From: Collimonas fungivorans Ter331 | GTDB lineage: Bacteria > Pseudomonadota > Gammaproteobacteria > Burkholderiales > Burkholderiaceae_D | Assembly: GCF_000221045.1 (NCBI RefSeq) | Contig: NC_015856.1 | Coordinates: 4,608,542-4,672,541 of the forward strand | Length of the DNA stretch: 64,000 nucleotides | Direction: 5' to 3' | Shown: positions 1-64,000 of the stretch, in pieces | How positions within the stretch are numbered: position 1 is the first letter of the stretch | Layout: each line of letters opens with the position of its first letter | The notes under the pieces: generated by a model | What the model was told of the DNA's origin: nothing | Databases searched by the model: none | Seen by the model: the letters and a program-made list of their open reading frames with translations, nothing else | Position numbers and translations under genes: made by a program

Positions 1-348
1 ATCCTGCACCCCTTGATCCGGGCCGAAACCGCCAGCGCGGCGCAACATGTCCAAGGTTTGTACCTGATTTTTGTCGTACCGCTGCTGATCGAATCCGGCA
101 ACTGGAAAGAACGGGTACAGCGCATACTGGTCGTGGATTGCGACGAACAGGTCCAGCTGGAACGCGTGATGCAGCGCAATGCAATGACGCCGTCTCAGGT
201 ACGCGCCATCATGGCGACCCAAGCCTCCAGGCAGCAACGCTTGCAAGCCGCCGACGATGTGATTGTCAATGATAGTGAGCCCGCAGCGCTATTGCCGCAA
301 GTGACGCGATTACACGCACTATATGAAGCATTGAGCCGATCGTTATAA
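1..348 (+). CDS. coaE: dephospho-CoA kinase, 3' part
   Basis: This is the last 115 codons of CoaE, which phosphorylates dephospho-CoA in the final step of coenzyme A synthesis in the cytoplasm. The reading frame is open from base 1, so the start and the P-loop lie outside the window. The visible part has the family's VVPLLIESG strand, a VLVVDC-like segment (ILVVDCDEQ), the ERVMQRN helix and the QASRQQRL lid motif followed by the DDVIVND end of the domain. Gene order coaE-zapD-yacG is usual in Betaproteobacteria. No anomaly is seen in the part available. Confidence 0.93.
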   Translation: MLHPLIRAETASAAQHVQGLYLIFVVPLLIESGNWKERVQRILVVDCDEQVQLERVMQRNAMTPSQVRAIMATQASRQQRLQAADDVIVNDSEPAALLPQVTRLHALYEALSRSL

Positions 349-478
349 TGGTATAAAGCTTTATATATCAGGCAGAAAGCCTGTCGCTCAATGTTAAAAA
401 TAGAGGGGCATTTGTAATTTCTGTTCGCATCGTTCAGAATCATGTCTTATCCGGCTCAAATTTTTAAGGGATGTCACT

Positions 479-1234
479 TTGATCGTCTACGAATATCCTT
501 TCAACGAGCGCATTCGCACCATGTTGCGGCTGGAAGACCTGCACGAAAGATTCGGCTTTTTCGTGCAGCAGGAAAGCCCGCTGCAGCACCATATCGCGCT
601 ATCCACCATTTTCGAAATGCTGGAGGTTGCCGGACGCGCCGATCTGAAGTCGGATTTGCTGCAAGAACTGGAACGACAAAAACAAACCCTGCTCGGCTTT
701 AAATCCAATCCCAACGTTGCGCCCGACATGCTGGACGCCATCCTGCAAGAGATAGACCGGATCAGCACAGCGCTGATGGCGACCCAGGGCAAGACCGGCC
801 AGCATATACGCGAAAATGAATGGCTGATGAGTATCCGCGGCCGCACCATCATTCCCGGCGGCGCCTGTGAATTCGACCTGCCTTCCTACTATGCCTGGCA
901 ACAGCACCCCGCCGAACAGCGGTTCGCCGATATCGTCGGCTGGTTCGCGCCGCTGGCGCCGTTGTTCGACGCTATCAGCATCGTATTGCGTTTATTGCGA
1001 GAAACCGGAAGTTCGGTAAAGATAGACGCACAAAACGGTAGTTATCAGCAAATGCTGCAAGGAAAATCTTACCAGATGCTGCGCCTGATCATTGATGAGC
1101 AACTGGCCGCGATTCCTGAAATATCCGCCAACAAGTACATGCTGTGGGTGCGCTTCACCACCCAGGGCGGCGACCTGAAGCCAAAAGCGTATGAAGGCGA
1201 CGTGCCGTTCGAACTCACTCTTTGTAATTTTTAA
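479..1234 (+). CDS. zapD: cell division protein ZapD (YacF/DUF1342)
   Basis: ZapD binds the C-terminal tail of FtsZ and cross-links FtsZ filaments, helping Z-ring assembly in the cytoplasm. The 251-residue protein matches the family's usual length (about 250) and begins with the typical [20 protein letters not shown]-type N terminus. It has the mainly helical first half (residues about 1-110) and a beta-rich second half ending in a FELTLCNF strand. The start is a TTG at 479. It is chosen because an AAGGG Shine-Dalgarno lies about 8 bases upstream and the conserved N terminus begins there. It sits between coaE and yacG, the standard order. Its partner gene ftsZ lies about 10 kb away in this window. 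Confidence 0.95.
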
Positions 1235-1255
1235 ATGTTTTTTGAATAGATTTGT

Positions 1256-1444
1256 ATGACTACTACCGTCGATTGCCCGACATGCGGCACAAAAGTTGAA
1301 TGGATTGCCGCCAACCGGTTCAGGCCGTTTTGCTCAGAACGCTGCAAACAGATCGACCTGGGCGCCTGGGCCGAAGAGAAATATGCGATCCCGGCAGTCA
1401 ATCCGCCCGATGAAATCGATGACGACGGCAAGCTGCCGCAATAA
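1256..1444 (+). CDS. yacG: DNA gyrase inhibitor YacG
   Basis: YacG is a small zinc-binding protein that in E. coli binds GyrB and blocks DNA binding by gyrase. At 62 residues it has the normal family size. Four cysteines form a zinc finger: C7 and C10 in CPTCG, and C26 and C30 in FCSERC. A conserved DLGAWAEE segment follows and the tail is acidic. It lies 21 bp after zapD and is probably co-transcribed with it. It ends 19 bp from the convergent mutT gene, and no terminator is visible in that gap. Confidence 0.94.
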
Positions 1445-1463
1445 CTCGAGGTAGCGAGGTAGC

Positions 1464-1877
1464 TTACACGCTCTCTCGGCGCAATTCATCCAGCCATTCA
1501 ATCAAGGGAATCGCTGCGGGTAACAGTGGCTCGACGTCGACGCTGCCTTGCCATGAAAACGCCTGTCCTTCCAGGCTTTGCGGTTCGCCGCGCCATTCGC
1601 GGCTGATGTAAAAATGCAGACGCACGCGCGCATGCGGATAATAATGTTCAATTCCGCACCAAGGCTCGGCAGAGGCAATTTCAACTCCCAGTTCCTCCAG
1701 CAGTTCACGCTTGAGGGCGTCGAAAATCGACTCTCCCGATTCGACTTTCCCCCCCGGGAACTCCCAGTAACCAGCCATCGGCTTGCCTGCCGGCCTCTGG
1801 CCCAGCAGCACGTCGCCGTTGGGCTTCATCAGGATGCCGACTGCTACATTGACCGGTTCCCGCTCAAGAACGGTCAT
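1464..1877 (-). CDS. mutT: MutT/NUDIX hydrolase (8-oxo-dGTP diphosphatase type)
   Basis: This Nudix pyrophosphohydrolase probably hydrolyses oxidised nucleotides such as 8-oxo-dGTP, preventing A:T to C:G mutations. The Nudix box is complete: G43-x5-E49-x7-R57-E58-x2-E61-E62-x-G64. The MAGYWEFPGGK segment before it is typical of MutT. Length is 137 residues, close to E. coli MutT (129). The start at 1877 is chosen because its ATG overlaps the stop codon of the upstream ATPase gene by four bases (ATGA), which implies translational coupling. A longer in-frame opening exists upstream, but it lies inside the neighbour's coding sequence and encodes unlikely, Arg-rich protein. No fused ThiE domain is present. 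Confidence 0.93.
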   Translation of the reverse strand: MTVLEREPVNVAVGILMKPNGDVLLGQRPAGKPMAGYWEFPGGKVESGESIFDALKRELLEELGVEIASAEPWCGIEHYYPHARVRLHFYISREWRGEPQSLEGQAFSWQGSVDVEPLLPAAIPLIEWLDELRRESV

Positions 1878-2749
1878 GGCGGCGTCATTCTGCCGGCGTA
1901 ATCGCGGGCAAACTGCCATGCCACCCGGCCTGAACGCGAAGCCCGTTGCAAGGCCCAGCGCAAGGCATCGCCGCGCGCTTCCGCAATCTGCTCTGCATTG
2001 CAGCCGAAATGGCTGAGCCAATGGCCGACGATGTCCAGGTAATCGTCTTGCTTGAACGGATAAAACGATACCCACAGTCCGAAGCGCTCTGAAAGTGAAA
2101 TCTTTTCTTCGACGGTTTCCCCCGGATGCAAATCGCCATCCTCGGTAGTTTTATAGCTGGCATTGTCCGACATCCGCTCCGGCAGCAAATGGCGCCGGTT
2201 GGAAGTGGCATAAATCAGCACATTGTCCGACTGCGCGGCGATGCTGCCGTCGAGCGCCACTTTGAGCGCCTTGTAACCGCTCTCCCCCTCTTCGAACGAA
2301 AGATCGTCGCAGAAAATGATGAAGCGTTCCGGCCGCTCCGCCACCAGGTCGACAATATCCGGCAATGCCGCCAAATCGTCCTTATCCACTTCGATCAGCC
2401 GCAACCCTTGGGGAGCATACTGGTTCAGGCAAGCTTTGATCAGCGACGATTTGCCGGTGCCGCGGGCGCCGGTCAGCAGCACATTGTTGGCCGGCCGGCC
2501 ATCGACGAACTGGCGCGTATTCTGGTCGATCTGCTGCTTCTGTACTTCGATATTGTGCAGGTCCGACAGCGCGATATCGGAAATATGGCCGACCGCCTGC
2601 AAGTAACCGCCGGCAGATCCGCCGCGATGGCGCCAGCGAAAAGCGGTCGCCGCCTGCCAGTCGGGAGCCGCCTTGGCCTGCGGCAGGATGGATTCAAGCC
2701 GGGTCAGCAGGGCTTCGGCGCGGAGCAGGAATTGGTCTAATTGAGTCAT
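1874..2749 (-). CDS. DUF815 family AAA+-like ATPase
   Basis: This is a cytoplasmic P-loop ATPase of the DUF815 family; its cellular role is not established. Counting from the ATG at 2749, Walker A is GARGTGKSS at residues 94-102 and a Walker B-like strand FIIFCDDLSF lies at 143-152. A sensor-like IYATSNRRHL segment and a C-terminal arginine-containing helical region follow. Length is 291 residues. A TTG at 2791 in the same frame would add 14 residues, but they show no family similarity I recognise, so the ATG is preferred; neither start has a strong Shine-Dalgarno. The gene is translationally coupled to mutT through an ATGA overlap, and it follows argJ on the same strand. Confidence 0.88.
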   Translation of the reverse strand: MTQLDQFLLRAEALLTRLESILPQAKAAPDWQAATAFRWRHRGGSAGGYLQAVGHISDIALSDLHNIEVQKQQIDQNTRQFVDGRPANNVLLTGARGTGKSSLIKACLNQYAPQGLRLIEVDKDDLAALPDIVDLVAERPERFIIFCDDLSFEEGESGYKALKVALDGSIAAQSDNVLIYATSNRRHLLPERMSDNASYKTTEDGDLHPGETVEEKISLSERFGLWVSFYPFKQDDYLDIVGHWLSHFGCNAEQIAEARGDALRWALQRASRSGRVAWQFARDYAGRMTPP

Positions 2750-2889
2750 GGCTGGTTCGGTGACAAATGGGATTTCCCCATTCTGACGCAAAGCAAAACG
2801 CCGCTGGGTGAATATTATTTGTCAAAGTAAATTCGCCGCCGTGGCCGACAGCCGGCCTCGGACAGCATTTTTTTCGGGATATTATCGGC

Positions 2890-4128
2890 TCAGGAGCGAT
2901 AGTCAGCATTGATCGAGACATAGTCATGCGATAAATCGCAGGTCCAGACAGTCGCATCGGCATCGCCGCGCGCCAGCTGCACCCGCACCGTGATCTCGCT
3001 CTGTTTCATGACGCGCTGGCCGTCGGCTTCCTGGTATTCAGGATTGCGGCCACCGTTTTTTGCCACCAGGACGTCATCCAGGTACAGATCCAGTTTGCTG
3101 ACGTCGAGGTCGTCGACGCCGGCGTAACCGATCGCCGCCAGGATGCGGCCCAGGTTCGGATCGGAAGCGAAGAAAGCGGTCTTGACCAGCGGCGAGTGCG
3201 CGATCGAATAAGCGATCTTGCGGCATTCTGCGACGTTCTGTCCCTGTTCCACCGTGATCGTGATGAACTTGGTGGCGCCTTCGCCGTCGCGGATGATCAT
3301 TTGCGCCAGATGCCGTGAAATATCGGTGACGGCAGCCGCCAGCTCCGCATATTCCGCACTGTCGACGCTGCTGATTTCCAGTTCGCCGGCGCCGGTGGCG
3401 ATCAGCATGAACGAGTCGTTGGTCGAGGTATCGCCGTCGATGGTGATGCAGTTGAACGAGCGGTCGGCGGCCTGGCGCACCATGTGCTCCAGCACCGGTT
3501 GCGCCACTTTCGCATCGATCGCCAGGAAACCGAGCATGGTCGCCATATTCGGCTTGATCATGCCGGCGCCCTTGCTGATGCCGGACAGCGTCACCGTTTT
3601 GCCGGCGATGACCAGGCTGCGCGAAGCCGCCTTCGGCTGGGTATCGGTGGTCATGATAGCCTCAGCGGCATTGAACCAGTTGTCGCTTTGCAGGTTCTGT
3701 AGCGCCTGCGGCAAACCGGCGGTGATGCGCTCCACCGGCAGCGGCTCCAGGATGACGCCAGTCGAAAACGGCAGGATCTGCGCCGCATGGCAGCCCAGCA
3801 GCTCGGCCAGCGCATCACAGGTGGCATTGGCTGCCGCCAGGCCGGCTTCGCCGGTGCCGGCATTGGCGTTGCCGGTATTGATCAGCAGCGCGCGAACAGG
3901 TTCGCCCGAAATTTCGGCGGCCGCCAGGTGTGCTTTGCTGACTTGCACCGGAGCGGCGCAAAAGCGGTTTTGCGTAAACACCCCGGCTACCGTCGCCGTC
4001 GGCGCCAGTTTCATCACCAGCAAATCCTTGCGATTCGCTTTGCGCACACCGGCCTCGGCATGGCCAAGCTCGATGCCCGCCACGGGCAGCAGGTCGGCGG
4101 CGACAGGAATGGGGGAGTTGACGGCCAT
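2890..4128 (-). CDS. argJ: bifunctional ornithine acetyltransferase / N-acetylglutamate synthase
   Basis: ArgJ transfers the acetyl group from N-acetylornithine to glutamate (and can use acetyl-CoA in bifunctional forms), recycling acetyl groups in arginine synthesis. The 412-residue protein shows the family's self-cleavage site in [10 protein letters not shown]. Thr197 becomes the N-terminal nucleophile of the beta chain after cleavage between A196 and T197. The oxyanion-hole region FSTGVI (121-126) and the GISKGAGM segment (183-190) are intact. The ATG at 4128 follows an AAGGA Shine-Dalgarno. A second arginine-pathway gene, argC, lies at 41.6 kb, so the pathway is scattered rather than one operon. 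Confidence 0.96.
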
Positions 4129-4229
4129 GAGAATCCTTAACTAGGTATATAGGTGTTGGCGGCGCTGGTTTGCCGAGATTAATGGGTCGGTTGCCCGGTC
4201 CAGCAGACCGGCAGCTAATCCAGGTGCTT

Positions 4230-4258
4230 ATTTTAAGGGGTATTAAGGCGTATGCGCA
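4230..4258 (-). promoter_or_regulatory. candidate argJ promoter
   Basis: On the minus strand a TGCGCA -35-like hexamer (4253-4258) is separated by 17 bases from a TAAAAT -10 element (4230-4235), about 100 bases upstream of argJ. The secA terminator lies just upstream, so argJ needs its own promoter. The -35 matches the consensus at only four of six positions. Confidence 0.35.
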
Positions 4259-4275
4259 GAACATGTGTACATCTG

Positions 4276-4310
4276 CCGCAACAAAAGCAAAGGGCGGGTT
4301 TCCCCGCCCT
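4276..4310 (-). terminator. intrinsic terminator of secA
   Basis: An 8-bp GC-rich stem (AGGGCGGG / CCCGCCCT, loop of four) at 4291-4310 is followed on the minus strand by a T-rich run (TTTGCTTTTGTT). It begins 28 bases past the secA stop codon, where a factor-independent terminator is expected. Confidence 0.8.
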
Positions 4311-4337
4311 GCTTTAGCTGTTGCCCATCCTTGCCGG

Positions 4338-7097
4338 TTACATCAGCTGGCCGTGGCACTGCTTGTATTTCTTGCCGCTGCCGCAAGGGCAAGGATCGTT
4401 GCGGCCGACCTTCGGCACGCTGCTGCCCGGCTGCTGCGATTCATCGCTGTGCGCAGTCGGCGCCAGCAAGGTTTCCGGCGCCTCGTTCGAATCAAAATCG
4501 GCGTGCTGGTAGTGCACGTTTTCCACATGGGACTGCGCCATTTCTTCTTCGGCAGCAGCGATTTCCTCGCGGTTTTCGATACGTACCGTCATCACCACCT
4601 TGACCACTTCATTCTTGATCAGGTCCAGCATCTGGCCAAACAGTTCAAACGCTTCGCGCTTGTATTCCTGCTTCGGATTCTTTTGTGCGTAACCGCGCAG
4701 GTGGATCCCCTGGCGCAGATGGTCGAGCGCCGCCAGATGTTCGCGCCAATGGCTGTCGACGCTTTGCAGCATGACGCTGCGCTCGAAGCCGGCGAACGAT
4801 TCCTTGCCGACGATTTCGGTCTTGGCGTCATAGGTAGCATTGGCGGCAGTCAGCACGCGCTCCAGCAGATCCTCGTCGGTCAGGTTAGGTTCCGATTTCA
4901 GCATCTCGCCCAGCGGCACTTCCAGGTGCAGGTCGTTGGCCAAGGCTGCTTCCAGCGCCGGGATATTCCACTGCTCTTCCAGCGATTCTTCCGGCACATA
5001 AGTGCGGAAGGTGTCGTCCAGCACGCCTTCGCGCAGCGACGCCACCGTCTCGGACACGCCTTGCGATTCCAGCAACTCGTTGCGCTGCTGATAGATCACC
5101 TTGCGCTGATCGTTGGCGACATCGTCATATTCCAGCAGCTGCTTGCGGATATCGAAGTTGCGCGCCTCGACCTTGCGCTGCGCCGATTCGATCGAACGCG
5201 ACACGATACCAGCCTCGATCGGCTCGCCTTCCGGCATTTTCAGCCGGTCCATGATGGCGCGCACGCGGTCGCCGGCAAAAATGCGCAGCAAGGCGTCGTC
5301 CAGCGACAGGTAGAAACGCGAAGAACCCGGATCGCCCTGGCGCGCAGCACGGCCGCGCAACTGGTTATCCACCCGGCGCGATTCATGACGCTCGGTGCCG
5401 ATGATATGCAAGCCGCCGGCATTGACCACGTGGTCATGCAGCGATTGCCATTCATCGCGCAACTTGTCGGAGCGCAGCTGTTTTTCGGTATCGCCGAGGG
5501 CGTCGTCGGCTTCGATGAACTGGATCTGTTTCTCGACATTCCCGCCCAGCACGATGTCGGTACCGCGTCCCGCCATGTTGGTGGCGATAGTGATCGCTTG
5601 CGGACGGCCTGCCTGCGCGATGATTTCCGCTTCGCGCGCATGCTGCTTGGCGTTCAGCACGTTGTGCGGCAGCTTGGCCTTGGTCAGGATCGAGGACAGC
5701 AGCTCCGAGTTTTCGATCGAGGTGGTGCCCACCAGCACCGGCTGTCCGCGCTCGTAGCAATCCTGGATATCCTTCAGCATCGCATTGTATTTTTCCTGCG
5801 ACGTCTTGTAGACCTGGTCTTGCCGGTCCTTGCGCTGGTTCGGCCGGTTTTGCGGGATCACCACGGTTTCCAGGCCGTAGATTTCCTGAAATTCGTAAGC
5901 TTCGGTATCGGCAGTGCCGGTCATGCCAGCCAGTTTGCCGTACATGCGGAAATAGTTCTGGAAGGTGATCGAGGCCAGGGTCTGGTTCTCGTTCTGGATC
6001 TTGACGCCTTCCTTGGCTTCCACCGCCTGGTGCAAGCCGTCCGACCAGCGGCGGCCGGTCATCATGCGGCCGGTGAATTCGTCGACGATGACGATTTCGC
6101 CGCCCTGCACCACATAGTGCTGGTCCTTGAAATACAGCGAGTGCGCGCGCAGCGCGGCGTACAGGTGATGGATCAGGCTGATGTTGGCGGCGTCGTACAG
6201 GGACGCTCCTTCTGCCAGCAAGCCCATGTCGGTGAGGATCTGCTCGGCTTTTTCATGGCCGGCTTCGGTCAGCAGCACCTGGTGCGCTTTTTCATCCTTG
6301 GTGTAATCGCCAGGGACTTCTACCTTGCCCTTGCCGTCCGGCGTTTCTTCGCCGACCTGCTGGGTCAGCAGCGGCGGCACTTCATTGATCTTGTAATACA
6401 GGTCGGTGTGATTTTCAGCCTGGCCGGAAATGATCAGCGGCGTCCGCGCTTCATCGATCAGGATCGAGTCGACTTCATCGACGATGGCGAAATTCAGGCT
6501 GCGCTGCACGCGGTCGGCGGCGTCGTACACCATGTTGTCGCGCAGGTAATCGAAACCGAATTCGTTGTTGGTGCCGTAGGTGATGTCGGCGCCGTAAGCC
6601 ACCTGCTTGGCGTCGTGCTCCACCGACGACAGGTTGACCCCGGTCGTCAGGCCCAGCCAGCCATACAAACGTCCCATCCACTCGGCATCGCGCTGCGCCA
6701 GGTAGTCATTGACGGTCACCACGTGCACGCCCTTGCCGGACAGCGCATTCAGGTATGCCGGCAGGGTCGCCATCAGCGTCTTGCCCTCGCCGGTGCCCAT
6801 TTCGGCGATTTTCCCGTAATGCAATACCATGCCGCCGATCAGTTGCACGTCGAAATGGCGCATTTTCAAGACCCGCTTGCCGGCCTCGCGGCAAACCGCG
6901 AATGCTTCCGGCAGCAAGGCGTCGAGCTTTTCGCCGTCGGCTATGCGTTGCTTGAGCTCCGGCGTTTTCGCCTGCAGCTCGGCATCGGACAGTTTTTCGA
7001 ACGCCGGTTCAAGTGCATTAATTTGTCGGACGACTTTTTTATATTGCTTAAGCAGGCGCTGGTTGCGGCTACCGAAAATCTGGGTCAGTAATGACAT
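4338..7097 (-). CDS. secA: preprotein translocase ATPase SecA
   Basis: SecA is the motor ATPase that drives unfolded preproteins through SecYEG. The 919-residue protein has the full domain set. Walker A is GTGEGKT at 101-107. The [13 protein letters not shown] segment of the first nucleotide-binding fold lies near residue 210. The NMAGRGTDI helicase motif is near residue 510. A C-terminal zinc/SecB-binding tail carries C903-P-C905 and C914-H915. Length agrees with betaproteobacterial SecA (about 900-920). It is followed by an intrinsic terminator. A 973-codon open frame on the opposite strand is only the codon-bias shadow of this gene. Confidence 0.98.
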
Positions 7098-7306
7098 GCT
7101 TGGATTCTAAAAAAAGCGCCGGCGGCATTCCGCGGCATCTTGTGGATGACCCCGAAACCGGGCTGTGGCTAAATAATCGGAGAATTTTATCATGCAGTCC
7201 CCGACACATTGGGGTTATGCACCAGGAAACAATAGCAAGTTGCGCAAATTGTGCCCGGCATCCGGCGCATCCGGGCTCTACTGTGCTTGCATTACAACAA
7301 CATTCA

Positions 7307-8263
7307 TTACTTCCCGGCCAATGTTGCCATCTTGGCCAGGTCGGTGCCAGCGTTCAGGAACTTGCGCGGATCCTGCGCCACGCCCTTGATTCTTACTTCG
7401 AAATGCAGGTGCGGCCCGGTCGAACGTCCAGTAGTGCCAATATCGGCGATATGCTGGCCACGCTGCACGATGTCGCCCACCTTGACAAACAGCCGGGAGG
7501 CATGGGCGTAGCGGGTGATGATGTCGTTGCCGTGGTCGATATCAAGCATGTTGCCGTATTGCGGATGATATTCGGCGGCGATTACGACGCCGGCCGCCGC
7601 GGCGACGATGCTGGTGCCGACCGAGGCTGGAAAATCCAGTCCTTCGTGAAATGCGCTGCGGCCGGTGAACGGATCGAGCCGCCAGCCGAAGCTGGAGGAA
7701 TTGTAGTTGACGTTGACCGGCTGGTTGGTCGGCAGCAGCTTGGACTTGATGCGGTCGCTCATCAGCACGGTTTCGACCACATTCAGGTAGTCGGTGCGAA
7801 AACCGACATCGCGCGACATGGCGTCCAGCGCTTGCTGGAATTCACTCATGCTCATGTCGTGCGAGCGCCGGTCGTACAGGCTGCTCGATTCGGCGCCGCC
7901 GCGTCCCGGCGCTTCCTTGAAATTGAATTCCTCCGGCTTGACCCCGGCCAGGCCCTGGACCCGTTCGCCCAAGGCATCCAGGCGCATCAGCTGCGCCTGC
8001 ATTTCGCCAAGCTTGATGGCCATCGCCGCCAGGTTTTCCTTCAGGTACTTGTCTTTATCCTGTACTCCTCCGGCGACAGCGTTGCCGGTGGCCTTGCCCG
8101 CAAACGGCAGGCCGACTGCGTAACGGGCGGTGAGGAAATACAATAATCCGGTCGCCAGCAATACCGCCAGTAAAAAACCGACGATCATCAGGGTGATGTG
8201 CCTGGCGCCTAAGGTGATGGATTTTGCGCGATTAAAACGCGGGTGCAACAGAATTACCTGCAT
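7307..8263 (-). CDS. membrane-anchored M23 peptidase (LytM domain)
   Basis: This is a predicted periplasmic zinc endopeptidase that cuts peptidoglycan cross-bridges, or a divisome activator of the EnvC/NlpD type. A single N-terminal membrane segment (about residues 23-45) anchors it. A helical, coiled-coil-like stretch (about 68-105) follows, and the M23 domain occupies about 195-300. Metal and catalytic residues are present: H206 and D210 (HEGLD), H254 (RYAH), and H285 and H287 (GPHLHFE), so it looks active. It lies upstream of secA on the same strand, as in related genomes. Its 5' end is only 24 bp from a 363-bp repeat element, which may supply or displace its promoter. Confidence 0.9.
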   Translation of the reverse strand: MQVILLHPRFNRAKSITLGARHITLMIVGFLLAVLLATGLLYFLTARYAVGLPFAGKATGNAVAGGVQDKDKYLKENLAAMAIKLGEMQAQLMRLDALGERVQGLAGVKPEEFNFKEAPGRGGAESSSLYDRRSHDMSMSEFQQALDAMSRDVGFRTDYLNVVETVLMSDRIKSKLLPTNQPVNVNYNSSSFGWRLDPFTGRSAFHEGLDFPASVGTSIVAAAAGVVIAAEYHPQYGNMLDIDHGNDIITRYAHASRLFVKVGDIVQRGQHIADIGTTGRSTGPHLHFEVRIKGVAQDPRKFLNAGTDLAKMATLAGK

Positions 8264-8287
8264 TGCAGCTCCGGTGAAGCCCTGACT

Positions 8288-8650
8288 GGAGCCTGTTGAG
8301 AGTCAATTTGGGAGTGCGAACGTGACGTAGGCGTTGCAGGCCTAGGCGCAGCGACGCGACGTAGCGGTGCTACGGCAAGGATGCGGATGGCCGCCCCCTG
8401 CAACAACGGCATGCGACGCCTACGGCTCGTTCCCTCCGGGTTCAAACCAAAACGTGCGCTGGACTGCGTTGCATGGCTTGCAGGGGCCTCGGCCCCTGCT
8501 GCGCCACGCCCTTGTGCAGGGCGCATACCCGCCTGCAGGCGGGTATCGTTACGCAGGCGTGCAGCTATGCTGCACGAATTCCCTGCTACACCCTTGCCAG
8601 CACACGTTTTGGTTTGAACGCATCTCCCAAATTGACTCTCAATAGGCTCC
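8288..8650. repeat. 363-bp MITE-like element with 27-bp terminal inverted repeats
   Basis: The ends (8288-8314 and 8624-8650) are inverted copies of 27 bases with one mismatch. Inside are further inverted pairs. One is a 22-base pair with one mismatch (8441-8462 with 8597-8618). Another is an imperfect pair near 8317-8337 with 8410-8431. There is a perfect 22-base palindrome (8525-8546), plus hairpins at 8360-8374, 8481-8498 and 8559-8575. No convincing coding frame is present. The element fills nearly all of the gap (8264-8680) between the divergent M23 and DUF721 genes. Clear target-site duplications are not visible; outside the repeats the similarity continues weakly (CCTG..ACTGG versus CCTGTGACCAGG). 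No transposase is nearby, so if mobile it is non-autonomous. Confidence 0.75.
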
Positions 8651-8680
8651 TGGTCACAGGTGTGATATGGTTTCACCATC

Positions 8681-9181
8681 ATGCGTAGACTCTCACCTTC
8701 TTCTTACCGGCCAGCGACAACGGGTTCCAGGCCTCAAACTCAAAAAGCCGTTGCCGATTTTTTACGGGGGAATGACAAGATGGCGGCTTTGCTGCCCGCT
8801 GTCACACGCATGGCGGCGCTGCAAAAACAATGCGCCGCCGAATTGCCTGCCATGTTCAGTACCTGCGAAGTATTGCAATGCGAAGCCGGGCAGCTGGTGC
8901 TGTCAGCTCCCAATGCAGCTCTGGCAAGCAAATTGAAGCAGCAACTGCCACGCCTGCAAAACCAATTGCTGGCAGGAAATTGGCAGATTAATGCAATCCG
9001 AATCAAAGTGCAAGTAAGCCAAAACCTAATGAAAGCGCCTGCTGTCAAGCAGGCACTACTTTCATCCAAAGCTGTATCGGCATTCTCTTCGCTGATGGAA
9101 GAACTGGAACCATCGACTGCCAACGAAGCACTGAAAAATGCTATCGCAGCGATGGTCAGGCGCTATAGCGACAAAAAATGA
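8681..9181 (+). CDS. DUF721 domain protein (DciA-like)
   Basis: This 166-residue protein carries a DUF721 domain (about residues 40-110: a helical start, then CEVLQCEAGQLVLSAPNAAL and the LKQQLPRL helix). That region is the KH-like fold seen in DciA, which loads the replicative helicase in bacteria lacking DnaC. Whether this paralogue acts as a helicase loader cannot be told from sequence. The C-terminal half is polar and helical. The ATG at 8681 starts 30 bp after the repeat element, so transcription probably begins inside or at the edge of that element. The gene sits convergent to lpxC, as in other Burkholderiales. Confidence 0.82.
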   Translation: MRRLSPSSYRPATTGSRPQTQKAVADFLRGNDKMAALLPAVTRMAALQKQCAAELPAMFSTCEVLQCEAGQLVLSAPNAALASKLKQQLPRLQNQLLAGNWQINAIRIKVQVSQNLMKAPAVKQALLSSKAVSAFSSLMEELEPSTANEALKNAIAAMVRRYSDKK

Positions 9182-9237
9182 ATCGCTGCAGGCGGGGATG
9201 AACGCCATCTTGCAAAAATGGCATTATACACAAACAG

Positions 9238-10173
9238 CTAGTTAAGAGCCCACTCTTGCCCGACCTGGCGTTGATAAGCGCCGGGCGCTTCGCTCAACTC
9301 GTCGAAGCTGACCACTTCATAGGCATCCGGCTGGGCCAGCAAAGCGCGCAGCAACTGGTTGTTCAGGCCGTGGCCCGACTTGTGGGCGGTGTAGCTGGCC
9401 AGCAGCGGATGGCCGATCAGATACAGGTCGCCGATGGCGTCCAGGATCTTGTGGCGGACAAACTCGTTTTCGTAGCGCAAGCCATCGCTGTTAAGAATGC
9501 GGTACTCATCCATCACGATAGCGTTTTCCAGCGAACCGCCGCGCGCCAGTCCCAGGCCGCGCATGGTTTCCACATCCTGCATGAAACCGAACGTGCGGGC
9601 GCGCGCCACTTCCTTCACATATGACTGGATGCCGAAATCGACTTCCGCGGTCTGGCCGGTGCCATCCACCGCAGGGTGGTTGAATTCGATAAAGAACTTC
9701 AGCTTGAAACCGTTGCATGGATCGAGCCGCGCCCATTTCTCGCGGTCGCCTTCGCCTTCTCGCACTTCGACCGATTTTTTGATGCGCACGAATTTCTTGG
9801 CGGCGTTTTGCTCTTCCAGCCCCGCTTGCTGCAGCAGGAACACGAACGACGACGCCGAACCGTCCATGATGGGGATTTCCTCGGCAGTCACGTCGACATA
9901 CAGGTTGTCAATGCCCAGCCCCGAACAGGCCGACATCAGATGTTCGATGGTAGAAACCCGCACGCCGTCTTTGACCAGCACCGAGGCCATGCGCGTGTCC
10001 CCGACTTCGGTGGCCTTGGCCGGGAAATCGACGGCAGGATCTATATCGACACGCCGGAAAACGATGCCGGTATCCACTGCTGCCGGACGCAAGGTCAGCT
10101 CGACCTTGGTGCCGGAATGGACGCCAATGCCTGTCGTCTTGACAATTCTTTTGATAGTGCGCTGTTTCAACAT
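9238..10173 (-). CDS. lpxC: UDP-3-O-acyl-N-acetylglucosamine deacetylase
   Basis: LpxC is the zinc deacetylase that commits UDP-3-O-acyl-GlcNAc to lipid A synthesis in the cytoplasm. The 311-residue protein has all key residues: zinc ligands H78 (STIEHLMSA), H241 and D245 (HKILDAIGD), and the catalytic H268 in HKSGHG. All are within three positions of their E. coli equivalents. The start ATG at 10173 gives the usual [10 protein letters not shown] terminus. No Shine-Dalgarno is visible before it, and a perfect TATAAT lies only six bases upstream, so the transcript may have almost no leader. It follows the ftsZ-peroxiredoxin segment, the common betaproteobacterial order. Confidence 0.97.
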
Positions 10174-10179
10174 GATGAC

Positions 10180-10185
10180 ATTATA
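10180..10185 (-). promoter_or_regulatory. candidate -10 element of lpxC
   Basis: A perfect TATAAT on the minus strand ends six bases before the lpxC ATG, which would place transcription start at or next to the start codon. The -35 region is weak (CTGAAT at 16-base spacing matches three of six positions). Confidence 0.4.
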
Positions 10186-10232
10186 AGTCTGACTGATAAT
10201 TATTCAGTAACGATATGTAGTTATTGTGGGGT

Positions 10233-10253
10233 AAAAAACACGCCAGGGTGTTT
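10233..10253 (-). terminator. weak intrinsic terminator after the peroxiredoxin gene
   Basis: A 6-bp stem (AAACAC / GTGTTT, loop of six) runs directly into six Ts on the minus strand. It lies about 64-84 bases after the peroxiredoxin stop codon and upstream of lpxC. The stem is short and AT-rich, so read-through is likely. Confidence 0.45.
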
Positions 10254-10316
10254 CCGGCCCCGGAACTGAAAAACGGCACCACTGGCGCCGCCTTCTTTAC
10301 CGACAATGGCTAGCTT

Positions 10317-10823
10317 TTAGGCCAGTTGCGCCAGCAGGGTTTCCGCATTGGATACCTCGAACTTGCCGCCCTGCTCCACGTTCAGCTGCTTGACCACGCC
10401 ATCGTCGATCAGCGCCGAAAAACGTTGTGAGCGCACGCCCATGCCGAACTTGCCGAAATCGGCATCCAGGCCCAGCGCCTTGACGAAATCGGCATTGCCG
10501 TCAGCCAGCAAACGCACGATGCCGGTGGCTTTCTGGTCACGGCCCCAGGCGCCCATGACAAACGCATCGTTGACGGAAACCGCCCAGATTTCATCGACGC
10601 CCTTGGCCTTGAATTCCGCCGCATGCTGGATGTAGCCAGGCAGGTGCTTGGCGGAACAGGTCGGCGTGAAAGCGCCCGGCACGGCGAACAAGGCGATTTT
10701 CTTGCCCTTGACCAGGTCGCTGACATTGAACGAATTTGGTCCGAGCGAGCAGCCTTCGGTCTCGGTTTCGATGAATTCTGCTAATTTGCCTTCCGGCAGG
10801 CGATCGCCGATCTTGATAGTCAT
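10317..10823 (-). CDS. peroxiredoxin (Prx5/hybrid type)
   Basis: This thiol peroxidase reduces hydrogen peroxide and organic peroxides using an active-site cysteine. The motif PGAFTPTCSAKHLPGY places the peroxidatic Cys at residue 56; the only other cysteine, C25, is not at a usual resolving position. Length is 168 residues, normal for Prx5. The ATG at 10823 matches the family's MTIKIGDRLP start; an in-frame upstream extension to 10988 has no family similarity and would cross the ftsZ terminator. The gene stands alone between ftsZ and lpxC on the same strand. Its reductant (glutaredoxin/glutathione or thioredoxin) is not indicated here. Confidence 0.92.
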   Translation of the reverse strand: MTIKIGDRLPEGKLAEFIETETEGCSLGPNSFNVSDLVKGKKIALFAVPGAFTPTCSAKHLPGYIQHAAEFKAKGVDEIWAVSVNDAFVMGAWGRDQKATGIVRLLADGNADFVKALGLDADFGKFGMGVRSQRFSALIDDGVVKQLNVEQGGKFEVSNAETLLAQLA

Positions 10824-10920
10824 GATTAAGTCCTTGTCTAGGTATGGATGCCCTGAAGCCCGTGGCGCAACGCTATGGCGCGCGCCGGTATTCCAGAAGC
10901 ACGAAATGTTGGCGGATGCT

Positions 10921-10955
10921 ACAAAAGAAAACGCCGCGCCTTTCGACGCGGCGTT
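10921..10955 (-). terminator. intrinsic terminator of ftsZ and the dcw cluster
   Basis: A perfect 9-bp stem (AACGCCGCG / CGCGGCGTT, loop of eight) at 10930-10955 is followed on the minus strand by TTTCTTTTGT. It lies about 100 bases after the ftsZ stop codon and marks the end of the cell-division cluster. Confidence 0.82.
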
Positions 10956-11055
10956 GAACCCGCAGTATGCCCTGTTCCGCACTTTCATGCAGAATGCCGG
11001 CGATGATAGCGGGTATCAGCACCCGCCATCACCATTGGGACAAAAGCGCCCCGAC

Positions 11056-12231
11056 TTAGTCCGCTTGCTTGCGCAGGAAAGCCGGAATGTCGTAGGTTTC
11101 CATGCCGTTCTTTTCCAAAGCCCGCACCGTGTCGGAAGCCGACTCGCGACGCCATACCGCCGGCGCCTTCATGCCTTCGAACGACGAGCTGCCGTGTCCC
11201 ACGGAAGCCTGGCCGTGCATCATCGGCTCGTTGTGGGTGCCGGTGCGCATCATCGGCGCCTGCACCAGCTGCACAGCCTTGCGCGCACGGCCCAGGCCGG
11301 TCGCCACCACGGTGACGCGGATATCGTCGCCCATGGTTTCGTCGTAGGCGATGCCCTGGGCAATCGAAGCGTCCGGCGCCGCAAACGCACGCACGGTCGC
11401 CATGACTTCCTTGATTTCCTTCCCCTTCAGGCTGCGGCTGGCCGTGACGTTGACCAGCACCCCGCGGGCGCCGGACAGATCGATGCCGTCCAGCAGCGGC
11501 GAGGCAACCGCCTGCTCCGCCGCCAGGCGCGCGCGATCGACGCCGGATGCAGTGGCGGTTCCCATCATGGCCTTGCCTTGTTCGCCCATGATGGTCTTGA
11601 CGTCATTGAAGTCGACGTTGATGTGGCCTGGCACATTGATGATTTCGGCGATCCCGGCGACAGCGTTGTTGAGGACGTCGTCGGCGTGCTGCAGCCATTC
11701 CATCATGCTGTCGTCTTCATAAATCTCTTCGAGCTTCTCGTTGAGAATGATGATCAGCGAATCAACATGCTGGGACAGGGCTTCCAGACCTTCGTCGGCG
11801 ATGTCCATGCATTTCTGGCCTTCATACGAAAACGGCTTCGACACCACCGCCACCGTCAGCGCACCCAGTTCCTTGGCGATCTGCGCCACCACCGGCGCAG
11901 CGCCGGTGCCGGTGCCGCCGCCCATGCCCGCAGCGATGAACACCATGTGCGCGCCGCGCAATGCGTCTTCGATCCGGCCGCGCGATTCCTCGGCTAGCTG
12001 ACGACCCACCGACGGCTTCATGCCCGCGCCCAGTCCGGTCTCGCCGATCTGGATCACGTTATGCGCCTTCGATTGCTTGAGCGCCTGCGCATCGGTGTTG
12101 GCGGCGATGAACTCCACTCCTGACACACCCTTGTTGATCATATGTTGGACCGCATTGCCGCCGGCGCCACCGACGCCGACAACTTTAATCACGGTGCCCA
12201 AAGTTGCATTGTCAAGCATATCGATTTCCAT
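11056..12231 (-). CDS. ftsZ: cell division GTPase FtsZ
   Basis: FtsZ polymerises into the cytoplasmic Z ring that organises division. The 391-residue protein has the tubulin signature GGGTGTG at 104-110 and an N-terminal nucleotide-binding fold (VVGVGGAGGNAV, 18-28). A T7-loop region (NVDFNDVKTIM) is present. A conserved C-terminal tail DIPAFLRKQ (from residue 381) binds FtsA and ZapD. It is the last gene of the dcw cluster and is separated from ftsA by 121 bp, enough for an extra promoter, though no clear one is seen. A terminator follows. ZapD, one of its partners, is encoded at 479-1234. Confidence 0.98.
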   Translation of the reverse strand: MEIDMLDNATLGTVIKVVGVGGAGGNAVQHMINKGVSGVEFIAANTDAQALKQSKAHNVIQIGETGLGAGMKPSVGRQLAEESRGRIEDALRGAHMVFIAAGMGGGTGTGAAPVVAQIAKELGALTVAVVSKPFSYEGQKCMDIADEGLEALSQHVDSLIIILNEKLEEIYEDDSMMEWLQHADDVLNNAVAGIAEIINVPGHINVDFNDVKTIMGEQGKAMMGTATASGVDRARLAAEQAVASPLLDGIDLSGARGVLVNVTASRSLKGKEIKEVMATVRAFAAPDASIAQGIAYDETMGDDIRVTVVATGLGRARKAVQLVQAPMMRTGTHNEPMMHGQASVGHGSSSFEGMKAPAVWRRESASDTVRALEKNGMETYDIPAFLRKQAD

Positions 12232-12352
12232 GATATTTCCTCATAAAGATGCAGCATTCAGTCAATAGGCATCACGCGGTGTGAGGCCTAGCAACTGACA
12301 ACTGCGTGTTGCACAAACAACGTTAAAAACAAATTTCGTATAAAAAGCCGTC

Positions 12353-13585
12353 TTAAAAATTACCCAGGAACCATTCCTTCATGCGCTGCCAGATCGCCTT
12401 CGCCGAACCTTCCTGGCGCGTCACGATATAACCGCGCAGGTATTGTTTCTTCGCTTCCAGCAGCAGGCCCAGCACGGTCGAATAACGCGGGCTGCGCACC
12501 ACGTCGGCCAGCTGGCCGCGGTAGTCCGGCGTCCCCAGCCGTGCCGGCTTGAGGAAAATATCCTCCGCCAGCTCGATCATGCCGGGCATCATGGCCGAAC
12601 CGCCAGTCAGCACCACTCCGCTCGACAGCACCTCTTCGTACCCCGACTCGCGCACCACCTGGTGCACCAGCGCAAACAGTTCTTCGACCCGCGGCTCGAT
12701 CACTGCCGCCAAGGCCTGGCGCGACAGGGTGCGCGGATTGCGGTCGCCCAGGCCGGGCACTTCCAGCGTCTCGCCCGGATCGGCCAGGATCTGCTTGGCC
12801 ACGCCGTAGCGCAGTTTGATCTCTTCCGCCTCGTTGGTCGGCGTACGCAGCGCCATCGCGATGTCGTTGGTGATCTGGTCGCCGGCAATCGGGATCACCG
12901 CGGTATGCCGAATCGCACCTTCGGTGAACACCGCAACGTCGGTGGTGCCGCCGCCGATATCGACCAGCACCACGCCCAGCTCTTTCTCGTCGGGCGTCAG
13001 CACCGCATCGGCCGAGGCCATCGGCTGCAAGATCAGGTCCGATACTTCCAGGCCGCAGCGGCGGATGCACTTGACGATGTTCTGCACTGCAGACACCGCG
13101 CCGGTCACGATGTGCACCTTGACTTCCAGTCGGATGCCGCTCATGCCGATTGGTTCACGCACATCTTCCTGGCTGTCCACAATAAATTCCTGCGGCACCG
13201 TATGCAGCAACTGCTGGTCGGTCGGGATGTTGACCGCCTTCGCCGTTTCTATAACGCGCGAGACGTCGGCCGCGCTGACTTCCTTGTCCTTGATCGCCAC
13301 CATGCCGCTGGAGTTGAAGCTGCGGATATGGCTGCCTGCGATCCCGGTGTAGACGTTGCGAATCTTGCAGTCGGCCATCAGCTCCGCTTCTTCCAGCGCA
13401 CGCTGGATAGATTCGACGGTGGCCTCGATGTTCACCACCACGCCTTTTTTCAGCCCCTTGGACTCAGCCTGGCCCAGGCCGATGACTTCATGGCGCCCGT
13501 CGGACAATACCTCGGCTACCACGGCCACCACCTTGGAGGTGCCGATGTCGAGACCGACGATCAGGTTTTTTGCGTCTTTTGTCAT
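12353..13585 (-). CDS. ftsA: cell division protein FtsA
   Basis: FtsA is an actin-like ATPase that tethers FtsZ to the membrane and recruits later division proteins. Its 410 residues show the actin-fold phosphate 1 loop (GLDIGTSKV, about 11-19), the FtsA-specific SHUTS2/1C region (about 84-160), the phosphate 2 loop VLVDIGGGTTD and the adenosine loop LTGGSAMM. The C terminus ends in an amphipathic segment (WQRMKEWFLGNF) that fits a membrane-targeting helix. It starts 10 bp after ftsQ and is part of the same transcription unit. Confidence 0.98.
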   Translation of the reverse strand: MTKDAKNLIVGLDIGTSKVVAVVAEVLSDGRHEVIGLGQAESKGLKKGVVVNIEATVESIQRALEEAELMADCKIRNVYTGIAGSHIRSFNSSGMVAIKDKEVSAADVSRVIETAKAVNIPTDQQLLHTVPQEFIVDSQEDVREPIGMSGIRLEVKVHIVTGAVSAVQNIVKCIRRCGLEVSDLILQPMASADAVLTPDEKELGVVLVDIGGGTTDVAVFTEGAIRHTAVIPIAGDQITNDIAMALRTPTNEAEEIKLRYGVAKQILADPGETLEVPGLGDRNPRTLSRQALAAVIEPRVEELFALVHQVVRESGYEEVLSSGVVLTGGSAMMPGMIELAEDIFLKPARLGTPDYRGQLADVVRSPRYSTVLGLLLEAKKQYLRGYIVTRQEGSAKAIWQRMKEWFLGNF

Positions 13586-13595
13586 AGTGTTTCGC

Positions 13596-14363
13596 TTATT
13601 TTTTCTTGCTTCCCAATCCGGTCGACAAGCCGCTCGCCTTCAGCGCCAAGCCATTCGGATACCGCATATCTACACTCTCAATCCGGTTCTGCAAACGCGA
13701 CAGCAGCTGCGGATAAATCTGCACCAGCCGTTCCACACGGTCTTTCAGCGTGCTCTTGTTTTGCTCACGCCCCAACTCCACCGTCATGCCGTTGTCCAGT
13801 TTCACGGTCCACGCATAACGGCTCGATAAATCCACCTCTACCGGGTTCAGCTTCAACGGCGCAAACCATGCCCGAAAATCCGCCAGGCGCGCCGTAACAT
13901 CTTTCTCGCTGCCCTTCGGACCCGACAGGCGCAGCAGTTCGCCGTCTTCCTCCGCTTCGTCGAGGTTGGCGGTAAACAAGTCGCCATACACCGACAGCAG
14001 GCGGCCGTCATCGTCCCAGGTGGCCAATGGCTGATGCTCTTCAATCGTCACGATCAGCGTATTCGGCCATTCGCGCTGCACCGCCGCCTTGCGCACCCAC
14101 GGCACCGATTCGAATGCGCTGCGCACCGTATCCAGGTTGGCCGTGAAAAAATTGCCCTTGATGCGGGGCAGCGCGCTGGCGCGGACGATCAATGGGTTGA
14201 CGCGCCGCAGCTCGCTCTGCCCCGCACCCTCGATCCTGATCGTCTTCAGCGTAAACATCGGACGCTGCGCCAGCCACCAGACGCCAGACGCCAGCAATGC
14301 GAGCGCAGCCAGCCCCAGCAGGGTGCCGGAAATCGCGTTCAGCATTTTGATGTCTTGCCACAT
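13596..14363 (-). CDS. ftsQ: cell division protein FtsQ
   Basis: FtsQ is a bitopic inner-membrane divisome protein linking early and late division proteins through FtsB and FtsL. The 255-residue protein has a short cytoplasmic start, one membrane segment (about residues 12-32), a POTRA domain beginning with MFTLKTIRIEG (about 36-105) and a periplasmic beta domain containing PWVRKAAVQREWPNTL. Its C-terminal Lys-rich end is ordinary. It lies between ddl and ftsA, the standard position. FtsB is not encoded in this cluster, as is usual. Confidence 0.96.
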   Translation of the reverse strand: MWQDIKMLNAISGTLLGLAALALLASGVWWLAQRPMFTLKTIRIEGAGQSELRRVNPLIVRASALPRIKGNFFTANLDTVRSAFESVPWVRKAAVQREWPNTLIVTIEEHQPLATWDDDGRLLSVYGDLFTANLDEAEEDGELLRLSGPKGSEKDVTARLADFRAWFAPLKLNPVEVDLSSRYAWTVKLDNGMTVELGREQNKSTLKDRVERLVQIYPQLLSRLQNRIESVDMRYPNGLALKASGLSTGLGSKKK

Positions 14364-14421
14364 GGTTATCGACTTTATCGCTTGGATCGTTAAGGTTTTC
14401 TATTCAGGTTGTCCACCCGGA

Positions 14422-15432
14422 TCAGTCCGGCTTCCAGTCTGCCGACGGCTTCAGGTCCAGCGAGGCCGACTTCAGTATTTCCACACACAGGTCTTCGTAG
14501 CTCACACCGTCCGCCTTGGCCGCCATCGGCACCAGCGAATGGCTAGTCATGCCTGGCGAAGTGTTGATCTCCAGCAGGTACGGTTCGTTGTCGGAAGAGC
14601 GCAGCATGAAATCGACCCGCGCCCAGCCTTCGCATCCCAGTGCATTGAAAGCCTGCACCGCCAGCGCCTGTATGCGCTGCGTCAGCGCCTCATCCAAGGG
14701 CGCCGGACACAGATACTTGGTGTCGTCGGTAAAATATTTATGCTGATAGTCGTAATTGCCTTCCGGCGCGCGAATCTCGACGATAGGCAAAGTCCGCGCA
14801 CGGCGGCCGGCGCCGAGCACCGGCACCGTCAGCTCGCGGCCGGCGACGAATTCTTCCGCCAGCACTTTTTCATCGAATTTGGCGCACAAGGCAAAACCTT
14901 CGCTCATGTCCGAATAGCCGACCACCTTGCTGATGCCGATAGTCGATCCTTCATGCGGCGCTTTCAGCATCAATGGCAAACCCAGCACGTCCGGCACCTG
15001 GCGCAGTTCTTCGCGGGTTGCACTGTGCGAATCCAGTACGATAAAACGCGGCGTCGGCAGACCCATGCTTTGCCAGATGCGCTTGGTCATGACCTTATCC
15101 ATGCCTATCGCCGACGCCATCACGCCCGGCCCGGTATAAGGGATGCCGAGCTGCTCCAGCGCGCCTTGCAAAGTTCCGTCTTCGCCGTAACGGCCATGCA
15201 GGGCGATGAACACGCGATCGAATTTCTCCGCCGCCAGTTCGGCCAGGCTGCGCTCGCGCGTATCAAACAGATGGGCGTCGACGCCATGGCTTTTCAATGC
15301 CTTCAGCACGCCGTTGCCGGACATGATGGAAACTTCGCGCTCGGCCGAACGGCCGCCGAACAGCACGCCGACTTTGCCGAATTGATGACCTGTCTTTTTT
15401 TTGCTCATCGTTTCACTCATCGCTGTATTCAT
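14422..15432 (-). CDS. ddlB: D-alanine--D-alanine ligase
   Basis: Ddl joins two D-alanines in an ATP-dependent reaction to give the dipeptide added by MurF. The 336-residue protein is a little longer than E. coli DdlB (306), mainly from a C-terminal extension ([16 protein letters not shown]). The N-terminal [17 protein letters not shown] and the ATP-grasp segments ([17 protein letters not shown] and [17 protein letters not shown]) are intact, including the E-x-N metal-binding pair. It starts 2 bp before the murC stop region on the same strand and is followed by ftsQ after 58 bp. Confidence 0.96.
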
Positions 15433-15434
15433 GT

Positions 15435-16841
15435 CTATTGCTCTACCAATTGCGCCAGCTTGCCGGGCACACCGCTGATCGAACCGGCGCCCATCGTCAT
15501 CACTACATCGCCGTCGCGCACCAGGTTCAGGACCGACGCCGGCATGTCGTTGATGTCTTCCACAAACACCAGCTCGGCCATGCCCGCCACCCGCAAGGCA
15601 TGCGCCAGGGCGCGCCCGTCGGCGGCAATGATCGGCGCTTCGCCGGCGGCATACACTTCCGCCAGCACCAGCACATCCACCGTCGACAACACTTTTACGA
15701 AATCTTCAAACAGATCGCGAGTACGGGTGTAGCGGTGCGGCTGGAACACCAGCACCAGGCGCCGTCCGGGATAAGCGCCGCGCGCCGCCGAAATCGTCGC
15801 CGCGGTTTCCACCGGGTGATGGCCATAGTCGTCGACCAGGGCGAATTCGCCGTTTGGCTTGCCGGCGGCGTCCTGCAGCTTGATTTCGCCGTAGCGCGTG
15901 AAGCGGCGGCCGACGCCGTTGAATTCGGTCAGCGCCTGCTGGATCGCGGCATCCGCGACCCCCAGTTCGCGTGCAATCGCAATCGCCGCGCAAGCGTTCT
16001 GGACGTTGTGCATGCCCGGCTGGTTCAGGCTGATCGGCATCGCCGCATAGCCTTTCTGGATCACCGTGAACTGCATGTGGCCGGCTACCGCCTTGGCATC
16101 GATCGCACGCACGTCGGCGTCGGCGTGGAAACCGTAGGTGGTGATCAGCTTGGAAATCTGCGGCATGATTTCACGCACGTTGGCATCGTCCATGCACAGC
16201 ACCGCCACGCCGTAAAACGGCAGGCGCTGGGTAAACTCGACAAAAGCCTGCTTCAGCTTGCCGAAATCATGGTCATAGGTATCCATGTGATCGGCATCGA
16301 TGTTGGTGATCACTTCGATCACCGGCGATAGGTTCAGGAACGACGCATCGGATTCATCGGCCTCGGCCACGATGAAATCGCCCGAACCCAGCTTGGCGTT
16401 GGCGCCGGCGCTGGTGAGGCGGCCGCCGATGACGAAGGTCGGATCCAGGCCGCCCTGGGCCAGTACGCTCGCCACCAGGCTGGTGGTTGTCGTCTTGCCA
16501 TGGGTGCCGGCAATCGCGATGCCGCGCTTGAGGCGCATCAGTTCCGCCAGCATGACCGCGCGCGGCACGATCGGAATGTGCTTCTCGCGCGCAGCGACGA
16601 CTTCCGGATTGTCCGCCTGCACCGCGGTCGATGTGACGATCGCGTGCGCCTGGTCGATATTCGCGGCGGCGTGGCCGCGGCTGACTTTGGCGCCAAGACC
16701 GGCCAGGCGCCGGGTCGCAGCGTTATCGCCAAGATCGGAACCGGAAATCGTATAGCCGAGATTGAGCAGCACCTCGGCGATGCCGCTCATGCCACTGCCG
16801 CCGATACCGACGAAATGTATGTTTTTTACTTTATGCTTCAT
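15435..16841 (-). CDS. murC: UDP-N-acetylmuramate--L-alanine ligase
   Basis: MurC adds L-alanine to UDP-MurNAc, the first amino-acid step of the peptidoglycan stem peptide. The 468-residue protein has the N-terminal Rossmann motif GIGGSGMSG (12-20), the ATP loop GTHGKT (112-117) and the Mur ligase DDYGHHP motif that positions the substrate. Length equals that of well-known MurC proteins. It lies 9 bp after murG and 2 bp before ddlB, so it is co-transcribed with both. Confidence 0.98.
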
Positions 16842-16850
16842 GGTCTTTAC

Positions 16851-17939
16851 TCATTGCGCACCTGCCAATTCTTCGAGGACCTGCGCGATCGCCTGGTTGG
16901 CGTCGCGCCGGCCGTTTTCATATGCTGCCTGCGCCATCGTCTGGCAGTCCTGGCGCGAAATCCGCGTCAGCAGCGCGGCCAGGCGCTCTTTGCTCAAGTC
17001 TGTCTGCGGCAAATGGATCGCCGCTTTCTGAGTCGCCATCCAGCGCGCATTGTCGCGCTGGTGCGAAGTGGTCGACGCCACCAGCGGCACCAGCACGCTG
17101 GCGACGCCAGCCGCGGTCAGTTCCGAAATCGTGATCGCGCCGGCGCGGCAAATCACCAGGTCGGCGTCGGCATAACGGCGCGGCATGTCGTCGATGAACG
17201 CCACCACCTCCGCTGTCACGCCGGCTGCGGCATAAGCGCTGCGCAAGGCATCGATATGCTGCTTGCCGGACTGATGCGTGATGCTGGGCCGCAGGTCGGC
17301 CGGAATCAAGGCCAGGGCTGCCGGCAAACAATCGTTGAGCGCCTTCGCGCCCAGGCTGCCGCCCACCACCAGCAAACGCAAAGGACCGATGCGGCCGCCG
17401 TAACGCTGGTCCGGCAGCGGCAAGGCCAGGATTTCCTTGCGCACCGGATTGCCGGTGACCAGCGCCTTGCTTGCGGCCTTGCCAAAATCCGCGGGGAATC
17501 CGAACAGCACCCGCTGCGCCAGCGGCGTCAGGGTCTTGTTCGACAACAGCAGCGCCGCGTCGGCGTTCACCAGCACCAGCGGCACGCCGCGCAAGCGCGC
17601 CATCGCGCCGCCTGGCACCGTCACATAACCGCCCATGCCCAGCACCACATCGGCCTGGCGCCGGCCCAGGATGCGGAAACAGGCAGGGAAACTGGCCAGC
17701 AAGCGCCAGACGCCGCGCAAGGTATGCGCCAGGCCTTTGCCGCGCAGGCCGGAAAAGGTGATCTGGTCCATCTCGATGCCATGCTGCGGCACCAGGTCGC
17801 GCTCCATGCCATGGGTAGTTCCCAGCCAGCTGACTTGCCAGCCGCGCGCACGCATGGTGTCGGCAATCGCCAGGCCAGGAAATATGTGGCCGCCGGTACC
17901 TGCGGCCATTATCAATAGACGTTTTGTGCCGAGGCTCAT
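16851..17939 (-). CDS. murG: undecaprenyl-PP-MurNAc-pentapeptide GlcNAc transferase
   Basis: MurG is the GT28 glycosyltransferase that converts lipid I to lipid II on the inner face of the membrane. The 362-residue protein carries GTGGHIFP (14-21), the second glycine loop GGSLGAK, and the nucleotide-binding [11 protein letters not shown] segment. The ATG at 17939 is chosen because it overlaps the ftsW stop codon by four bases and gives the normal start; an in-frame TTG at 18008 would add 23 residues lying inside ftsW. Confidence 0.97.
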
Positions 17940-19171
17940 GCCCGTCCCCCGCGCATCAGAACCCGGTTTTCGTAATCGATGCGCAGCAAGATCGCCAGGC
18001 CGACACAATTGATCAGCACCCCGGAGCCGCCGTAGCTCATCAGCGGCAAGGTCAGGCCCTTGGTCGGCAACAGGCCCAGGTTGACGCCCATGTTGATGAA
18101 AGTCTGCACACCGATCCAGATCCCTATGCCCTTGGCCGTCAAGCCGGCAAAAGTCTGGTCCATGGCGATCGCCTGGCGGCCGATTTCAAAAGAGCGCTTG
18201 ATGATCCAGTAAAACAGCATGACCACCACCAGCACGCCGGCAAATCCCAGTTCTTCGCCAATGACCGCTAGCAGGAAATCGGTATGCGCTTCCGGCAGGT
18301 AATGCAGTTTCTCGACGCTGGCGCCAAGGCCGACGCCGAACAGTTCGCCGCGGCCGAAAGCGATCAGCGAATGCGACAGCTGATAAGCCTTGCCCAGGGC
18401 ATTCTCTTCCGCCCATGGATTCAGGTAAGCGAAGATCCGCTCGCGCCGCCATGGCGACAGCCAGATCACCAGGGTGAACATGCCGGCCAGCATGGCGCCT
18501 ATGCCGCCGAACCAGACGCCGTTGATCCCGCCCAGGAACAGGATGCCCATCGCAATGCAGACGATCACGCCGAGCGCGCCGAGATCCGGCTCCAGCATCA
18601 GCAGCAGGCCGACCAGCCCGACCGCGGCGGTCATCGGCAGGAATCCCTTGGTCAGCTTGTGCATCACTTCCTGCTTGCGCACCGTATAGTTGGCGGCGTA
18701 CAGGACAATGAACAGCTTCATCAATTCCGACGGCTGCAGGTTGAATACGCGGAACGACAGCCAGCGCTTGGCGCCGTTGACGCCGCGCCCCAGACCCGGC
18801 ACCAGCACCATCGCCAGCAGGATCAGGGTAATCACGAACAGGTACGGCGCCCAGCGCTGCCAGGTGGCGATCGGAATGCGGAAGGTCACCAGCCCGGCCA
18901 GCAGCGAAACGCCGATGAAAATCGCCTGCCGCACCAGGAAATGGCCGTTGGTATAGTTCGAATACTTGGGCGAATCTGGCAGCGCGATCGAAGCCGAATA
19001 CACCATCACCAGGCCGAACAGCATCAGCAACACGACCACCCACACCAGCGGCTGGTCGTACTCCATCATTTTCGAACGCTGGACGCCGGGTTTCTGGCTG
19101 TCGAGCGTGCGCGGCCGCGCCGGCGCATTATCCGCCGGCTTGCCTGAAAATGATGGGAAGGCGAATTTCAT
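17936..19171 (-). CDS. ftsW: septal peptidoglycan glycosyltransferase FtsW (SEDS)
   Basis: FtsW is a polytopic SEDS glycosyltransferase that polymerises lipid II at the septum together with FtsI. The 411-residue protein has about ten hydrophobic segments starting near residue 42, after a polar N-terminal tail of about 40 residues. Family motifs include PDLGALGVI, the [20 protein letters not shown] loop and the C-terminal PLMSYGGSG. It overlaps murD by four bases on one side and murG by four on the other, so the three genes are translationally coupled. Confidence 0.98.
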
Positions 19172-20694
19172 AGCCCAACCTCGCCGCGCGACAAAGCCAG
19201 CTCACGTACGGCATCGACGAATACCTGCGCGCGATGGGCGTAATTGCGGAACATGTCGAAACTGGCGCAAGCCGGCGACAACAATACCGCATCGCCCGCA
19301 TACGCCAGTTCGGCGGCGCGCGTCACTGCCTCTTCCAGCGTGGCGCAATCGACCATGGCGACGCCGGCGGCCTGTTTTTCGACCGCGGCGCGGATCACCG
19401 GCGCATCGCGGCCGATCAGCAGCAATGCCCGGCCATAAGTGGCCAGCGGCGCCGCCAGCGGGGAAAAATCCTGTCCCTTGCCTTCGCCGCCGGCGATCAG
19501 CAGCAGGCGACTCGCGTTACCATCGCCGTCGCAGCCGCGTCCCAGGCCGTTCAAGGCCGCCACCGTGGCGCCAACGTTGGTGCCCTTGCTGTCGTCGTAA
19601 TATTCGACGCCGCCGATCGTCGTCACCAGTTCGACCCGGTGCGGCTCGCCGTGATACTCGCGCAAGCCGTGCAGCAGCGGCGCAAAAGGCAGGTCGATGG
19701 CGCGGCACAAGGCCAGTGCCGCCAGCGCGTTGGCGGCGTTGTGACGGCCGCGGATCCGCAGTGCGTCGGCCGGCATCAGGCGTTTTACTGAAACCGGCAG
19801 CAAGGCCAGTTGTTCCTTCTTGCTGCGCCGCTTTTCGACCCGTTCCTCTTCATCGCCCGGCACCGCCACCGACAGCCATTGCATGCCGTTGTCGCTGACC
19901 AGGCCGAAGCAGTCGCCGTCCAGCGGTTCGTCGAAACCGAAACTGATGCTGTTGCCGTTGTTGAACTGCATCGTCAACGGATCGTCGCGATTCAGCACCC
20001 GCACCGTATCGGCGCTGAAAATGCGCGCCTTGTCGGCCACATAGGATTCCATGTCGCCATGCCAGTCCAGGTGGTCCTGGGTGATGTTCAGGATGGTTGC
20101 GGCATCGGCGTGCAGGTTGCAGGTTGCATGCAGCTGGAAACTGGACAGCTCCAGCACCCAGACCTGCGGCAAAGCGTCTTTTTCCAGCGCGTTGCGCAGC
20201 ACATCCAGCGCCGCCGGGCTGATATTGCCGGCCACCTGCACCGTCAGGCCGGCGCGCTCGCACAACAGGCCGGTCAGGCTGGTGACCGTGGTCTTGCCGT
20301 TGGTGCCGGTGATGGCAATCACCTTCGGCGTATACGAGCGGCTCTCGCGCAATGCCGCCAGGGCTTGCGCAAATACTTCGATTTCACCCCATACCGGGAT
20401 GTTGCGGTCAGTCGCCGCCGACAGGATTTCCTTCAGCTCGCCGGTAGGCGCCAGGCCCGGGCTGGTGACAGCGAAGTCGATGCCGTCCAGCAGGCTGACG
20501 GCAAAACCGCCTTCCGCGCCGGAGGCGACGAACTCCACCGCCGGAATTGCCTGTTGCAGCAGCGGCAGGCGTTCCGGTGCGCTGCGGGTATCCGCCACGC
20601 GCAGCGTCGCACCGCAGTGCGCCAGCCACAATGCGGATGCCAGGCCCGATTCTCCGAGCCCTAATACCAGAACATGTTTACCCGTGTAGTCCAT
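19168..20694 (-). CDS. murD: UDP-N-acetylmuramoyl-L-alanine--D-glutamate ligase, with insertion
   Basis: MurD adds D-glutamate to UDP-MurNAc-L-Ala. It has the N-terminal GLGESGLAS motif (12-20), the ATP loop GTNGKT (130-135), [11 protein letters not shown] and the DDSKGTN segment. At 508 residues it is about 70 longer than E. coli MurD (438). Part of the excess is a charged insertion at about residues 279-310 ([17 protein letters not shown]) between the central and C-terminal domains. The catalytic motifs are undisturbed, so activity is expected. It starts 20 bp after mraY and overlaps ftsW by four bases. Confidence 0.96.
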
Positions 20695-20714
20695 TACCGC
20701 CGCTTACCTTCCGT

Positions 20715-21884
20715 TTACCTGAGCTTTAGAGTTGAAAGTCCAAACAGCACCAGCATCATCGAGATGATCCAGAAACGCACCACAACCTGCGTTTCTTTCC
20801 AGCCTTTTTGTTCATAGTGATGGTGCAAAGGCGCCATCAGCAATACCCGGCGGCCGACGCCGAAACGTTTTTTGGTGTACTTGAAGTAGATTACCTGCAA
20901 CATCACCGACAAAGTCTCTACAACAAAAATACCGCCCATAATGAACAGCACGATTTCCTGGCGCACGATCACCGCCACGGTGCCGAGGGCGCCGCCCAAG
21001 GCCAGCGCGCCGACATCGCCCATGAAGACCTGGGCCGGATAGGCGTTGTACCAAAGGAAGGCAAGTCCGGCGCCGGCCATCGCGCCGCAGAAAATCAGCA
21101 GTTCGCCGGCGCCCGGGATATGCGGGATCAGCAGGTATTTGGCGAAAGTCACGTTACCGGTGAGGTAGGCGAACAAACCCAGCGCCGCTCCTACCATCAC
21201 AGTCGGCATGATCGCCAGGCCGTCCAGGCCGTCGGTCAGGTTGACCGCATTGCTGGTGCCGACGATAACGAAATAGGTCAGGGCCATGAAACCCCAGACT
21301 CCCAGCGGATAGCTGATGGTCTTGAAAAACGGCACGATCAAGTCGGCCTTGGGCGGCAGGTCCAGGCTGAAACCGGACTCGACCCAAGCCACGAACAAGT
21401 CCCAGACCTGGGTATTGTTCGGCGCCGATACCGAGAACGCCAGGTAGATCGCCGCCACCACGCCGATCACCGATTGCCAGAAATATTTTTCGCGTGAACG
21501 CATGCCGTTCGGATCCTTGTAGACCACCTTGCGGTAATCGTCGACCCAGCCGATGGTGCCGAAACCCAGCGTCACCACCAGTACGATCCAGACAAAACGA
21601 TTGCCCAGGTCGCTCCACAGCAAAGTCGAGATGCCGATCGCAATCAGGATCAGCACGCCGCCCATGGTCGGCGTGCCGGATTTGATCAAGTGCGTCTGCG
21701 GACCGTCGGTGCGCACCGCCTGCCCGACCTTCAGGCGGGCCAGCATGCGGATCACGCCGGGCCCCGCGATCAAGCCGATCATCAACGCCGTCAACGTCGC
21801 GAACACGGCGCGAAAGGTGATGAAGTTGAAGACGCGCAGGAAACTGAAATCCTGCTGAAAATTTTGTGCCAGCCATAGCAGCAT
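20715..21884 (-). CDS. mraY: phospho-N-acetylmuramoyl-pentapeptide transferase
   Basis: MraY transfers phospho-MurNAc-pentapeptide to undecaprenyl phosphate to make lipid I in the inner membrane. The 389-residue polytopic protein has the hallmark [10 protein letters not shown] segment, the GWVDDYRKV loop with its paired aspartates, and the C-terminal [12 protein letters not shown] motif. The start at 21884 follows the murF stop codon after one base and gives the normal MLLWLAQNF terminus; a longer in-frame opening to 21932 lies inside murF. Confidence 0.97.
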
Positions 21885-21885
21885 G

Positions 21886-23304
21886 TTAGTGAGTCCCCTC
21901 AGATGTTGTACCGGCCAGATGCTGGACAGCACGCTCCATTTTCATGAAGCGCGACCCTTTGATCAGCACCGTGGTGTCCGGCGTCATGGTCGCATCGAGC
22001 GCGGCTAGCAACGCTGCGATGTCGTTAAAGTGTTGTGCCTGCGGGCCGAAGGCGGCGCTGGCGTCTGCCGCCAGGTCGCCCAGGGTGAACAGTTGGGTAA
22101 TGCCGCGCTGCTGCGCATAAGCGCCGATTTCCTGATGGAATTCGCGTCCTTCGTTGCCGACTTCGCCCATGTCGCCCAGCACCAGCAAACGCGGCGCGGC
22201 CGATTGCGCCAGCACGTCGATGGCGGCCCGCACCGAATCCGGATTGGCGTTGTAGGTGTCGTCGATCACCAGCGCGCCGGCGCAACCGGCGGCTGTCGCC
22301 AGTTTGCGCTGCAGGCGGCCGCTGACCGGTGCAAAGGTTTCCAGGCCGCGCTTGATCGCGGCGACGTCGATGCCGATCGCCAGGGTGCAGGCGATGGCGG
22401 CAAGCGCGTTGCGCACATTGTGTTCGCCGGCGGCGGCCAGCTGTAAAGCGAATATCTGCGGACCGCCCGCGGTGGCGAAGGTAACGATCAGGTCGCTGCC
22501 GAAACCATGCGCCGCGCCGGTGTAGCTGCAGCTGACATCGGCGTCGGCGGTCAGGCCGAAACTGATGCTGCCAGCCTTGTCGGCGGCATAACCGCGCCAC
22601 AGGCCGGTAAACGGATCATCTGCCGGGAACACCGCGATGCCGCTGGCCGGCAAGCCGCGTATCACGCTGCCGTTTTCTTCAGCGACCGCGGCGACGCTGG
22701 CCATGAATTCCTGGTGCTCGCGCTGGGCGTTGTTGACCAGCGCCACGGTCGGCTCGGCCAGCGCTGTCAGCAGCGCGATTTCGCCGGGATGGTTCATGCC
22801 GAGCTCGATCACTGCAGCCTGGTGGCCGGCGCCCAGCCGCAGCAAGGTCAGCGGCACGCCGATCTCGTTATTGAAATTGCCGCGCGTCGCCAGCGACTTG
22901 TCCACGCCAAAAGCCGCGACCAGGATCGCGGCGATCATTTCCTTGACGGTAGTCTTGCCGTTGCTGCCGGTGACCGCAATTAGCGGCAGCGTGAATTGCT
23001 GCCGCCAGCGCTGCCCTATCGTACCGAGTGCAACTCGAGTGTCGTTCACCACCAGCGCCGGCACTGCCAGCGCGGTCAATGTAGCCGGTGTGCGCTCCAC
23101 CACCACCGCGGCTACGCCTTGGGCGATCACCTGGTCCAGGAAATCATGGGCGTCGAAACGCTCGCCGCGCAAGGCGACAAACAGGCAGCCCGGCGTTACT
23201 GCGCGGCTGTCCGTGCACAAGCCGTTGACCACGACCTGGTCCTGGCCGGCGCCAACCGAAGGCAGTCCCAGCCACGCTTGCAATTGCGACAATGAGACGT
23301 TCAT
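21886..23304 (-). CDS. murF: UDP-MurNAc-tripeptide--D-alanyl-D-alanine ligase
   Basis: MurF adds the D-Ala-D-Ala dipeptide, completing the UDP-MurNAc-pentapeptide. The 472-residue protein has the ATP loop GSNGKTT (113-119), the carbamylated-lysine region and the conserved [10 protein letters not shown] motif. The [10 protein letters not shown]-type segment ([10 protein letters not shown]) is present. Its ATG overlaps the murE stop by four bases. It supplies the substrate used by MraY, encoded next. Confidence 0.97.
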
Positions 23305-24836
23305 GCAGCGCCGCCTTTCATCGTGGCCCGCGCGGCCAGCGCCAGCGCGGTATGGTCGGCATCTAGAAACGGCAATTTCTTTCCTTTTATTTCCTGATAG
23401 GTTTCATGTCCTTTTCCCGCCAGCAAGACCACATCGGCCTTGGCCGCGTGGCGCACCGCCCACAAGATCGCTGCCGCGCGATCTTCCAGCGCCTGCGCGG
23501 CCTGCGGCGCTTTCATCCCGGCCAGGATCTGACCGATGATGAGGCTCGGCTCTTCGCTGCGTGGGTTGTCGCTGGTGACGATGACGTGATCCGCGAGTTC
23601 CGCCACGGCGCCCATCTGCGGCCGTTTGCCGGGATCGCGATCGCCGCCGCAACCGAATACGCACCACAGCTGGCCGTTGCGCTGCTGCGCAACTTGCCGC
23701 AGGGTATTCAAGGTTTTGTCCAGCGCATCAGGTGTATGTGCATAATCGATCACTATCAGCGGCGCGTCATGGCCGCCGAACTGCTGCATTCGACCCGGCA
23801 CCGCAACCAACAGTTCAATCGCATTCAGCGCGGCATCCCAGGCCACGCCTTTAGCCAGCAGAACGCCGAGGATGCCCAGGGCATTGCTGACATTAAACTG
23901 CCCTACCAGCTGAGTCTTGACCTGCGCCGAACCGAAAGGCGAATCGACATGGAACGCCGTGCCGTTGGCATTGGTGCGGATCGCCGAGGCGCGCAGCACC
24001 TGGACGCCCGGCACCGCCTGCAGTTCCTCGCAGGTGTAGCCGATCACGGGAATCGCCGGCTGCTTCTGCCGCAAATGATCAATCAAGCGCAAACCCATGG
24101 CGTCGTCGAGATTGATCACCGCCTGCTGCAATCCGGGCCAGTCGAACAGCATGCGCTTGGCGGCTTCATAGTGCTGTTCGTCGCCGTGGTAGTCCAGGTG
24201 GTCGCGCGTGAAATTGGTGAACAGGGCGATGTCGACATGCATGCCGTTCAGGCGCCCTTGCTCCAGCCCGATCGAGGAAGCCTCGATCGCCAGCGCCGCT
24301 ACTCCTTGCCGCCGCATGTTGCTCAGCGCCTGCTGCAACAGCAGCGCATCGGGCGTGGTGTTGCCGGTTTCCTCGAACTCGCCGCGCTCGCCTTGCATAT
24401 AGATTCCTGTACCGAGGGTGCCGATCACGCCGGTGGCCTGGCCCAGGTGCGACAGCGCATGGCCCAGCCACTGGGTGCAAGAGGTCTTGCCATTGGTGCC
24501 GGTGACGGCCACCACCAGCATGTCCTTGTCTGCCTGGTCGTAATAGCCGTGCGCGATCTCGCCGCTGAGCAGCTTGAGTCCGCTTACCGCGCGATGGGCG
24601 ACGCGCCATGCCGTATCCCAGGCAAATTTTTCCTTCTCGTACAGCACTGCGGACGCGCCGTTCTCCAGCGCCTGCGCAATATAGGCGCGGCCGTCCGCGG
24701 CATCGCCGGGATAGGCGAAAAACACGTCGCCGGCTTTCACCTTGCGCGAGTCCGACACCAGCTCCGCGCCGGCCGGGGCAACGCTGTCCAGCCATTGCTG
24801 GATTTCCGGAAGTTGCTGTAGCTTAGGCTTTGTCAC
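23301..24836 (-). CDS. murE: UDP-MurNAc-L-Ala-D-Glu--meso-diaminopimelate ligase
   Basis: MurE adds the third residue of the stem peptide. The DNPR motif (SDNPRSEEP) in the C-terminal domain indicates meso-diaminopimelate rather than lysine as the substrate. The 511-residue protein has the ATP loop GTNGKTS (113-119), the VDYAHTPDAL motif and the GCGGDRDPGKRP segment. It overlaps ftsI and murF by four bases on each side. This specificity implies a normal Gram-negative A1-gamma peptidoglycan. Confidence 0.97.
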   Translation of the reverse strand: MTKPKLQQLPEIQQWLDSVAPAGAELVSDSRKVKAGDVFFAYPGDAADGRAYIAQALENGASAVLYEKEKFAWDTAWRVAHRAVSGLKLLSGEIAHGYYDQADKDMLVVAVTGTNGKTSCTQWLGHALSHLGQATGVIGTLGTGIYMQGERGEFEETGNTTPDALLLQQALSNMRRQGVAALAIEASSIGLEQGRLNGMHVDIALFTNFTRDHLDYHGDEQHYEAAKRMLFDWPGLQQAVINLDDAMGLRLIDHLRQKQPAIPVIGYTCEELQAVPGVQVLRASAIRTNANGTAFHVDSPFGSAQVKTQLVGQFNVSNALGILGVLLAKGVAWDAALNAIELLVAVPGRMQQFGGHDAPLIVIDYAHTPDALDKTLNTLRQVAQQRNGQLWCVFGCGGDRDPGKRPQMGAVAELADHVIVTSDNPRSEEPSLIIGQILAGMKAPQAAQALEDRAAAILWAVRHAAKADVVLLAGKGHETYQEIKGKKLPFLDADHTALALAARATMKGGAA

Positions 24837-26614
24837 AAGCCCTCCTGCGGACCGTCGGTCGGGATGATGATGTCAGTGACGCTGGAATCGGGCGGCACGT
24901 TCAGCGCCCGCAGGGCGTTTGCAGCAACCGTCGCGAACACCGGCGCCGCGACGTCGCCGCCGAAGTGCGAGCCGACGCTAGGTTCGTCCACCATGACCGC
25001 AATGATCAGGCGCGGATCGGAAGCCGGTGCGAACCCGACGAAATCGGCGATATATTTTTTGACGTATTTGCCGCCTTCGATCTTGTAGGCAGTGCCGGTC
25101 TTGCCGCCCACGCGGTAGCCTGGCACCTGCGCCTTCGGCGCTGTGCCGCCGGGAGCGGTAACCCGCTCCAGCATGGCGCGCATGGTCAGTGCGGTCTTTT
25201 CCGACACTACGCGCTGGCCGACCGGAGGTTCGTTCACTTTCTGGAACGACAGCGGGATCAAGTCGCCGTTGCGGGCAAAGATCGTATAGGCATGCGCCAT
25301 CTGGATCAGCGATACCGAGATGCCGTGGCCATAGCTCATGGTGGCCTGTTCGATAGGCCGCCACGATTTGAACGGGCGCACGCGGCCGGCGACCGCGCCG
25401 GGGAAGCCGAATTTCGGCTGCTGGCCAAGGCCTACCGTGGTAAACATCTCCCACATTTCCTCGGCCGGCATTTGCAGCGCGATCTTGGCGGTGCCGATAT
25501 TCGACGACTTCTGGATGATCTGGGCGACGCTCATGTTCCACACCGGATGCGGATGGGAATCGCCCACGGTCGCGGTGCCGATCGTCATTTTGTCGGGAAC
25601 CTGGAAGGTGGTGGTGGCCTGCACCCGGTTGGTGTCGAGCGCGAGCGCCACGGTAAACGGCTTGAGCGTCGACCCCGGTTCGAAGGTATCGGTCATCACG
25701 CGGTTGCGCAGCTGGGCGCCGGTCAGCACCGAGCGGTCGTTCGGGTTGTAGCTGGGCAGGTTGGCCAGCGCCAGCACTTCGCCGGTCTTGGCGTCGACCA
25801 CCACGATGCCGCCGGCCTTGGCCTTGCTCTTGGCCACCGCTTCTTTCAGCTGGGTAAAGGCGATGTACTGGATCTTGCTGTCGATCGACAGCACCAGGTC
25901 CTTGCCGTCATGCGGTTCCTTGACCGCCTCGATGTCCTCGACGATACGCCCGAGCCGGTCCTTGATCACGCGCCGGCTGCCGGTAGTGCCAGCCAGGTTT
26001 TTCTGCTGCGACAGCTCCATGCCGTCCTGGCCGGCATCTTCCACATTGGTGAAACCGACCACGTGCGCCATCACCTCGCCTTCCGGGTAGAAACGCTTGT
26101 ATTCCTTGCGGGTCTCGATACCGTCGATGCCAAGCTTGATGATCTGGTCCGACACATCCTGCTCGACCTGGCGCTTGAGGTAGACAAAATTGCGGTCGGA
26201 ATCGAGTTTCTTGCTGAGTTCGGCGTAGCTCATGTCGAGCAGCTTCGCCAGTGCCTGCAGCTTCTCTTTCGGCGCCGCCTGCACATCTTCAGGAATGGCC
26301 CAGATTGCCTTCACCGGCACCGACGACGCCAGCACCTGGCCGTTGCGGTCGGTGATCTTGCCGCGCGTGGCCGGCAATTCCAGCGTGCGTGCATAACGCG
26401 ACGCACCCTGCTTTTGCAGGAAGTCGGTGGAAATCCCTTGCAGCCACAAGGCCCGCACGATCAGCGCCAGGAAGGCGGCGAACATGGCGAACAGCACCAC
26501 CCGCGAGCGCCAGACAGGCAGCTTGACCTTGAGCATCGGGCTGGCCGAAAACGGCACCCCCTTGCCGGCGGCAATCCGTCCTGCGTGGGAGCTGCGCGGG
26601 GGATTGCGCGTCAT
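24833..26614 (-). CDS. ftsI: septal transpeptidase FtsI (PBP3)
   Basis: FtsI is the class B penicillin-binding protein that cross-links septal peptidoglycan with FtsW. The 593-residue protein has a cytoplasmic tail, one membrane segment (about 38-57), the PBP dimerisation domain and the transpeptidase domain. Active-site motifs are complete: S315-T-L-K, S370-S-N and K505-T-G. It overlaps ftsL and murE by four bases on each side. Length matches E. coli FtsI (588). Confidence 0.98.
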   Translation of the reverse strand: MTRNPPRSSHAGRIAAGKGVPFSASPMLKVKLPVWRSRVVLFAMFAAFLALIVRALWLQGISTDFLQKQGASRYARTLELPATRGKITDRNGQVLASSVPVKAIWAIPEDVQAAPKEKLQALAKLLDMSYAELSKKLDSDRNFVYLKRQVEQDVSDQIIKLGIDGIETRKEYKRFYPEGEVMAHVVGFTNVEDAGQDGMELSQQKNLAGTTGSRRVIKDRLGRIVEDIEAVKEPHDGKDLVLSIDSKIQYIAFTQLKEAVAKSKAKAGGIVVVDAKTGEVLALANLPSYNPNDRSVLTGAQLRNRVMTDTFEPGSTLKPFTVALALDTNRVQATTTFQVPDKMTIGTATVGDSHPHPVWNMSVAQIIQKSSNIGTAKIALQMPAEEMWEMFTTVGLGQQPKFGFPGAVAGRVRPFKSWRPIEQATMSYGHGISVSLIQMAHAYTIFARNGDLIPLSFQKVNEPPVGQRVVSEKTALTMRAMLERVTAPGGTAPKAQVPGYRVGGKTGTAYKIEGGKYVKKYIADFVGFAPASDPRLIIAVMVDEPSVGSHFGGDVAAPVFATVAANALRALNVPPDSSVTDIIIPTDGPQEGL

Positions 26615-26883
26615 TTTTCCCCCACCGTCAGATATTGGGTGCGGGCAGCGGTCAGCGGCACCATGTTCAGGTCGCGCGTCGCGCTGGCTTCAATCCTGGC
26701 GTTCTTGCCCAGCGTCGACTGATCGAGCTGCAGCTGGGCCCATTCGATGTCGAGCTGGCGCGACTGGCTAGCCGCCCGTTCCAGCTCGATGAACAGCTGG
26801 CGCGCCTGGTACTGCGCGTTGACCAGCGCCAGTGCGCACAGCACCAGCGCCAGCGCCAGGACAAAATTGAGGCGCCCGCTCAC
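26611..26883 (-). CDS. ftsL: cell division protein FtsL
   Basis: FtsL is a small bitopic divisome protein that forms a coiled coil with FtsB and activates FtsWI. The 90-residue protein has a membrane segment at about residues 5-21 ([14 protein letters not shown]). A heptad-like region with [19 protein letters not shown] follows, and a short C-terminal part contains [16 protein letters not shown]. Sequence conservation is low in this family. Identification rests on size, topology and its place between rsmH and ftsI, overlapping both by four bases. Confidence 0.95.
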
Positions 26884-27848
26884 GGCTGGACTCCGACAGG
26901 CGCAGCCAGGCGCTCGCCGACTCGCATGATGGCGGAACGCGCGCGTGGATTGTCGGCCACTTCGGTATCGGATGGCTTGACCCGCGCCACCAGCTTCAAC
27001 TCCGGCTGCGGCAGGTCAACCGCGCGAATCGGCAGGCGACGGTCGGGCTGCGGCAGCCTGGCTTTGGAAGCCATGAACTGCTTGACGATCCGATCTTCCA
27101 GCGAATGAAAGCTGATCACGACTAATCTCCCTTGCTGGGCCATCTGCCGAAATGCCTGATCCAGTACTATCTCGAGTTCTTCAAGCTCTTGATTGATGAA
27201 AATCCGTATAGCCTGAAAGGTACGAGTGGCCGGGTCTTTGCCTTTCTCACGGGTCTTGACGGCGTTTGCCACGATCTGGGCAAGCTGTCGTGTGCCAGTA
27301 ATGGGCTGGACTGTCCGGCCAGCAACAATCGCCTTTGCAATCTGAACAGCAAACCGTTCTTCCCCATAATCACGTACCACCTTTCCGATCGTTTGTTCAT
27401 CTGCGACTGCCAGCCAGGCGGCTGCCGACATGCCGCGCGTCGTATCCATCCGCATGTCGAGCGGGCCGTCGGCGCGGAAACTGAATCCGCGGCTGGCGTC
27501 GTCCACCTGCGGCGACGAGATGCCCAAGTCCAGCAACACCCCGTCGACTTGTTGAATGCCTCTTTCCTGCAATGCCTGCGCCATCGTCGCAAAGCTGTCG
27601 TGCACGATCTCGAAACGCGGATCGGCTATCTCGGCCGCAGTGGCGATCGCCTGCGGATCCTTGTCGAAAGCGATCAGGCGGCCGCGCGGCCCCAGGCTTT
27701 GCAGGATCTTGCGGCTATGGCCGCCGCGCCCGAAAGTGCCGTCGACATAAATGCCGTCCGCACGCGCACCGGTAATCGCCAACGCACTGACAGCCTCATC
27801 CAATAACACGGTGCGGTGCTGGAACTCGGGCACCACTGATTCACTCAT
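26880..27848 (-). CDS. rsmH: 16S rRNA (cytosine1402-N4)-methyltransferase
   Basis: RsmH (MraW) methylates N4 of C1402 in 16S rRNA using S-adenosylmethionine. The 322-residue protein has the SAM-binding region [16 protein letters not shown] near residue 35, the [20 protein letters not shown] motif near 105-125, and the C-terminal [14 protein letters not shown] motif. It starts 10 bp after mraZ and overlaps ftsL by four bases, as in most dcw clusters. Confidence 0.97.
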
Positions 27849-27858
27849 GGCAGGCCCG

Positions 27859-28287
27859 TCAGAACGAAAAATTGCTTAACACTTCGGGCATGCCAGCCGC
27901 AACTGCTTGCGACTCGCTCTCGGCCAGCTTGGCCGCATCCCAAATCTCGAAATGGCTTCCCATGCCCAGCAGCATCACCTCGCGCGTCAGGCCGACGGCC
28001 GAGCGCAGCTCAGGCGCCACCAGGATCCGGCCGGCCGAATCCAGTTCGACGTCGGAGGCATTGCCCAGGAAAATCCGCTGCCAGGCGCGCGCCGACATCG
28101 GCCAGGCCGCGATCTGTTCGCGGTGGCTTTCCCATATCGGGCGCGGAAACAGCAGCAGGCAGCCGTGCGGGTGCTTGGTCAGCGTCAAACGCCCCTCGCA
28201 CTGGATGGTGAGCGCGTCACGATGCTTGGACGGCACTGCCATCCGCCCTTTCGCATCGAGATTTAATGCTGACGCACCCTGAAACAC
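27859..28287 (-). CDS. mraZ: transcriptional regulator MraZ
   Basis: MraZ is a DNA-binding protein with two AbrB-like SpoVT domains; in E. coli it represses its own dcw promoter. The 142-residue protein starts [23 protein letters not shown] (first repeat), with the second repeat around [17 protein letters not shown]. The start codon is GTG at 28287, supported by an AAGGAG Shine-Dalgarno eight bases upstream and the conserved N terminus. The upstream region carries repeated AGTGKG-like boxes at 10-base spacing, which fit autoregulation. Confidence 0.97.
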
Positions 28288-28350
28288 CGCACACGCTCCT
28301 TAATTTAATCTTGAAAATATTCTCTGCCGGCATGTAAAACCGCTCTGCAA

Positions 28351-28390
28351 ATGCCCCACAAAAAAACACTTTTCCACACTTCCACCCACT
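28351..28390 (-). promoter_or_regulatory. MraZ operator: four boxes at 10-base spacing
   Basis: Read on the minus strand, four consecutive 10-base units start AGTGGG, AGTGTG, AGTGTT and TGTGGG. MraZ is known to bind several TGGG-containing direct repeats at one-turn spacing just downstream of its promoter, and this arrangement fits. The first box adjoins the predicted -10 element. Confidence 0.7.
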
Positions 28391-28416
28391 TTAGAGGATG
28401 CACTATTCTAGGTCAA
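28388..28416 (-). promoter_or_regulatory. candidate dcw cluster promoter upstream of mraZ
   Basis: On the minus strand TTGACC (28411-28416) and TAAAGT (28388-28393) are separated by exactly 17 bases, about 100 bases upstream of the mraZ start. The -10 runs into the first MraZ box, so bound MraZ would block the promoter. Confidence 0.6.
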
Positions 28417-28788
28417 GCCATTTAGCTGCCGGCAATTGCAAAATACTCGAGTAAAGTCAATGACTTAGCGCTGGTATCTAACAATCGACCGAGAATGTTC
28501 TTACATTGAATTACTAAATAAATGAAGGACTTAGCGCGATATGTAAATGTCAGCTCTTAGATATACACATGTGTTTGCCGCGATTTTGCTGAAACAAAGG
28601 TTCACAATTGAACGAGCCTTCCTACATGCAAAATGAGACAGATCGCAGATAAAGCGGGGAGTAGGCGACTTGATAGCGCGGGATGAACTGCTGCAGATGA
28701 CGGAATAAAATGAAATCCTGCTGTAACGATAGAAACCAGCCTCGAACAATGCACCACATTCGGGAACTAGGCTGACAACAATAGTGGC
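28417..28788. other. AT-rich intergenic region, no supported gene
   Basis: This stretch between the dcw promoter and ruvC is clearly richer in A+T than its surroundings. It contains a 10-base direct repeat, GACTTAGCGC, at 28462-28471 and 28528-28537, and a palindrome ACACATGTGT near 28566. A 72-codon frame at 28531-28749 (-) has unusual composition, no recognisable family and no clear ribosome site, so it is not called as a gene. Confidence 0.5.
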
Positions 28789-29331
28789 TTAACCCACTAG
28801 CCGGCCGCCGCGCACCCGCAAACCCTTCTTGGCCAGACCCGGCGCCAGCGCACTCAGGTGCGCCAGCGCATCGCCGCTATGGGCATGGCAGATCGCCACC
28901 GCCAACGCATCGGCGGCGTCGGTGCCCGGCAAGCCGGGCAACTGCAGCAGCCGCTGCACCATGTCCTGCACCTGCTGCTTTTGCGCCTTGCCATGGCCGG
29001 CCACCGCCTGCTTGATCTGCAGCGCGGTATATTCAGCCACCGGCAAATCCGCGCTGACCAAAGCGCAAATCGCCGCGCCCCGGGCTTGCCCGAGCAGCAG
29101 CGTCGATTGCGGATTGACGTTGACGAAGACTTTTTCGATCGCCGAACAATCCGGCGCATAGGTGCGGATGACCTCCGAAACGCTGGCCAGGATCACCTTC
29201 AGGCGCTGCGGCAGATCGGCGTCCGGCGTCTTGATGGTGCCCGACGCGATATAGCTGAGCTTGTTGCCCTGCTTGTCGATGACGCCAAAACCTGTGGTCC
29301 GCAGACCGGGGTCGATACCGAGGATTTTCAT
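28789..29331 (-). CDS. ruvC: Holliday junction resolvase RuvC
   Basis: RuvC is the endonuclease that cuts Holliday junctions after RuvAB branch migration. All four acidic catalytic residues are present at canonical positions: D7 (GIDPGLR), E66 (AIEKVF), D138 and D141 (GTDAADALA). Counted from the ATG at 29331, the protein is 180 residues, close to E. coli RuvC (173). An upstream in-frame opening to 29430 lies partly in purH and is rejected. ruvA and ruvB are not in the window. The gene follows purH by 37 bp. Confidence 0.97.
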
Positions 29332-29368
29332 ATACCCAGACGATGGCCGAAGCGCCGGTCGCTGCTGC

Positions 29369-30934
29369 TTAGTGACGGAAGTGGCGAGTGCCGGTGAGTA
29401 GCATGACCACGCCATGTTCGTCGGCCGCATCGATCACTTCCTGGTCGCGCATCGAACCGCCCGGCTGCACCACGCAAGTGGCGCCGGCGTCGACCACCAC
29501 ATCCAGGCCGTCGCGGAACGGGAAAAACGCATCCGAAGCCACCGCCGAACCGACCAGCGACAAACCTGCATTCTGCGCCTTGATCGAAGCGATGCGGGCG
29601 GAATCGACCCGGCTCATCTGGCCGGCGCCGACGCCCAGCGTCATGCCGTTGCCGCAAAACACGATGGCGTTCGACTTGACGAACTTGGCGACGCGCCAGG
29701 CAAACATCAGGTCCTGCAGCTGCTGCTGGGTCGGCTGCTTCTTGCTCACCACTTTCAGTTCGCTCAGGGCGACGTTGCGCGCATCCGGCGATTGCACCAG
29801 CAAACCGCCGCCGACGCGCTTGAAATCGTGCAAGTTGATGTTGTGCGCCAGCGGGATTTCCAGCAAACGCACGTTCTGCTTGGCGGCAAACACCTGCTTG
29901 GCCTGCTCAGTAAAGGACGGTGCGATGATCACTTCAACGAACTGCTTGGCGACCGCTTCAGCCGCGTTGCCATCCAGCTCTTGGTTGAAGGCGATGATGC
30001 CGCCAAAAGCCGAAGTCGGGTCGGTCTGCAGCGCCTTGCTATACGCCTCCAGCGGATTGTTGCCGATCGCCGCGCCGCAAGGATTGGCGTGCTTGATGAT
30101 GACGCAGGCGGTTTCGCTGAAAGTCTTGACGCATTCCCAGGCCGCATCGGCATCGGCGATATTGTTGTAAGACAGTTCCTTGCCTTGCAGCTGCTTGTAA
30201 TTGGCCAGCGCGCCCTCGACATGGCGGGTATCACGGTAAAACGCCGCCGACTGGTGCGGGTTTTCGCCGTAACGCATTTCCTGCACTTTTTCGAAATGCA
30301 GGTTCAGCGTTTCCGGATAAGCGCTGCGGGTAGCGTGCTGCTTGTCTTCGCCCAGCGAAGTGAAATAATTGGTGATGGCGCCATCGTACTGGGCGGTATG
30401 GGCGAACACCTTCTTCGCCAGCGCGAACTTGGTGCCGTAGCCGACTTCGCCGTCGTGCGCCTTCAGCTCGGCCAGCACGCCCGCATAATCGCTGGGATCG
30501 CACAGCACGATCACATCCTTATGGTTCTTGGCCGACGAGCGCAGCATGGCCGGGCCGCCGATGTCGATATTCTCGATCGCGTCCTCCAGCGAGCACTGCT
30601 CCTTGGCGATGGTCTGCTGGAACGGATAGAGATTTACCACCACCATGTCGATCAACGGGATCTGGTGCTGCGCCAGGGCCGCCACATGCTCAGGAAAGTC
30701 GCGGCGCGCCAGGATGCCGCCGTGCACTTTCGGATGCAGGGTCTTGACGCGGCCGTCGAGCATTTCCGGGAAACCGGTGTAATCCGCCACTTCGGTGACC
30801 TTGATGCCGTTATCGGCCAGCAGCTTGGCGGTGCCGCCCGTCGACAGAATATTCACGCCCAGCGCCGACAACTCTTTTGCGAAATCAAGTATCCCGGTTT
30901 TGTCGGATACGGAAATGAGGGCTTGTTTAATCAT
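29369..30934 (-). CDS. purH: bifunctional AICAR transformylase / IMP cyclohydrolase
   Basis: PurH performs the last two steps of purine synthesis: formylation of AICAR with 10-formyl-THF, then ring closure to IMP. The 521-residue protein has an N-terminal MGS-like cyclohydrolase domain (ISVSDKTGI at 7-15, [18 protein letters not shown]) and a C-terminal transformylase domain with the KHANPCGAA motif. It lies between fis and ruvC on the same strand; the fis-purH-ruvC order is common in this order of bacteria. Confidence 0.98.
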
Positions 30935-31061
30935 GATGAAAACTCTGGAAGGGAAGGAAAACGGATAAATACATCATTGGCGGGAAACACTGCCTCCTTT
31001 AGCGAGGACGGCAGCTTGCTGTCAGTTTCTGGCTTGGCGCCGCTGATCCTTGGACTGCCTG

Positions 31062-31295
31062 CTACAAAAGACCGTGCTGCTGCAATTTCTTGCGCAAGGT
31101 GTTGCGATTGATGCCCAGCATTTCGGCGGCATGCGACTGGTTGCCTTCGGCGCGCGCGATCACGGCTTCCAGCACCGGTTTTTCGACCGTGGAAATCACC
31201 ATGTCATACACATTCGACGGCGGCTGCTCGCCCAGGTCCTTGAAATATTTTTCAAGGCTTTGCTTCACCACGTCTTGGATACTTTCTTTGCTCAT
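31062..31295 (-). CDS. fis: Fis family DNA-binding protein
   Basis: Fis is a nucleoid-associated dimeric DNA-bending protein that activates rRNA promoters and assists recombination. The 77-residue protein is shorter at the N terminus than E. coli Fis (98). It keeps the core helices (residues about 7-45) and a C-terminal helix-turn-helix (about 50-75; SHAAEMLGINRNTLRKKL). It lies 121 bp after dusB, matching the conserved dusB-fis operon. Confidence 0.94.
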   Translation of the reverse strand: MSKESIQDVVKQSLEKYFKDLGEQPPSNVYDMVISTVEKPVLEAVIARAEGNQSHAAEMLGINRNTLRKKLQQHGLL

Positions 31296-31416
31296 TCTTT
31301 TTTACTGTTCTTTTTTTAGGATTCAGGCAGTTCCATCAGCGTTCGGTCCATGGCGTCATGCCCACCTGGTGCCCGCCTGCCGGGAAATTCCTGCATCTGT
31401 TTCTAGTTGATCTGAT

Positions 31417-32433
31417 TCAGGCCGCCAGCATCTGCTCGGCCACACCGTATTGTAACCGCTCCCCAAACGCAAACTGCGATTCGAAGAAGCTATTTACTGC
31501 GGCCAGCTGCTGGCCGCAATCTTCCAGCAGGTTCATGCGTTGCCGAAATGCTTCGCCGCCGGGCAAATCGCGCACATACCAGCCGATATGCTTGCGGGCG
31601 GTGCGCACTCCCAGGTAATCGCCATAAAATCCATAATGCGCACGCAGGTGTTCATCCATCAGCTGTTGCACTTCCGTCACCAGCGGCGCCGGCAAATATT
31701 CCCCGGTGCGCAAATAGTGCTCGATCTCGCGGAAAATCCACGGCCGGCCCTGCGCCGCACGTCCCACCATGATGGCGTCGGCCTTGGTGTACTCCAGCAC
31801 TTGCCGTGCTTTTTCCGGCGTCGCGATGTCGCCGTTGGCCACCACCGGGATCGTGACCGCGGCCTTGACCGCGGCAATCGTCTGGTATTCGGCATCGCCG
31901 CTATAGCCGTCAGCGCGCGTGCGGCCATGCAAGGTCAGCATGGCGATGCCGCTGGCTTGCGCCAGCCGCGCGATATTCAAGGCGTTCTTGTTGAGGCGGT
32001 CCCAGCCGGTGCGGAATTTCAGCGTGACCGGCACGTCGACCGCGCTCACCACCGCTTCCAAGATCTTCGCCACCAGTTGCTCATCTTGCAACAAAGCCGA
32101 ACCGCACCAGCTGTTGCACACTTTCTTGACCGGACACCCCATGTTGATGTCGATGATCTGCGCACCGTGGTCGACATTGTATTTTGCGCACTCCGCCAGC
32201 ATCAGCGGATCGGCGCCGGCGATCTGCACCGCCCGCGGCTCCATCTCGCCATCGTGGTTGATGCGGCGCGAAGTCTTCTCGGTCTGCCACAGGCGCGGAT
32301 TGGAGGCTGCCATTTCCGACACCGCATAGCCGGCGCCCAGCTCTTTGCAGAGCTGCCGGAACGGTCTGTCCGTGACGCCCGCCATGGGCGCCACAAAGAC
32401 GTTGTTACGCAGGAAATAAGGGCCAATATTCAC
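31417..32433 (-). CDS. dusB: tRNA-dihydrouridine synthase B
   Basis: DusB is an FMN-dependent enzyme that reduces uridine to dihydrouridine in tRNA. The protein has VAPMAGVTDRPFRQL near the start, the active-site loop NMGCPVKKVCN with its catalytic cysteine, and FMN-phosphate residues in the MVGRAAQGRPWIF segment. The residues after the catalytic cysteine are SWCGSALL, where many family members have a small hydrophobic pair. The frame is open from a GTG at 32463 (348 residues). A second GTG at 32433 gives the typical NIGPYFLRN start and is preferred, although neither has a clear Shine-Dalgarno. It precedes fis. Confidence 0.93.
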   Translation of the reverse strand: MNIGPYFLRNNVFVAPMAGVTDRPFRQLCKELGAGYAVSEMAASNPRLWQTEKTSRRINHDGEMEPRAVQIAGADPLMLAECAKYNVDHGAQIIDINMGCPVKKVCNSWCGSALLQDEQLVAKILEAVVSAVDVPVTLKFRTGWDRLNKNALNIARLAQASGIAMLTLHGRTRADGYSGDAEYQTIAAVKAAVTIPVVANGDIATPEKARQVLEYTKADAIMVGRAAQGRPWIFREIEHYLRTGEYLPAPLVTEVQQLMDEHLRAHYGFYGDYLGVRTARKHIGWYVRDLPGGEAFRQRMNLLEDCGQQLAAVNSFFESQFAFGERLQYGVAEQMLAA

Positions 32434-32518
32434 GACGGCGTCACTGACTCGAGATGGAATCACAAGGGGAAAGGCGTCATTTTATCCCGATTGCCGAGGC
32501 AAGCGGGGTTTTGCACAA

Positions 32519-33649
32519 TCAAAGTTCGTCTTCGGCCGAGGTGCTGGAACTGCGCAGATGCTGGGTGGCGTAGTGGATCAGCTCATCCAGGCCGCGGCCG
32601 TCGGCGCCGTAAGTGGCCACTCCTATCGACAGCGCGAGCCGGATCGACCAGTTTTCGATGTTCACCGGATGGTGCTTGAAATGGCCGAGGAAAGTCTCGG
32701 CCAGGTTATCGGCGTCGACCGTGTCGGTAGCCGGCAACACATACAGGAATTCGGTGGCGTTCCAGCGTCCGCCGCTGTCGGTCTTGCGCAGCTGGGCGCC
32801 GGTATCCTTGGCGAACGCCGCCAGGATATTGTCGGCCACCGCCCAGCCGTAGAGGTCGTTGATCTTGTGGAAATCGTCCAGCTGGCAGTACAAGATGGAT
32901 AACGGCGACTCGTCGACGACTGTAGCCGCCACCGCTTCTTCATAGACGTGCACGATGCGGCGCCGGGTCAGCAAGCCGGTCAGCGAATCAAGCTGCGCCT
33001 GGCGCGTGAGCAGGTGCGACAGGTTGGACTGCTTCCAGATCACTTCACAGACATGGCCGAAAGCCTGGAACGAGGCAAACCCGGTTTCCGAAAAATAATC
33101 CTCGCTGTCGGCGTAAAACACCATCATGCCGTGCATGCGGGCTTTTTCCGAACGCAGCGGTATGGCCAGCGCAGCCTTGGCCGAGCAACGCTCGGGATGC
33201 GCTTGCCAAGGGGTAAACAGGGCATGGAAATCGCTGTCGTGGCCAGCCTCCCAATCGGCGACCTGGGCAAACGGCGCAACGTAGTCGAAACAATCCTTGG
33301 CCAGTTGCCAGTTATCCGACTCGTCCAGCGCCTTACCGACAATTGCCGCCGGCTTGATGGTCGCTTCCGAATCGTCCTGGCAGAAACCGACCCACACCAG
33401 CCGGATATGCGGACTGGCAGGCAGGACCATCTGGCACAGGCGTTTCACGCTTTCACGGCCGCTATAGGCCTGGGGCAGGGTTTGCAGCAACTGGTGCAAC
33501 ACGCCGACCAGCGCCAGCTGCTCATCGTTCAGCGCCGGCGCCGTGGTGGCGGGCGCACTCTGTTTCCCCGCGGCCGCATCAACCACTTCGGCCAACGGCA
33601 CAGGGGCAGCGGTACGCTGCGCCCAGGAGGGAAAGAGATTAAGTTTCAT
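32519..33649 (-). CDS. GAF-GGDEF protein with degenerate active site
   Basis: This 376-residue cytoplasmic protein has an N-terminal GAF-like sensory region (about residues 45-205) and a C-terminal diguanylate-cyclase fold (about 215-370). The fold keeps the DSLTGLLTRR start (221-230) and LDDFHKIND (257-265), but the GGDEF loop reads NATEF (297-301). Both catalytic-loop glycines and the metal-binding acid are changed, so c-di-GMP synthesis is unlikely. It may act as a GTP/c-di-GMP sensor or a scaffold. No membrane segment is present. It is a single gene between dusB and the phosphatase gene, with 55 bp to dusB's longer start. Confidence 0.85.
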   Translation of the reverse strand: MKLNLFPSWAQRTAAPVPLAEVVDAAAGKQSAPATTAPALNDEQLALVGVLHQLLQTLPQAYSGRESVKRLCQMVLPASPHIRLVWVGFCQDDSEATIKPAAIVGKALDESDNWQLAKDCFDYVAPFAQVADWEAGHDSDFHALFTPWQAHPERCSAKAALAIPLRSEKARMHGMMVFYADSEDYFSETGFASFQAFGHVCEVIWKQSNLSHLLTRQAQLDSLTGLLTRRRIVHVYEEAVAATVVDESPLSILYCQLDDFHKINDLYGWAVADNILAAFAKDTGAQLRKTDSGGRWNATEFLYVLPATDTVDADNLAETFLGHFKHHPVNIENWSIRLALSIGVATYGADGRGLDELIHYATQHLRSSSTSAEDEL

Positions 33650-33824
33650 GCTGGCAGTCCCGCTGTTGTTTTAATTCTTGTTAGCAAGATTAGCACAAGC
33701 ACGCTGCTTTTATCGCAACTGTTTTTGCAACAGCTTATACAGATTTATAGCGATTCCCGGCACTTGCCGCGAAAGCCCAACATAAGCGGAAAACCGCCAG
33801 CGGCATCAATGTTGCAAACCGCGC

Positions 33825-34496
33825 TTATTGGTCGATTTCATCCAGCGACAAGGCGTCCAGGTGCGCCACGTCGGCCCAGCCGTCCACCCGCAACGGCTGC
33901 GGCCATTCCGGATTCCAGCTCAGGCGGTTGATGCTTGCATTGAAAATATCGCAACTGCGCGCCTGCTCCAGCGGCAGCTTGTGGGCAAAACGGTAAATGC
34001 AGTCGAGCACCCCGCCGTGCGTGACTACCGCAATCCGACACAAATTCGGACGCAGATCGCCCGGCGCCAGCAAAGCCGACAGGGCCGCCACCGCCCTTGC
34101 GTAGAATTCGCGCATGGTTTCCGCCACGTGCTGGCCGGCCGGGTACCGGACATCGACAGCGCGCGCCATCAGCGCCGCATAGGCTTCAGGAAAACGCTCG
34201 GCCGCTTCCGGATAACGCAAGCCTTCCAGCGCGCCGTAGCAACGCTCCCGCAACCCGCTTTCGAGGCGCAGGGCCATGCCGCGCGCTTCGGCCAGAGGTG
34301 CGGCGGTTTGTTGCGCGCGCTGCAGGTCGCTGCAAAAAACGGCGTCCAGGGCGATGCCGTCCAGGCTGCGCGCCAACGCCAGCGCCTGGCGCTGGCCGGT
34401 CGGATTGAGCGGAATGTCCAGGTGGCCTTGCAGCCGGCGCTCCAGGTTCCAGTCGGTTTCGCCGTGGCGTATCAGCAGGATTTCGGTAGTTGGCAT
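33825..34496 (-). CDS. histidine phosphatase (phosphoglycerate mutase-like) family protein
   Basis: This 223-residue protein belongs to the histidine phosphatase superfamily, cytoplasmic enzymes using a phosphohistidine intermediate. The RHGETDWN motif (R10, H11, G12, E13) carries the catalytic histidine. The downstream CSDLQRAQQTA, ERCYGALEG and VVTHGGVLD segments provide the second Arg, the acid and the second His. The ERCYGALEG form resembles the GpmB/CobC group, but the substrate cannot be assigned. It starts 22 bp before the PEBP gene's end and is probably co-transcribed with it. Confidence 0.88.
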   Translation of the reverse strand: MPTTEILLIRHGETDWNLERRLQGHLDIPLNPTGQRQALALARSLDGIALDAVFCSDLQRAQQTAAPLAEARGMALRLESGLRERCYGALEGLRYPEAAERFPEAYAALMARAVDVRYPAGQHVAETMREFYARAVAALSALLAPGDLRPNLCRIAVVTHGGVLDCIYRFAHKLPLEQARSCDIFNASINRLSWNPEWPQPLRVDGWADVAHLDALSLDEIDQ

Positions 34497-34518
34497 GGGC
34501 TTTCTGCAGGGCTGGCGC

Positions 34519-35154
34519 TTACAAGGCGGGATTCAGGGTGTACAGGCTGACGATCGAGGTCTCGCCCAGGATGTGTCCGCGTATCGCCGCCAGCGCTTGC
34601 TGGCCGGTGAATTTGCCGTCCACCGGCAAGCGCGCGATGTCCAGCGCGTACACGGTGAAAACATAGCGGTGCACGGTCTCGTCGTTCCATGGCGGGCACG
34701 GGCCGTCGTAGCCGAAATAATCGCCGCTCATCGCGGCGTCGCCGGCAAACCAGCCGGTATAGTCGTTCAGGCCGTGGCGCGCGCCAGGAATCGGGCTGCC
34801 GTAGATTTCCGGACCCGGCTTGCCGCGCGAGGTGACGCGGTCGCTGAAGGTTCCGGCTTCAATCGACGTCGCATGCGGCGGCAGGTCGACCAGCACCCAG
34901 TGGAAAAAATCGACGCGCGGCAGTTCTGCCGGCACCGTCTTGCCTTCCTGGTTGACATCGTCGCCGCGCGACGGCACGTCGGGATCGCAGCAGACCAGCG
35001 CCAGCGATTTTGTGCCGGCGGGCGGTTCGCCCCAGCCCAGGTGCGGGTTGTGGTTGGCGGACAAGGTGACGTGGGTCTCGGGATGCACTACCGCGAAAGC
35101 AAATTCGCCGGGGAGATAGGCACCGTCGTTGAAAGAATGGCTCCAGAGGTTCAC
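34519..35154 (-). CDS. YbhB/YbcL family PEBP-like protein
   Basis: The 211-residue protein is a phosphatidylethanolamine-binding-like (Raf kinase inhibitor-like) protein of the bacterial YbhB/YbcL group, of uncertain function. It shows NPHLGWGEPPAGTKSLALVCCDPD (ligand pocket with D-P-D), FFHWVLVDLPP, and YDGPCPPWNDETVHRYVFTVYALD, which contain the conserved pocket residues. It is longer than E. coli YbhB (158). No signal peptide is visible, so it is probably cytoplasmic. It lies between dtd and the phosphatase gene on the same strand. Confidence 0.87.
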   Translation of the reverse strand: MNLWSHSFNDGAYLPGEFAFAVVHPETHVTLSANHNPHLGWGEPPAGTKSLALVCCDPDVPSRGDDVNQEGKTVPAELPRVDFFHWVLVDLPPHATSIEAGTFSDRVTSRGKPGPEIYGSPIPGARHGLNDYTGWFAGDAAMSGDYFGYDGPCPPWNDETVHRYVFTVYALDIARLPVDGKFTGQQALAAIRGHILGETSIVSLYTLNPAL

Positions 35155-35209
35155 GGTAAGCTCCTGTCGTAAAGTAATCAGGCTACAGCAAAAGCGGATT
35201 ACCCGGGAC

Positions 35210-35668
35210 TTACGCTTTGGCGGCCGGCGGTTTTACCTGCAGCCAGAAGGTCACCGGGCCGTCATTGGTCAAAGACACTTTCATGTCGGCGCCAAAACGG
35301 CCGGTCGCGACCTGCCGGTGCCGGCTGGCGGCCTGGCCGGCGAAATAGTCGAACAGGCGGCGCCCCTCTTCTGGCGCCGCCGCCGGCGTGAACGAAGGCC
35401 GGGTGCCGGACTGGGTATCCGCCGCCAGCGTGAATTGCGGCACCAGCAGCAGGCCGCCGCCAATGTCGCTCAGGCTGCGGTTCATCTTGCCGGCGTCGTC
35501 GGCGAACACGCGATAGGCCAGCAGCTTGGCCAGCAGCGCGTCCGCTTCTTTTTCACGGTCGCCGCGCTCGGCGCACAGCAGCACCATCAGGCCGCCATCG
35601 ATGGCGCCGATAGTCAGGCCGTCGACCGCCACGCTGGCGTGGCTGACTCGCTGCAGCAGGCCGATCAT
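35210..35668 (-). CDS. dtd: D-aminoacyl-tRNA deacylase
   Basis: Dtd removes D-amino acids (and glycine from tRNA-Ala) from mischarged tRNAs. The 152-residue protein has the catalytic PQFTLAADT motif (77-85) and the Gly-cisPro GPVTFWL motif (137-143), and starts [15 protein letters not shown] as usual. The ATG at 35668 overlaps the tyrS stop codon by four bases, coupling it to a tRNA synthetase known to misactivate D-tyrosine, which makes functional sense. An upstream in-frame extension inside tyrS is rejected. Confidence 0.96.
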
Positions 35669-36936
35669 GCGGTCAAGGTCACCCGGGCGAACTTGCGCTT
35701 GCCGACCTGTATCACGAAGGTGGCGGCGTCGACTTTCAAGCCCTTGTCGCTGACCACCGCGCCGTCGATCCGCACCCCGCCCTGCTCCACCATGCGCAGC
35801 GCTTCCGAGGTCGACGGGCAAAGATTGGCTTGTTTCAGCAGCTGGCCGATGCCCAGCGGCGCGCCGCTCAGCGTCAGTTCAGGAATATCGTCCGGGATGC
35901 CGCCCTTGGCGCGGTTGTTGAAGTCGCTCAAGGCGTCTTCCGCCGCTTGCTGGTTGTGGAAGCGCGCCACGATTTCCTGCCCCAGCGCAACCTTGATGTC
36001 GCGCGGATTCTGGCCGCCTTCGACTTGCGCCTTGTAGGCGGCGATCTGCGCCAGCGACTTGAACGACAGCAGCTCGTAGTAACGCCACATCATGACGTCT
36101 GAAATGCTCATGATCTTGGCGAACATGGTGTTGCCCGGCTCGGTGATGCCGATGTAGTTGCCCTTGGACTTGGACATCTTCTCGACGCCGTCCAGCCCTT
36201 CCAGCAGCGGCATGGTCAGGATGCACTGCGGCTCCTGGCCGTAATCCTTCTGCAGCTCGCGGCCGACCAGCAGGTTGAATTTCTGGTCGGTGCCGCCCAG
36301 TTCCAGGTCCGACTCCAGCGCCACCGAATCGTAGCCCTGCATCAGCGGGTACAGCAGCTCATGCACCGAGATCGGGGTGCCGGCCTTGTAACGCTTGGTG
36401 AAATCCTCGCGCTCCAGGATCCGCGCCACCGTGTATTTCGCCGACAGCTGGATCATACCGCGCGCGCCCAGCTGGTCCGACCATTCCGAGTTGTAGCGGA
36501 TTTCGGTGCGCGCCGGATCCAGCACCAGGCTGGCCTGGGCGAAATAGGTCTTGGCGTTTTCTTCGATCTGTTCGCGCGTCAGCGGCGGCCGCGTCACGTT
36601 GCGCCCCGACGGATCGCCGATCATCGAGGTAAAGTCGCCGATCAGGAAAATCACGTTATGGCCGAGATCCTGCAGTTGCCGCATCTTGTTCAGCACCACC
36701 GTATGGCCGAGGTGCAGGTCGGGCGCGGTCGGGTCCAGGCCCAATTTGATGCGCAAGGGTTTGCCGCTTTGCTCGGAGCGCTGCAGCTTGCGCGCAAAGT
36801 CGCTCTCGATCAGCAGTTCGTCGACGCCGCGCTTGGTGATCGCCAGCGCCTCCTGGGTCCGGTCCGACAGGACCAAGGGGGTGTTTTCAACGGCAGCGGC
36901 TGCCTTCGGTGATGCGTTGTGGGAATCGTGAGCCAT
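35665..36936 (-). CDS. tyrS: tyrosyl-tRNA synthetase
   Basis: TyrRS is a class I synthetase that charges tRNA-Tyr. Counted from the ATG at 36936, the 423-residue protein has the HIGH-type signature HLGH at 75-78, KMSKS at 253-257, and a C-terminal S4 RNA-binding domain (about 355-420). The type resembles the TyrRS form found in Haemophilus and many Betaproteobacteria. An N-terminal polar tail of about 25 residues precedes the core. The longer in-frame opening to 37023 is not conserved-looking. It is coupled to dtd and divergent from the M23 gene. Confidence 0.97.
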
Positions 36937-37170
36937 ATAGGGAATTAAAATCCAGCGAAAATGAAATCTGAAAAGCTGCGCTTGTGCCGCTACTGGACGG
37001 CAAGGGCGGACAAAAAAAAGCATACAAAGGGTTACGAGAAAATCGGACTAGTCCTACAACCGTCCAAGATACCCTAAGGTATAATCCCTGATCCTTTTAA
37101 CCCGCCGCAAGTCGTTCAATCAAACAACAACACAAGAATCGGTAGCAAACGGCAAATTTTAACGTATTGC

Positions 37171-38577
37171 ATGTCTCTCAAAGATAAAATCATCAACTTG
37201 CGGTCCAGTATCAAGCCGTTTTTCAAGCAGATACCCACCCGGGTCTATGCTTCATTTGCTGATTCGACGCCTAAAACCCGTATTGTCTCCGCTTCCGCCG
37301 TGTTGCTGACCCTGGTTGCCTTTGGTGCGGCCGGTGTTGCTCCGCTGGCAACGGATCCTGACGAAGTATCGGTGAAAGCGATTTCCGCCGAACTGGAATT
37401 GCCCAGCCTTAGTGAACAGATCGCAAAACTTGAAGCTCAGCAACAACTTTATGTTGCCGAAGACAAGATGCGCGCCGGCGACACGCTGGCGACCTTGCTG
37501 ACCCGGCTTGGCGTAGACGACGACCAGGCCAGCAATTTCATCAAGTCGGACAGCCGCGCGCGCGCCGTGCTGCGCCTCAAGACCGGCACCACGGTGCAGG
37601 CGCAGACCAGCAACGACGGCGTACTGCAGATGCTGCGCGCGACGATTGCCGACGGCGACGATACGCCGACCAATCTGCTGATCCACCGCGACGGCGACAA
37701 GTTTACCGTCAGCGAAGAAACCGCCACGGTCGAACGGCGCGTCGAAATGCATACCGGCGTGATCCGCTCCTCGCTGTTCGCCGCCACCGACGCCGCCGAT
37801 ATCCCCGACAGCGTGGCCTCGCAAATCGTCGCCATGTTCGGCACCAACATCAATTTTGCTTCTGACCTGAAGCGTGGCGACCATTTTAATGTCGCCTATG
37901 AAACATTCTGGCAAAACGGCCAGTTCCTGCGCGCCGGACGCATCCTGGCCGGCGAATTCGTGAACGGCGGCAAGCCGTTCCAGGCAGTCTGGTTTGACGA
38001 ACCCGCCAGCGGCCAGGGCGGCTACTACGGTTTCGACGGCAAATCGCTGAAAAAGGCCTTCCTGAAATCGCCGCTGACCTTTACCCGTATTTCCTCCGGC
38101 TTCTCGATGCGCGTGCACCCTATCCTGGGCAAATGGAAAAAGCATACCGGCGTCGACTTTGCCGCCGCCACGGGCACGCCCATCCATGCCACCGCCGACG
38201 GCGTGATCGATTTTGCCGGCGTTGAAAGCGGCTACGGCAATGTGGTCATCATCAAACACGATAGCAAATATTCAACGGTGTATGCGCACATGAGCCGTTT
38301 TGCGCCGACCTCGCGCAAAGGCGGCAAGGTCAGCCAGGGCGATGTCATCGGCTATGTCGGCATGACCGGCTGGGCGACCGGTCCCCACTTGCATTACGAG
38401 TTCCGGGTCGCCAACGAGCCGCGCGATCCGATGTCGGTGGTGGTGCCTACCGCCAGCCCGCTGGCCGGGGTCGAACTGGAGCGCTTCAAGACGGTTGCAG
38501 CCGATATCACCCATCGCTTTAACCTGCTGAGCGGCGAAACGGCTGCTGCGCCGGCCACCAGGCTGGCGTCAAAATAA
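37171..38577 (+). CDS. M23 peptidase, OapA/MepM-like
   Basis: This 468-residue inner-membrane-anchored protein is a predicted peptidoglycan DD-endopeptidase. It has one membrane segment (about residues 37-58) and an OapA/LysM-like region with MRAGDTLATLLTRLGV (100-115). A beta-rich linker region follows, then the M23 domain (about 305-425). Zinc and catalytic residues are complete: H325 and D329 (HTGVD), H373 (YAHM), and H406 and H408 (GPHLHYEF). It lies divergent to tyrS and 108 bp before anmK, so a wall-cutting enzyme and a wall-recycling kinase sit together. A TATAAT at 37080-37085 is a possible -10 element with a poor -35. Confidence 0.93.
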   Translation: MSLKDKIINLRSSIKPFFKQIPTRVYASFADSTPKTRIVSASAVLLTLVAFGAAGVAPLATDPDEVSVKAISAELELPSLSEQIAKLEAQQQLYVAEDKMRAGDTLATLLTRLGVDDDQASNFIKSDSRARAVLRLKTGTTVQAQTSNDGVLQMLRATIADGDDTPTNLLIHRDGDKFTVSEETATVERRVEMHTGVIRSSLFAATDAADIPDSVASQIVAMFGTNINFASDLKRGDHFNVAYETFWQNGQFLRAGRILAGEFVNGGKPFQAVWFDEPASGQGGYYGFDGKSLKKAFLKSPLTFTRISSGFSMRVHPILGKWKKHTGVDFAAATGTPIHATADGVIDFAGVESGYGNVVIIKHDSKYSTVYAHMSRFAPTSRKGGKVSQGDVIGYVGMTGWATGPHLHYEFRVANEPRDPMSVVVPTASPLAGVELERFKTVAADITHRFNLLSGETAAAPATRLASK

Positions 38578-38685
38578 ACTTCCGGCATGCCTGGGGTTTG
38601 CTGAACTCATTTGCTGAATTCAGAATAAACTTAGAACCGTTGTCGAGTCGCTAGTAAAATCAGCTGATCTCACAACGGTTTTATT

Positions 38686-39858
38686 ATGTCCACTCCAACT
38701 ACCCAAAGCGGCTTGTTCATCGGCCTGATGTCCGGCACCAGCCTGGATGGCGTCGATGGCGTCATCGCAGCATTTCCGAGCGCCCCGGTGCAGCATCCAG
38801 TAGCCACCCTGGCCTCGGCCTACATGCCGTTTTCGGCCTCGCTGCGCGCCGAACTGATGGCGCTGCAAAGCGCCGGCCAGGATGAAATCGAACGCGAAGC
38901 GCTGGTCGCCAATACCCTGAGTTCGCATTACGCTGCTTGCGTCGAGCGCCTGCTGGCAGATGCCGGTTTGCGGCCAGACCAGATCCGCGCCATCGGCGTC
39001 CACGGCCAGACCGTCAGGCATCGGCCCGAGCTGGGTTTTACGCGCCAGGCCAACAACCCGGCGCTGCTGGCCGAGCTGACCGGGATCGACGTCATCGCCG
39101 ATTTCCGCAGCCGCGACATCGCCGCCGGCGGCCAGGGCGCACCGCTGGTGCCGGCTTTCCACCAGGCCGTGTTCGCCGATCCGGCGCAAACCCGGGTGGT
39201 AGTGAATATCGGCGGCATCGCCAACATCAGCGTGCTGTATGACCATGAGACGCTGGGCCATGCAACGCCGGGCCAGAGCCGCGACGTCATCGGCTTCGAT
39301 ACCGGGCCGGGCAACGTCCTGATGGATCTGTGGATCAAGCGCCATCACGGCAAGGACTACGATGAGAACGGCTTGTGGGCAGCCAGCGGCCAGCCGGCGC
39401 CGGCCTTGCTCGACGCCATGCGCAAGGAAGATTATTTTGCGGTGGCGCCGCCCAAAAGCACCGGGCGCGACCTGTTCCACGAAGAATGGCTGGCGCGTCA
39501 TCTCGGCAGTTTGCCGCAGCTTGCCGCCGCCGACGTGCAAGCCACGCTGGCGCTGCTGACCGCCACCACCATCGCCGACGCGATCGCGCAACATGCGCCG
39601 GCGGCGCAAACCGTGTATGTCTGCGGCGGCGGCGCTTATAACCCGCACCTGATGCAGCAGCTGGCGCAAGCGCTGCAACAACGCCAGCTGGCGGCAACCG
39701 TGCAATCTACCGAAGCGCTCGGCATTGCGCCCAACCATGTCGAGGCGGTGGCTTTCGCCTGGCTGGCGCTGCGTTTCGACCAGCGCCTGCCGGGCAACCT
39801 GCCGCTGGTGACCGGGGCACGCGGCTTACGGATCCTGGGGGCGCTGTATCCGGCCTGA
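38686..39858 (+). CDS. anmK: anhydro-N-acetylmuramic acid kinase
   Basis: AnmK phosphorylates and opens the 1,6-anhydro ring of anhydroMurNAc to give MurNAc-6-P during cell-wall recycling. The 390-residue protein has the ATP-binding [12 protein letters not shown] (13-24), the [11 protein letters not shown] segment containing the catalytic region, [11 protein letters not shown], and [12 protein letters not shown]. It follows an M23 peptidase on the same strand. A bidirectional terminator lies 61 bases after its stop codon. Confidence 0.96.
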
Positions 39859-39918
39859 GGACATCCTGCCGGAAATGTAATCGATAACGGACAATAAGTA
39901 GGCAATAAGCAGGCAATA

Positions 39919-39957
39919 AAAAAGGACGCCCGAGGATTTCTCCCCGGCGCCCTTTTT
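39919..39957. terminator. bidirectional intrinsic terminator between anmK and erpA
   Basis: A 12-bp stem with one mismatch (AAAAAGGACGCC / GGCGCCCTTTTT) has A and T runs at its ends, so it can stop transcription from anmK (+) and from the erpA unit (-). It sits between the two convergent genes. Confidence 0.8.
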
Positions 39958-39990
39958 CAAGAACCGCGTGTTGCTTAGATAATTACTTAA

Positions 39991-40353
39991 TCAGGCAGAG
40001 AAAGAAGAACCGCAACCGCAAGTAGTCGTCGCATTCGGATTCTTGATCACGAATTGCGCGCCTTCCAGGTCGTCCTTGTAGTCGATTTCAGCGCCGACCA
40101 GGTATTGATAGCTCATCGAATCGATCAGCAGCTGCACACCGTTCTTGCTCATGGTGGTGTCGTCTTCGTTGACGATTTCATCGAAGGTGAATCCATACTG
40201 GAAACCGGAGCAACCGCCACCCTGCACGAAAACGCGCAATTTGAGGTCTGGATTGCCTTCTTCTTCGATCAGCTGCGCAACCTTGGCGGCGGCGCTATCG
40301 GTAAACACGATCGGCGAGGCGACTACATCTTGAATTTCAGCGACAGCATTCAT
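39991..40353 (-). CDS. erpA: iron-sulfur cluster insertion protein ErpA
   Basis: ErpA is an A-type carrier that delivers Fe-S clusters to apoproteins, including those of isoprenoid synthesis. The 120-residue protein has the three cluster-binding cysteines C48 ([11 protein letters not shown]), C112 and C114 (TCGCGSSF). The [10 protein letters not shown] form favours ErpA over IscA. It is the last gene of a minus-strand series argC-DUF6776-bactofilin-erpA, with 75 bp to the bactofilin gene. Confidence 0.95.
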
Positions 40354-40428
40354 TTTTGGCTCCTGCGGGGTACATACAATACTGCATTATAGGCGCTTGT
40401 CCGGATTCATGCCGGCCAGCCCCAAATC

Positions 40429-40824
40429 TTAGGCAGATTGCGACATGGCAAGTTTCAGCACCGGCTCAGCCACATTCTGTTCATGGGTCAGTTTGCCGCT
40501 TACCAGGGCGCCGCTGTGCATTTCCAGCGCCTTGTAATTGACATCACCGGTTATGCGGGCTTTCGGCTGCAATTCAAGCAGTTCGGCGGAATAAACATTG
40601 CCGCTGATTTCACCGTTGACCACCAGGTGGGCGACCCGCACGTCGCCTTCCACCTTGGCGCTCTCGGAAATCACCAGGACGCTGGTTTCGCCAGGCTCCG
40701 CCACTACATTGCCTTTCACATTGCCGTCGATGCGCAGACCGCCCTTGAAGTGGACATCGCCCTCAATGCTGGTCGACGAACCAATCAAGCTATCGATAGT
40801 GCTCTTTGCTTTACGGTTGAACAT
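40429..40824 (-). CDS. bactofilin family cytoskeletal protein
   Basis: Bactofilins are beta-helical polymer-forming proteins that scaffold cell-wall enzymes and determine shape. The 131-residue protein has a short polar N terminus, then repeated six-residue beta-helix turns (GDVHFKGGLRIDGNVKGNV, about 22-40, through KARITGDVNYKAL) and a short non-helical C terminus. No membrane segment is present. It is 13 bp downstream of a DUF6776 membrane coiled-coil gene and within 2 kb of anmK and an M23 peptidase. Both M23 and membrane coiled-coil proteins are typical bactofilin partners. Confidence 0.92.
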   Translation of the reverse strand: MFNRKAKSTIDSLIGSSTSIEGDVHFKGGLRIDGNVKGNVVAEPGETSVLVISESAKVEGDVRVAHLVVNGEISGNVYSAELLELQPKARITGDVNYKALEMHSGALVSGKLTHEQNVAEPVLKLAMSQSA

Positions 40825-40837
40825 GATGTTTCCTTTT

Positions 40838-41572
40838 TTACAAATTAGAGGTTTGCTGCGCCCGCATCTGGCCTTTTTCCATGACCTTGGCCTGAATCGC
40901 CTTGACCACGGCGCCTTCCGGCAAAGTCAGTTCAGCCTCGACGCGCTGGTAATACTTGAAATCCAGCTGGGAAGCGGTCTTTTCTGCAGCTGTGGCGCTG
41001 GCGCCCGGGAAAGTCAGCACCGTGCTTTTACCCGCCACTGTCGCAGTCACCAATAGTTGCACATTTCCAACAAAATTGGCACCCTTGCCGCCCTGCATGA
41101 TCAACATTCGATAGCGCAATTGCGTAGGCGTCAACAATTCGGCGGTCAGGCGCTGGATAGTGATGCCCTGGCTGCCGGTTGCATTCGGCAACAGGCCCTC
41201 GAAAAACGCCAGGTCCTCTTTCAGCTTCGCATTCTGGATTTCCAGCACCTTGATCTGCTGGCCCAGCTGCTCCTGCGCCGCTTTCTCGATATTGAGCCGG
41301 CTTTCGGCGGCATTGACGGTGCTCGAGAAACGATCCCGCTCCGCCGTCAAGGCGCCCACTTTTTCATTGAGCTCGGCCAGTTGCTGTTTGCTGACCGCCG
41401 GGCTATGGCCGGTGAAATCGCGCCCGAGATCATATATCCACAATGCGATAGCGCCGCCAAAACCCAGCACCAGCACCAGGAAAAGCGCTTTCAGCGGCCA
41501 CGGGTAATGGCTCTTCACCGTCATCTTCGGCGCCGAAATCGACATGCGCCGAACCCACAATTTATACTTCAT
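40838..41572 (-). CDS. DUF6776 family membrane coiled-coil protein
   Basis: This 244-residue bitopic inner-membrane protein has unknown function. A cytoplasmic N-terminal tail rich in basic residues leads to one membrane segment (about residues 28-47, LFLVLVLGFGGAIALWIY). A long periplasmic coiled coil follows (about 60-125, with LAELNEKVGALTAERD and repeated Leu/Ala heptads). A C-terminal beta domain (about 130-235) contains RYRMLIMQGGKGANFVGNV. It is co-oriented with and 13 bp from the bactofilin gene. That context and topology suggest a role in linking the cytoskeleton to the wall, but this is inference. Confidence 0.78.
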   Translation of the reverse strand: MKYKLWVRRMSISAPKMTVKSHYPWPLKALFLVLVLGFGGAIALWIYDLGRDFTGHSPAVSKQQLAELNEKVGALTAERDRFSSTVNAAESRLNIEKAAQEQLGQQIKVLEIQNAKLKEDLAFFEGLLPNATGSQGITIQRLTAELLTPTQLRYRMLIMQGGKGANFVGNVQLLVTATVAGKSTVLTFPGASATAAEKTASQLDFKYYQRVEAELTLPEGAVVKAIQAKVMEKGQMRAQQTSNL

Positions 41573-41608
41573 CGCTGCCGGCTCGGCCGCTCAAAAAAAC
41601 GCATGGCG

Positions 41609-42646
41609 TCATGGCATGACTGGCACGTGCAGCAAGCCGGTAGTCTCTTCCAGGCCGAACATCAGGTTCATGCATTGCACTGCCTGGCCGGCCGAGCCTT
41701 TGACCAGGTTGTCCTGCACCACCAGCACCACTACGGTGTCGCCATTGTCGGGACGATGCAAGGCGATCCGCAACATGTTCGAAGCACGGGTGGAACGGGT
41801 TTCCGGATGCGAGCCGAACGGCATCACATCGACAAACGGCTCATCCTTGTAGGCATCTTCAAACAGCGCCTGCAGGGCCGCGTTATCGATATCCTTGGTC
41901 AGGCGCGCGTAGATGGTCGAATGCATGCCGCGGATCATCGGCACCAGATGCGGCGTAAACAACAGGCCGACTTTCTTGTCGGTCAGCTTGCCGAGTTGCT
42001 CCAGCGTTTCCGGCGAATGCCGATGGCCGGAAACGCCGTAAGCCTTGAAATTGTCGCTGGCTTCCGAGAACAGCATGCCGATTTCAGTCTTGCGGCCACC
42101 GCCCGATACGCCCGATTTGCAATCGGCGATCAGGTGCGAAGCGTCGACCGCGTCGGCTTTCAGCAACGGCGCCAGGCCGAGTTGCATGGTGGTCGGATAA
42201 CAACCCGGATTGCCGATGATGCGCGCGTCCTTGATGGCGGCGCGGTTCAGCTCCGGCAAGCCGTATACGGCTTCCTTCAGCAGTTCAGGGCAGCTGTGCG
42301 GCATCTTGTACCACTGCTCGAACACCGGGGTATCCTGCAGGCGGAAATCGGCGGCCAGGTCGATCACCTTGACGCCGGCTTGCAACAGCTCGGGCGTCTG
42401 CGCCATGGCGACGCCGTGCGGGGTGGCGAAGAACACCACGTCGCAGTCGGTCAGGCGGGCTTTTTCAGGCGCGGAAAACGCCAGTGAAACGCGGCCGCGC
42501 AAAGACGGGTACATGTCGGCAATCGGCATGCCGTCTTCCTTGCGCGAAGTCACCGCCTGCAACTGCGCATGCGGATGGGTCGCCAGCAAACGCAGCAACT
42601 CGACCCCTGTATAACCCGTGCCACCCACAATCCCGACCTTGATCAT
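41609..42646 (-). CDS. argC: N-acetyl-gamma-glutamyl-phosphate reductase
   Basis: ArgC reduces N-acetylglutamyl phosphate to the semialdehyde, the third step of arginine synthesis. The protein starts [20 protein letters not shown] (NADP-binding GGTGYTG at 8-14), and has catalytic Cys149 in GNPGCYPT and a conserved His in SGHRHSPE. The ATG at 42646 is preferred over the in-frame one at 42661, because an AAGGAAAA Shine-Dalgarno lies just upstream of it and the family starts there (345 residues). It lies apart from argJ (2.9-4.1 kb). Confidence 0.96.
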
Positions 42647-42910
42647 CTTTTTTCCTTGCATGGAGCTGTATATTTTTCACCCGGCTTTCAAATCCGATAT
42701 GAAAACAATACGATGTTGGACCCGGTGTTTTGGGTAAATTGCCGCCAAGAGCTGGCTATTTTATCAGCCAATGAATCGTTAGGGCGGCTTAACATTGAAA
42801 TCGGAAATGCCTCGCAGGCACAGGCGCTGCAGCGCGTTTCCCAATGTTACCTTTTGATAAAGAGCGCAACAAACAGCACAACAGACAACACAATAAACAA
42901 GCAGCAAATG
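42647..42910. other. intergenic region between rpsI terminator and argC
   Basis: No gene is supported here. The part at about 42857-42912 is a low-complexity run of CAA/ACA-type triplets (GT-rich on the minus strand). On the minus strand GATAAAAT near 42757 is a possible argC -10 element, but no good -35 accompanies it. Confidence 0.4.
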
Positions 42911-42945
42911 ACAAAAAGCCGCCAGGCGCAAACCTGGCGGCTTTT
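42911..42945 (-). terminator. intrinsic terminator of rplM-rpsI
   Basis: A perfect 13-bp stem (42914-42926 with 42933-42945: AAAAGCCGCCAGG / CCTGGCGGCTTTT, loop of six) ends in a T run on the minus strand, 20 bases after the rpsI stop codon. Confidence 0.9.
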
Positions 42946-42965
42946 CGATATTCTGAAAGCGTAGA

Positions 42966-43358
42966 TTAGCGCTTGGAGAATTGTTTTGCGCGGCGTGCCT
43001 TGCGCAGACCGACCTTCTTACGCTCAACTTCACGTGCATCACGTGTAACGAAGCCGGCTTTGGACAGCTCCGGTTTCAAAGTTGCATCGTAGTCGATCAG
43101 TGCACGAGTGATGCCGTGGCGAACTGCGCCAGCCTGGCCGGATTCACCGCCGCCGCTGACATTGACCTTGATGTCGAAAGTTTCGACATGGTTGGTCAGT
43201 TCCAGTGGCTGGCGAATCACCATCAGGCCGGTTTCGCGCGAAAAATATTCATTCGCTGGCTTGCCGTTGACGACGATTTGGCCGGAGCCGGACTTGATGA
43301 AGACGCGAGCCACTGCACTCTTGCGACGGCCGGTTCCGTAATTGTAGTTACCGATCAT
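42966..43358 (-). CDS. rpsI: 30S ribosomal protein S9
   Basis: S9 is a small-subunit protein whose C-terminal tail reaches the P-site tRNA. The 130-residue protein has the normal length, the [16 protein letters not shown] start, the [15 protein letters not shown] core and the C-terminal [17 protein letters not shown] tail ending in KR. It follows rplM by 9 bp in the standard two-gene operon and is followed by a strong terminator. Confidence 0.99.
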
Positions 43359-43367
43359 GTCTATTCC

Positions 43368-43796
43368 TTAGAGTTCAAGTGCTTTAGGTTGCTGCGCGGT
43401 GTGCGGATGGCTGCCATCTGCGTACACTTTGAGCTTCTTGATCATGGCGTAGCCAAGCGGACCCTTAGGCAGCATGCCCTTGACCGCTTTTTCCAGCGCA
43501 CGACCTGGAAAACGCTGTTGCATTTTCTGGAAATTTGTTTCGTAGATGCCGCCTGGATAACCGGAGTGACGGAAATACGTCTTGTCGGTTGCCTTGGCGC
43601 CAGTGACGCGCAGTTTACCTGCATTGATGACGACGATGAAATCGCCGGTATCAACGTGAGGAGTAAATTCGGGTTTGTGCTTGCCGCGCAGTCGGAGTGC
43701 CACTTCGCTGGCAACACGTCCGAGGACTTTGTCCGTCGCGTCAATCACGAACCAATCACGCTGGACTTCATGGCCCTTAGCGGAAAAAGTTTTCAT
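43368..43796 (-). CDS. rplM: 50S ribosomal protein L13
   Basis: L13 is an early-assembly large-subunit protein that binds 23S rRNA. The 142-residue protein has the family's usual size, with [20 protein letters not shown] at the start, [19 protein letters not shown] and the RHSGYPGG segment. It is the first gene of the rplM-rpsI operon. A strong promoter (TTGACG-18-TATAAT) lies about 140-170 bases upstream. Confidence 0.99.
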
Positions 43797-43937
43797 GTTG
43801 ACTTCCTAACTAGTTTAATTCGCTCAAATGGTGGTTCCGCCGCTATCGAAAACCCGGCTTTTAGACCGGAGCATCGTCCTGCATCAGCGACAGACTCTTC
43901 CTTGTTATCTTTTCCTGAGCAAACGGAAAAGCCGTAA

Positions 43938-43967
43938 ATTATAGCCTTTTCAAGGACTTGGCGTCAA
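43938..43967 (-). promoter_or_regulatory. promoter of rplM-rpsI
   Basis: On the minus strand TTGACG (43962-43967) and a perfect TATAAT (43938-43943) are separated by 18 bases. This leaves a leader of about 135 nt before rplM, long enough for ribosomal-protein autoregulation, though no known leader motif is recognised. Confidence 0.8.
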
Positions 43968-44059
43968 ACCGATTGAAAAAAATGGCCGTTTGCGCTATGG
44001 AATGTTGTAAATGCGGTCGTAAACAGGGGGGCCTAAACACCTGCAACCGAGGTTCCGGA

Positions 44060-44164
44060 TAAAAGAAAACCCGAACTGCGCTGTGGCGTCGGGTTTAAAT
44101 CCACTCCTGTGGAGGGGTGGAGGAGACATGGCGTTCGTTGCCGAAAATCAATCTTGCAACGATT
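44060..44164 (-). ncRNA. candidate small RNA with exposed anti-Shine-Dalgarno sequence
   Basis: This is a predicted minus-strand transcript of about 105 nt with its own promoter and terminator. The 5' hairpin is CGTTGC/GCAACG (44136-44141 with 44156-44161). A C-rich strand follows, GTCTCCTCCACC (complement of 44116-44127), containing CCUCC-type anti-Shine-Dalgarno sequence. Next comes an imperfect hairpin CCACCCCT...AGGAGTGG (44101-44120). The end is a terminator hairpin AAACCCGA/TCGGGTTT (44067-44096) with a TTTTCTTTT tail, typical of Hfq-dependent RNAs. Small RNAs with CCUCC anti-SD loops are known in Burkholderiales, including a toxic family, and this may be a member. No protein is encoded. 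It lies alone between rplM and the OsmC gene. Confidence 0.65.
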
Positions 44165-44170
44165 AGATTG

Positions 44171-44199
44171 ATCTTAGCAAACAGAATTGTGCATCGCAA
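44171..44199 (-). promoter_or_regulatory. promoter of the candidate small RNA
   Basis: On the minus strand TTGCGA (44194-44199) and TAAGAT (44171-44176) are separated by exactly 17 bases, placing transcription start near 44164, just before the first hairpin of the small RNA. Confidence 0.6.
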
Positions 44200-44295
44200 G
44201 GTAGAGAATCGAGATTTTTAGTAAAAATCTACGGTTTAATTTTCTTTTATACAACAAAAGCCGGTCAAACCGGGTCCGCCAAGAGCAGTTAGAAT

Positions 44296-44775
44296 ATGAC
44301 GACACAATCACCACCCTCACGAGATCATATGGAATGCACTGTTCGCTGGACCGGCTCGTCCGGCATGACGTTTTTGGCAGAAACCGGCTCCGGCCACATT
44401 TTGACGATGGATGGCGCGCCGGACGGCGGCGGCCGCGACCTGGCGCCGCGGCCGATGGAAGTGGTGCTGGCCGGCACCGGCGGCTGCACCGCTTATGACG
44501 TGGTGCTGATCCTGCGCAAAAGCCGCCAGGATATCCGCGGCTGCGACGTCACGCTGAAATCGGAACGGGCCGAGACCGAGCCTAAGGTATTCACCAAGAT
44601 CCATTTCCACTTCACCGTACGCGGCCGCAACCTGAAACCCAACCTGGTGGAACGCGCGATCAAGCTGTCGCATGAAAAATACTGCTCGGCCTCGATCATG
44701 CTGGAAAAAACCGCGGTAATCACCCATTCCTTCGACATCGTCGACGACCTGGCGGAAACCGCAGTCGAAGCCTGA
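44296..44775 (+). CDS. OsmC/YhfA family protein
   Basis: OsmC-family proteins are cytoplasmic dimers; true OsmC and Ohr members reduce organic hydroperoxides through two cysteines. This 159-residue protein has both cysteine positions, C64 (GTGGCTAYDV) and C130 (HEKYCSASI). The pattern resembles the YhfA branch, whose function is less clear. The ATG at 44296 has no strong Shine-Dalgarno. A second in-frame ATG at 44329 (MECTVRW) aligns with shorter YhfA proteins and could be the real start. The gene is convergent with coq7, with a 123-bp repeat between them. Confidence 0.85.
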   Translation: MTTQSPPSRDHMECTVRWTGSSGMTFLAETGSGHILTMDGAPDGGGRDLAPRPMEVVLAGTGGCTAYDVVLILRKSRQDIRGCDVTLKSERAETEPKVFTKIHFHFTVRGRNLKPNLVERAIKLSHEKYCSASIMLEKTAVITHSFDIVDDLAETAVEA

Positions 44776-44780
44776 TATTT

Positions 44781-44903
44781 TGTAGGGTGGGCAAGCTTTT
44801 TTGCCCACGCGTGAACTCACACCACGTACATGCCATTCCGATGCCACACTGGTATGTACTTCGGTTATCGCGATCACGCGTGGGCAAGAATGCCCCCCCT
44901 ACA
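44781..44903. repeat. 123-bp inverted-repeat element between convergent genes
   Basis: The ends are inverted copies of about 30 bases: TGTAGGGTGGGCA..TTGCCCACGCGTGA on the left, and its near-complement on the right (TCACGCGTGGGCAAGAA..CCCCCCTACA). An inner imperfect pair (GTACATGCCA / TGGTATGTAC) could close a second stem. It starts 5 bp after the OsmC stop codon and ends 2 bp before the coq7 stop codon. Short repeats with TAGGGTGGGCA ends are widespread in proteobacterial genomes and look like small non-autonomous elements. Here it may also act as a bidirectional terminator. Confidence 0.7.
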
Positions 44904-44905
44904 AC

Positions 44906-45532
44906 TCAGACGTAATAGGCGACTGTCGTCATCACTTTCGACATCGCCTGCATCACCTTCTGCACCGGACGCGGCATTTCAGCCGCCCCCAACGAGCGCG
45001 CCGCCGCGCCATGGGCGATTTCATCGTCGCGCATCTGCTCGACGATGGCGCGCGACTTGGCGTCCTGCAGCGGCAGTTGCTCCAGGTGGCTGCTGAGGTG
45101 CGCTTCAACCTGGCGCTCGGTTTCCGATACAAAACTCAGGCTGCGCACATCGCCCAAGCGCGCCGCCAGCGTTCCCAGCGCATAGGATCCGGCATACCAC
45201 AGCGGATTGAGCAAGCTGACGTGCGAACCCAGTTCGCGCAAGCGTTCTGCAGTCCAGGCCAGGTGGTCTTCCTCTTCCCTGCCCGCTGCGGCGAATTGCT
45301 GCTTGATCGGATCGCCCTGGGCGAAACGGCCCTGGGCGTCATACAGCGCCTGAGCGCAGACTTCACCGACATGGTTGACCCGCATCAGGCCGGCGCTGTG
45401 GCGCTGCTCGGCCGCATCCAGCACGCCGTCCGCCGCCAGCAGCGCCGGATTCGGGCGCGAAGCCGAAGCCTGTCCGGTGATCACCCGCAAGGCGTTGTCG
45501 AAATCGGCGATGACTCTGTCCAGGAATAGCAT
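44906..45532 (-). CDS. coq7: demethoxyubiquinone hydroxylase Coq7
   Basis: Coq7 is a membrane-associated carboxylate-bridged di-iron monooxygenase that hydroxylates the quinone ring late in ubiquinone synthesis. Counted from the ATG at 45532, the 208-residue protein has iron ligands in NHVGEVCAQ (E57), EEEDHLAW (E87 and H90) and the second repeat ([22 protein letters not shown]). The upstream in-frame opening to 45622 crosses into the DUF3025 gene and is rejected. It lies 49 bp after the DUF3025 gene on the same strand. Confidence 0.94.
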
Positions 45533-45581
45533 GTGAAGAATCGCTTTTAAAATGAAGTAAGTGGATTTTATCAGGCCGGCC

Positions 45582-46391
45582 TCATTTGCCGCGCTTTGGA
45601 CGAAACACCGCGGCATCGGCATAGAAGGCCTGGTCCTGGCCGCTGCTCCAGCCCGGCACGCCCAGTACCGGCAACGGCGTCAGGCGTCCGATCAGCGCAT
45701 CCGGCTGCGCCAGTTCGGCGGCAACGCGCTGGTCGATCCAGCCGCGCCTGGCTTCACCGGTCAACGCGAAATAGGATTCCGGCACGCCCAGCACCAGGGT
45801 GTGCGCCGTAATCGCCTTGTATGGCTGCACCAGTTTTTCCAGCAAGGCGTGGCCGAACAGCCAGACTTCGGCAGCGCCGCCAAACATGGGGCCTTGGTCG
45901 ACAAACACTTGCTGCCATTGGTGCTGGCGCAAGGCTGCGCTCAGCGACTGTCCCGCGGCGCTATCCGGCACCAGCAGCAAAGCGGCATTTTCATCAAAGA
46001 TGGTGGCGGCATCGCGCGCTGCGCCGCGCGGCTTGCTGCTGCCGGAGACGGTGCCGGCCTTGGCCAGTTCGGCCGCCTGCAGCGCGTTCAGGCGCGCCTT
46101 GATGGCCGGGAACGATAGCCAGATCAGGGCATTCAGGAAATCGTGCAGGTTGTCGCGGGTCGGTACTTTGCCGCTGCTGCCGACGAATGCTTCATAGGCG
46201 GTCGCCGGCGGCAATTCGGCCTGCGCCACAAAACTGACCGGCAAACCCTGATAATTGCGGATGCCGCGCTCCTCGGCAAGCGCATTCAAGGCCAGCCTCC
46301 AGTCGTCAACGGCGCTCAGGCGCTGGCCGAGAATACGGAACGGCTTGAGCCAGGGTTGTGACCAATCGATGAGGGCGGCGGGAGTAGGCAT
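45582..46391 (-). CDS. DUF3025 domain protein
   Basis: This 269-residue protein matches the DUF3025 family of unknown function. Recognisable segments are [15 protein letters not shown] near residue 46, [27 protein letters not shown] near 76-102, and [26 protein letters not shown] near 162. The [13 protein letters not shown] motif is the most conserved and has an enzyme-like look, but no reaction is known. No signal peptide or membrane segment is seen. It lies between cobA and coq7 on the same strand. Confidence 0.82.
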
Positions 46392-46423
46392 TTGCCGCGC
46401 ATTTTACCTTGCGCGCAAGCGGT

Positions 46424-47218
46424 TCAGCCCACAGCCCGCTGCAAATTCTCCTGGCCGAGATCGGCGCAAACCCCGGCGCAAACCTCGGCGAACGCATCGG
46501 CGCAACGCACTACTTCGCCGATGACGATAATGCTGGGGCTGCCAAGGCCGCTATCATGCAAGGCCTGCGGCAGCCGGGCGAGACTGGTCAGCAGCTGCGC
46601 CTGCGCCGGCAAGGTCGCCGACTGGATCACCGCCACCGGCATGGCGCCGGCCATGCCTGCCTCCAGCAGGCTGCGCTGCAATTGCGCACAGCGGGCCACG
46701 CCCATGTATACCACCAGCGTCATATCGGCCGCCACCAGCGCTTTCCAGTTTGGCTGCGCGCCCTCGCTCTTGCCATGGCCGGTCACGAAAATCACGCCCT
46801 GGCTATGGTCACGGTGGGTAGCTGAAATGCCGATGCTGGCTGCGGCCGCCATGCCGCTGGTAATGCCCGGCACCACTTCGACCGTCACGCCGTGCCGGCG
46901 CAGATGCGCTCGCTCTTCGCCGCCGCGCCCGAACAGATAAGGATCGCCGCCTTTCAGGCGCACCACGCAATGCCCCGCCTGCGCTTCCAGCACCATCAGG
47001 CGCTCGATGAATTCCTGCGAGGCCGACTGGCAACCGCCGCGCTTGCCGACATGGATCACTCTGGCGCGGTCTTGCGCATGCATCAGCACCTCGGGATTGA
47101 CCAGGTCGTCCACCAGCAGCACATCGGCTTGTCCGATGGCCTTGACTGCCTTCAGCGTCAGCAGATCGGGATCGCCAGGGCCGGCGCCGACCAGCATCAC
47201 TTTGCCTTGCGCTTTCAT
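46424..47218 (-). CDS. cobA: uroporphyrinogen-III C-methyltransferase
   Basis: CobA/SUMT methylates uroporphyrinogen III twice with SAM to give precorrin-2, the precursor of siroheme and cobalamin. The 264-residue protein has VGAGPGDPDLLTLKA (10-24), VVRLKGGDPYLFGRGGEE and the VVPGITSGMAAAA motif. It is the single-domain form, not the CysG fusion. It ends the nrtA-nrtB-nrtD series (19 bp after nrtD), so its product probably feeds siroheme to an assimilatory nitrite reductase encoded elsewhere. Confidence 0.95.
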   Translation of the reverse strand: MKAQGKVMLVGAGPGDPDLLTLKAVKAIGQADVLLVDDLVNPEVLMHAQDRARVIHVGKRGGCQSASQEFIERLMVLEAQAGHCVVRLKGGDPYLFGRGGEERAHLRRHGVTVEVVPGITSGMAAAASIGISATHRDHSQGVIFVTGHGKSEGAQPNWKALVAADMTLVVYMGVARCAQLQRSLLEAGMAGAMPVAVIQSATLPAQAQLLTSLARLPQALHDSGLGSPSIIVIGEVVRCADAFAEVCAGVCADLGQENLQRAVG

Positions 47219-47237
47219 GATGTGCTCCTGGCCGCCG

Positions 47238-48050
47238 TCACGCCGCTTGCGCTACCGGATGCGCCTGTTTGCGGTACAGGAATTCCAGCACCGACGTGCG
47301 GTACTCGGCATACAAAGGGTCCTGCGCCAGCGCCACCCGTTCGCGCGGCCGCGCCAGCCGCACCTGCACGATGTCGCCGATGGTCGCGGCCGGACCGTTG
47401 GTCATCATCACGATGCGGTCGGACAGCAGCACGGCTTCGTCGACATCGTGGGTCACCATCACCACCGTCGATCCGGTCTTGGCGACGATCTTCAGCAACT
47501 CATCCTGCAGGTGGGCGCGGGTCAAGGCGTCCAGCGCGCCGAACGGTTCATCCATCAGCAACACCTTGGGCTCCATCGCCAAAGCGCGGGCGATGCCGAC
47601 CCGCTGTTTCATGCCGCCGGAAATTTCATGCGGACGTTTCTGCCCGGCCGCCGTCAGCCCGACCATCGCCAATGCGGCCTTGGCGCGCTCCTTCAAGGCG
47701 CTTTTGTTCTCGGTCGCGGCAAACACGCGCTCGACGCCGAGATAGATATTCTCGTGGCAGGTCAACCAGGGCAGCAGCGAATGGTTCTGGAACACCACCG
47801 CTCGTTCCGGCGACGGCCCGCCGATTTCACGGCCGGCGCAAATCAGTACGCCCTCGCTCGGCAGCAGCAAACCGGCGATCAGGTTCAGCAGGGTCGATTT
47901 GCCGCAGCCCGAATGGCCGATCAGGGTCACGAACTCGCCCTTGCGCACGGTCAGGTTGATATCGCGCAGGGCGTGAAACTGACCTTTGCTGGTGCTGAAC
48001 ACCATTTCAGCCTGGTGGATATCGATGAATTTGGCGTCGCGTTGTTCCAT
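47238..48050 (-). CDS. nrtD: nitrate/nitrite ABC transporter ATP-binding protein
   Basis: This is the ATPase of a nitrate-type ABC importer on the cytoplasmic side. The 270-residue protein has Walker A GHSGCGKST (about 44-52), the Q-loop VVFQNHSLLPW, the signature ISGGMKQR, and Walker B VLLMDEPFGALD with H-loop VTHDVDEA. The QNHSLLPWLT form is typical of the NrtD/TauB/SsuB group; neighbours favour nitrate. It lies 25 bp after nrtB. Confidence 0.92.
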   Translation of the reverse strand: MEQRDAKFIDIHQAEMVFSTSKGQFHALRDINLTVRKGEFVTLIGHSGCGKSTLLNLIAGLLLPSEGVLICAGREIGGPSPERAVVFQNHSLLPWLTCHENIYLGVERVFAATENKSALKERAKAALAMVGLTAAGQKRPHEISGGMKQRVGIARALAMEPKVLLMDEPFGALDALTRAHLQDELLKIVAKTGSTVVMVTHDVDEAVLLSDRIVMMTNGPAATIGDIVQVRLARPRERVALAQDPLYAEYRTSVLEFLYRKQAHPVAQAA

Positions 48051-48075
48051 GTTGTCCTCGGCCTCGGTTAGTCAG

Positions 48076-48984
48076 TTAGTTCGCTACCTGTTCATAGGTA
48101 AACGCCTTGGCCAGCGCCACCAGCAATTGCTCCAGCAGCAGGCCGACCACGCCGATCACCACGATCGCGATTATGATGTGCGGCACGTTCAGATTGTTCC
48201 ATTCATCCCAGACCCAGAAACCGATGCCGACGCCGCCGGTCAGCATTTCGGCGGCGACGATCACCAGCCAGGCGGTGCCGATCGCCAGCCGCACGCCGGT
48301 CAGCATGTACGGCAATACTGAAGGGAACAGGATCTTGGTGATGATTTTCCATTCCGACAGGTTGAGCACGCGCGCCACGTTCATGTAATCCTGCGGCACC
48401 CGCTGCACGCCGACGGCAGTGTTGATGATCATCGGCCAGATCGAGCAGATGAAGATCGACCAGATTGCCGCCGGGTTGGCCGACTTGAACACCAGCAGGC
48501 CGATCGGCAGCCAGGCCAGCGGCGATACCGGCTTCAGCAAGCTGATGATGGGACCGAACATGCTGGACAGGAATCTGAAGCGGCCGATCATGAAGCCCAG
48601 CGGAATCCCGACCAGCGCCGCCAGGCCGAAGCCGACGCCGACCCGTTGCAGCGAAGCCAGGATATTCCAGCCTATGCCCTGGTCGTTGGGGCTGGTGCGG
48701 TAGAACGGATCGGCAAACAGCTTGAGTGCTTCCTGCAAGGTCAGCAGCGGCGTCGGGAACTGGCTGTTGTTCATCGCGATGATCTGCCAGACCAGCACCA
48801 GGAACGCCAGGCCGAGCAGCGGCGCGATGATCTGCATCAGCCAGGACGGCATGCTGCTGCGGCGGTTGCCGGTTTTCGGCAATGGCAGGGGCGCAATGGT
48901 GACAGCGGGAGCTTCCGCCGGGTTGTTATCCATGGTCGCCGCCTGGCGATTTGCATTTGCCGCTGTGTCCATGATTGCGCTCAT
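48076..48984 (-). CDS. nrtB: nitrate ABC transporter permease
   Basis: NrtB is the inner-membrane channel subunit of the nitrate importer. The 302-residue protein has a long polar cytoplasmic N terminus (about 48 residues) followed by about six membrane segments. The cytoplasmic coupling loop, with the EAA-like sequence ARVLNLSEWKIITKILFP, contacts the ATPase. The SPLAWLPIGLLVF and GTAWLVIVAAEMLTGGVGIGFWVWDEWN segments are typical of NrtB. It lies 43 bp after nrtA in the same operon. Confidence 0.93.
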   Translation of the reverse strand: MSAIMDTAANANRQAATMDNNPAEAPAVTIAPLPLPKTGNRRSSMPSWLMQIIAPLLGLAFLVLVWQIIAMNNSQFPTPLLTLQEALKLFADPFYRTSPNDQGIGWNILASLQRVGVGFGLAALVGIPLGFMIGRFRFLSSMFGPIISLLKPVSPLAWLPIGLLVFKSANPAAIWSIFICSIWPMIINTAVGVQRVPQDYMNVARVLNLSEWKIITKILFPSVLPYMLTGVRLAIGTAWLVIVAAEMLTGGVGIGFWVWDEWNNLNVPHIIIAIVVIGVVGLLLEQLLVALAKAFTYEQVAN

Positions 48985-49027
48985 GATGGCTCCCCAATAA
49001 ACCGCGGTTCTGAAGCATCTGGATTAT

Positions 49028-50326
49028 CTATGCGTGGATCTTGAAGGATGCGGCATAAGCGGCTGGATTCTTGCCGTCCCATACCGTGCCATCCATCAGT
49101 TTCGAGGTCCGCAGCGCGTCTTTCGGTACCGGCGTGTTAGTCATCGCTGCGGCATCCTTGTAGAGGGCGATCTGGCTGACCGACTTGGCTACCGCCAGGT
49201 AGTCTGGATCGGTTTTCAGCAAACCCCAGCGCCGATGCTGCGTCATGAACCACATGCCGTCCGACAGGTAAGGGAAATTGACCAGGCCGTCGTTGTAGAA
49301 CTTCATGTAGTTCGGATCGTCCCAGGTCTTGCCGAGGCCGTTCTGGTAGCGCCCCATGATGCGCTGGTCGATCACGTCCTTGCTGGTATTGACATACGAT
49401 TTGTCAGCGATCGCCTCGGCCATCTTGTTCTTGTTGGCGAGCGACGCATCTATCCATTTGCCCGCTTCCAGCACGGCGGCGATCAGGGCACGGCAAGTGT
49501 TCGGATTCTTGGCGGCGAACTCGGCGGTGGTGCCCAGCACTTTTTCCGGATGGTCTTTCCAGATTTCCTGGGTGGTGATGGCGGTAATGCCGACGCCGTC
49601 GACAATCGCCCGGTGGCCCCAAGGCTCGCCGACGCAGAAACCATCCATGTTGCCGACCCGCATGTTGGCTACCATCTGCGGCGGCGGCACCGTGATCACC
49701 TTGGCGTCCTTGAGCGGATTGACGCCGTTGGCGGCCAGCCAGTAGTACAGCCACATGGCGTGGGTGCCGGTCGGGAAAGTCTGGGCGAAGGTGTATTCGC
49801 GCTTGTCGCTGGCCATCAGCTTGGCCAGCGAGGGGCCGTCGACAGCGCCCTTGTCGGCCAGCTTCTTCGACAGCGTGATGGCCTGGCCGTTATTGTTGAG
49901 CCCCATCAGGATCGCCATGTCTTTCTTCTGGCCGCCTATACCCATCTGCACGCCGTAGATCAGGCCCGACAGCACATGCGCGGCATCCAGCTCGCCGTTG
50001 GCCAGCTTGTCGCGCACGCCGGCCCATGAAGCTTCCTTGCTGAGCACGATCTTGATGCCGTATTTCTTGTCGAAACCGAGCAGCGACGCCATCACCACCG
50101 ATGCGCAATCGGTCAGCGGAATGAAGCCGATCTTGATCTCGGTCTTTTCCGGCTTGTCCGAGCCCGCGGCCCAGGCTCCGGTTGCCGTGCTAGATAATCC
50201 CAACATGCTGGCTCCTGCCGCGAGGGTCGCGGTTTGTAATAGTTGACGGCGCTTGCCGTCGACAAGCGTGTTCGGCGCATGCTCGGTGCCCAGGGGGTCT
50301 AGCTGCAGTGCATTGCTTGGTTCCAT
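49028..50326 (-). CDS. nrtA: nitrate ABC transporter substrate-binding protein (NrtA/NasS-like)
   Basis: This 432-residue protein binds nitrate or nitrite for ABC import. It carries a Tat-type signal: KRRQLLQ with the Arg pair at 26-27, a hydrophobic stretch to about residue 50 and an AWA cleavage site. It has the family's IGFIPLTDCA start of the mature part, GTHAMWLYYWLAANG and the DGFCVGEPWG ligand loop. The ATG at 50326 has a CTGGAG Shine-Dalgarno seven bases upstream, and a longer in-frame opening to 50356 is less likely. Its leader contains a sigma-54 promoter, ANTAR-type hairpins and a terminator. NasS sensors are homologous but lack export signals, so this is the transporter form. Confidence 0.93.
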   Translation of the reverse strand: MEPSNALQLDPLGTEHAPNTLVDGKRRQLLQTATLAAGASMLGLSSTATGAWAAGSDKPEKTEIKIGFIPLTDCASVVMASLLGFDKKYGIKIVLSKEASWAGVRDKLANGELDAAHVLSGLIYGVQMGIGGQKKDMAILMGLNNNGQAITLSKKLADKGAVDGPSLAKLMASDKREYTFAQTFPTGTHAMWLYYWLAANGVNPLKDAKVITVPPPQMVANMRVGNMDGFCVGEPWGHRAIVDGVGITAITTQEIWKDHPEKVLGTTAEFAAKNPNTCRALIAAVLEAGKWIDASLANKNKMAEAIADKSYVNTSKDVIDQRIMGRYQNGLGKTWDDPNYMKFYNDGLVNFPYLSDGMWFMTQHRRWGLLKTDPDYLAVAKSVSQIALYKDAAAMTNTPVPKDALRTSKLMDGTVWDGKNPAAYAASFKIHA

Positions 50327-50354
50327 TGCATGGCTCCAGATTGTTTTCGGCAAC

Positions 50355-50401
50355 AAAAAAGGCGTCGTCCCGCAATGAACGAGTCATGCGGAAAGACACC
50401 T
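50355..50401 (-). terminator. intrinsic terminator in the nrtA leader
   Basis: A 15-bp stem with two G-U pairs and one mismatch (50387-50401 with 50360-50374; loop TGACTCGTTCAT) is followed by six Ts on the minus strand. It lies inside the transcribed leader, 28 bases before nrtA, so it must be suppressed for expression; it is the attenuator of the operon. Confidence 0.85.
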
Positions 50402-50418
50402 TTGTCTTATGTGGAGAA

Positions 50419-50458
50419 GGCCGCCGTTAGCCGATTCCAGCAGCGCCAGCGTTGGCGC
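50419..50458 (-). promoter_or_regulatory. ANTAR-target two-hexaloop antiterminator element
   Basis: Two hairpins follow each other just after the predicted transcription start. P1 is GCGCC-AACGCT-GGCGC (50443-50458) and P2 is GGCT-AACGGC-GGCC (50419-50432). Both hexaloops have A at position 1 and G at position 4, the rule for RNA targets of ANTAR proteins. The terminator follows 17 bases later, and a NasT-type ANTAR gene lies immediately upstream. The P2 stem is short (four pairs, one G-U). Confidence 0.75.
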
Positions 50459-50470
50459 TTGAAACTGGCT

Positions 50471-50487
50471 ATGCAAACCACGTGCCA
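50471..50487 (-). promoter_or_regulatory. sigma-54 promoter of the nrtA operon
   Basis: On the minus strand TGGCACGTGGTTTGCAT matches the -24/-12 consensus TGGCAC-N5-TTGCW without mismatch; the GG and GC pairs are exactly ten bases apart. It lies about 150 bases before nrtA. Transcription would start close to 50460, immediately before the P1 hairpin. Nitrogen-limited (NtrC) control is the usual use of such promoters. Confidence 0.85.
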
Positions 50488-50540
50488 GGAATTTTTAGCA
50501 GGGGAAATGCCTAACAGTACCTAAGCAGGTACATAAGCAC

Positions 50541-50570
50541 GCCGGTTTTTCGCTCAAAAAGCGCACCGGC
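50541..50570 (-). other. hairpin after nasT
   Basis: GCCGGT (50541-50546) pairs with ACCGGC (50565-50570), with an inner CGCT/AGCG pair. It follows the nasT stop codon by about 57 bases. No clear T run follows the stem, so termination here is uncertain. Confidence 0.4.
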
Positions 50571-50626
50571 CTTGTGCAATGCACCAAACAAGTTCGCCGC
50601 GAGCGGGCATGCAGTTGACGGCTTGA

Positions 50627-51247
50627 TCAGCCCAGCAGGTCGGCGGCATCGATAATGCGTTGCGCCACTTCGGACAGTTTGAGGTTCTTGTCCATCGCCA
50701 GCCGCCGCAGCTTTTGATAAGCCTCCTGCTCGCTCAGCTTTTGATGATCCATCAGCAAACCCTTGGCGCGGTCCAGCAGCTTGCGTTCGGCCAGCTTCAG
50801 CTTGGTGTCGGACAGCTCGGCCAGCAGCTTCTGTTCTTGCCGGAAGCGCGCCAGCGCCACCTCCAGCACCGGCTTGATGCGCGCCGTCTGCAATCCGGCA
50901 ACGATGTAAGCGGAGACGCCGGCGGCCATTGCCGCATCCATGCTGGAAGTTTTTGCATCCTCGGTAAACAGGACGATGGGGCGGCGTGCATCGCGTGTGG
51001 CGATCACCACATGCTCCAGCACATCGCGGGCGTCGGATTCAGCGTCGATGATGACCATGTCTGGTTGCAACTGGGCAATTCTTTCAGGCAGGTACAGGTC
51101 GGCCGGCAGCGAAGCGATGATGTTGTAGCCGGCCTCCAGCAAGCCGATGCGCAAAGCCTTGCCGCGTGCGGCCTGCGCTTCGAACGCGGGATCGTCGTCG
51201 CCTTCGATGGCGACTGGATTGACAACAACGATACGTAGACTTTGCAT
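50627..51247 (-). CDS. nasT: ANTAR-domain antitermination regulator, NasT type
   Basis: NasT-type regulators bind two-hairpin leaders and prevent premature termination of nitrate-assimilation operons. The 206-residue protein has an N-terminal receiver-like domain (residues about 4-122). A candidate phosphoacceptor Asp lies in MVIIDAES (D68), but the usual acidic pair near residue 10 is replaced by VNPVAIEGDDD, so it may not be phosphorylated. A linker coiled coil (about 128-155) leads to the ANTAR domain (about 145-203), with KLLDRAKGLLMDHQKLSEQEAY and the conserved Ala/Arg positions. It lies directly upstream of the leader it probably controls. No separate NasS sensor gene is seen in the window. 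Confidence 0.88.
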   Translation of the reverse strand: MQSLRIVVVNPVAIEGDDDPAFEAQAARGKALRIGLLEAGYNIIASLPADLYLPERIAQLQPDMVIIDAESDARDVLEHVVIATRDARRPIVLFTEDAKTSSMDAAMAAGVSAYIVAGLQTARIKPVLEVALARFRQEQKLLAELSDTKLKLAERKLLDRAKGLLMDHQKLSEQEAYQKLRRLAMDKNLKLSEVAQRIIDAADLLG

Positions 51248-51369
51248 GCTTGAAACCCATGTCCGGAGACGAACCAGTAAGCTACGGTTAGACAGTATGG
51301 AAGGACAACTTTATCCACTCCTGCCGTTCAAGCATGCAAAAATCGCACCATGTCGATGCAAAAGGTGAA

Positions 51370-51405
51370 AAACGAGGCTTTAAGCGAAGCTTAAAACGAA
51401 GTTTT
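51370..51405. repeat. three tandem 12-bp hairpin-forming repeats
   Basis: Units AAACGAGGCTTT, AAGCGAAGCTTA and AAACGAAGTTTT follow one another without gaps. Each unit is a small inverted repeat with a GAA/GAG centre. They begin 9 bases after the pyrC stop codon, in the gap before nasT, and may act as a composite transcription-stop or RNA-end structure. Confidence 0.5.
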
Positions 51406-51413
51406 GAATAACT

Positions 51414-52460
51414 TTACGCGAATTGCCAGTCTATCGTTTCGCCGCCGTTCAGCGGCACCAGGGTGGTCTCGCCCAGCGGCAGTTCCGCCGGCAAAGTCCA
51501 CGGCTGGCGCTTCAGCGTGACCGTGCCCTGGTTGCGCGGCAGATTGTAGAATGCCGGGCCGTTAAAGCTGGCGAAGGCTTCCAGCTTGTCCAGCGCGCCG
51601 GCCTGGTCGAACGCTTGCGCATACAGTTCCATCGCGTGCAGCGCGGTATAACAGCCGGCGCAGCCGCAGGCGTGCTCTTTCAAACCCTTCGGATGCGGAG
51701 CCGAATCGGTGCCGAGGAAAAACCGGGTGCTGCCGGAAGTCACCGCCTGCACCAGTGCTTGCCGATGCTCTTCCCGCTTCAGTACCGGCAGGCAATAATA
51801 ATGCGGCCGGATGCCGCCCTTGAAGATTTCGTTGCGGTTATACAGCAGGTGATGCGCCGTGACGGTCGCCGCCACCGGTCCGCCAGCGCTTTCCACGTAC
51901 TGGGCGGCATCCTTGGTGGTGATGTGTTCGAACACCACTTTCAGTTCCGGCATGTCGCGCCGCAGCGGCTGCATCACGCGGTCGATGAACACCGCTTCAC
52001 GGTCGAAAATATCGATCGCCGGATCGGTGACTTCGCCGTGCACCAGGAACGGCATGCCTAGTTCCTGCATCACTTCCAGCGTCTTGTAGCATTTGCTGAG
52101 GTCGGTCACGCCGGCGTCGGAATTGGTGGTGGCACCGGCCGGGTACAGCTTCACCGCATGCACGAAGCCGCTGTCCTTGGCGCGCCGGATTTCGTCGGGC
52201 GGCGTGTTGTTGGTCAGGTACAGCGTCATCAGGGGCTCAAACGCCAGGTCGGGCGGCAGCACGGCCAGGATGCGGTCGCGGTAGGCCGCGGCCTGCGCGG
52301 TGGTGGTCACCGGCGGCTTCAGGTTCGGCATCACGATGGCGCGGCCGAACTGGCGTGCGCTATGCGGCAGGACGGCCGCCAGCGCCACGCCGTCGCGCAG
52401 GTGCAAGTGCCAGTCGTCGGGGCGGGTGATGGTCAGTGTATCGGTCAAGGCGTCAGTCAT
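51414..52460 (-). CDS. pyrC: dihydroorotase
   Basis: PyrC is a zinc amidohydrolase that cyclises carbamoyl-aspartate to dihydroorotate in pyrimidine synthesis. Metal ligands are present: H18 and H20 (DWHLHLRDG), the carboxylated K104 (HAVKLYPAG), H141 (FLVHGEV), H179 (FEHITT) and the Asp in FLGTDSAPH. The 348-residue length from the ATG at 52460 equals E. coli PyrC. That start has an AGAAGAG Shine-Dalgarno seven bases upstream, better placed than for the ATG at 52466 or the TTG at 52478. Confidence 0.96.
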
Positions 52461-52596
52461 GTTCATTCTCTTCTGCAAAAAAACGCTCCGGCATGGCTTG
52501 CGGATTAGGGCGTCATTTTACCGCAGCCGGAGCCGGCGCTTCGCGAAATGCCGACAGTTTGCGGCTGGCCGGCGCTGCCACAGCCGGCTACCCGCA

Positions 52597-52632
52597 ATAA
52601 AAAAGCCGCCCGGATATGCTCCGCGGCGGCTT
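52597..52632 (-). terminator. intrinsic terminator of the glt transporter operon
   Basis: A strong stem (AAGCCGCC / GGCGGCTT at 52603-52610 and 52625-52632, extended by an inner CGGA/TCCG) is followed on the minus strand by TTTTATT, 25 bases after the gltL stop codon. Confidence 0.87.
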
Positions 52633-52656
52633 CTCGTCTTGCGCGAAACTCAGCAA

Positions 52657-53382
52657 TCAGTGGATGATTTTCGCCAGGAAATCGCGAGCGCGGTCGGAGC
52701 GCGGCGCACCGAAGAACTCGTCCTTGGTGCAGTCTTCCACCACCAAGCCCTTGTCCATGAACACCACGCGGTTGGCGACCTTCTTGGCGAAGCCCATTTC
52801 ATGCGTCACCACCATCATGGTCATGCCTTCTTGCGCCAGGCCGACCATCACGTCCAGCACTTCATTGATCATTTCCGGATCGAGCGCCGAAGTCGGTTCG
52901 TCGAACAGCATCGCGATCGGGTCCATCGACAAGGCGCGGGCAATCGCCACGCGTTGCTGCTGGCCGCCGGAGAGCTGGCCCGGGAACTTGTCTTTCTGCG
53001 CGATCAGGCCGACCCGGTCCAGGTATTTCAAGCCTTTTTCATTGGCTTCGTCCTGGCTGCGGCCCAGCACCTTGACCTGGCCGATGGTCAGGTTTTCGCG
53101 GATCGACATGTGCGGGAACAGTTCGAAGTTCTGGAACACCATGCCGATGCGCGCGCGCAGTTTCGACAGGTTGGTCTTGGGATCGCCGACCGAGATGCCG
53201 TCGACCGTGATATCGCCCTTCTGGAACGGCTCCAGGCCGTTGACGGTCTTGATCAGGGTCGATTTGCCGGAACCGGACGGTCCGCACACCACTACCACGT
53301 CGCCCTTGGCCACTTGCGTGGTGCAATCGGTCAGGACTTGAAATTGGCCGTACCACTTGCTGACGTTGTTAAGCTTAATCAT
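52657..53382 (-). CDS. gltL: glutamate/aspartate ABC transporter ATP-binding protein
   Basis: GltL powers import of acidic amino acids. The 241-residue protein has Walker A GPSGSGKST (34-42), Q-loop MVFQNFELFPH, signature LSGGQQQR, Walker B AMLFDEPTSALD and H-loop VTHEMGFA. These place it in the polar amino-acid (GltL/GlnQ/HisP) family; the two permease genes upstream make the glutamate/aspartate assignment likely. It ends the operon, followed by a terminator, and is separated from gltK by 83 bp containing a GC-rich hairpin. Confidence 0.95.
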   Translation of the reverse strand: MIKLNNVSKWYGQFQVLTDCTTQVAKGDVVVVCGPSGSGKSTLIKTVNGLEPFQKGDITVDGISVGDPKTNLSKLRARIGMVFQNFELFPHMSIRENLTIGQVKVLGRSQDEANEKGLKYLDRVGLIAQKDKFPGQLSGGQQQRVAIARALSMDPIAMLFDEPTSALDPEMINEVLDVMVGLAQEGMTMMVVTHEMGFAKKVANRVVFMDKGLVVEDCTKDEFFGAPRSDRARDFLAKIIH

Positions 53383-53417
53383 GAGTATTTCTCCTAATTC
53401 CTGAATTCTGTTTTGCA

Positions 53418-53442
53418 GTCCGGGCCCCGCCCTTCCCCGGAC
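53418..53442 (-). other. hairpin between gltK and gltL
   Basis: GTCCGGG (53418-53424) pairs with CCCGGAC (53436-53442). No T run follows, so it looks like an intercistronic mRNA-stabilising structure rather than a terminator. Confidence 0.45.
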
Positions 53443-53465
53443 AGGGCCTGAATTTTATCGAACGA

Positions 53466-54161
53466 TTATCGAATGATCGCAACCCTTTGCTGCAGTTTCT
53501 TGACCAGCGTCGACAAGCCGAAGCTCATCACGAAGTACACCACGGCGACAAACATGTACATTTCCACCAGGCGGCCGTCACGCTGCGCGATCTTGGATGC
53601 AACGGTAACGAAGTCCGGCACCGAGCCCAGCACATACACCAGCGAAACGTCCTGGAACAGCACGATGGTCTGGGTCAGCAAGATCGGGATCATGTTGCGG
53701 AACGCTTGCGGCAGCACCACGTTGCCCATCATTTGCCAGTAGTTCATGCCGAGCGCGTAGCCGGCGGAAACCTGGCCGCGCGGAATCGACTGGATCCCGG
53801 AACGCATGATTTCGCAATAATAAGCTGCTTCAAACAAAATGAACGTGATCAATGCCGACGAGAATGCGCCAACCTGCACCGGCTGTGCCGCGCCGATAAT
53901 CCAGGCGCCGATATACGGCACCAGGAAGTAGAACCAGAAAATCACCAGCACCAGCGGCACCGAGCGGATCAGGTTGACGTAGCTGGTGGCGATCAGGGAA
54001 ATCACCTTGTTGTGCGACAAACGCATCATCGCCAGCACGGTGCCGAACAGGATGCCGCCTATCATCGCCACCAAAGTCAGCGTCAGCGTGAACTTCATGC
54101 CGGTGGTGAACAGGTACATCCAGGAGCGCTGGATGACGTCAAAATCGAAATTCGAAAACAT
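53466..54161 (-). CDS. gltK: glutamate/aspartate ABC transporter permease GltK
   Basis: GltK is one of two membrane subunits of the acidic amino-acid importer. The 231-residue protein has about five membrane segments and the permease EAA-type loop (YALGMNYWQMMGNVVLPQAFRNMIP), typical of the HisM family. The EAAYYCEIMRSGIQSIPRGQ segment is also conserved. It starts 2 bp after gltJ, so the two are translated together as the channel heterodimer. Confidence 0.94.
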   Translation of the reverse strand: MFSNFDFDVIQRSWMYLFTTGMKFTLTLTLVAMIGGILFGTVLAMMRLSHNKVISLIATSYVNLIRSVPLVLVIFWFYFLVPYIGAWIIGAAQPVQVGAFSSALITFILFEAAYYCEIMRSGIQSIPRGQVSAGYALGMNYWQMMGNVVLPQAFRNMIPILLTQTIVLFQDVSLVYVLGSVPDFVTVASKIAQRDGRLVEMYMFVAVVYFVMSFGLSTLVKKLQQRVAIIR

Positions 54162-54163
54162 GA

Positions 54164-54916
54164 TTAATGGCCTCCCGTGTTGGCGCTGCCGGCAGCAATG
54201 AAGCCAGGAATCGCGATCGCTTTTTCAAGCCAGCGCGCCAGCAGCAAGGCAATCCCCGAGATGATCACGTAGATCACGGTGGCGCCGGTGAGGGCTTCGA
54301 AAGTCTGGAAGGTGAATTCACGCATCGAGTAGGTAGCGGCGGTCAGCTCCACCAGGCCGATCGTCAGTGCGACCGAGCTGTTCTTGATGATTGCTGCAAA
54401 TTCGTTGGTCAGGGACGGGATGATGATCCGGAACGACATCGGCAGCAATACGTAGCGATATGTTTGCGGCAACGTCAGACCGAGTGCAGTACCCGCCAGC
54501 TTTTGGCCACGGGGCAGTGCATTGATGCCAGCGGATACCTGTACGGCGATCCGCGACGACGTAAAAAAACCCAGCGCCAGGAAGGCGGTGATGAATGATG
54601 CGTTCGGCAGGCTCTTGAGCCAGTTGCCTATGCCCGCAGGGACGATTTCCGGCATCACGAAATACCAGAGGAACATCTGCACGATCAGCGGGATGTTACG
54701 GAATAATTCAACGTAGCCGTTGGCTACGCGCACTGCCCATTTGTTAGGCATGGTACGGATCGTACCGATCACGGTGCCGATGACCAGCGCCATGATCCAG
54801 GCCGACGCGGACAACGCAAGCGTCCACTTCAGGCCGGCCAGCAAGGTGTCCATGTAGGTGCTGACACCATCGGGAGACTCTTGCCAGAAGATGCCCCAGT
54901 TCCAGTTGTAATGCAT
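54164..54916 (-). CDS. gltJ: glutamate/aspartate ABC transporter permease GltJ
   Basis: GltJ is the second membrane subunit of the importer. The 250-residue protein (E. coli GltJ: 246) has about five membrane segments, VELFRNIPLIVQMFLWYFV typical of this family, and an EAA-type loop (LAGTALGLTLPQTYRYVLLPMSFRIIIPS). The N terminus MHYNWNWGIFWQ matches the family. It follows the binding-protein gene after 134 bp that contain an attenuator hairpin, and precedes gltK by 2 bp. Confidence 0.94.
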   Translation of the reverse strand: MHYNWNWGIFWQESPDGVSTYMDTLLAGLKWTLALSASAWIMALVIGTVIGTIRTMPNKWAVRVANGYVELFRNIPLIVQMFLWYFVMPEIVPAGIGNWLKSLPNASFITAFLALGFFTSSRIAVQVSAGINALPRGQKLAGTALGLTLPQTYRYVLLPMSFRIIIPSLTNEFAAIIKNSSVALTIGLVELTAATYSMREFTFQTFEALTGATVIYVIISGIALLLARWLEKAIAIPGFIAAGSANTGGH

Positions 54917-55002
54917 ATTAAGTCCCCTCTATTACTCAAATCTCCATCGTTGCGCTGTCAGCCGGCAGGCGCCGATTGTGCAACGCAGCAATTCAATTTC
55001 AG

Positions 55003-55033
55003 AAACAAAACGGGAGGCTTGCGCCTCCCGTTT
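55003..55033 (-). terminator. intercistronic attenuator between gltI and gltJ
   Basis: A perfect 11-bp stem (AAACGGGAGGC / GCCTCCCGTTT at 55008-55018 and 55023-55033, loop of four) is followed by GTTTCT on the minus strand. A partial terminator here would give more binding protein than channel, the usual ratio in such operons. Confidence 0.7.
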
Positions 55034-55050
55034 CATTCTTATCGCCGTTC

Positions 55051-56004
55051 TTATTTTTTCTTCAACTTCAACGATTGTTTCTGCGCTTCAGGGACGGCAG
55101 CATAGGCAGCCGGATCGCCGGAATCGGTAGGCTTGGCAAACGCAGCCTTCAGCTCAGGGCTGATTGGCACGTTCAGGTTGATGCCCTTGGGCGGAATCGC
55201 CTTCAGGAACCATTTTGCGTAGATGTCGTTGATCTGGCCCGAGGTGTAGACATTGCTCAGTGCAGTGTCGACCGCTTTCTTGAACGGCAGGTCGTCCTTG
55301 CGCTCGATGATGCCGTACGGCTCGACCGACAGGGCTTCCTTGGTGATTTCGTAGTCGGCAGGCGCTCTCGAGCTGGCCGCCAGCGATGCCAGCAGGATGT
55401 CATCCATCACAAACGCCGTGGCGCGGCCGGTTTCCACCATCAGGAAAGCTTCAGCATGGTCTTTGGCAGCCAGGATGTTCATGCCGAGGTTGCGCTCGCC
55501 ATTGAGGATCGTGACTTGCTTCAGGTTCGACGTGCCGGAAGTGGAAACGATGGTCTTGCCCTTGAGGTCGTCCAGCGTCTTGATGTTGGAAGATTTCTTG
55601 GCCAGGATACGGTTCGCGGTCACGTACATGGTCGGCGCAAAGGAAACGACCTTTTGGCGCTCTGCATTGTTGGTGGCGGAATCGCAGGACAGGTCGATGG
55701 TGCCGTTGGAGATCAGCGGGATACGGGTCGCCGAAGTCACTGGAACCATCTTCACGTTCAAGGCGGTCAGGCCGAGTTGTTTCTGAATGGCGGTCGCGGC
55801 TTTCAGGCACAAGTCGATCGAGTAACCTTGATACGATTGTTTGTCATCAAGGTAAGAGAATGGAATGGACGAATCGCGCACACCCAGGGTAATGGTGCCG
55901 GTATCCTTGATTTTTTTGAGTGTTCCGGTCAGTTCTTGCGCTTGTACGGAGCCAACCATTACTCCCAAGCCTAGCAAAGCGACGACCAATTTTGATGACA
56001 TCAT
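55051..56004 (-). CDS. gltI: glutamate/aspartate-binding periplasmic protein (copy 1)
   Basis: This is the periplasmic receptor of the acidic amino-acid importer. The 317-residue protein has a signal peptide (MMSSKLVVALLGLGVMVGSVQA, cut after about residue 22). The SBP type 3 domain includes GVRDSSIPFSYLDD, GYSIDLCLKAA and the SCDSATNNAERQK segment characteristic of GltI. A GGGAG Shine-Dalgarno precedes the ATG at 56004 (a second ATG follows directly). The C terminus ends in a Lys-rich tail (KLKKK). A related binding-protein gene lies just upstream; the two share the IDLxCxSxTNNAER signature. Confidence 0.94.
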   Translation of the reverse strand: MMSSKLVVALLGLGVMVGSVQAQELTGTLKKIKDTGTITLGVRDSSIPFSYLDDKQSYQGYSIDLCLKAATAIQKQLGLTALNVKMVPVTSATRIPLISNGTIDLSCDSATNNAERQKVVSFAPTMYVTANRILAKKSSNIKTLDDLKGKTIVSTSGTSNLKQVTILNGERNLGMNILAAKDHAEAFLMVETGRATAFVMDDILLASLAASSRAPADYEITKEALSVEPYGIIERKDDLPFKKAVDTALSNVYTSGQINDIYAKWFLKAIPPKGINLNVPISPELKAAFAKPTDSGDPAAYAAVPEAQKQSLKLKKK

Positions 56005-56171
56005 AACAACTCCCGTAAAAAAAATTATCTGTATAGTTTAACAAACTCGCTGCCACAGCAGCAGACTTAAACCTATGCTTATTTATTATTCTCACCTCTT
56101 CTTCAAAAACGCTTGTCTCCACCCTTGCTCATTTTGCATAAATTAACGATTACAGCCAATTCTGTTTACTT

Positions 56172-57113
56172 TCAGTTGCCAACCTGGTCCGACGGAAAGC
56201 GCAACGACTCCCTGAAAAGATAGCCCATGGGCATGTTCAACACGAGATTATTTTTTGCCGGGATCGGACTCAGGAACCACTTGGTGTATAACTTGTTGAT
56301 CTCGCCATCGTGGATGATGCGCCCCATTTCACGGTCGACCACTGCCTTGTAGCTGGTATCGCCTTTCGGCAGCATGATAGCGTAAGGCTCGGTTGTCAAA
56401 GGCTCGCCGACAATGGCGTAGGCCGCAGGATCCTTGGCGGTAGCCTTCAGGCCGTACAGCAGCACGTCATCCATCACAAAAGCGTCAGCCGCCTTGTCTT
56501 CCACCATCTTGAACGATTCGTTGTGATCGCGTCCTTCCACTATGGTCATGTTCAGGGAACGGACCTGGCCACGGTCGACCAGCGATTTGACGCTGGTCGT
56601 GCCCTTGGTGGTCGCCACCTTCTTGTCGCGCAGGTCCGGCCAGTTCTTGATCTTGTCTTCCACCCGCACCAGCATGCGCGACGACGCCATGAAATGCGCA
56701 ATGGTGAAACTGACCTGCTTGCGCCGTTCTGCGTTGTTGGTGGTCGAGCCACATTCCAGGTCGATTTTTCCGCTTGCGATCATGTCAATGCGATTAGATG
56801 AAGTCACTGGAACATAGACGATATTCAATTGCGGCAGTTTCAATTGTTGCTTCACCGCATCGGCAATCTTGAGACACAGGTCGATGGCATAACCCACCGG
56901 TTTTTTATCCTGGTCCACAAACGAAAACGGGAACGACGCCTCCCGGTAACCGATCGTGATGGTCTTGCTGTCGCGGATCTTCGTCAGCACATCTTCCGCA
57001 TGAACAGCTGTTGCGGCGACGCCCAACGTTATCGCTAACACCATGCCCAGACCTGCATTGCACCACGCGGCCGCAATGCTTCCCTGGCCGCTCCTACCTT
57101 TCCCGATTCCCAC
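56172..57113 (-). CDS. glutamate/aspartate-type periplasmic binding protein (copy 2)
   Basis: This second SBP type 3 receptor is related to its downstream neighbour: GYREASFPFSFVDQD, GYAIDLCLKIA and DLECGSTTNNAERRK are parallel segments. A GTG at 57113 with a GGGGAG Shine-Dalgarno six bases upstream gives a 313-residue protein with a signal peptide (hydrophobic GLGMVLAITLGVAATAVHA, cut near residue 39). The in-frame opening runs to 57239, but that part is polar and lacks a signal. It may widen the substrate range of GltJKL or serve as a nitrogen-regulated variant. It lies between gdhA and gltI on the same strand. Confidence 0.88.
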   Translation of the reverse strand: MGIGKGRSGQGSIAAAWCNAGLGMVLAITLGVAATAVHAEDVLTKIRDSKTITIGYREASFPFSFVDQDKKPVGYAIDLCLKIADAVKQQLKLPQLNIVYVPVTSSNRIDMIASGKIDLECGSTTNNAERRKQVSFTIAHFMASSRMLVRVEDKIKNWPDLRDKKVATTKGTTSVKSLVDRGQVRSLNMTIVEGRDHNESFKMVEDKAADAFVMDDVLLYGLKATAKDPAAYAIVGEPLTTEPYAIMLPKGDTSYKAVVDREMGRIIHDGEINKLYTKWFLSPIPAKNNLVLNMPMGYLFRESLRFPSDQVGN

Positions 57114-57241
57114 GCTGCTCTCCCCGTTGACTTGCGCTGTCGATGGTGTTTTTATGCAATGAATATGCTTAATGCAATATTCAAGCCAGCTGTTTGCATG
57201 TCGGCGGCGACTGCCTTGGCGTCGCTCTTTTGCAGACAAGT

Positions 57242-57300
57242 CCCTGGATACGACCAGGGCCAGATGACACGCGCTCAGCTAAGGTTAAAGCTTGAGCGCG
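57242..57300 (-). other. two hairpins after gdhA
   Basis: CGCGCTC (57270-57276) pairs with GAGCGCG (57294-57300) around an inner AGCT/AGCT pair, and CCCTGG (57242-57247) pairs with CCAGGG (57254-57259). Neither stem has a T run. They follow the gdhA stop codon and could protect the mRNA end or pause transcription. Confidence 0.4.
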
Positions 57301-57332
57301 CGCAAAACATCCCGACTATAACGCAACATCAA

Positions 57333-58619
57333 TCAAGGATACAAACCACGCATTTCACGCGCCTGCAGGACACGGGTACAGGCAACGATAAACGCAGCGG
57401 TGCGCAGCGATACCTTCTTCTCTTCGGCCAGTTGCCAGACCGCGGTAAACGCTTCGCGCATGATGCGGGTCAGGCGCAGGTTGATTTCATCTTCAGTCCA
57501 GAAGAAACTGGAGAAATCCTGCACCCATTCGAAATAACTCACCGTCACGCCGCCGGCATTGGCGATCACGTCAGGCACCACCAGCACGCCCTTTTCATGC
57601 AGGATGTCGTCCGCGGCCGGGCTGGTCGGGCCGTTGGCGCCTTCCAGGATGATCTTGGCGCGGATGGTCGGCGCATTCTCCACGGTAATTTGTTGCTCCA
57701 GAGCAGCTGGCACCAAAATATCGCAATCGACAGCCCAAAACTGCGCACGGTCGCTGATTTCTTCGCCGCCCTTGAAACCGGCGACGCTGCCGGTTTCATT
57801 GACGTGGGCTTGCAACGCCGCCACGTCGAGGCCGCTGGAACGCACCACGGTCGAGATATGGTCTTGCACCGCCACCACCTTGGCGCCGGCTTCCGAGAAC
57901 AGCCGCGCAGCAATGCCGCCGACATTCCCGAAACCCTGCACCGCAATCTTGGCGCCGTGGATATCCAGGCCGCGCTTGACCGCTGCTTCGCAACCCACCA
58001 CGAACACGCCGCGGCCGGTGGCTTCGCGCCGTCCCAGGCTGCCGCCCAGTGAAATCGGCTTGCCGGTGACCACGCCCGACGCGGTGCTGCCCTGGTTCAT
58101 GGAATAGGTATCCATCATCCAGGCCATGATCTGTTCGTTGGTGTTGACATCCGGTGCCGGGATGTCCTTGTTGGGGCCGATGATGATGCCGATCTCGCTG
58201 GTGTAACGGCGCGTCATGCGCTGCAGCTCGCCTTGCGACAAGGTCTTCGGGTCAACCCGGATGCCGCCCTTGGCGCCGCCGTACGGCACGTTCACGGCCG
58301 CGTTCTTGACCGTCATCCAGGCCGACAGGGCCATCACTTCAGACAGCGTCACGTCCTGGTGGAAACGCACGCCGCCCTTGCCTGGGCCGCGCGAGGTGTT
58401 GTGCTGCACGCGATAGCCTTCGAAGTGGGCAATGGTGCCGTCGTCGCGTTCGATAGGGACGTCGACGATCAGCATCCGCTTCGGACGTTTCATGGTCTCG
58501 ACCCAGCGGGCCAAGTTGCCGAGGTAAGGTGTTACGCGATCGATTTGTTCGAGGTAGTCGCCCCATGGGCCGATGCCATGTTGCGTGAGATAGGATGGAA
58601 CTTCGTGCTTGATAGTCAT
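57333..58619 (-). CDS. gdhA: glutamate dehydrogenase (Glu/Leu/Phe/Val family)
   Basis: GDH interconverts glutamate and 2-oxoglutarate with ammonia. The 428-residue protein has [13 protein letters not shown], the catalytic-lysine segment [30 protein letters not shown], and the Rossmann motif VQGFGNVGG. The size and sequence fit the hexameric small GDH group, usually NAD-dependent. It lies upstream of two glutamate-binding proteins and gltJKL on the same strand, which suggests use of imported glutamate as carbon and nitrogen source. Its upstream region contains palindromes near 58774-58804. Confidence 0.95.
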
Positions 58620-58773
58620 ATTTTTGCGCGCTCCTGGAAGTTGCAGACCGGCCCCCTGGTTAAGGACAGCAATAAGGACGACAGGGGAACTGACAGCGGG
58701 GGCTAAATCGATCTAGTGGCGAATCGTAGGACAACGGCACAGGGCAAAGCCAATGCTTTGTGCGCATGTAACT

Positions 58774-58804
58774 ATGCATTTTTTGCATTGATATTAAAAA
58801 TGCA
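58774..58804. promoter_or_regulatory. palindromic sites upstream of gdhA
   Basis: ATGCA-TTTTT-TGCAT (58774-58788) overlaps a 9-bp inverted repeat TGCATTTTT / AAAAATGCA (58775-58783 with 58796-58804). They lie about 155-185 bases before gdhA and just past the 3' end of the LysR gene. They have the look of T-N11-A regulator sites, but the regulator is unknown. Confidence 0.4.
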
Positions 58805-58872
58805 ATCCAAACATGGTGAGCATGGTTTTCGCGCAACGTCCTGCGTGCGCCGCGTGCCTGCAGTTCCGGGAT

Positions 58873-59874
58873 TTATGCGAGCGCCGCCGGCGTTTTACGT
58901 TTTGCGTTTTTGGCGGCTTCCTTGGCTGCTTCTTTGGTTGCCTGTTCCTGCTGTTGCAGCAGGTAAGCCCATAACCGCGCCACCACCGGCTTGCCGGGCC
59001 GTTGCACGGTAGGACGTTCGCGGTAGAGGCGGATTTCCATGGTCGCTTCCCATTCGGGTGCGCTATCGTCGATCCTGTCGACCCTGGCCAGCTGCTTCAG
59101 CTTGACTTCTCGGGTCACCGCCGACTCCGGCAGGAAGGCCACGCCATGCCCTTCCAGCGCCATCATTTTCAAGCCTTCCGCCATGTCTGTCTCGTAGCGT
59201 TTTTCAAGGTAGAGCGGCTTCTTGGCGTCGGCCAGGATCAGTTCCACCATGCGCCCGAGGTAAGCATTGCTGGTATAGGACAAGAATGGCAAAGGCGCGC
59301 CTGCGCTGCCGGGAAAGACATAGTCCGGCACCCCGGCCTTGTTGCAATGGGCATACGCGCGCAGCACCTCGCTGCCCAGTGTGATCAGGTCGTAGCGGCC
59401 GGTATCGAGCTGCACCGGCTGGCGCGGATGGTGATAGCACAGCAGCAGGTCGCAGCCGCCGTCCACCATCGCCATCACGGCGTCATGCACGTTCAAGGCC
59501 AGCAGGCGCGTATTGAGCGGTCCGAAACCGTCTTCCAGCAAACGGATCCAGCGCGGCACGTAGGTCAGCGACAAGGTATGCGGCACGGCGAAATCCACCG
59601 TGCTCAACGCGGTCGGACGCTTGCCGCGCATCAGCGCACGGGCGTTGTTGATCTGGCCCAGCATCTCCAGCGCCTGCTCGTAAAACACTTCGCCGGCTGC
59701 GGTCAGCCGCGTCGGATAGGAGGTGCGGTCGATCAGGTCGGCGCCCAGCCACGCTTCCAGCGACTGGATGCGGCGCGAGAAGGCCGGCTGCGTGACATGA
59801 CGCAATTCTGCGGAGCGGCTGAAACTATGCGTTTCCGCCAACGAAATGAAGTCTTCTAACCATTTGCTTTCCAT
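58873..59874 (-). CDS. LysR family regulator, HypT-like
   Basis: This 333-residue transcription factor has an N-terminal winged helix-turn-helix (about residues 1-62: WLEDFISLAETHSFSRSAE, TQPAFSRRIQSLE) and a ligand-binding domain (about 90-300). The ESKWLEDFI start and LSYTSNAYLGRM segment resemble the hypochlorite-responsive HypT (YjiE) branch. The resemblance is from memory, not a search. The C terminus carries an unusual Ala/Lys-rich tail (about 310-333, KEAAKEAAKNAKRK). The ATG at 59874 gives the family start; the in-frame opening to 59943 is rejected. It is upstream of gdhA on the same strand and 97 bp after an ABC exporter gene. Confidence 0.85.
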   Translation of the reverse strand: MESKWLEDFISLAETHSFSRSAELRHVTQPAFSRRIQSLEAWLGADLIDRTSYPTRLTAAGEVFYEQALEMLGQINNARALMRGKRPTALSTVDFAVPHTLSLTYVPRWIRLLEDGFGPLNTRLLALNVHDAVMAMVDGGCDLLLCYHHPRQPVQLDTGRYDLITLGSEVLRAYAHCNKAGVPDYVFPGSAGAPLPFLSYTSNAYLGRMVELILADAKKPLYLEKRYETDMAEGLKMMALEGHGVAFLPESAVTREVKLKQLARVDRIDDSAPEWEATMEIRLYRERPTVQRPGKPVVARLWAYLLQQQEQATKEAAKEAAKNAKRKTPAALA

Positions 59875-59971
59875 GCCGCTATCGTAACGCGAGTCGGCGC
59901 GGCGGCATAGAAAATTGGCGGACCTGCGGCCGACAAGCTGCATCGGCGTTGTACTTCTGCACCTTGTACTT

Positions 59972-61852
59972 CTACATTACCTGCACCACGTTTTCAGGAT
60001 ACCCGCCGTCGATTCCCGGCGAAGGGCCTTCCACTTCTTCCGGATGCGCTTGCTGGCGCTGCCACATCTGCGCGTAGGCGCCGTCCGCCGCCAGCAGCTG
60101 GAGGTGGGTGCCGCGCTCGATGATGCGGCCGTGGTCCAGCACCAGGATCTGCGCCGCATCGGCGATGGTCGACAAGCGGTGGGCGATGACCAGCGTGGTG
60201 CGGTCCTTGGCGATTTCCTTGAGCTGCGCCTGGATCGCCTGTTCCGATTTCGAATCGAGCGCCGAGGTGGCCTCGTCGAAAATCAACAGCGCGGGATTTT
60301 TCAGCAAAGTGCGCGCGATCGCCACCCGCTGCTTTTCGCCGCCCGACAATTTTAAGCCGCGCTCGCCCACCATCGAATCGTAGCCGTCCGGCAGCGATTC
60401 GATGAAATCGTGGATATGCGCCGCCTTGGCGACCGCGACGATTTCCGCCTTGCTGGCGCCCGGCTTGCCGTAGGCGATGTTGTATTCGATGCTGTCGTTG
60501 AACAGCACCGTATCCTGCGGCACGATGCCGATCGCCTGGCGCAGCGAAGCCTGGGTGATGTCGCGCAAATCCTGGCCGTCGATCGTGATGCGGCCGTTGT
60601 TGATATCGTAAAAACGGAACAGCAAACGCGACAGGGTCGACTTGCCGGAACCGCTGTGGCCGACCACCGCGGTGGTGGTGCCGGCGGCAATCGTGAAATC
60701 GACGTCGAACAGGATCTGGCGCTTGCTCTCGTAGCTGAAATCCACATGCGCAAAACGCACTTGCGCGCCGCCGGTCAGCAGCGGCGGCGCCTGCACGGCG
60801 TCGGCGATTTCGCGATTCTCATCGAGCAGGTGGAACAGCCGCTCCATGTCGGCCAGGCTCTGCTTGATTTCGCGGTAGATGACGCCGAGGAAATTGAGCG
60901 GAATATACAGCTGGATCATGAAGGAGTTGACCAGCACCAGGTCGCCCAGCGTCATCTTGCCGTCGATTACGCCCTGCGTGGCGCGCCACAGGATCAGCGT
61001 CACCGCGATGGCGATGATCAGCGATTGCCCGGTATTGAGCAGGGACAGCGAGGTCTGCGATTTCACCGCCGCGGTTTCGTAGCGCATCAAGCCGTCGTCG
61101 TAGCGCCGCGCTTCGTATTCCTCGTTGCCGAAATACTTGACGGTTTCGTAGTTGATCAGCGAATCGATGGCCTTGGTGTTGGCGCTCGAATCGAGGGTGT
61201 TCATGGTGCGCCGGAAATGGGTGCGCCATTCGGTGACGGTGACGGTAAAAAAAATGTAGCTCACCAGCGCCACCGCGGTGATGCCGGCGAACCAGATGTC
61301 GTAGTGCAGCACCAGGTAACCCAGCACCAGCGAGATTTCGATCAGGGTCGGCAGGATGCTGAACAGCGCATACGACACCAGCGACGAGATGCCGCGTGTG
61401 CCGCGTTCGATGTCGCGCGTCATGCCGCCGGTCTGGCGGTTCAGGTGGAAGCGCAGCGATAGCGAATGCAGGTGGCGGAACACCTGCAGGGCGATGGTGC
61501 GCACCGCGCGCTGGGTGACGCGCGCGAACACGAACTCGCGCAATTCGGTGAACAGGGTGGTGCTCAGGCGCAGCGCGCCGTAGGCCGCCAGTATCCCCAG
61601 CGGCAGCACCAGCATCGCCTGCGGATGGCTGACCGTGATGGTCATGCTGTCGACCAGTTTCTTCAGCACCAGCGGTACGCCGACATTGGCCAGCTTGGCG
61701 CCCAGCATGAACAGCAGCGCCAGCGAGACGCGCCACTTGTAGGTCCAGAGATAGGGCAGCAAGGTCTTGAGCGTGGCCCAGTCGCTACGCTTTGGCTGGC
61801 CGCTGCCGGTAACTGCGGCGGGCTCTGGCGACGTGTAAGAATGGTGGCGCAT
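59972..61852 (-). CDS. Atm1/HMT1-type ABC exporter (fused permease and ATPase)
   Basis: This 626-residue half-transporter has a cytoplasmic N terminus, a six-helix membrane domain (about residues 37-330) and an ATPase domain (about 365-605). ATPase motifs are complete: Walker A GHSGSGKST, signature LSGGEKQR, Walker B LLIFDEATSALD and H-loop VIAHRLSTI. The membrane-domain segments NRQTGGMTRDIERGTRGIS and ALVSYIFFTVTVTEWR match the Atm1 family, which exports glutathione-derived metal or sulfur compounds. The gene is divergent from the thioesterase gene, with 72 bp between. Confidence 0.93.
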   Translation of the reverse strand: MRHHSYTSPEPAAVTGSGQPKRSDWATLKTLLPYLWTYKWRVSLALLFMLGAKLANVGVPLVLKKLVDSMTITVSHPQAMLVLPLGILAAYGALRLSTTLFTELREFVFARVTQRAVRTIALQVFRHLHSLSLRFHLNRQTGGMTRDIERGTRGISSLVSYALFSILPTLIEISLVLGYLVLHYDIWFAGITAVALVSYIFFTVTVTEWRTHFRRTMNTLDSSANTKAIDSLINYETVKYFGNEEYEARRYDDGLMRYETAAVKSQTSLSLLNTGQSLIIAIAVTLILWRATQGVIDGKMTLGDLVLVNSFMIQLYIPLNFLGVIYREIKQSLADMERLFHLLDENREIADAVQAPPLLTGGAQVRFAHVDFSYESKRQILFDVDFTIAAGTTTAVVGHSGSGKSTLSRLLFRFYDINNGRITIDGQDLRDITQASLRQAIGIVPQDTVLFNDSIEYNIAYGKPGASKAEIVAVAKAAHIHDFIESLPDGYDSMVGERGLKLSGGEKQRVAIARTLLKNPALLIFDEATSALDSKSEQAIQAQLKEIAKDRTTLVIAHRLSTIADAAQILVLDHGRIIERGTHLQLLAADGAYAQMWQRQQAHPEEVEGPSPGIDGGYPENVVQVM

Positions 61853-61924
61853 AGGGTGACAATCGTAAAGAATGGTTTAAGCTACGGATACAAAACCAAT
61901 TGTAGCTCTCAGGGGAAATAACCG

Positions 61925-62332
61925 ATGACTGATCAAAACAACAATCAATTGCCACCCGACACCATGCCGCAGCTGCGGGTGATGCCGATGCCGTCCGACG
62001 CCAACGTGCACGGCGACGTCTTCGGCGGCTGGATCATGGCACAAGTCGACATTGCCGGCTCGCTGCCGGCCACCCGTCGCGCCAACGGCCGTGTCGCCAC
62101 GATCGCGGTGAACTCCTTTTTGTTCAAGCAGCCGGTGTTTGTCGGCGACCTGCTGTCGTTTTATGCCGAGATCGTCAAGGTCGGCAATACTTCGATCACC
62201 GTCAACGTCGAGGTGTATGCCGAACGCAACCGGCTGCAGACGGAAGTCGTGAAAGTGACCGAAGCGACGCTGACTTATGTCGCCACCGACGCCCAGCGCA
62301 AGCCGCGTCAGCTGCCGCCGCTGGCGTCCTGA
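61925..62332 (+). CDS. acyl-CoA thioesterase, YciA-like
   Basis: This 135-residue hotdog-fold protein probably hydrolyses acyl-CoA esters in the cytoplasm. The MPSDANVHGDVFGGWIMAQVDIAG segment contains the conserved Asn/Asp active-site region of YciA, and the VNSFLFKQPVFVGDLLSFYA strand is typical. Length matches E. coli YciA (132). A GGGGAAAT Shine-Dalgarno precedes the ATG. Its last 25 bases overlap the convergent IclR gene tail to tail. Confidence 0.93.
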   Translation: MTDQNNNQLPPDTMPQLRVMPMPSDANVHGDVFGGWIMAQVDIAGSLPATRRANGRVATIAVNSFLFKQPVFVGDLLSFYAEIVKVGNTSITVNVEVYAERNRLQTEVVKVTEATLTYVATDAQRKPRQLPPLAS

Positions 62333-63159
62333 CTCACATCCTTGTTTGCCCCGAGCTCGCTGGAGATGCTGGCCGCCGCGGCCTGCACTACCGCGATCAG
62401 TGACTGCATCCGTTCCAGCGGCATGTAAGGCAGGGTGCTGGACACGCTGATGGCGGCGACAATCGCGTGGCTGGCGTCGTAGATCGGCGCCGCCACACAG
62501 CGTATCGACGGCTCGTTGTCTTCCAGGTCGAAGGCATAACCGCCTTTGACGTATTCACGCATCTGGTCGCGGAACTCAATCCAGCTGCGCTTCGGCAATA
62601 AACCGGAAGCATGGCTGCTGGCGGCGCTGCTGCGCTTCTGGTACAAGCTCTTCCATTCCTCTTCGTCCATGCCCAGCATCAGAGCCTTGCCGACGCCGGT
62701 GGTGGCGATCGGCATCCTGTGCCCCACGCGCGAGCGCATTTCCAAACCCTTCTTGCCGGGAATCTTGTCCAGGTAGAGCACATCGTCGGCGTCCTGCAAA
62801 GCCAGGTGGATAGTGTCGCCCGACTGTTCGGCCAACTGCTCCAGGTAGGGCCGCGCCGCTATGCTTAGCGAGACTTCTTCGCGCGCCTGAAAACCTAGTT
62901 CAATCAGTTTCGGTCCGAGCATATAACCCGCGCTCGGCGTAAAGCGCAGATAGCGCTCCTGCACCAGGCAGTTCGCCAGCCGGTGGGTAGTGCTGCGCGT
63001 GGTGCCCAGCATCTGCGCGATCTGTTTCAGATCGCGCGCACCGCCAGCCACCGCCTGCAGTACTCCCAGCCCGCGTGTCAGGGTCTGGGTGCCGGTCGGT
63101 GCGGCAGCCGGCTCATCCGGATTGTCAGGCAACTCTGCCGAGTCCTGCGATTTGCGCAT
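62308..63159 (-). CDS. IclR family transcriptional regulator
   Basis: This 283-residue regulator has an N-terminal winged helix-turn-helix (about residues 23-85: TRGLGVLQAVAGGARDLKQIA, TTRSTTHRLANCL) and an IclR effector-binding domain (about 95-265, with VGHRMPIATTGVGKALML). It is divergent from a 2-dehydro-3-deoxygalactonokinase gene, so control of galactonate or galacturonate-type sugar-acid catabolism is likely. Two overlapping palindromes lie between the genes. Its 3' end overlaps the thioesterase gene by 25 bases. Confidence 0.92.
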   Translation of the reverse strand: MRKSQDSAELPDNPDEPAAAPTGTQTLTRGLGVLQAVAGGARDLKQIAQMLGTTRSTTHRLANCLVQERYLRFTPSAGYMLGPKLIELGFQAREEVSLSIAARPYLEQLAEQSGDTIHLALQDADDVLYLDKIPGKKGLEMRSRVGHRMPIATTGVGKALMLGMDEEEWKSLYQKRSSAASSHASGLLPKRSWIEFRDQMREYVKGGYAFDLEDNEPSIRCVAAPIYDASHAIVAAISVSSTLPYMPLERMQSLIAVVQAAAASISSELGANKDVSQDASGGS

Positions 63160-63196
63160 GATTAGAACCTGTCAGAAAATACCTAAGCTTACTTTT

Positions 63197-63227
63197 ATAT
63201 CCCATATATTGGGATATGATATCATAT
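63197..63227. promoter_or_regulatory. candidate operator of the IclR/dgoK pair
   Basis: An 8-bp inverted repeat ATATCCCA-N5-TGGGATAT (63197-63217) overlaps a perfect 14-base palindrome ATATGATATCATAT (63214-63227). The site lies 38 bases upstream of the regulator start and 86 bases upstream of dgoK, ideally placed to control both. Confidence 0.7.
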
Positions 63228-63313
63228 ATTGACAGAAAATGGCAGCCGGAATAAAGTACGCCACATCACGGGGCACGCTGATCCTGCCTGTAATTTTTAA
63301 AACCAACCAACCC

Positions 63314-64000
63314 ATGCCGCCTGCACCGCATCAAACGCACTTGATCGCCCTCGACTGGGGGACTTCATCGCTGCGCGCCTACCGGCTCGGAGCGCATGGC
63401 CAGACGCTGGAGTTGCGCGCCCTGCCCTGCGGCATAATGCAATTGCCGGCAGCCGCAAGCGGCGACAAAGCCGCGCTTGAAGCCGATTTTGAAGCCGCTT
63501 TCGAGCAAGCTTGCGGCGATTGGCTGCGCGCCGAACCAGGCACGCCGGTGATCGCGGCCGGCATGGTAGGCAGCCGCCAGGGCTGGCTGGAAGTACCGTA
63601 CCTGGAAGTGCCGATCGCCGTCGACCGCATCGGCGCCAGCTTGAGCCTGCTGCGCAATCGCCATGGCCAGCCGATCCATCTGGTGCCGGGCCTGATCGAA
63701 AACGCCATGCTGCCGAACGTCATGCGCGGCGAAGAGACCCAGGTGGTCGGCGTGCTCAATGCCCTCAACCAGGACACGGCTGAGACCGATGTCCTGATCG
63801 GCCTGCCCGGCACGCATTCCAAGTGGGTGCAGATACGGCGCGCGGGCAAGCTATGCCAGCTAGCGCATTTCGATACGTTCATGACCGGCGAAGTGTTTGC
63901 CGCCTTGTCCGGCCATACCATTCTCGGTCGCGGCATGCAGGCTGGCGAAGGCAAGGACAAAGACGACGCGGGGGCCGGGCAGCAAGCATTTGAGCGCGGC
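63314..64000 (+). CDS. dgoK: 2-dehydro-3-deoxygalactonokinase, 5' part
   Basis: DgoK phosphorylates 2-dehydro-3-deoxygalactonate to the 6-phosphate in the DeLey-Doudoroff pathway of galactose/galactonate breakdown. The frame is open from the ATG at 63314 to the window end (229 codons), so it is truncated by the window. The sequence has LIALDWGTSSLRAYRL near the start, AAGMVGSRQGWLEVPY, GLPGTHSKWVQI and FDTFMTGEVFAALSGHTILGR, all typical of this sugar kinase. It is divergent from an IclR regulator with palindromic operators in between. The aldolase gene dgoA would be expected just downstream. Confidence 0.93.
   Translation, partial: MPPAPHQTHLIALDWGTSSLRAYRLGAHGQTLELRALPCGIMQLPAAASGDKAALEADFEAAFEQACGDWLRAEPGTPVIAAGMVGSRQGWLEVPYLEVPIAVDRIGASLSLLRNRHGQPIHLVPGLIENAMLPNVMRGEETQVVGVLNALNQDTAETDVLIGLPGTHSKWVQIRRAGKLCQLAHFDTFMTGEVFAALSGHTILGRGMQAGEGKDKDDAGAGQQAFERG

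Follow-up and report, generated by a model that had tools for sequence, protein, structure and literature searches.

A candidate PhaR operator in the promoter of an RF02278 small RNA suggests a link between carbon storage and nutrient uptake in Collimonas fungivorans

By combining covariance searches, RNA folding and genome comparison, our analysis of a 64,000-nucleotide stretch of Collimonas fungivorans Ter331 (the window) describes a small RNA (sRNA) beside rplM whose promoter contains a conserved box of the type bound by PhaR (PhbF), the repressor that senses PHB, a plastic in which the cell stores carbon. We consider it probable that this sRNA, as the Collimonas counterpart of S17 and NcS27, forms the RNA arm of the PHB response, connected through PhaR and acting as a selective brake on uptake; as far as sequence can indicate, a cell whose carbon stores are full may induce an RNA that lowers nutrient uptake. 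The RF02278 family to which we assign the sRNA is already known, being widespread in Betaproteobacteria and noted for toxicity and for pairing with ribosome-binding sites, and it is the proposed control of the sRNA through a PhaR-type box that we consider new; this box, lying over the -35 element, was missing from the elements listed in the initial annotation of the locus. A link to PhaR would give RF02278 RNAs one concrete signal, the PHB state, would explain the presence of transport and catabolic genes among their reported targets and, if true, would add a post-transcriptional layer to the bioplastic metabolism of non-pathogenic producers such as Cupriavidus and Herbaspirillum.

The small RNA between rplM and osmC

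The sRNA is encoded on the minus strand, with rplM (ribosomal protein L13; 43368-43796, minus strand; Pfam PF00572) as its downstream neighbour, an osmC-like gene (44296-44775, plus strand; PF02566) as its divergent neighbour and coq7 (44906-45622, minus strand; PF03232) next in line. Its predicted sigma-70 type promoter (44171-44199) pairs TTGCGA (44199-44194) with TAAGAT (44176-44171) across 17 nt, stands at the same place in relatives, and is overlapped at the -35 by the candidate PhaR/PhbF-type operator TTGCGATGCACAA (44187-44199), likewise kept at that place. A 5' leader with a hairpin (44129-44165, predicted start near 44165) precedes the anti-Shine-Dalgarno (anti-SD) strand GTCTCCTCCACC (44116-44127), which corresponds to Site 1 of S17. 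Stem 1 (44100-44121; 44121-44117 with 44104-44100) and an intrinsic terminator (44061-44094; stem 44094-44089 with 44074-44069, then a T-rich tail) complete the minus-strand RNA, whose 3' end reads as a GC stem followed by TTTTCTTTT. The promoter, C-rich strand, second hairpin and GC stem with tail are thus read just as the initial annotation had them, and the 5' hairpin that it gave as 6 bp is present with 7 pairs in our fold (44162-44156 with 44141-44135). In line with its view that nothing here codes for protein, the overlapping frames in the ORF list are short only (34-48 aa), and we found nothing in their favour. We set aside a small ORF across the anti-SD strand; this 44-aa frame continues through the terminator, and the ORF of S17 is severed by processing.

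A covariance search, the check suggested with that annotation, matches the sRNA core (44061-44128, minus strand) to all 64 model positions of RF02278 (Betaproteobacteria toxic sRNA) with 53.5 bits, above the gathering cut-off of 50 (E 1.4e-9, 1.5 kb searched), and this is the sole gathering-level Rfam match across the window; anti-hemB, ncr952 and RAGATH-25 were rejected as identities, scoring far under their own gathering cut-offs. The 105-nt form folds at -32.6 kcal/mol (z -3.56, with 0 of 200 shuffles as good) and the 68-nt core at -22.4 kcal/mol (z -3.57, with 1 of 200), and both folds and alignment give the RF02278 architecture of two hairpins with an unpaired CU-rich 5' end, here starting UGUCUCC. 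In an alignment of 30 cores, including seven copies from this genome, both copy classes described below and three phasin-linked copies, 96.7% of the cells of an 11-pair structure are paired (under 48% in slid controls), with both-side, compensatory changes in 53 cells against 14.5 in shuffles; stem 1 is paired in 95.3% of cells and the terminator stem in 97.8%, with both-side changes at 3 of 5 and 3 of 6 pairs, respectively. We conclude that the sRNA is almost certainly a member of RF02278 and the counterpart of S17/NcS27, which bears out its earlier, tentative placing in a family reported as toxic when cloned in E. coli, the growth inhibition by these relatives being described as the source of the family name. 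Sequence, fold and conservation likewise support the proposal of an sRNA of about 105 nt with its own promoter, terminator and exposed anti-SD strand. The motif GTCTCCTCC is nearly invariant across alignment A1, but is not rare alone (one occurrence in the window against 0.22 expected, and at least one in 20 of 100 shuffles), so that the case rests on the combination of elements and its conservation. A generic consensus scan listed neither the sRNA promoter (8 of 12 hexamer positions by hand count, limit 9) nor the terminator, probably because its loop exceeds the limit of 8, and here too the case therefore rests on conservation.

The sRNA is not the orphan it was first taken for: nine RF02278 copies are found in the Collimonas genome, eight of them over the cut-off, and 39 of 40 family-level genomes contain the family, with 1 to 19 copies each among the matches listed. 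Combining sRNA places with rplM places and then reading the regions upstream of rplM, we find the sRNA just upstream of rplM, on the same strand, in 20 of the 40, accompanied by osmC in 20/20 and coq7 in 18/20; none was seen in the rplM upstream regions of the other 20. Together with a leader hairpin that is kept as a fold, this agrees with the expectation that the C-rich strand and flanking hairpins would be conserved in relatives. A wider search of genome contigs with the pattern GTCTCCTCCAN{6,30}GTGGATT returned at least 118 stretches, of which 89 copies, betaproteobacterial by record title, were used and 29 others set aside (the PhaR-type box occurs in 1 of these 29). Within 3 kb of the 89 lie osmC (65 copies), coq7 (49) or rplM (28), at least one of them in 70, and the coq7-osmC-[sRNA]-rplM neighbourhood recurs from Burkholderiales to Rhodocyclales. 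The sRNA core is nearly identical in Collimonas sp. OK412 (L167).

These copies fall into two classes, which parallel the long forms (S17, NcS27) and the short forms already described in print: those at the rplM/osmC place mostly have a hairpin-first leader, and in the others a -10 element directly precedes the core. Most boxed copies have a -10-like hexamer 25-27 nt after the TGC. Our leader statistics are confined to the 66 copies that combine a TTGCN3GCA box with a -10-like hexamer, of which 61 have leaders of 24-124 nt. In 60 of the 61, pairing sets in no more than 8 nt from the predicted start; the median z is -1.4, and 40 leaders have a z below -1. It is the fold that is conserved, the leader sequence being unconserved. 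The class in which the core directly follows the -10 has a different conserved promoter, with a box near the -10 in some (L025, L026, L030). By eye, an element like ATAnCTGATAT precedes a TTGG-type -35 by about 10-15 nt in many short copies among L001-L039; it may be what the Burkholderia paper calls the 'common upstream motif'. Three copies in the Collimonas genome (L002, L003, L009) lie within about 4 kb (G000:C1:1642577-1646602), one of them with a degenerate anti-SD strand (GTCTTCTAC); another (L001, G000:C1:2780556) is followed after about 220 nt by a gene that lies on its strand and, by eye, resembles those of sugar-binding proteins.

The PhaR-type box across genomes

Upstream of the aligned copies, two blocks are conserved: the -10 and TTGC-N3-GCA-C-(A/C)A, the latter overlapping the -35. 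The region protected by Herbaspirillum seropedicae PhbF, a PhaR, is reported to contain TG[N]TGC[N]3GCAA (PMC3206438), the reverse complement of which is TTGC[N]3GCA[N]CA, and Ralstonia eutropha PhaR sites are reported to give the consensus YTKNTGCRNYGCANMAR (PMC12849132). A motif scan of the window places a match to the 12-nt TGCRNYGCANMA core in the sRNA promoter at 44187-44198; the left arm and last base of the 17-nt R. eutropha consensus do not match, and in a whole-consensus scan of the sRNA upstream region the window box is not the best site (best score 10/14). When gapped trimer pairs with gaps of 0-12 were enumerated in the 150 nt upstream of the 89 betaproteobacterial copies, TGCNNNGCA ranked first, in 65/89 against 41/534 control windows. 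TGC-N3-GCA lies within 200 nt of 67/89 copies (598/5397 control windows) and the longer box upstream of 49/89 (31/7472 windows). The R-N-Y centre, which follows from the R. eutropha PhaR consensus and played no part in site selection, is more frequent among sites upstream of the sRNA (74 of 88) than in the background (87 of 404; p 2e-28); in the Oxalobacteraceae set 19 of 20 copies have a site, and all 21 sites have this centre. The 22 of 89 copies without TGCN3GCA within 200 nt include those of Burkholderia s.s. (L098, L151), all three of Thiobacillus (L112, L125, L163) and one, L173, with just 24 nt upstream.

In the Collimonas genome at large, TTGCNNNGCACMA occurs at 73 sites, compared with 23 for the reversed pattern, and 41 of the 53 site records examined (at least one double-counted) fall inside long ORFs, which makes a bare motif scan a poor predictor of the regulon. 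Four intergenic or start-proximal PhaR-type boxes (L246, L279, L281, L285) neighbour, by eye, an ECF sigma-factor-like gene, a GlxA-type regulator, an IclR-type regulator and a short unknown gene. The window contains nine TGCRNYGCANMA matches against 4.4 expected; gene names being assigned by eye, that at 50572-50586 lies between response-regulator-like and nitrate-type binding-protein genes, that at 54976-54990 is flanked by a binding-protein gene and an amino-acid ABC permease-like gene, and that at 57054-57065 is close to where a glutamate-type binding-protein gene begins.

A single phaR gene is present in the Collimonas genome (G000:C1:2098155-2098475; 150 bits, TIGR01848), and PhaR is found in 39 of 40 family-level genomes, the exception (G006) also having no RF02278 match. 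Across 150 order-level genomes, RF02278 occurs in 98 and PhaR in 106 (both in 75, sRNA alone in 23, PhaR alone in 31, neither in 21), a weak co-occurrence (odds ratio 2.2, p 0.04) that led us to reject strict coupling across the order. Since 23 of the 98 sRNA genomes lack PhaR and co-occurrence is weak, PhaR control is not the only mode of the family, and genomes without PhaR retain the sRNA under other control. The box follows PhaR far more closely. Taking one best match per genome among the matches listed, for 38 of the 75 genomes with PhaR (chosen from the better-scoring matches listed, with Oxalobacteraceae excluded, and not at random) and 22 of the 23 without it (G188 left out), we find TGCRNYGCA within 200 nt upstream in 28/38 against 0/22 (p 7e-9), and the looser TGCN3GCA in 28/38 against 5/22 (p 2e-4). 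Counted by family, with the box in at least one genome, the split is 15/18 against 0/11 (p 1e-5), where two families stand on both sides and the counts ignore phylogeny. In a smaller test on 40 of the 89 named genomes, which may overlap the genomes of the family- and order-level sets (L055 and L149 look like one genome), the box accompanies 25 of 35 copies with PhaR and 1 of 5 without (p 0.04), the exception being a 1.1-Mb Polynucleobacter MAG (L146). Genomes without PhaR (L318-L337, L373, L374) keep the RNA, often with GTCTCCTCCATCCTCC, and in three of them TTGCAAAGCAAAT or TTGCATAGCAAAT stands some 72 nt upstream, where another regulator may bind.

The family also appears beside phaR itself. 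In at least 7 of the 150 order-level genomes, an RF02278-like match (32-40 bits, under the gathering score) lies 0.26-1.1 kb from phaR, and in six of these the RNA is downstream of a phasin gene that is divergent from phaR, with 0, 0, 0, 17, 66 and 33 nt between phasin stop and match (L311-L316). All six proteins exceed the Pfam Phasin_2 cut-off (L313 barely, at 25.1 against 24.9), and a PhaR-type box precedes the phasin gene in four (L313-L316); in L311 and L312, the form of box searched for is absent from the stretch that separates phaR and the sRNA. The seventh genome (L317) has boxes about 65 and 120 nt upstream of the RNA. These RNAs retain GTCTCCTCC, a hairpin and a terminator, and we read the phasin arrangement as a 3'-UTR-derived form presumably released by cleavage. 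The arrangement is known to us from two families only, and a tblastn search (E 1e-4) found no phasin near the betaproteobacterial loci L001-L197. The Collimonas genome has a phasin gene with two TTGCRNYGCACAA boxes upstream.

Taken at this promoter, the evidence makes it quite probable, on grounds of sequence, that PhaR controls this copy of the sRNA. The reading that survives next best keeps a selective, S17-like RF02278 sRNA but has the TGC-N3-GCA box read by another regulator, or in part arising as a by-product of the -35 element. It would accommodate the absence of the box from 10 of the 38 PhaR genomes and from both Burkholderia s.s. copies, as well as the report that S17 is highest in Bvg+ mode, for which a repressor was postulated (PMC11722255). 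A -35 element, however, leaves unexplained the conserved GCA half-site 3 nt downstream, the R-N-Y centre, the Rhodocyclales copies in which the box lies, by eye, upstream of the -35, the absence of the box from 22 of 22 PhaR-less genomes and the phasin/phaR neighbourhood, and we regard this reading as unlikely.

Proposed circuit and predicted targets

We propose that PhaR sits on the box and blocks transcription of the sRNA when PHB is absent, and that under carbon excess PHB granules would titrate PhaR, allowing the sRNA to be made. The position of the box over the -35 suggests such repression, lifted when PHB is present; because R. eutropha PhaR is reported to activate as well (PMC12849132), this sign of control is one that we infer. 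The leader, which our fold shows together with a single-stranded junction, would presumably be clipped by RNase E as in S17, to a form of about 68 nt that would act probably with Hfq. Its CU-rich 5' end would pair with purine-rich, GGAGGAGA-type ribosome-binding sites of selected mRNAs and stop their translation. The targets would belong mostly to nutrient uptake and catabolism, and uptake would go down once stores are full. In some Burkholderiales, the family member on the 3' end of the phasin gene beside phaR would be made together with phasin.

On the output side, GGAGGAGAN{2,10}ATG has 12 matches in the Collimonas genome against one for the reversed control, and six of the 12 are real gene starts with the 8-nt site GGAGGAGA before ATG: those of a D-serine-dehydratase-domain protein, a Peripla_BP_6 binding protein, a sugar-type (Peripla_BP_4) binding protein, UrtA (alone among the six over its NCBIfam cut-off), a BON-domain protein and CstA. 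Four of the six are transport genes (p 0.003-0.02 under an assumed transport background of 12-20%), and these predicted targets fit a selective brake on uptake, not a general stop. The list is small, and strong SDs are to be expected on well-expressed transport genes anyway, a point against this explanation; we still judge an uptake brake the likely main output. Another candidate target site, GTGGAGGA placed 3-12 nt before ATG, was rejected, its 18 matches (4 for the reversed control) including no convincing gene start. Three of the 18 fall in one thrice-repeated stretch (L261, L273, L276), 16S rRNA by eye, where the motif complements 8 nt of the sRNA, probably incidentally.

The initial annotation had instead raised a toxic RNA acting on translation as a whole, which it would repress through titration of Shine-Dalgarno sequences or ribosomes. 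In favour of this reading are the anti-SD strand, a family named for growth inhibition in E. coli and the reported slowing of planktonic growth by over-expressed NcS27. Against it, published relatives affect subsets of mRNAs: S17 is described as leaving exponential growth of E. coli BL21 unimpaired, with modest impairment on entry into stationary phase and a changed gene subset (PMC11722255), and a review describes NcS27 as slowing growth on some substrates and not on others. In addition, few perfect sites stand at real gene starts in the Collimonas genome, GGAGGAGA at the six named above, and up to 19 copies are kept per genome among the matches listed. Global repression is very improbable in our judgement. 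That this copy is silent or decaying, with the other eight doing the work, is scarcely credible: its promoter hexamers are weak and the sRNA is missing at the rplM place in 20 of 40 family-level genomes, but the Collimonas relative L167 and the same-genus genome L040 both retain the box, the -10, the leader fold, the core and the terminator.

Relation to known systems

The closest parallel to the sRNA is Bordetella S17, whose core is homologous to the family according to its authors, which adjoins coq7, as here, whose leader is clipped to a short stable form and whose sigma-A promoter has TTGCAT as its -35 (PMC11722255). Site 1 of S17 is reported to pair with ribosome-binding sites and to repress a sigma-54 activator through its 5' UTR, with compensatory changes as support; the affected genes include transporters, and when S17 is deleted 91 or 92 genes go up (the paper gives both figures), many with ties to transport (PMC11722255). 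Considering the TTGCAT -35 together with the boxes found in Bordetella genomosp. 2 and 12 (L138, L184), PhaR is, by inference from sequence only, a candidate for the postulated repressor of the S17 promoter. In Burkholderia cenocepacia, NcS27/bdhR1, ncS03, ncS05 and ncS62 are described as RF02278 double-hairpin RNAs with short and long copies that affect carbon-source use and growth (PMC5688073, PMC4603805, PMC10987360); unlike in Collimonas, the Burkholderia s.s. copies at the rplM/osmC place have no box.

PhbF/PhaR is described as a repressor acting near the -35/-10 of phasin genes and as binding PHB granules (PMC3206438, PMC12849132), with a regulon, as far as set out there, of protein genes only, the term 'sRNA' being absent from PMC12849132. 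Precedent for PhaR wired over an sRNA comes from Sinorhizobium, where MmgR is reported to be repressed by AniA/PhaR as part of the PHB response, from a promoter with a PhaR-type box on a fragment tested by EMSA (PMC12542648, PMC8401924, PMC9049629); MmgR is alphaproteobacterial and lowers phasins. The PHA reviews PMC9049629 and PMC8401924, in the parts that bear on sRNAs, name MmgR as the PhaR-linked sRNA and none in Betaproteobacteria. A term search of PMC11722255, PMC5688073 and PMC7011215 returned no mention of PhaR or phasin, and PHB in a reference title at most; among the titles and abstract openings listed, a scope outside which Kimelman 2012 and the 2019 NcS27 paper fall, none joined RF02278, S17 or NcS27 with PhaR or phasin.

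We lean, with some reserve, towards a broader reading in which an old betaproteobacterial circuit senses PHB: PhaR would leave DNA for the granules, SD-blocking sRNAs would be released, whether transcribed from a PhaR-box promoter of their own or derived from the 3' end of a phasin message, and uptake would be lowered, so that the 'toxic sRNA' would be a carbon-satiety signal, PhaR would be a candidate S17 repressor, and the same logic would have arisen or survived in Alphaproteobacteria as MmgR. In Herbaspirillum seropedicae, taken to belong to the same bacterial family as Collimonas, the RF02278 RNAs Hsnc059, Hsnc063, Hsnc086 and Hsnc107 are reported among 117 sRNA transcripts (PMC7011215).
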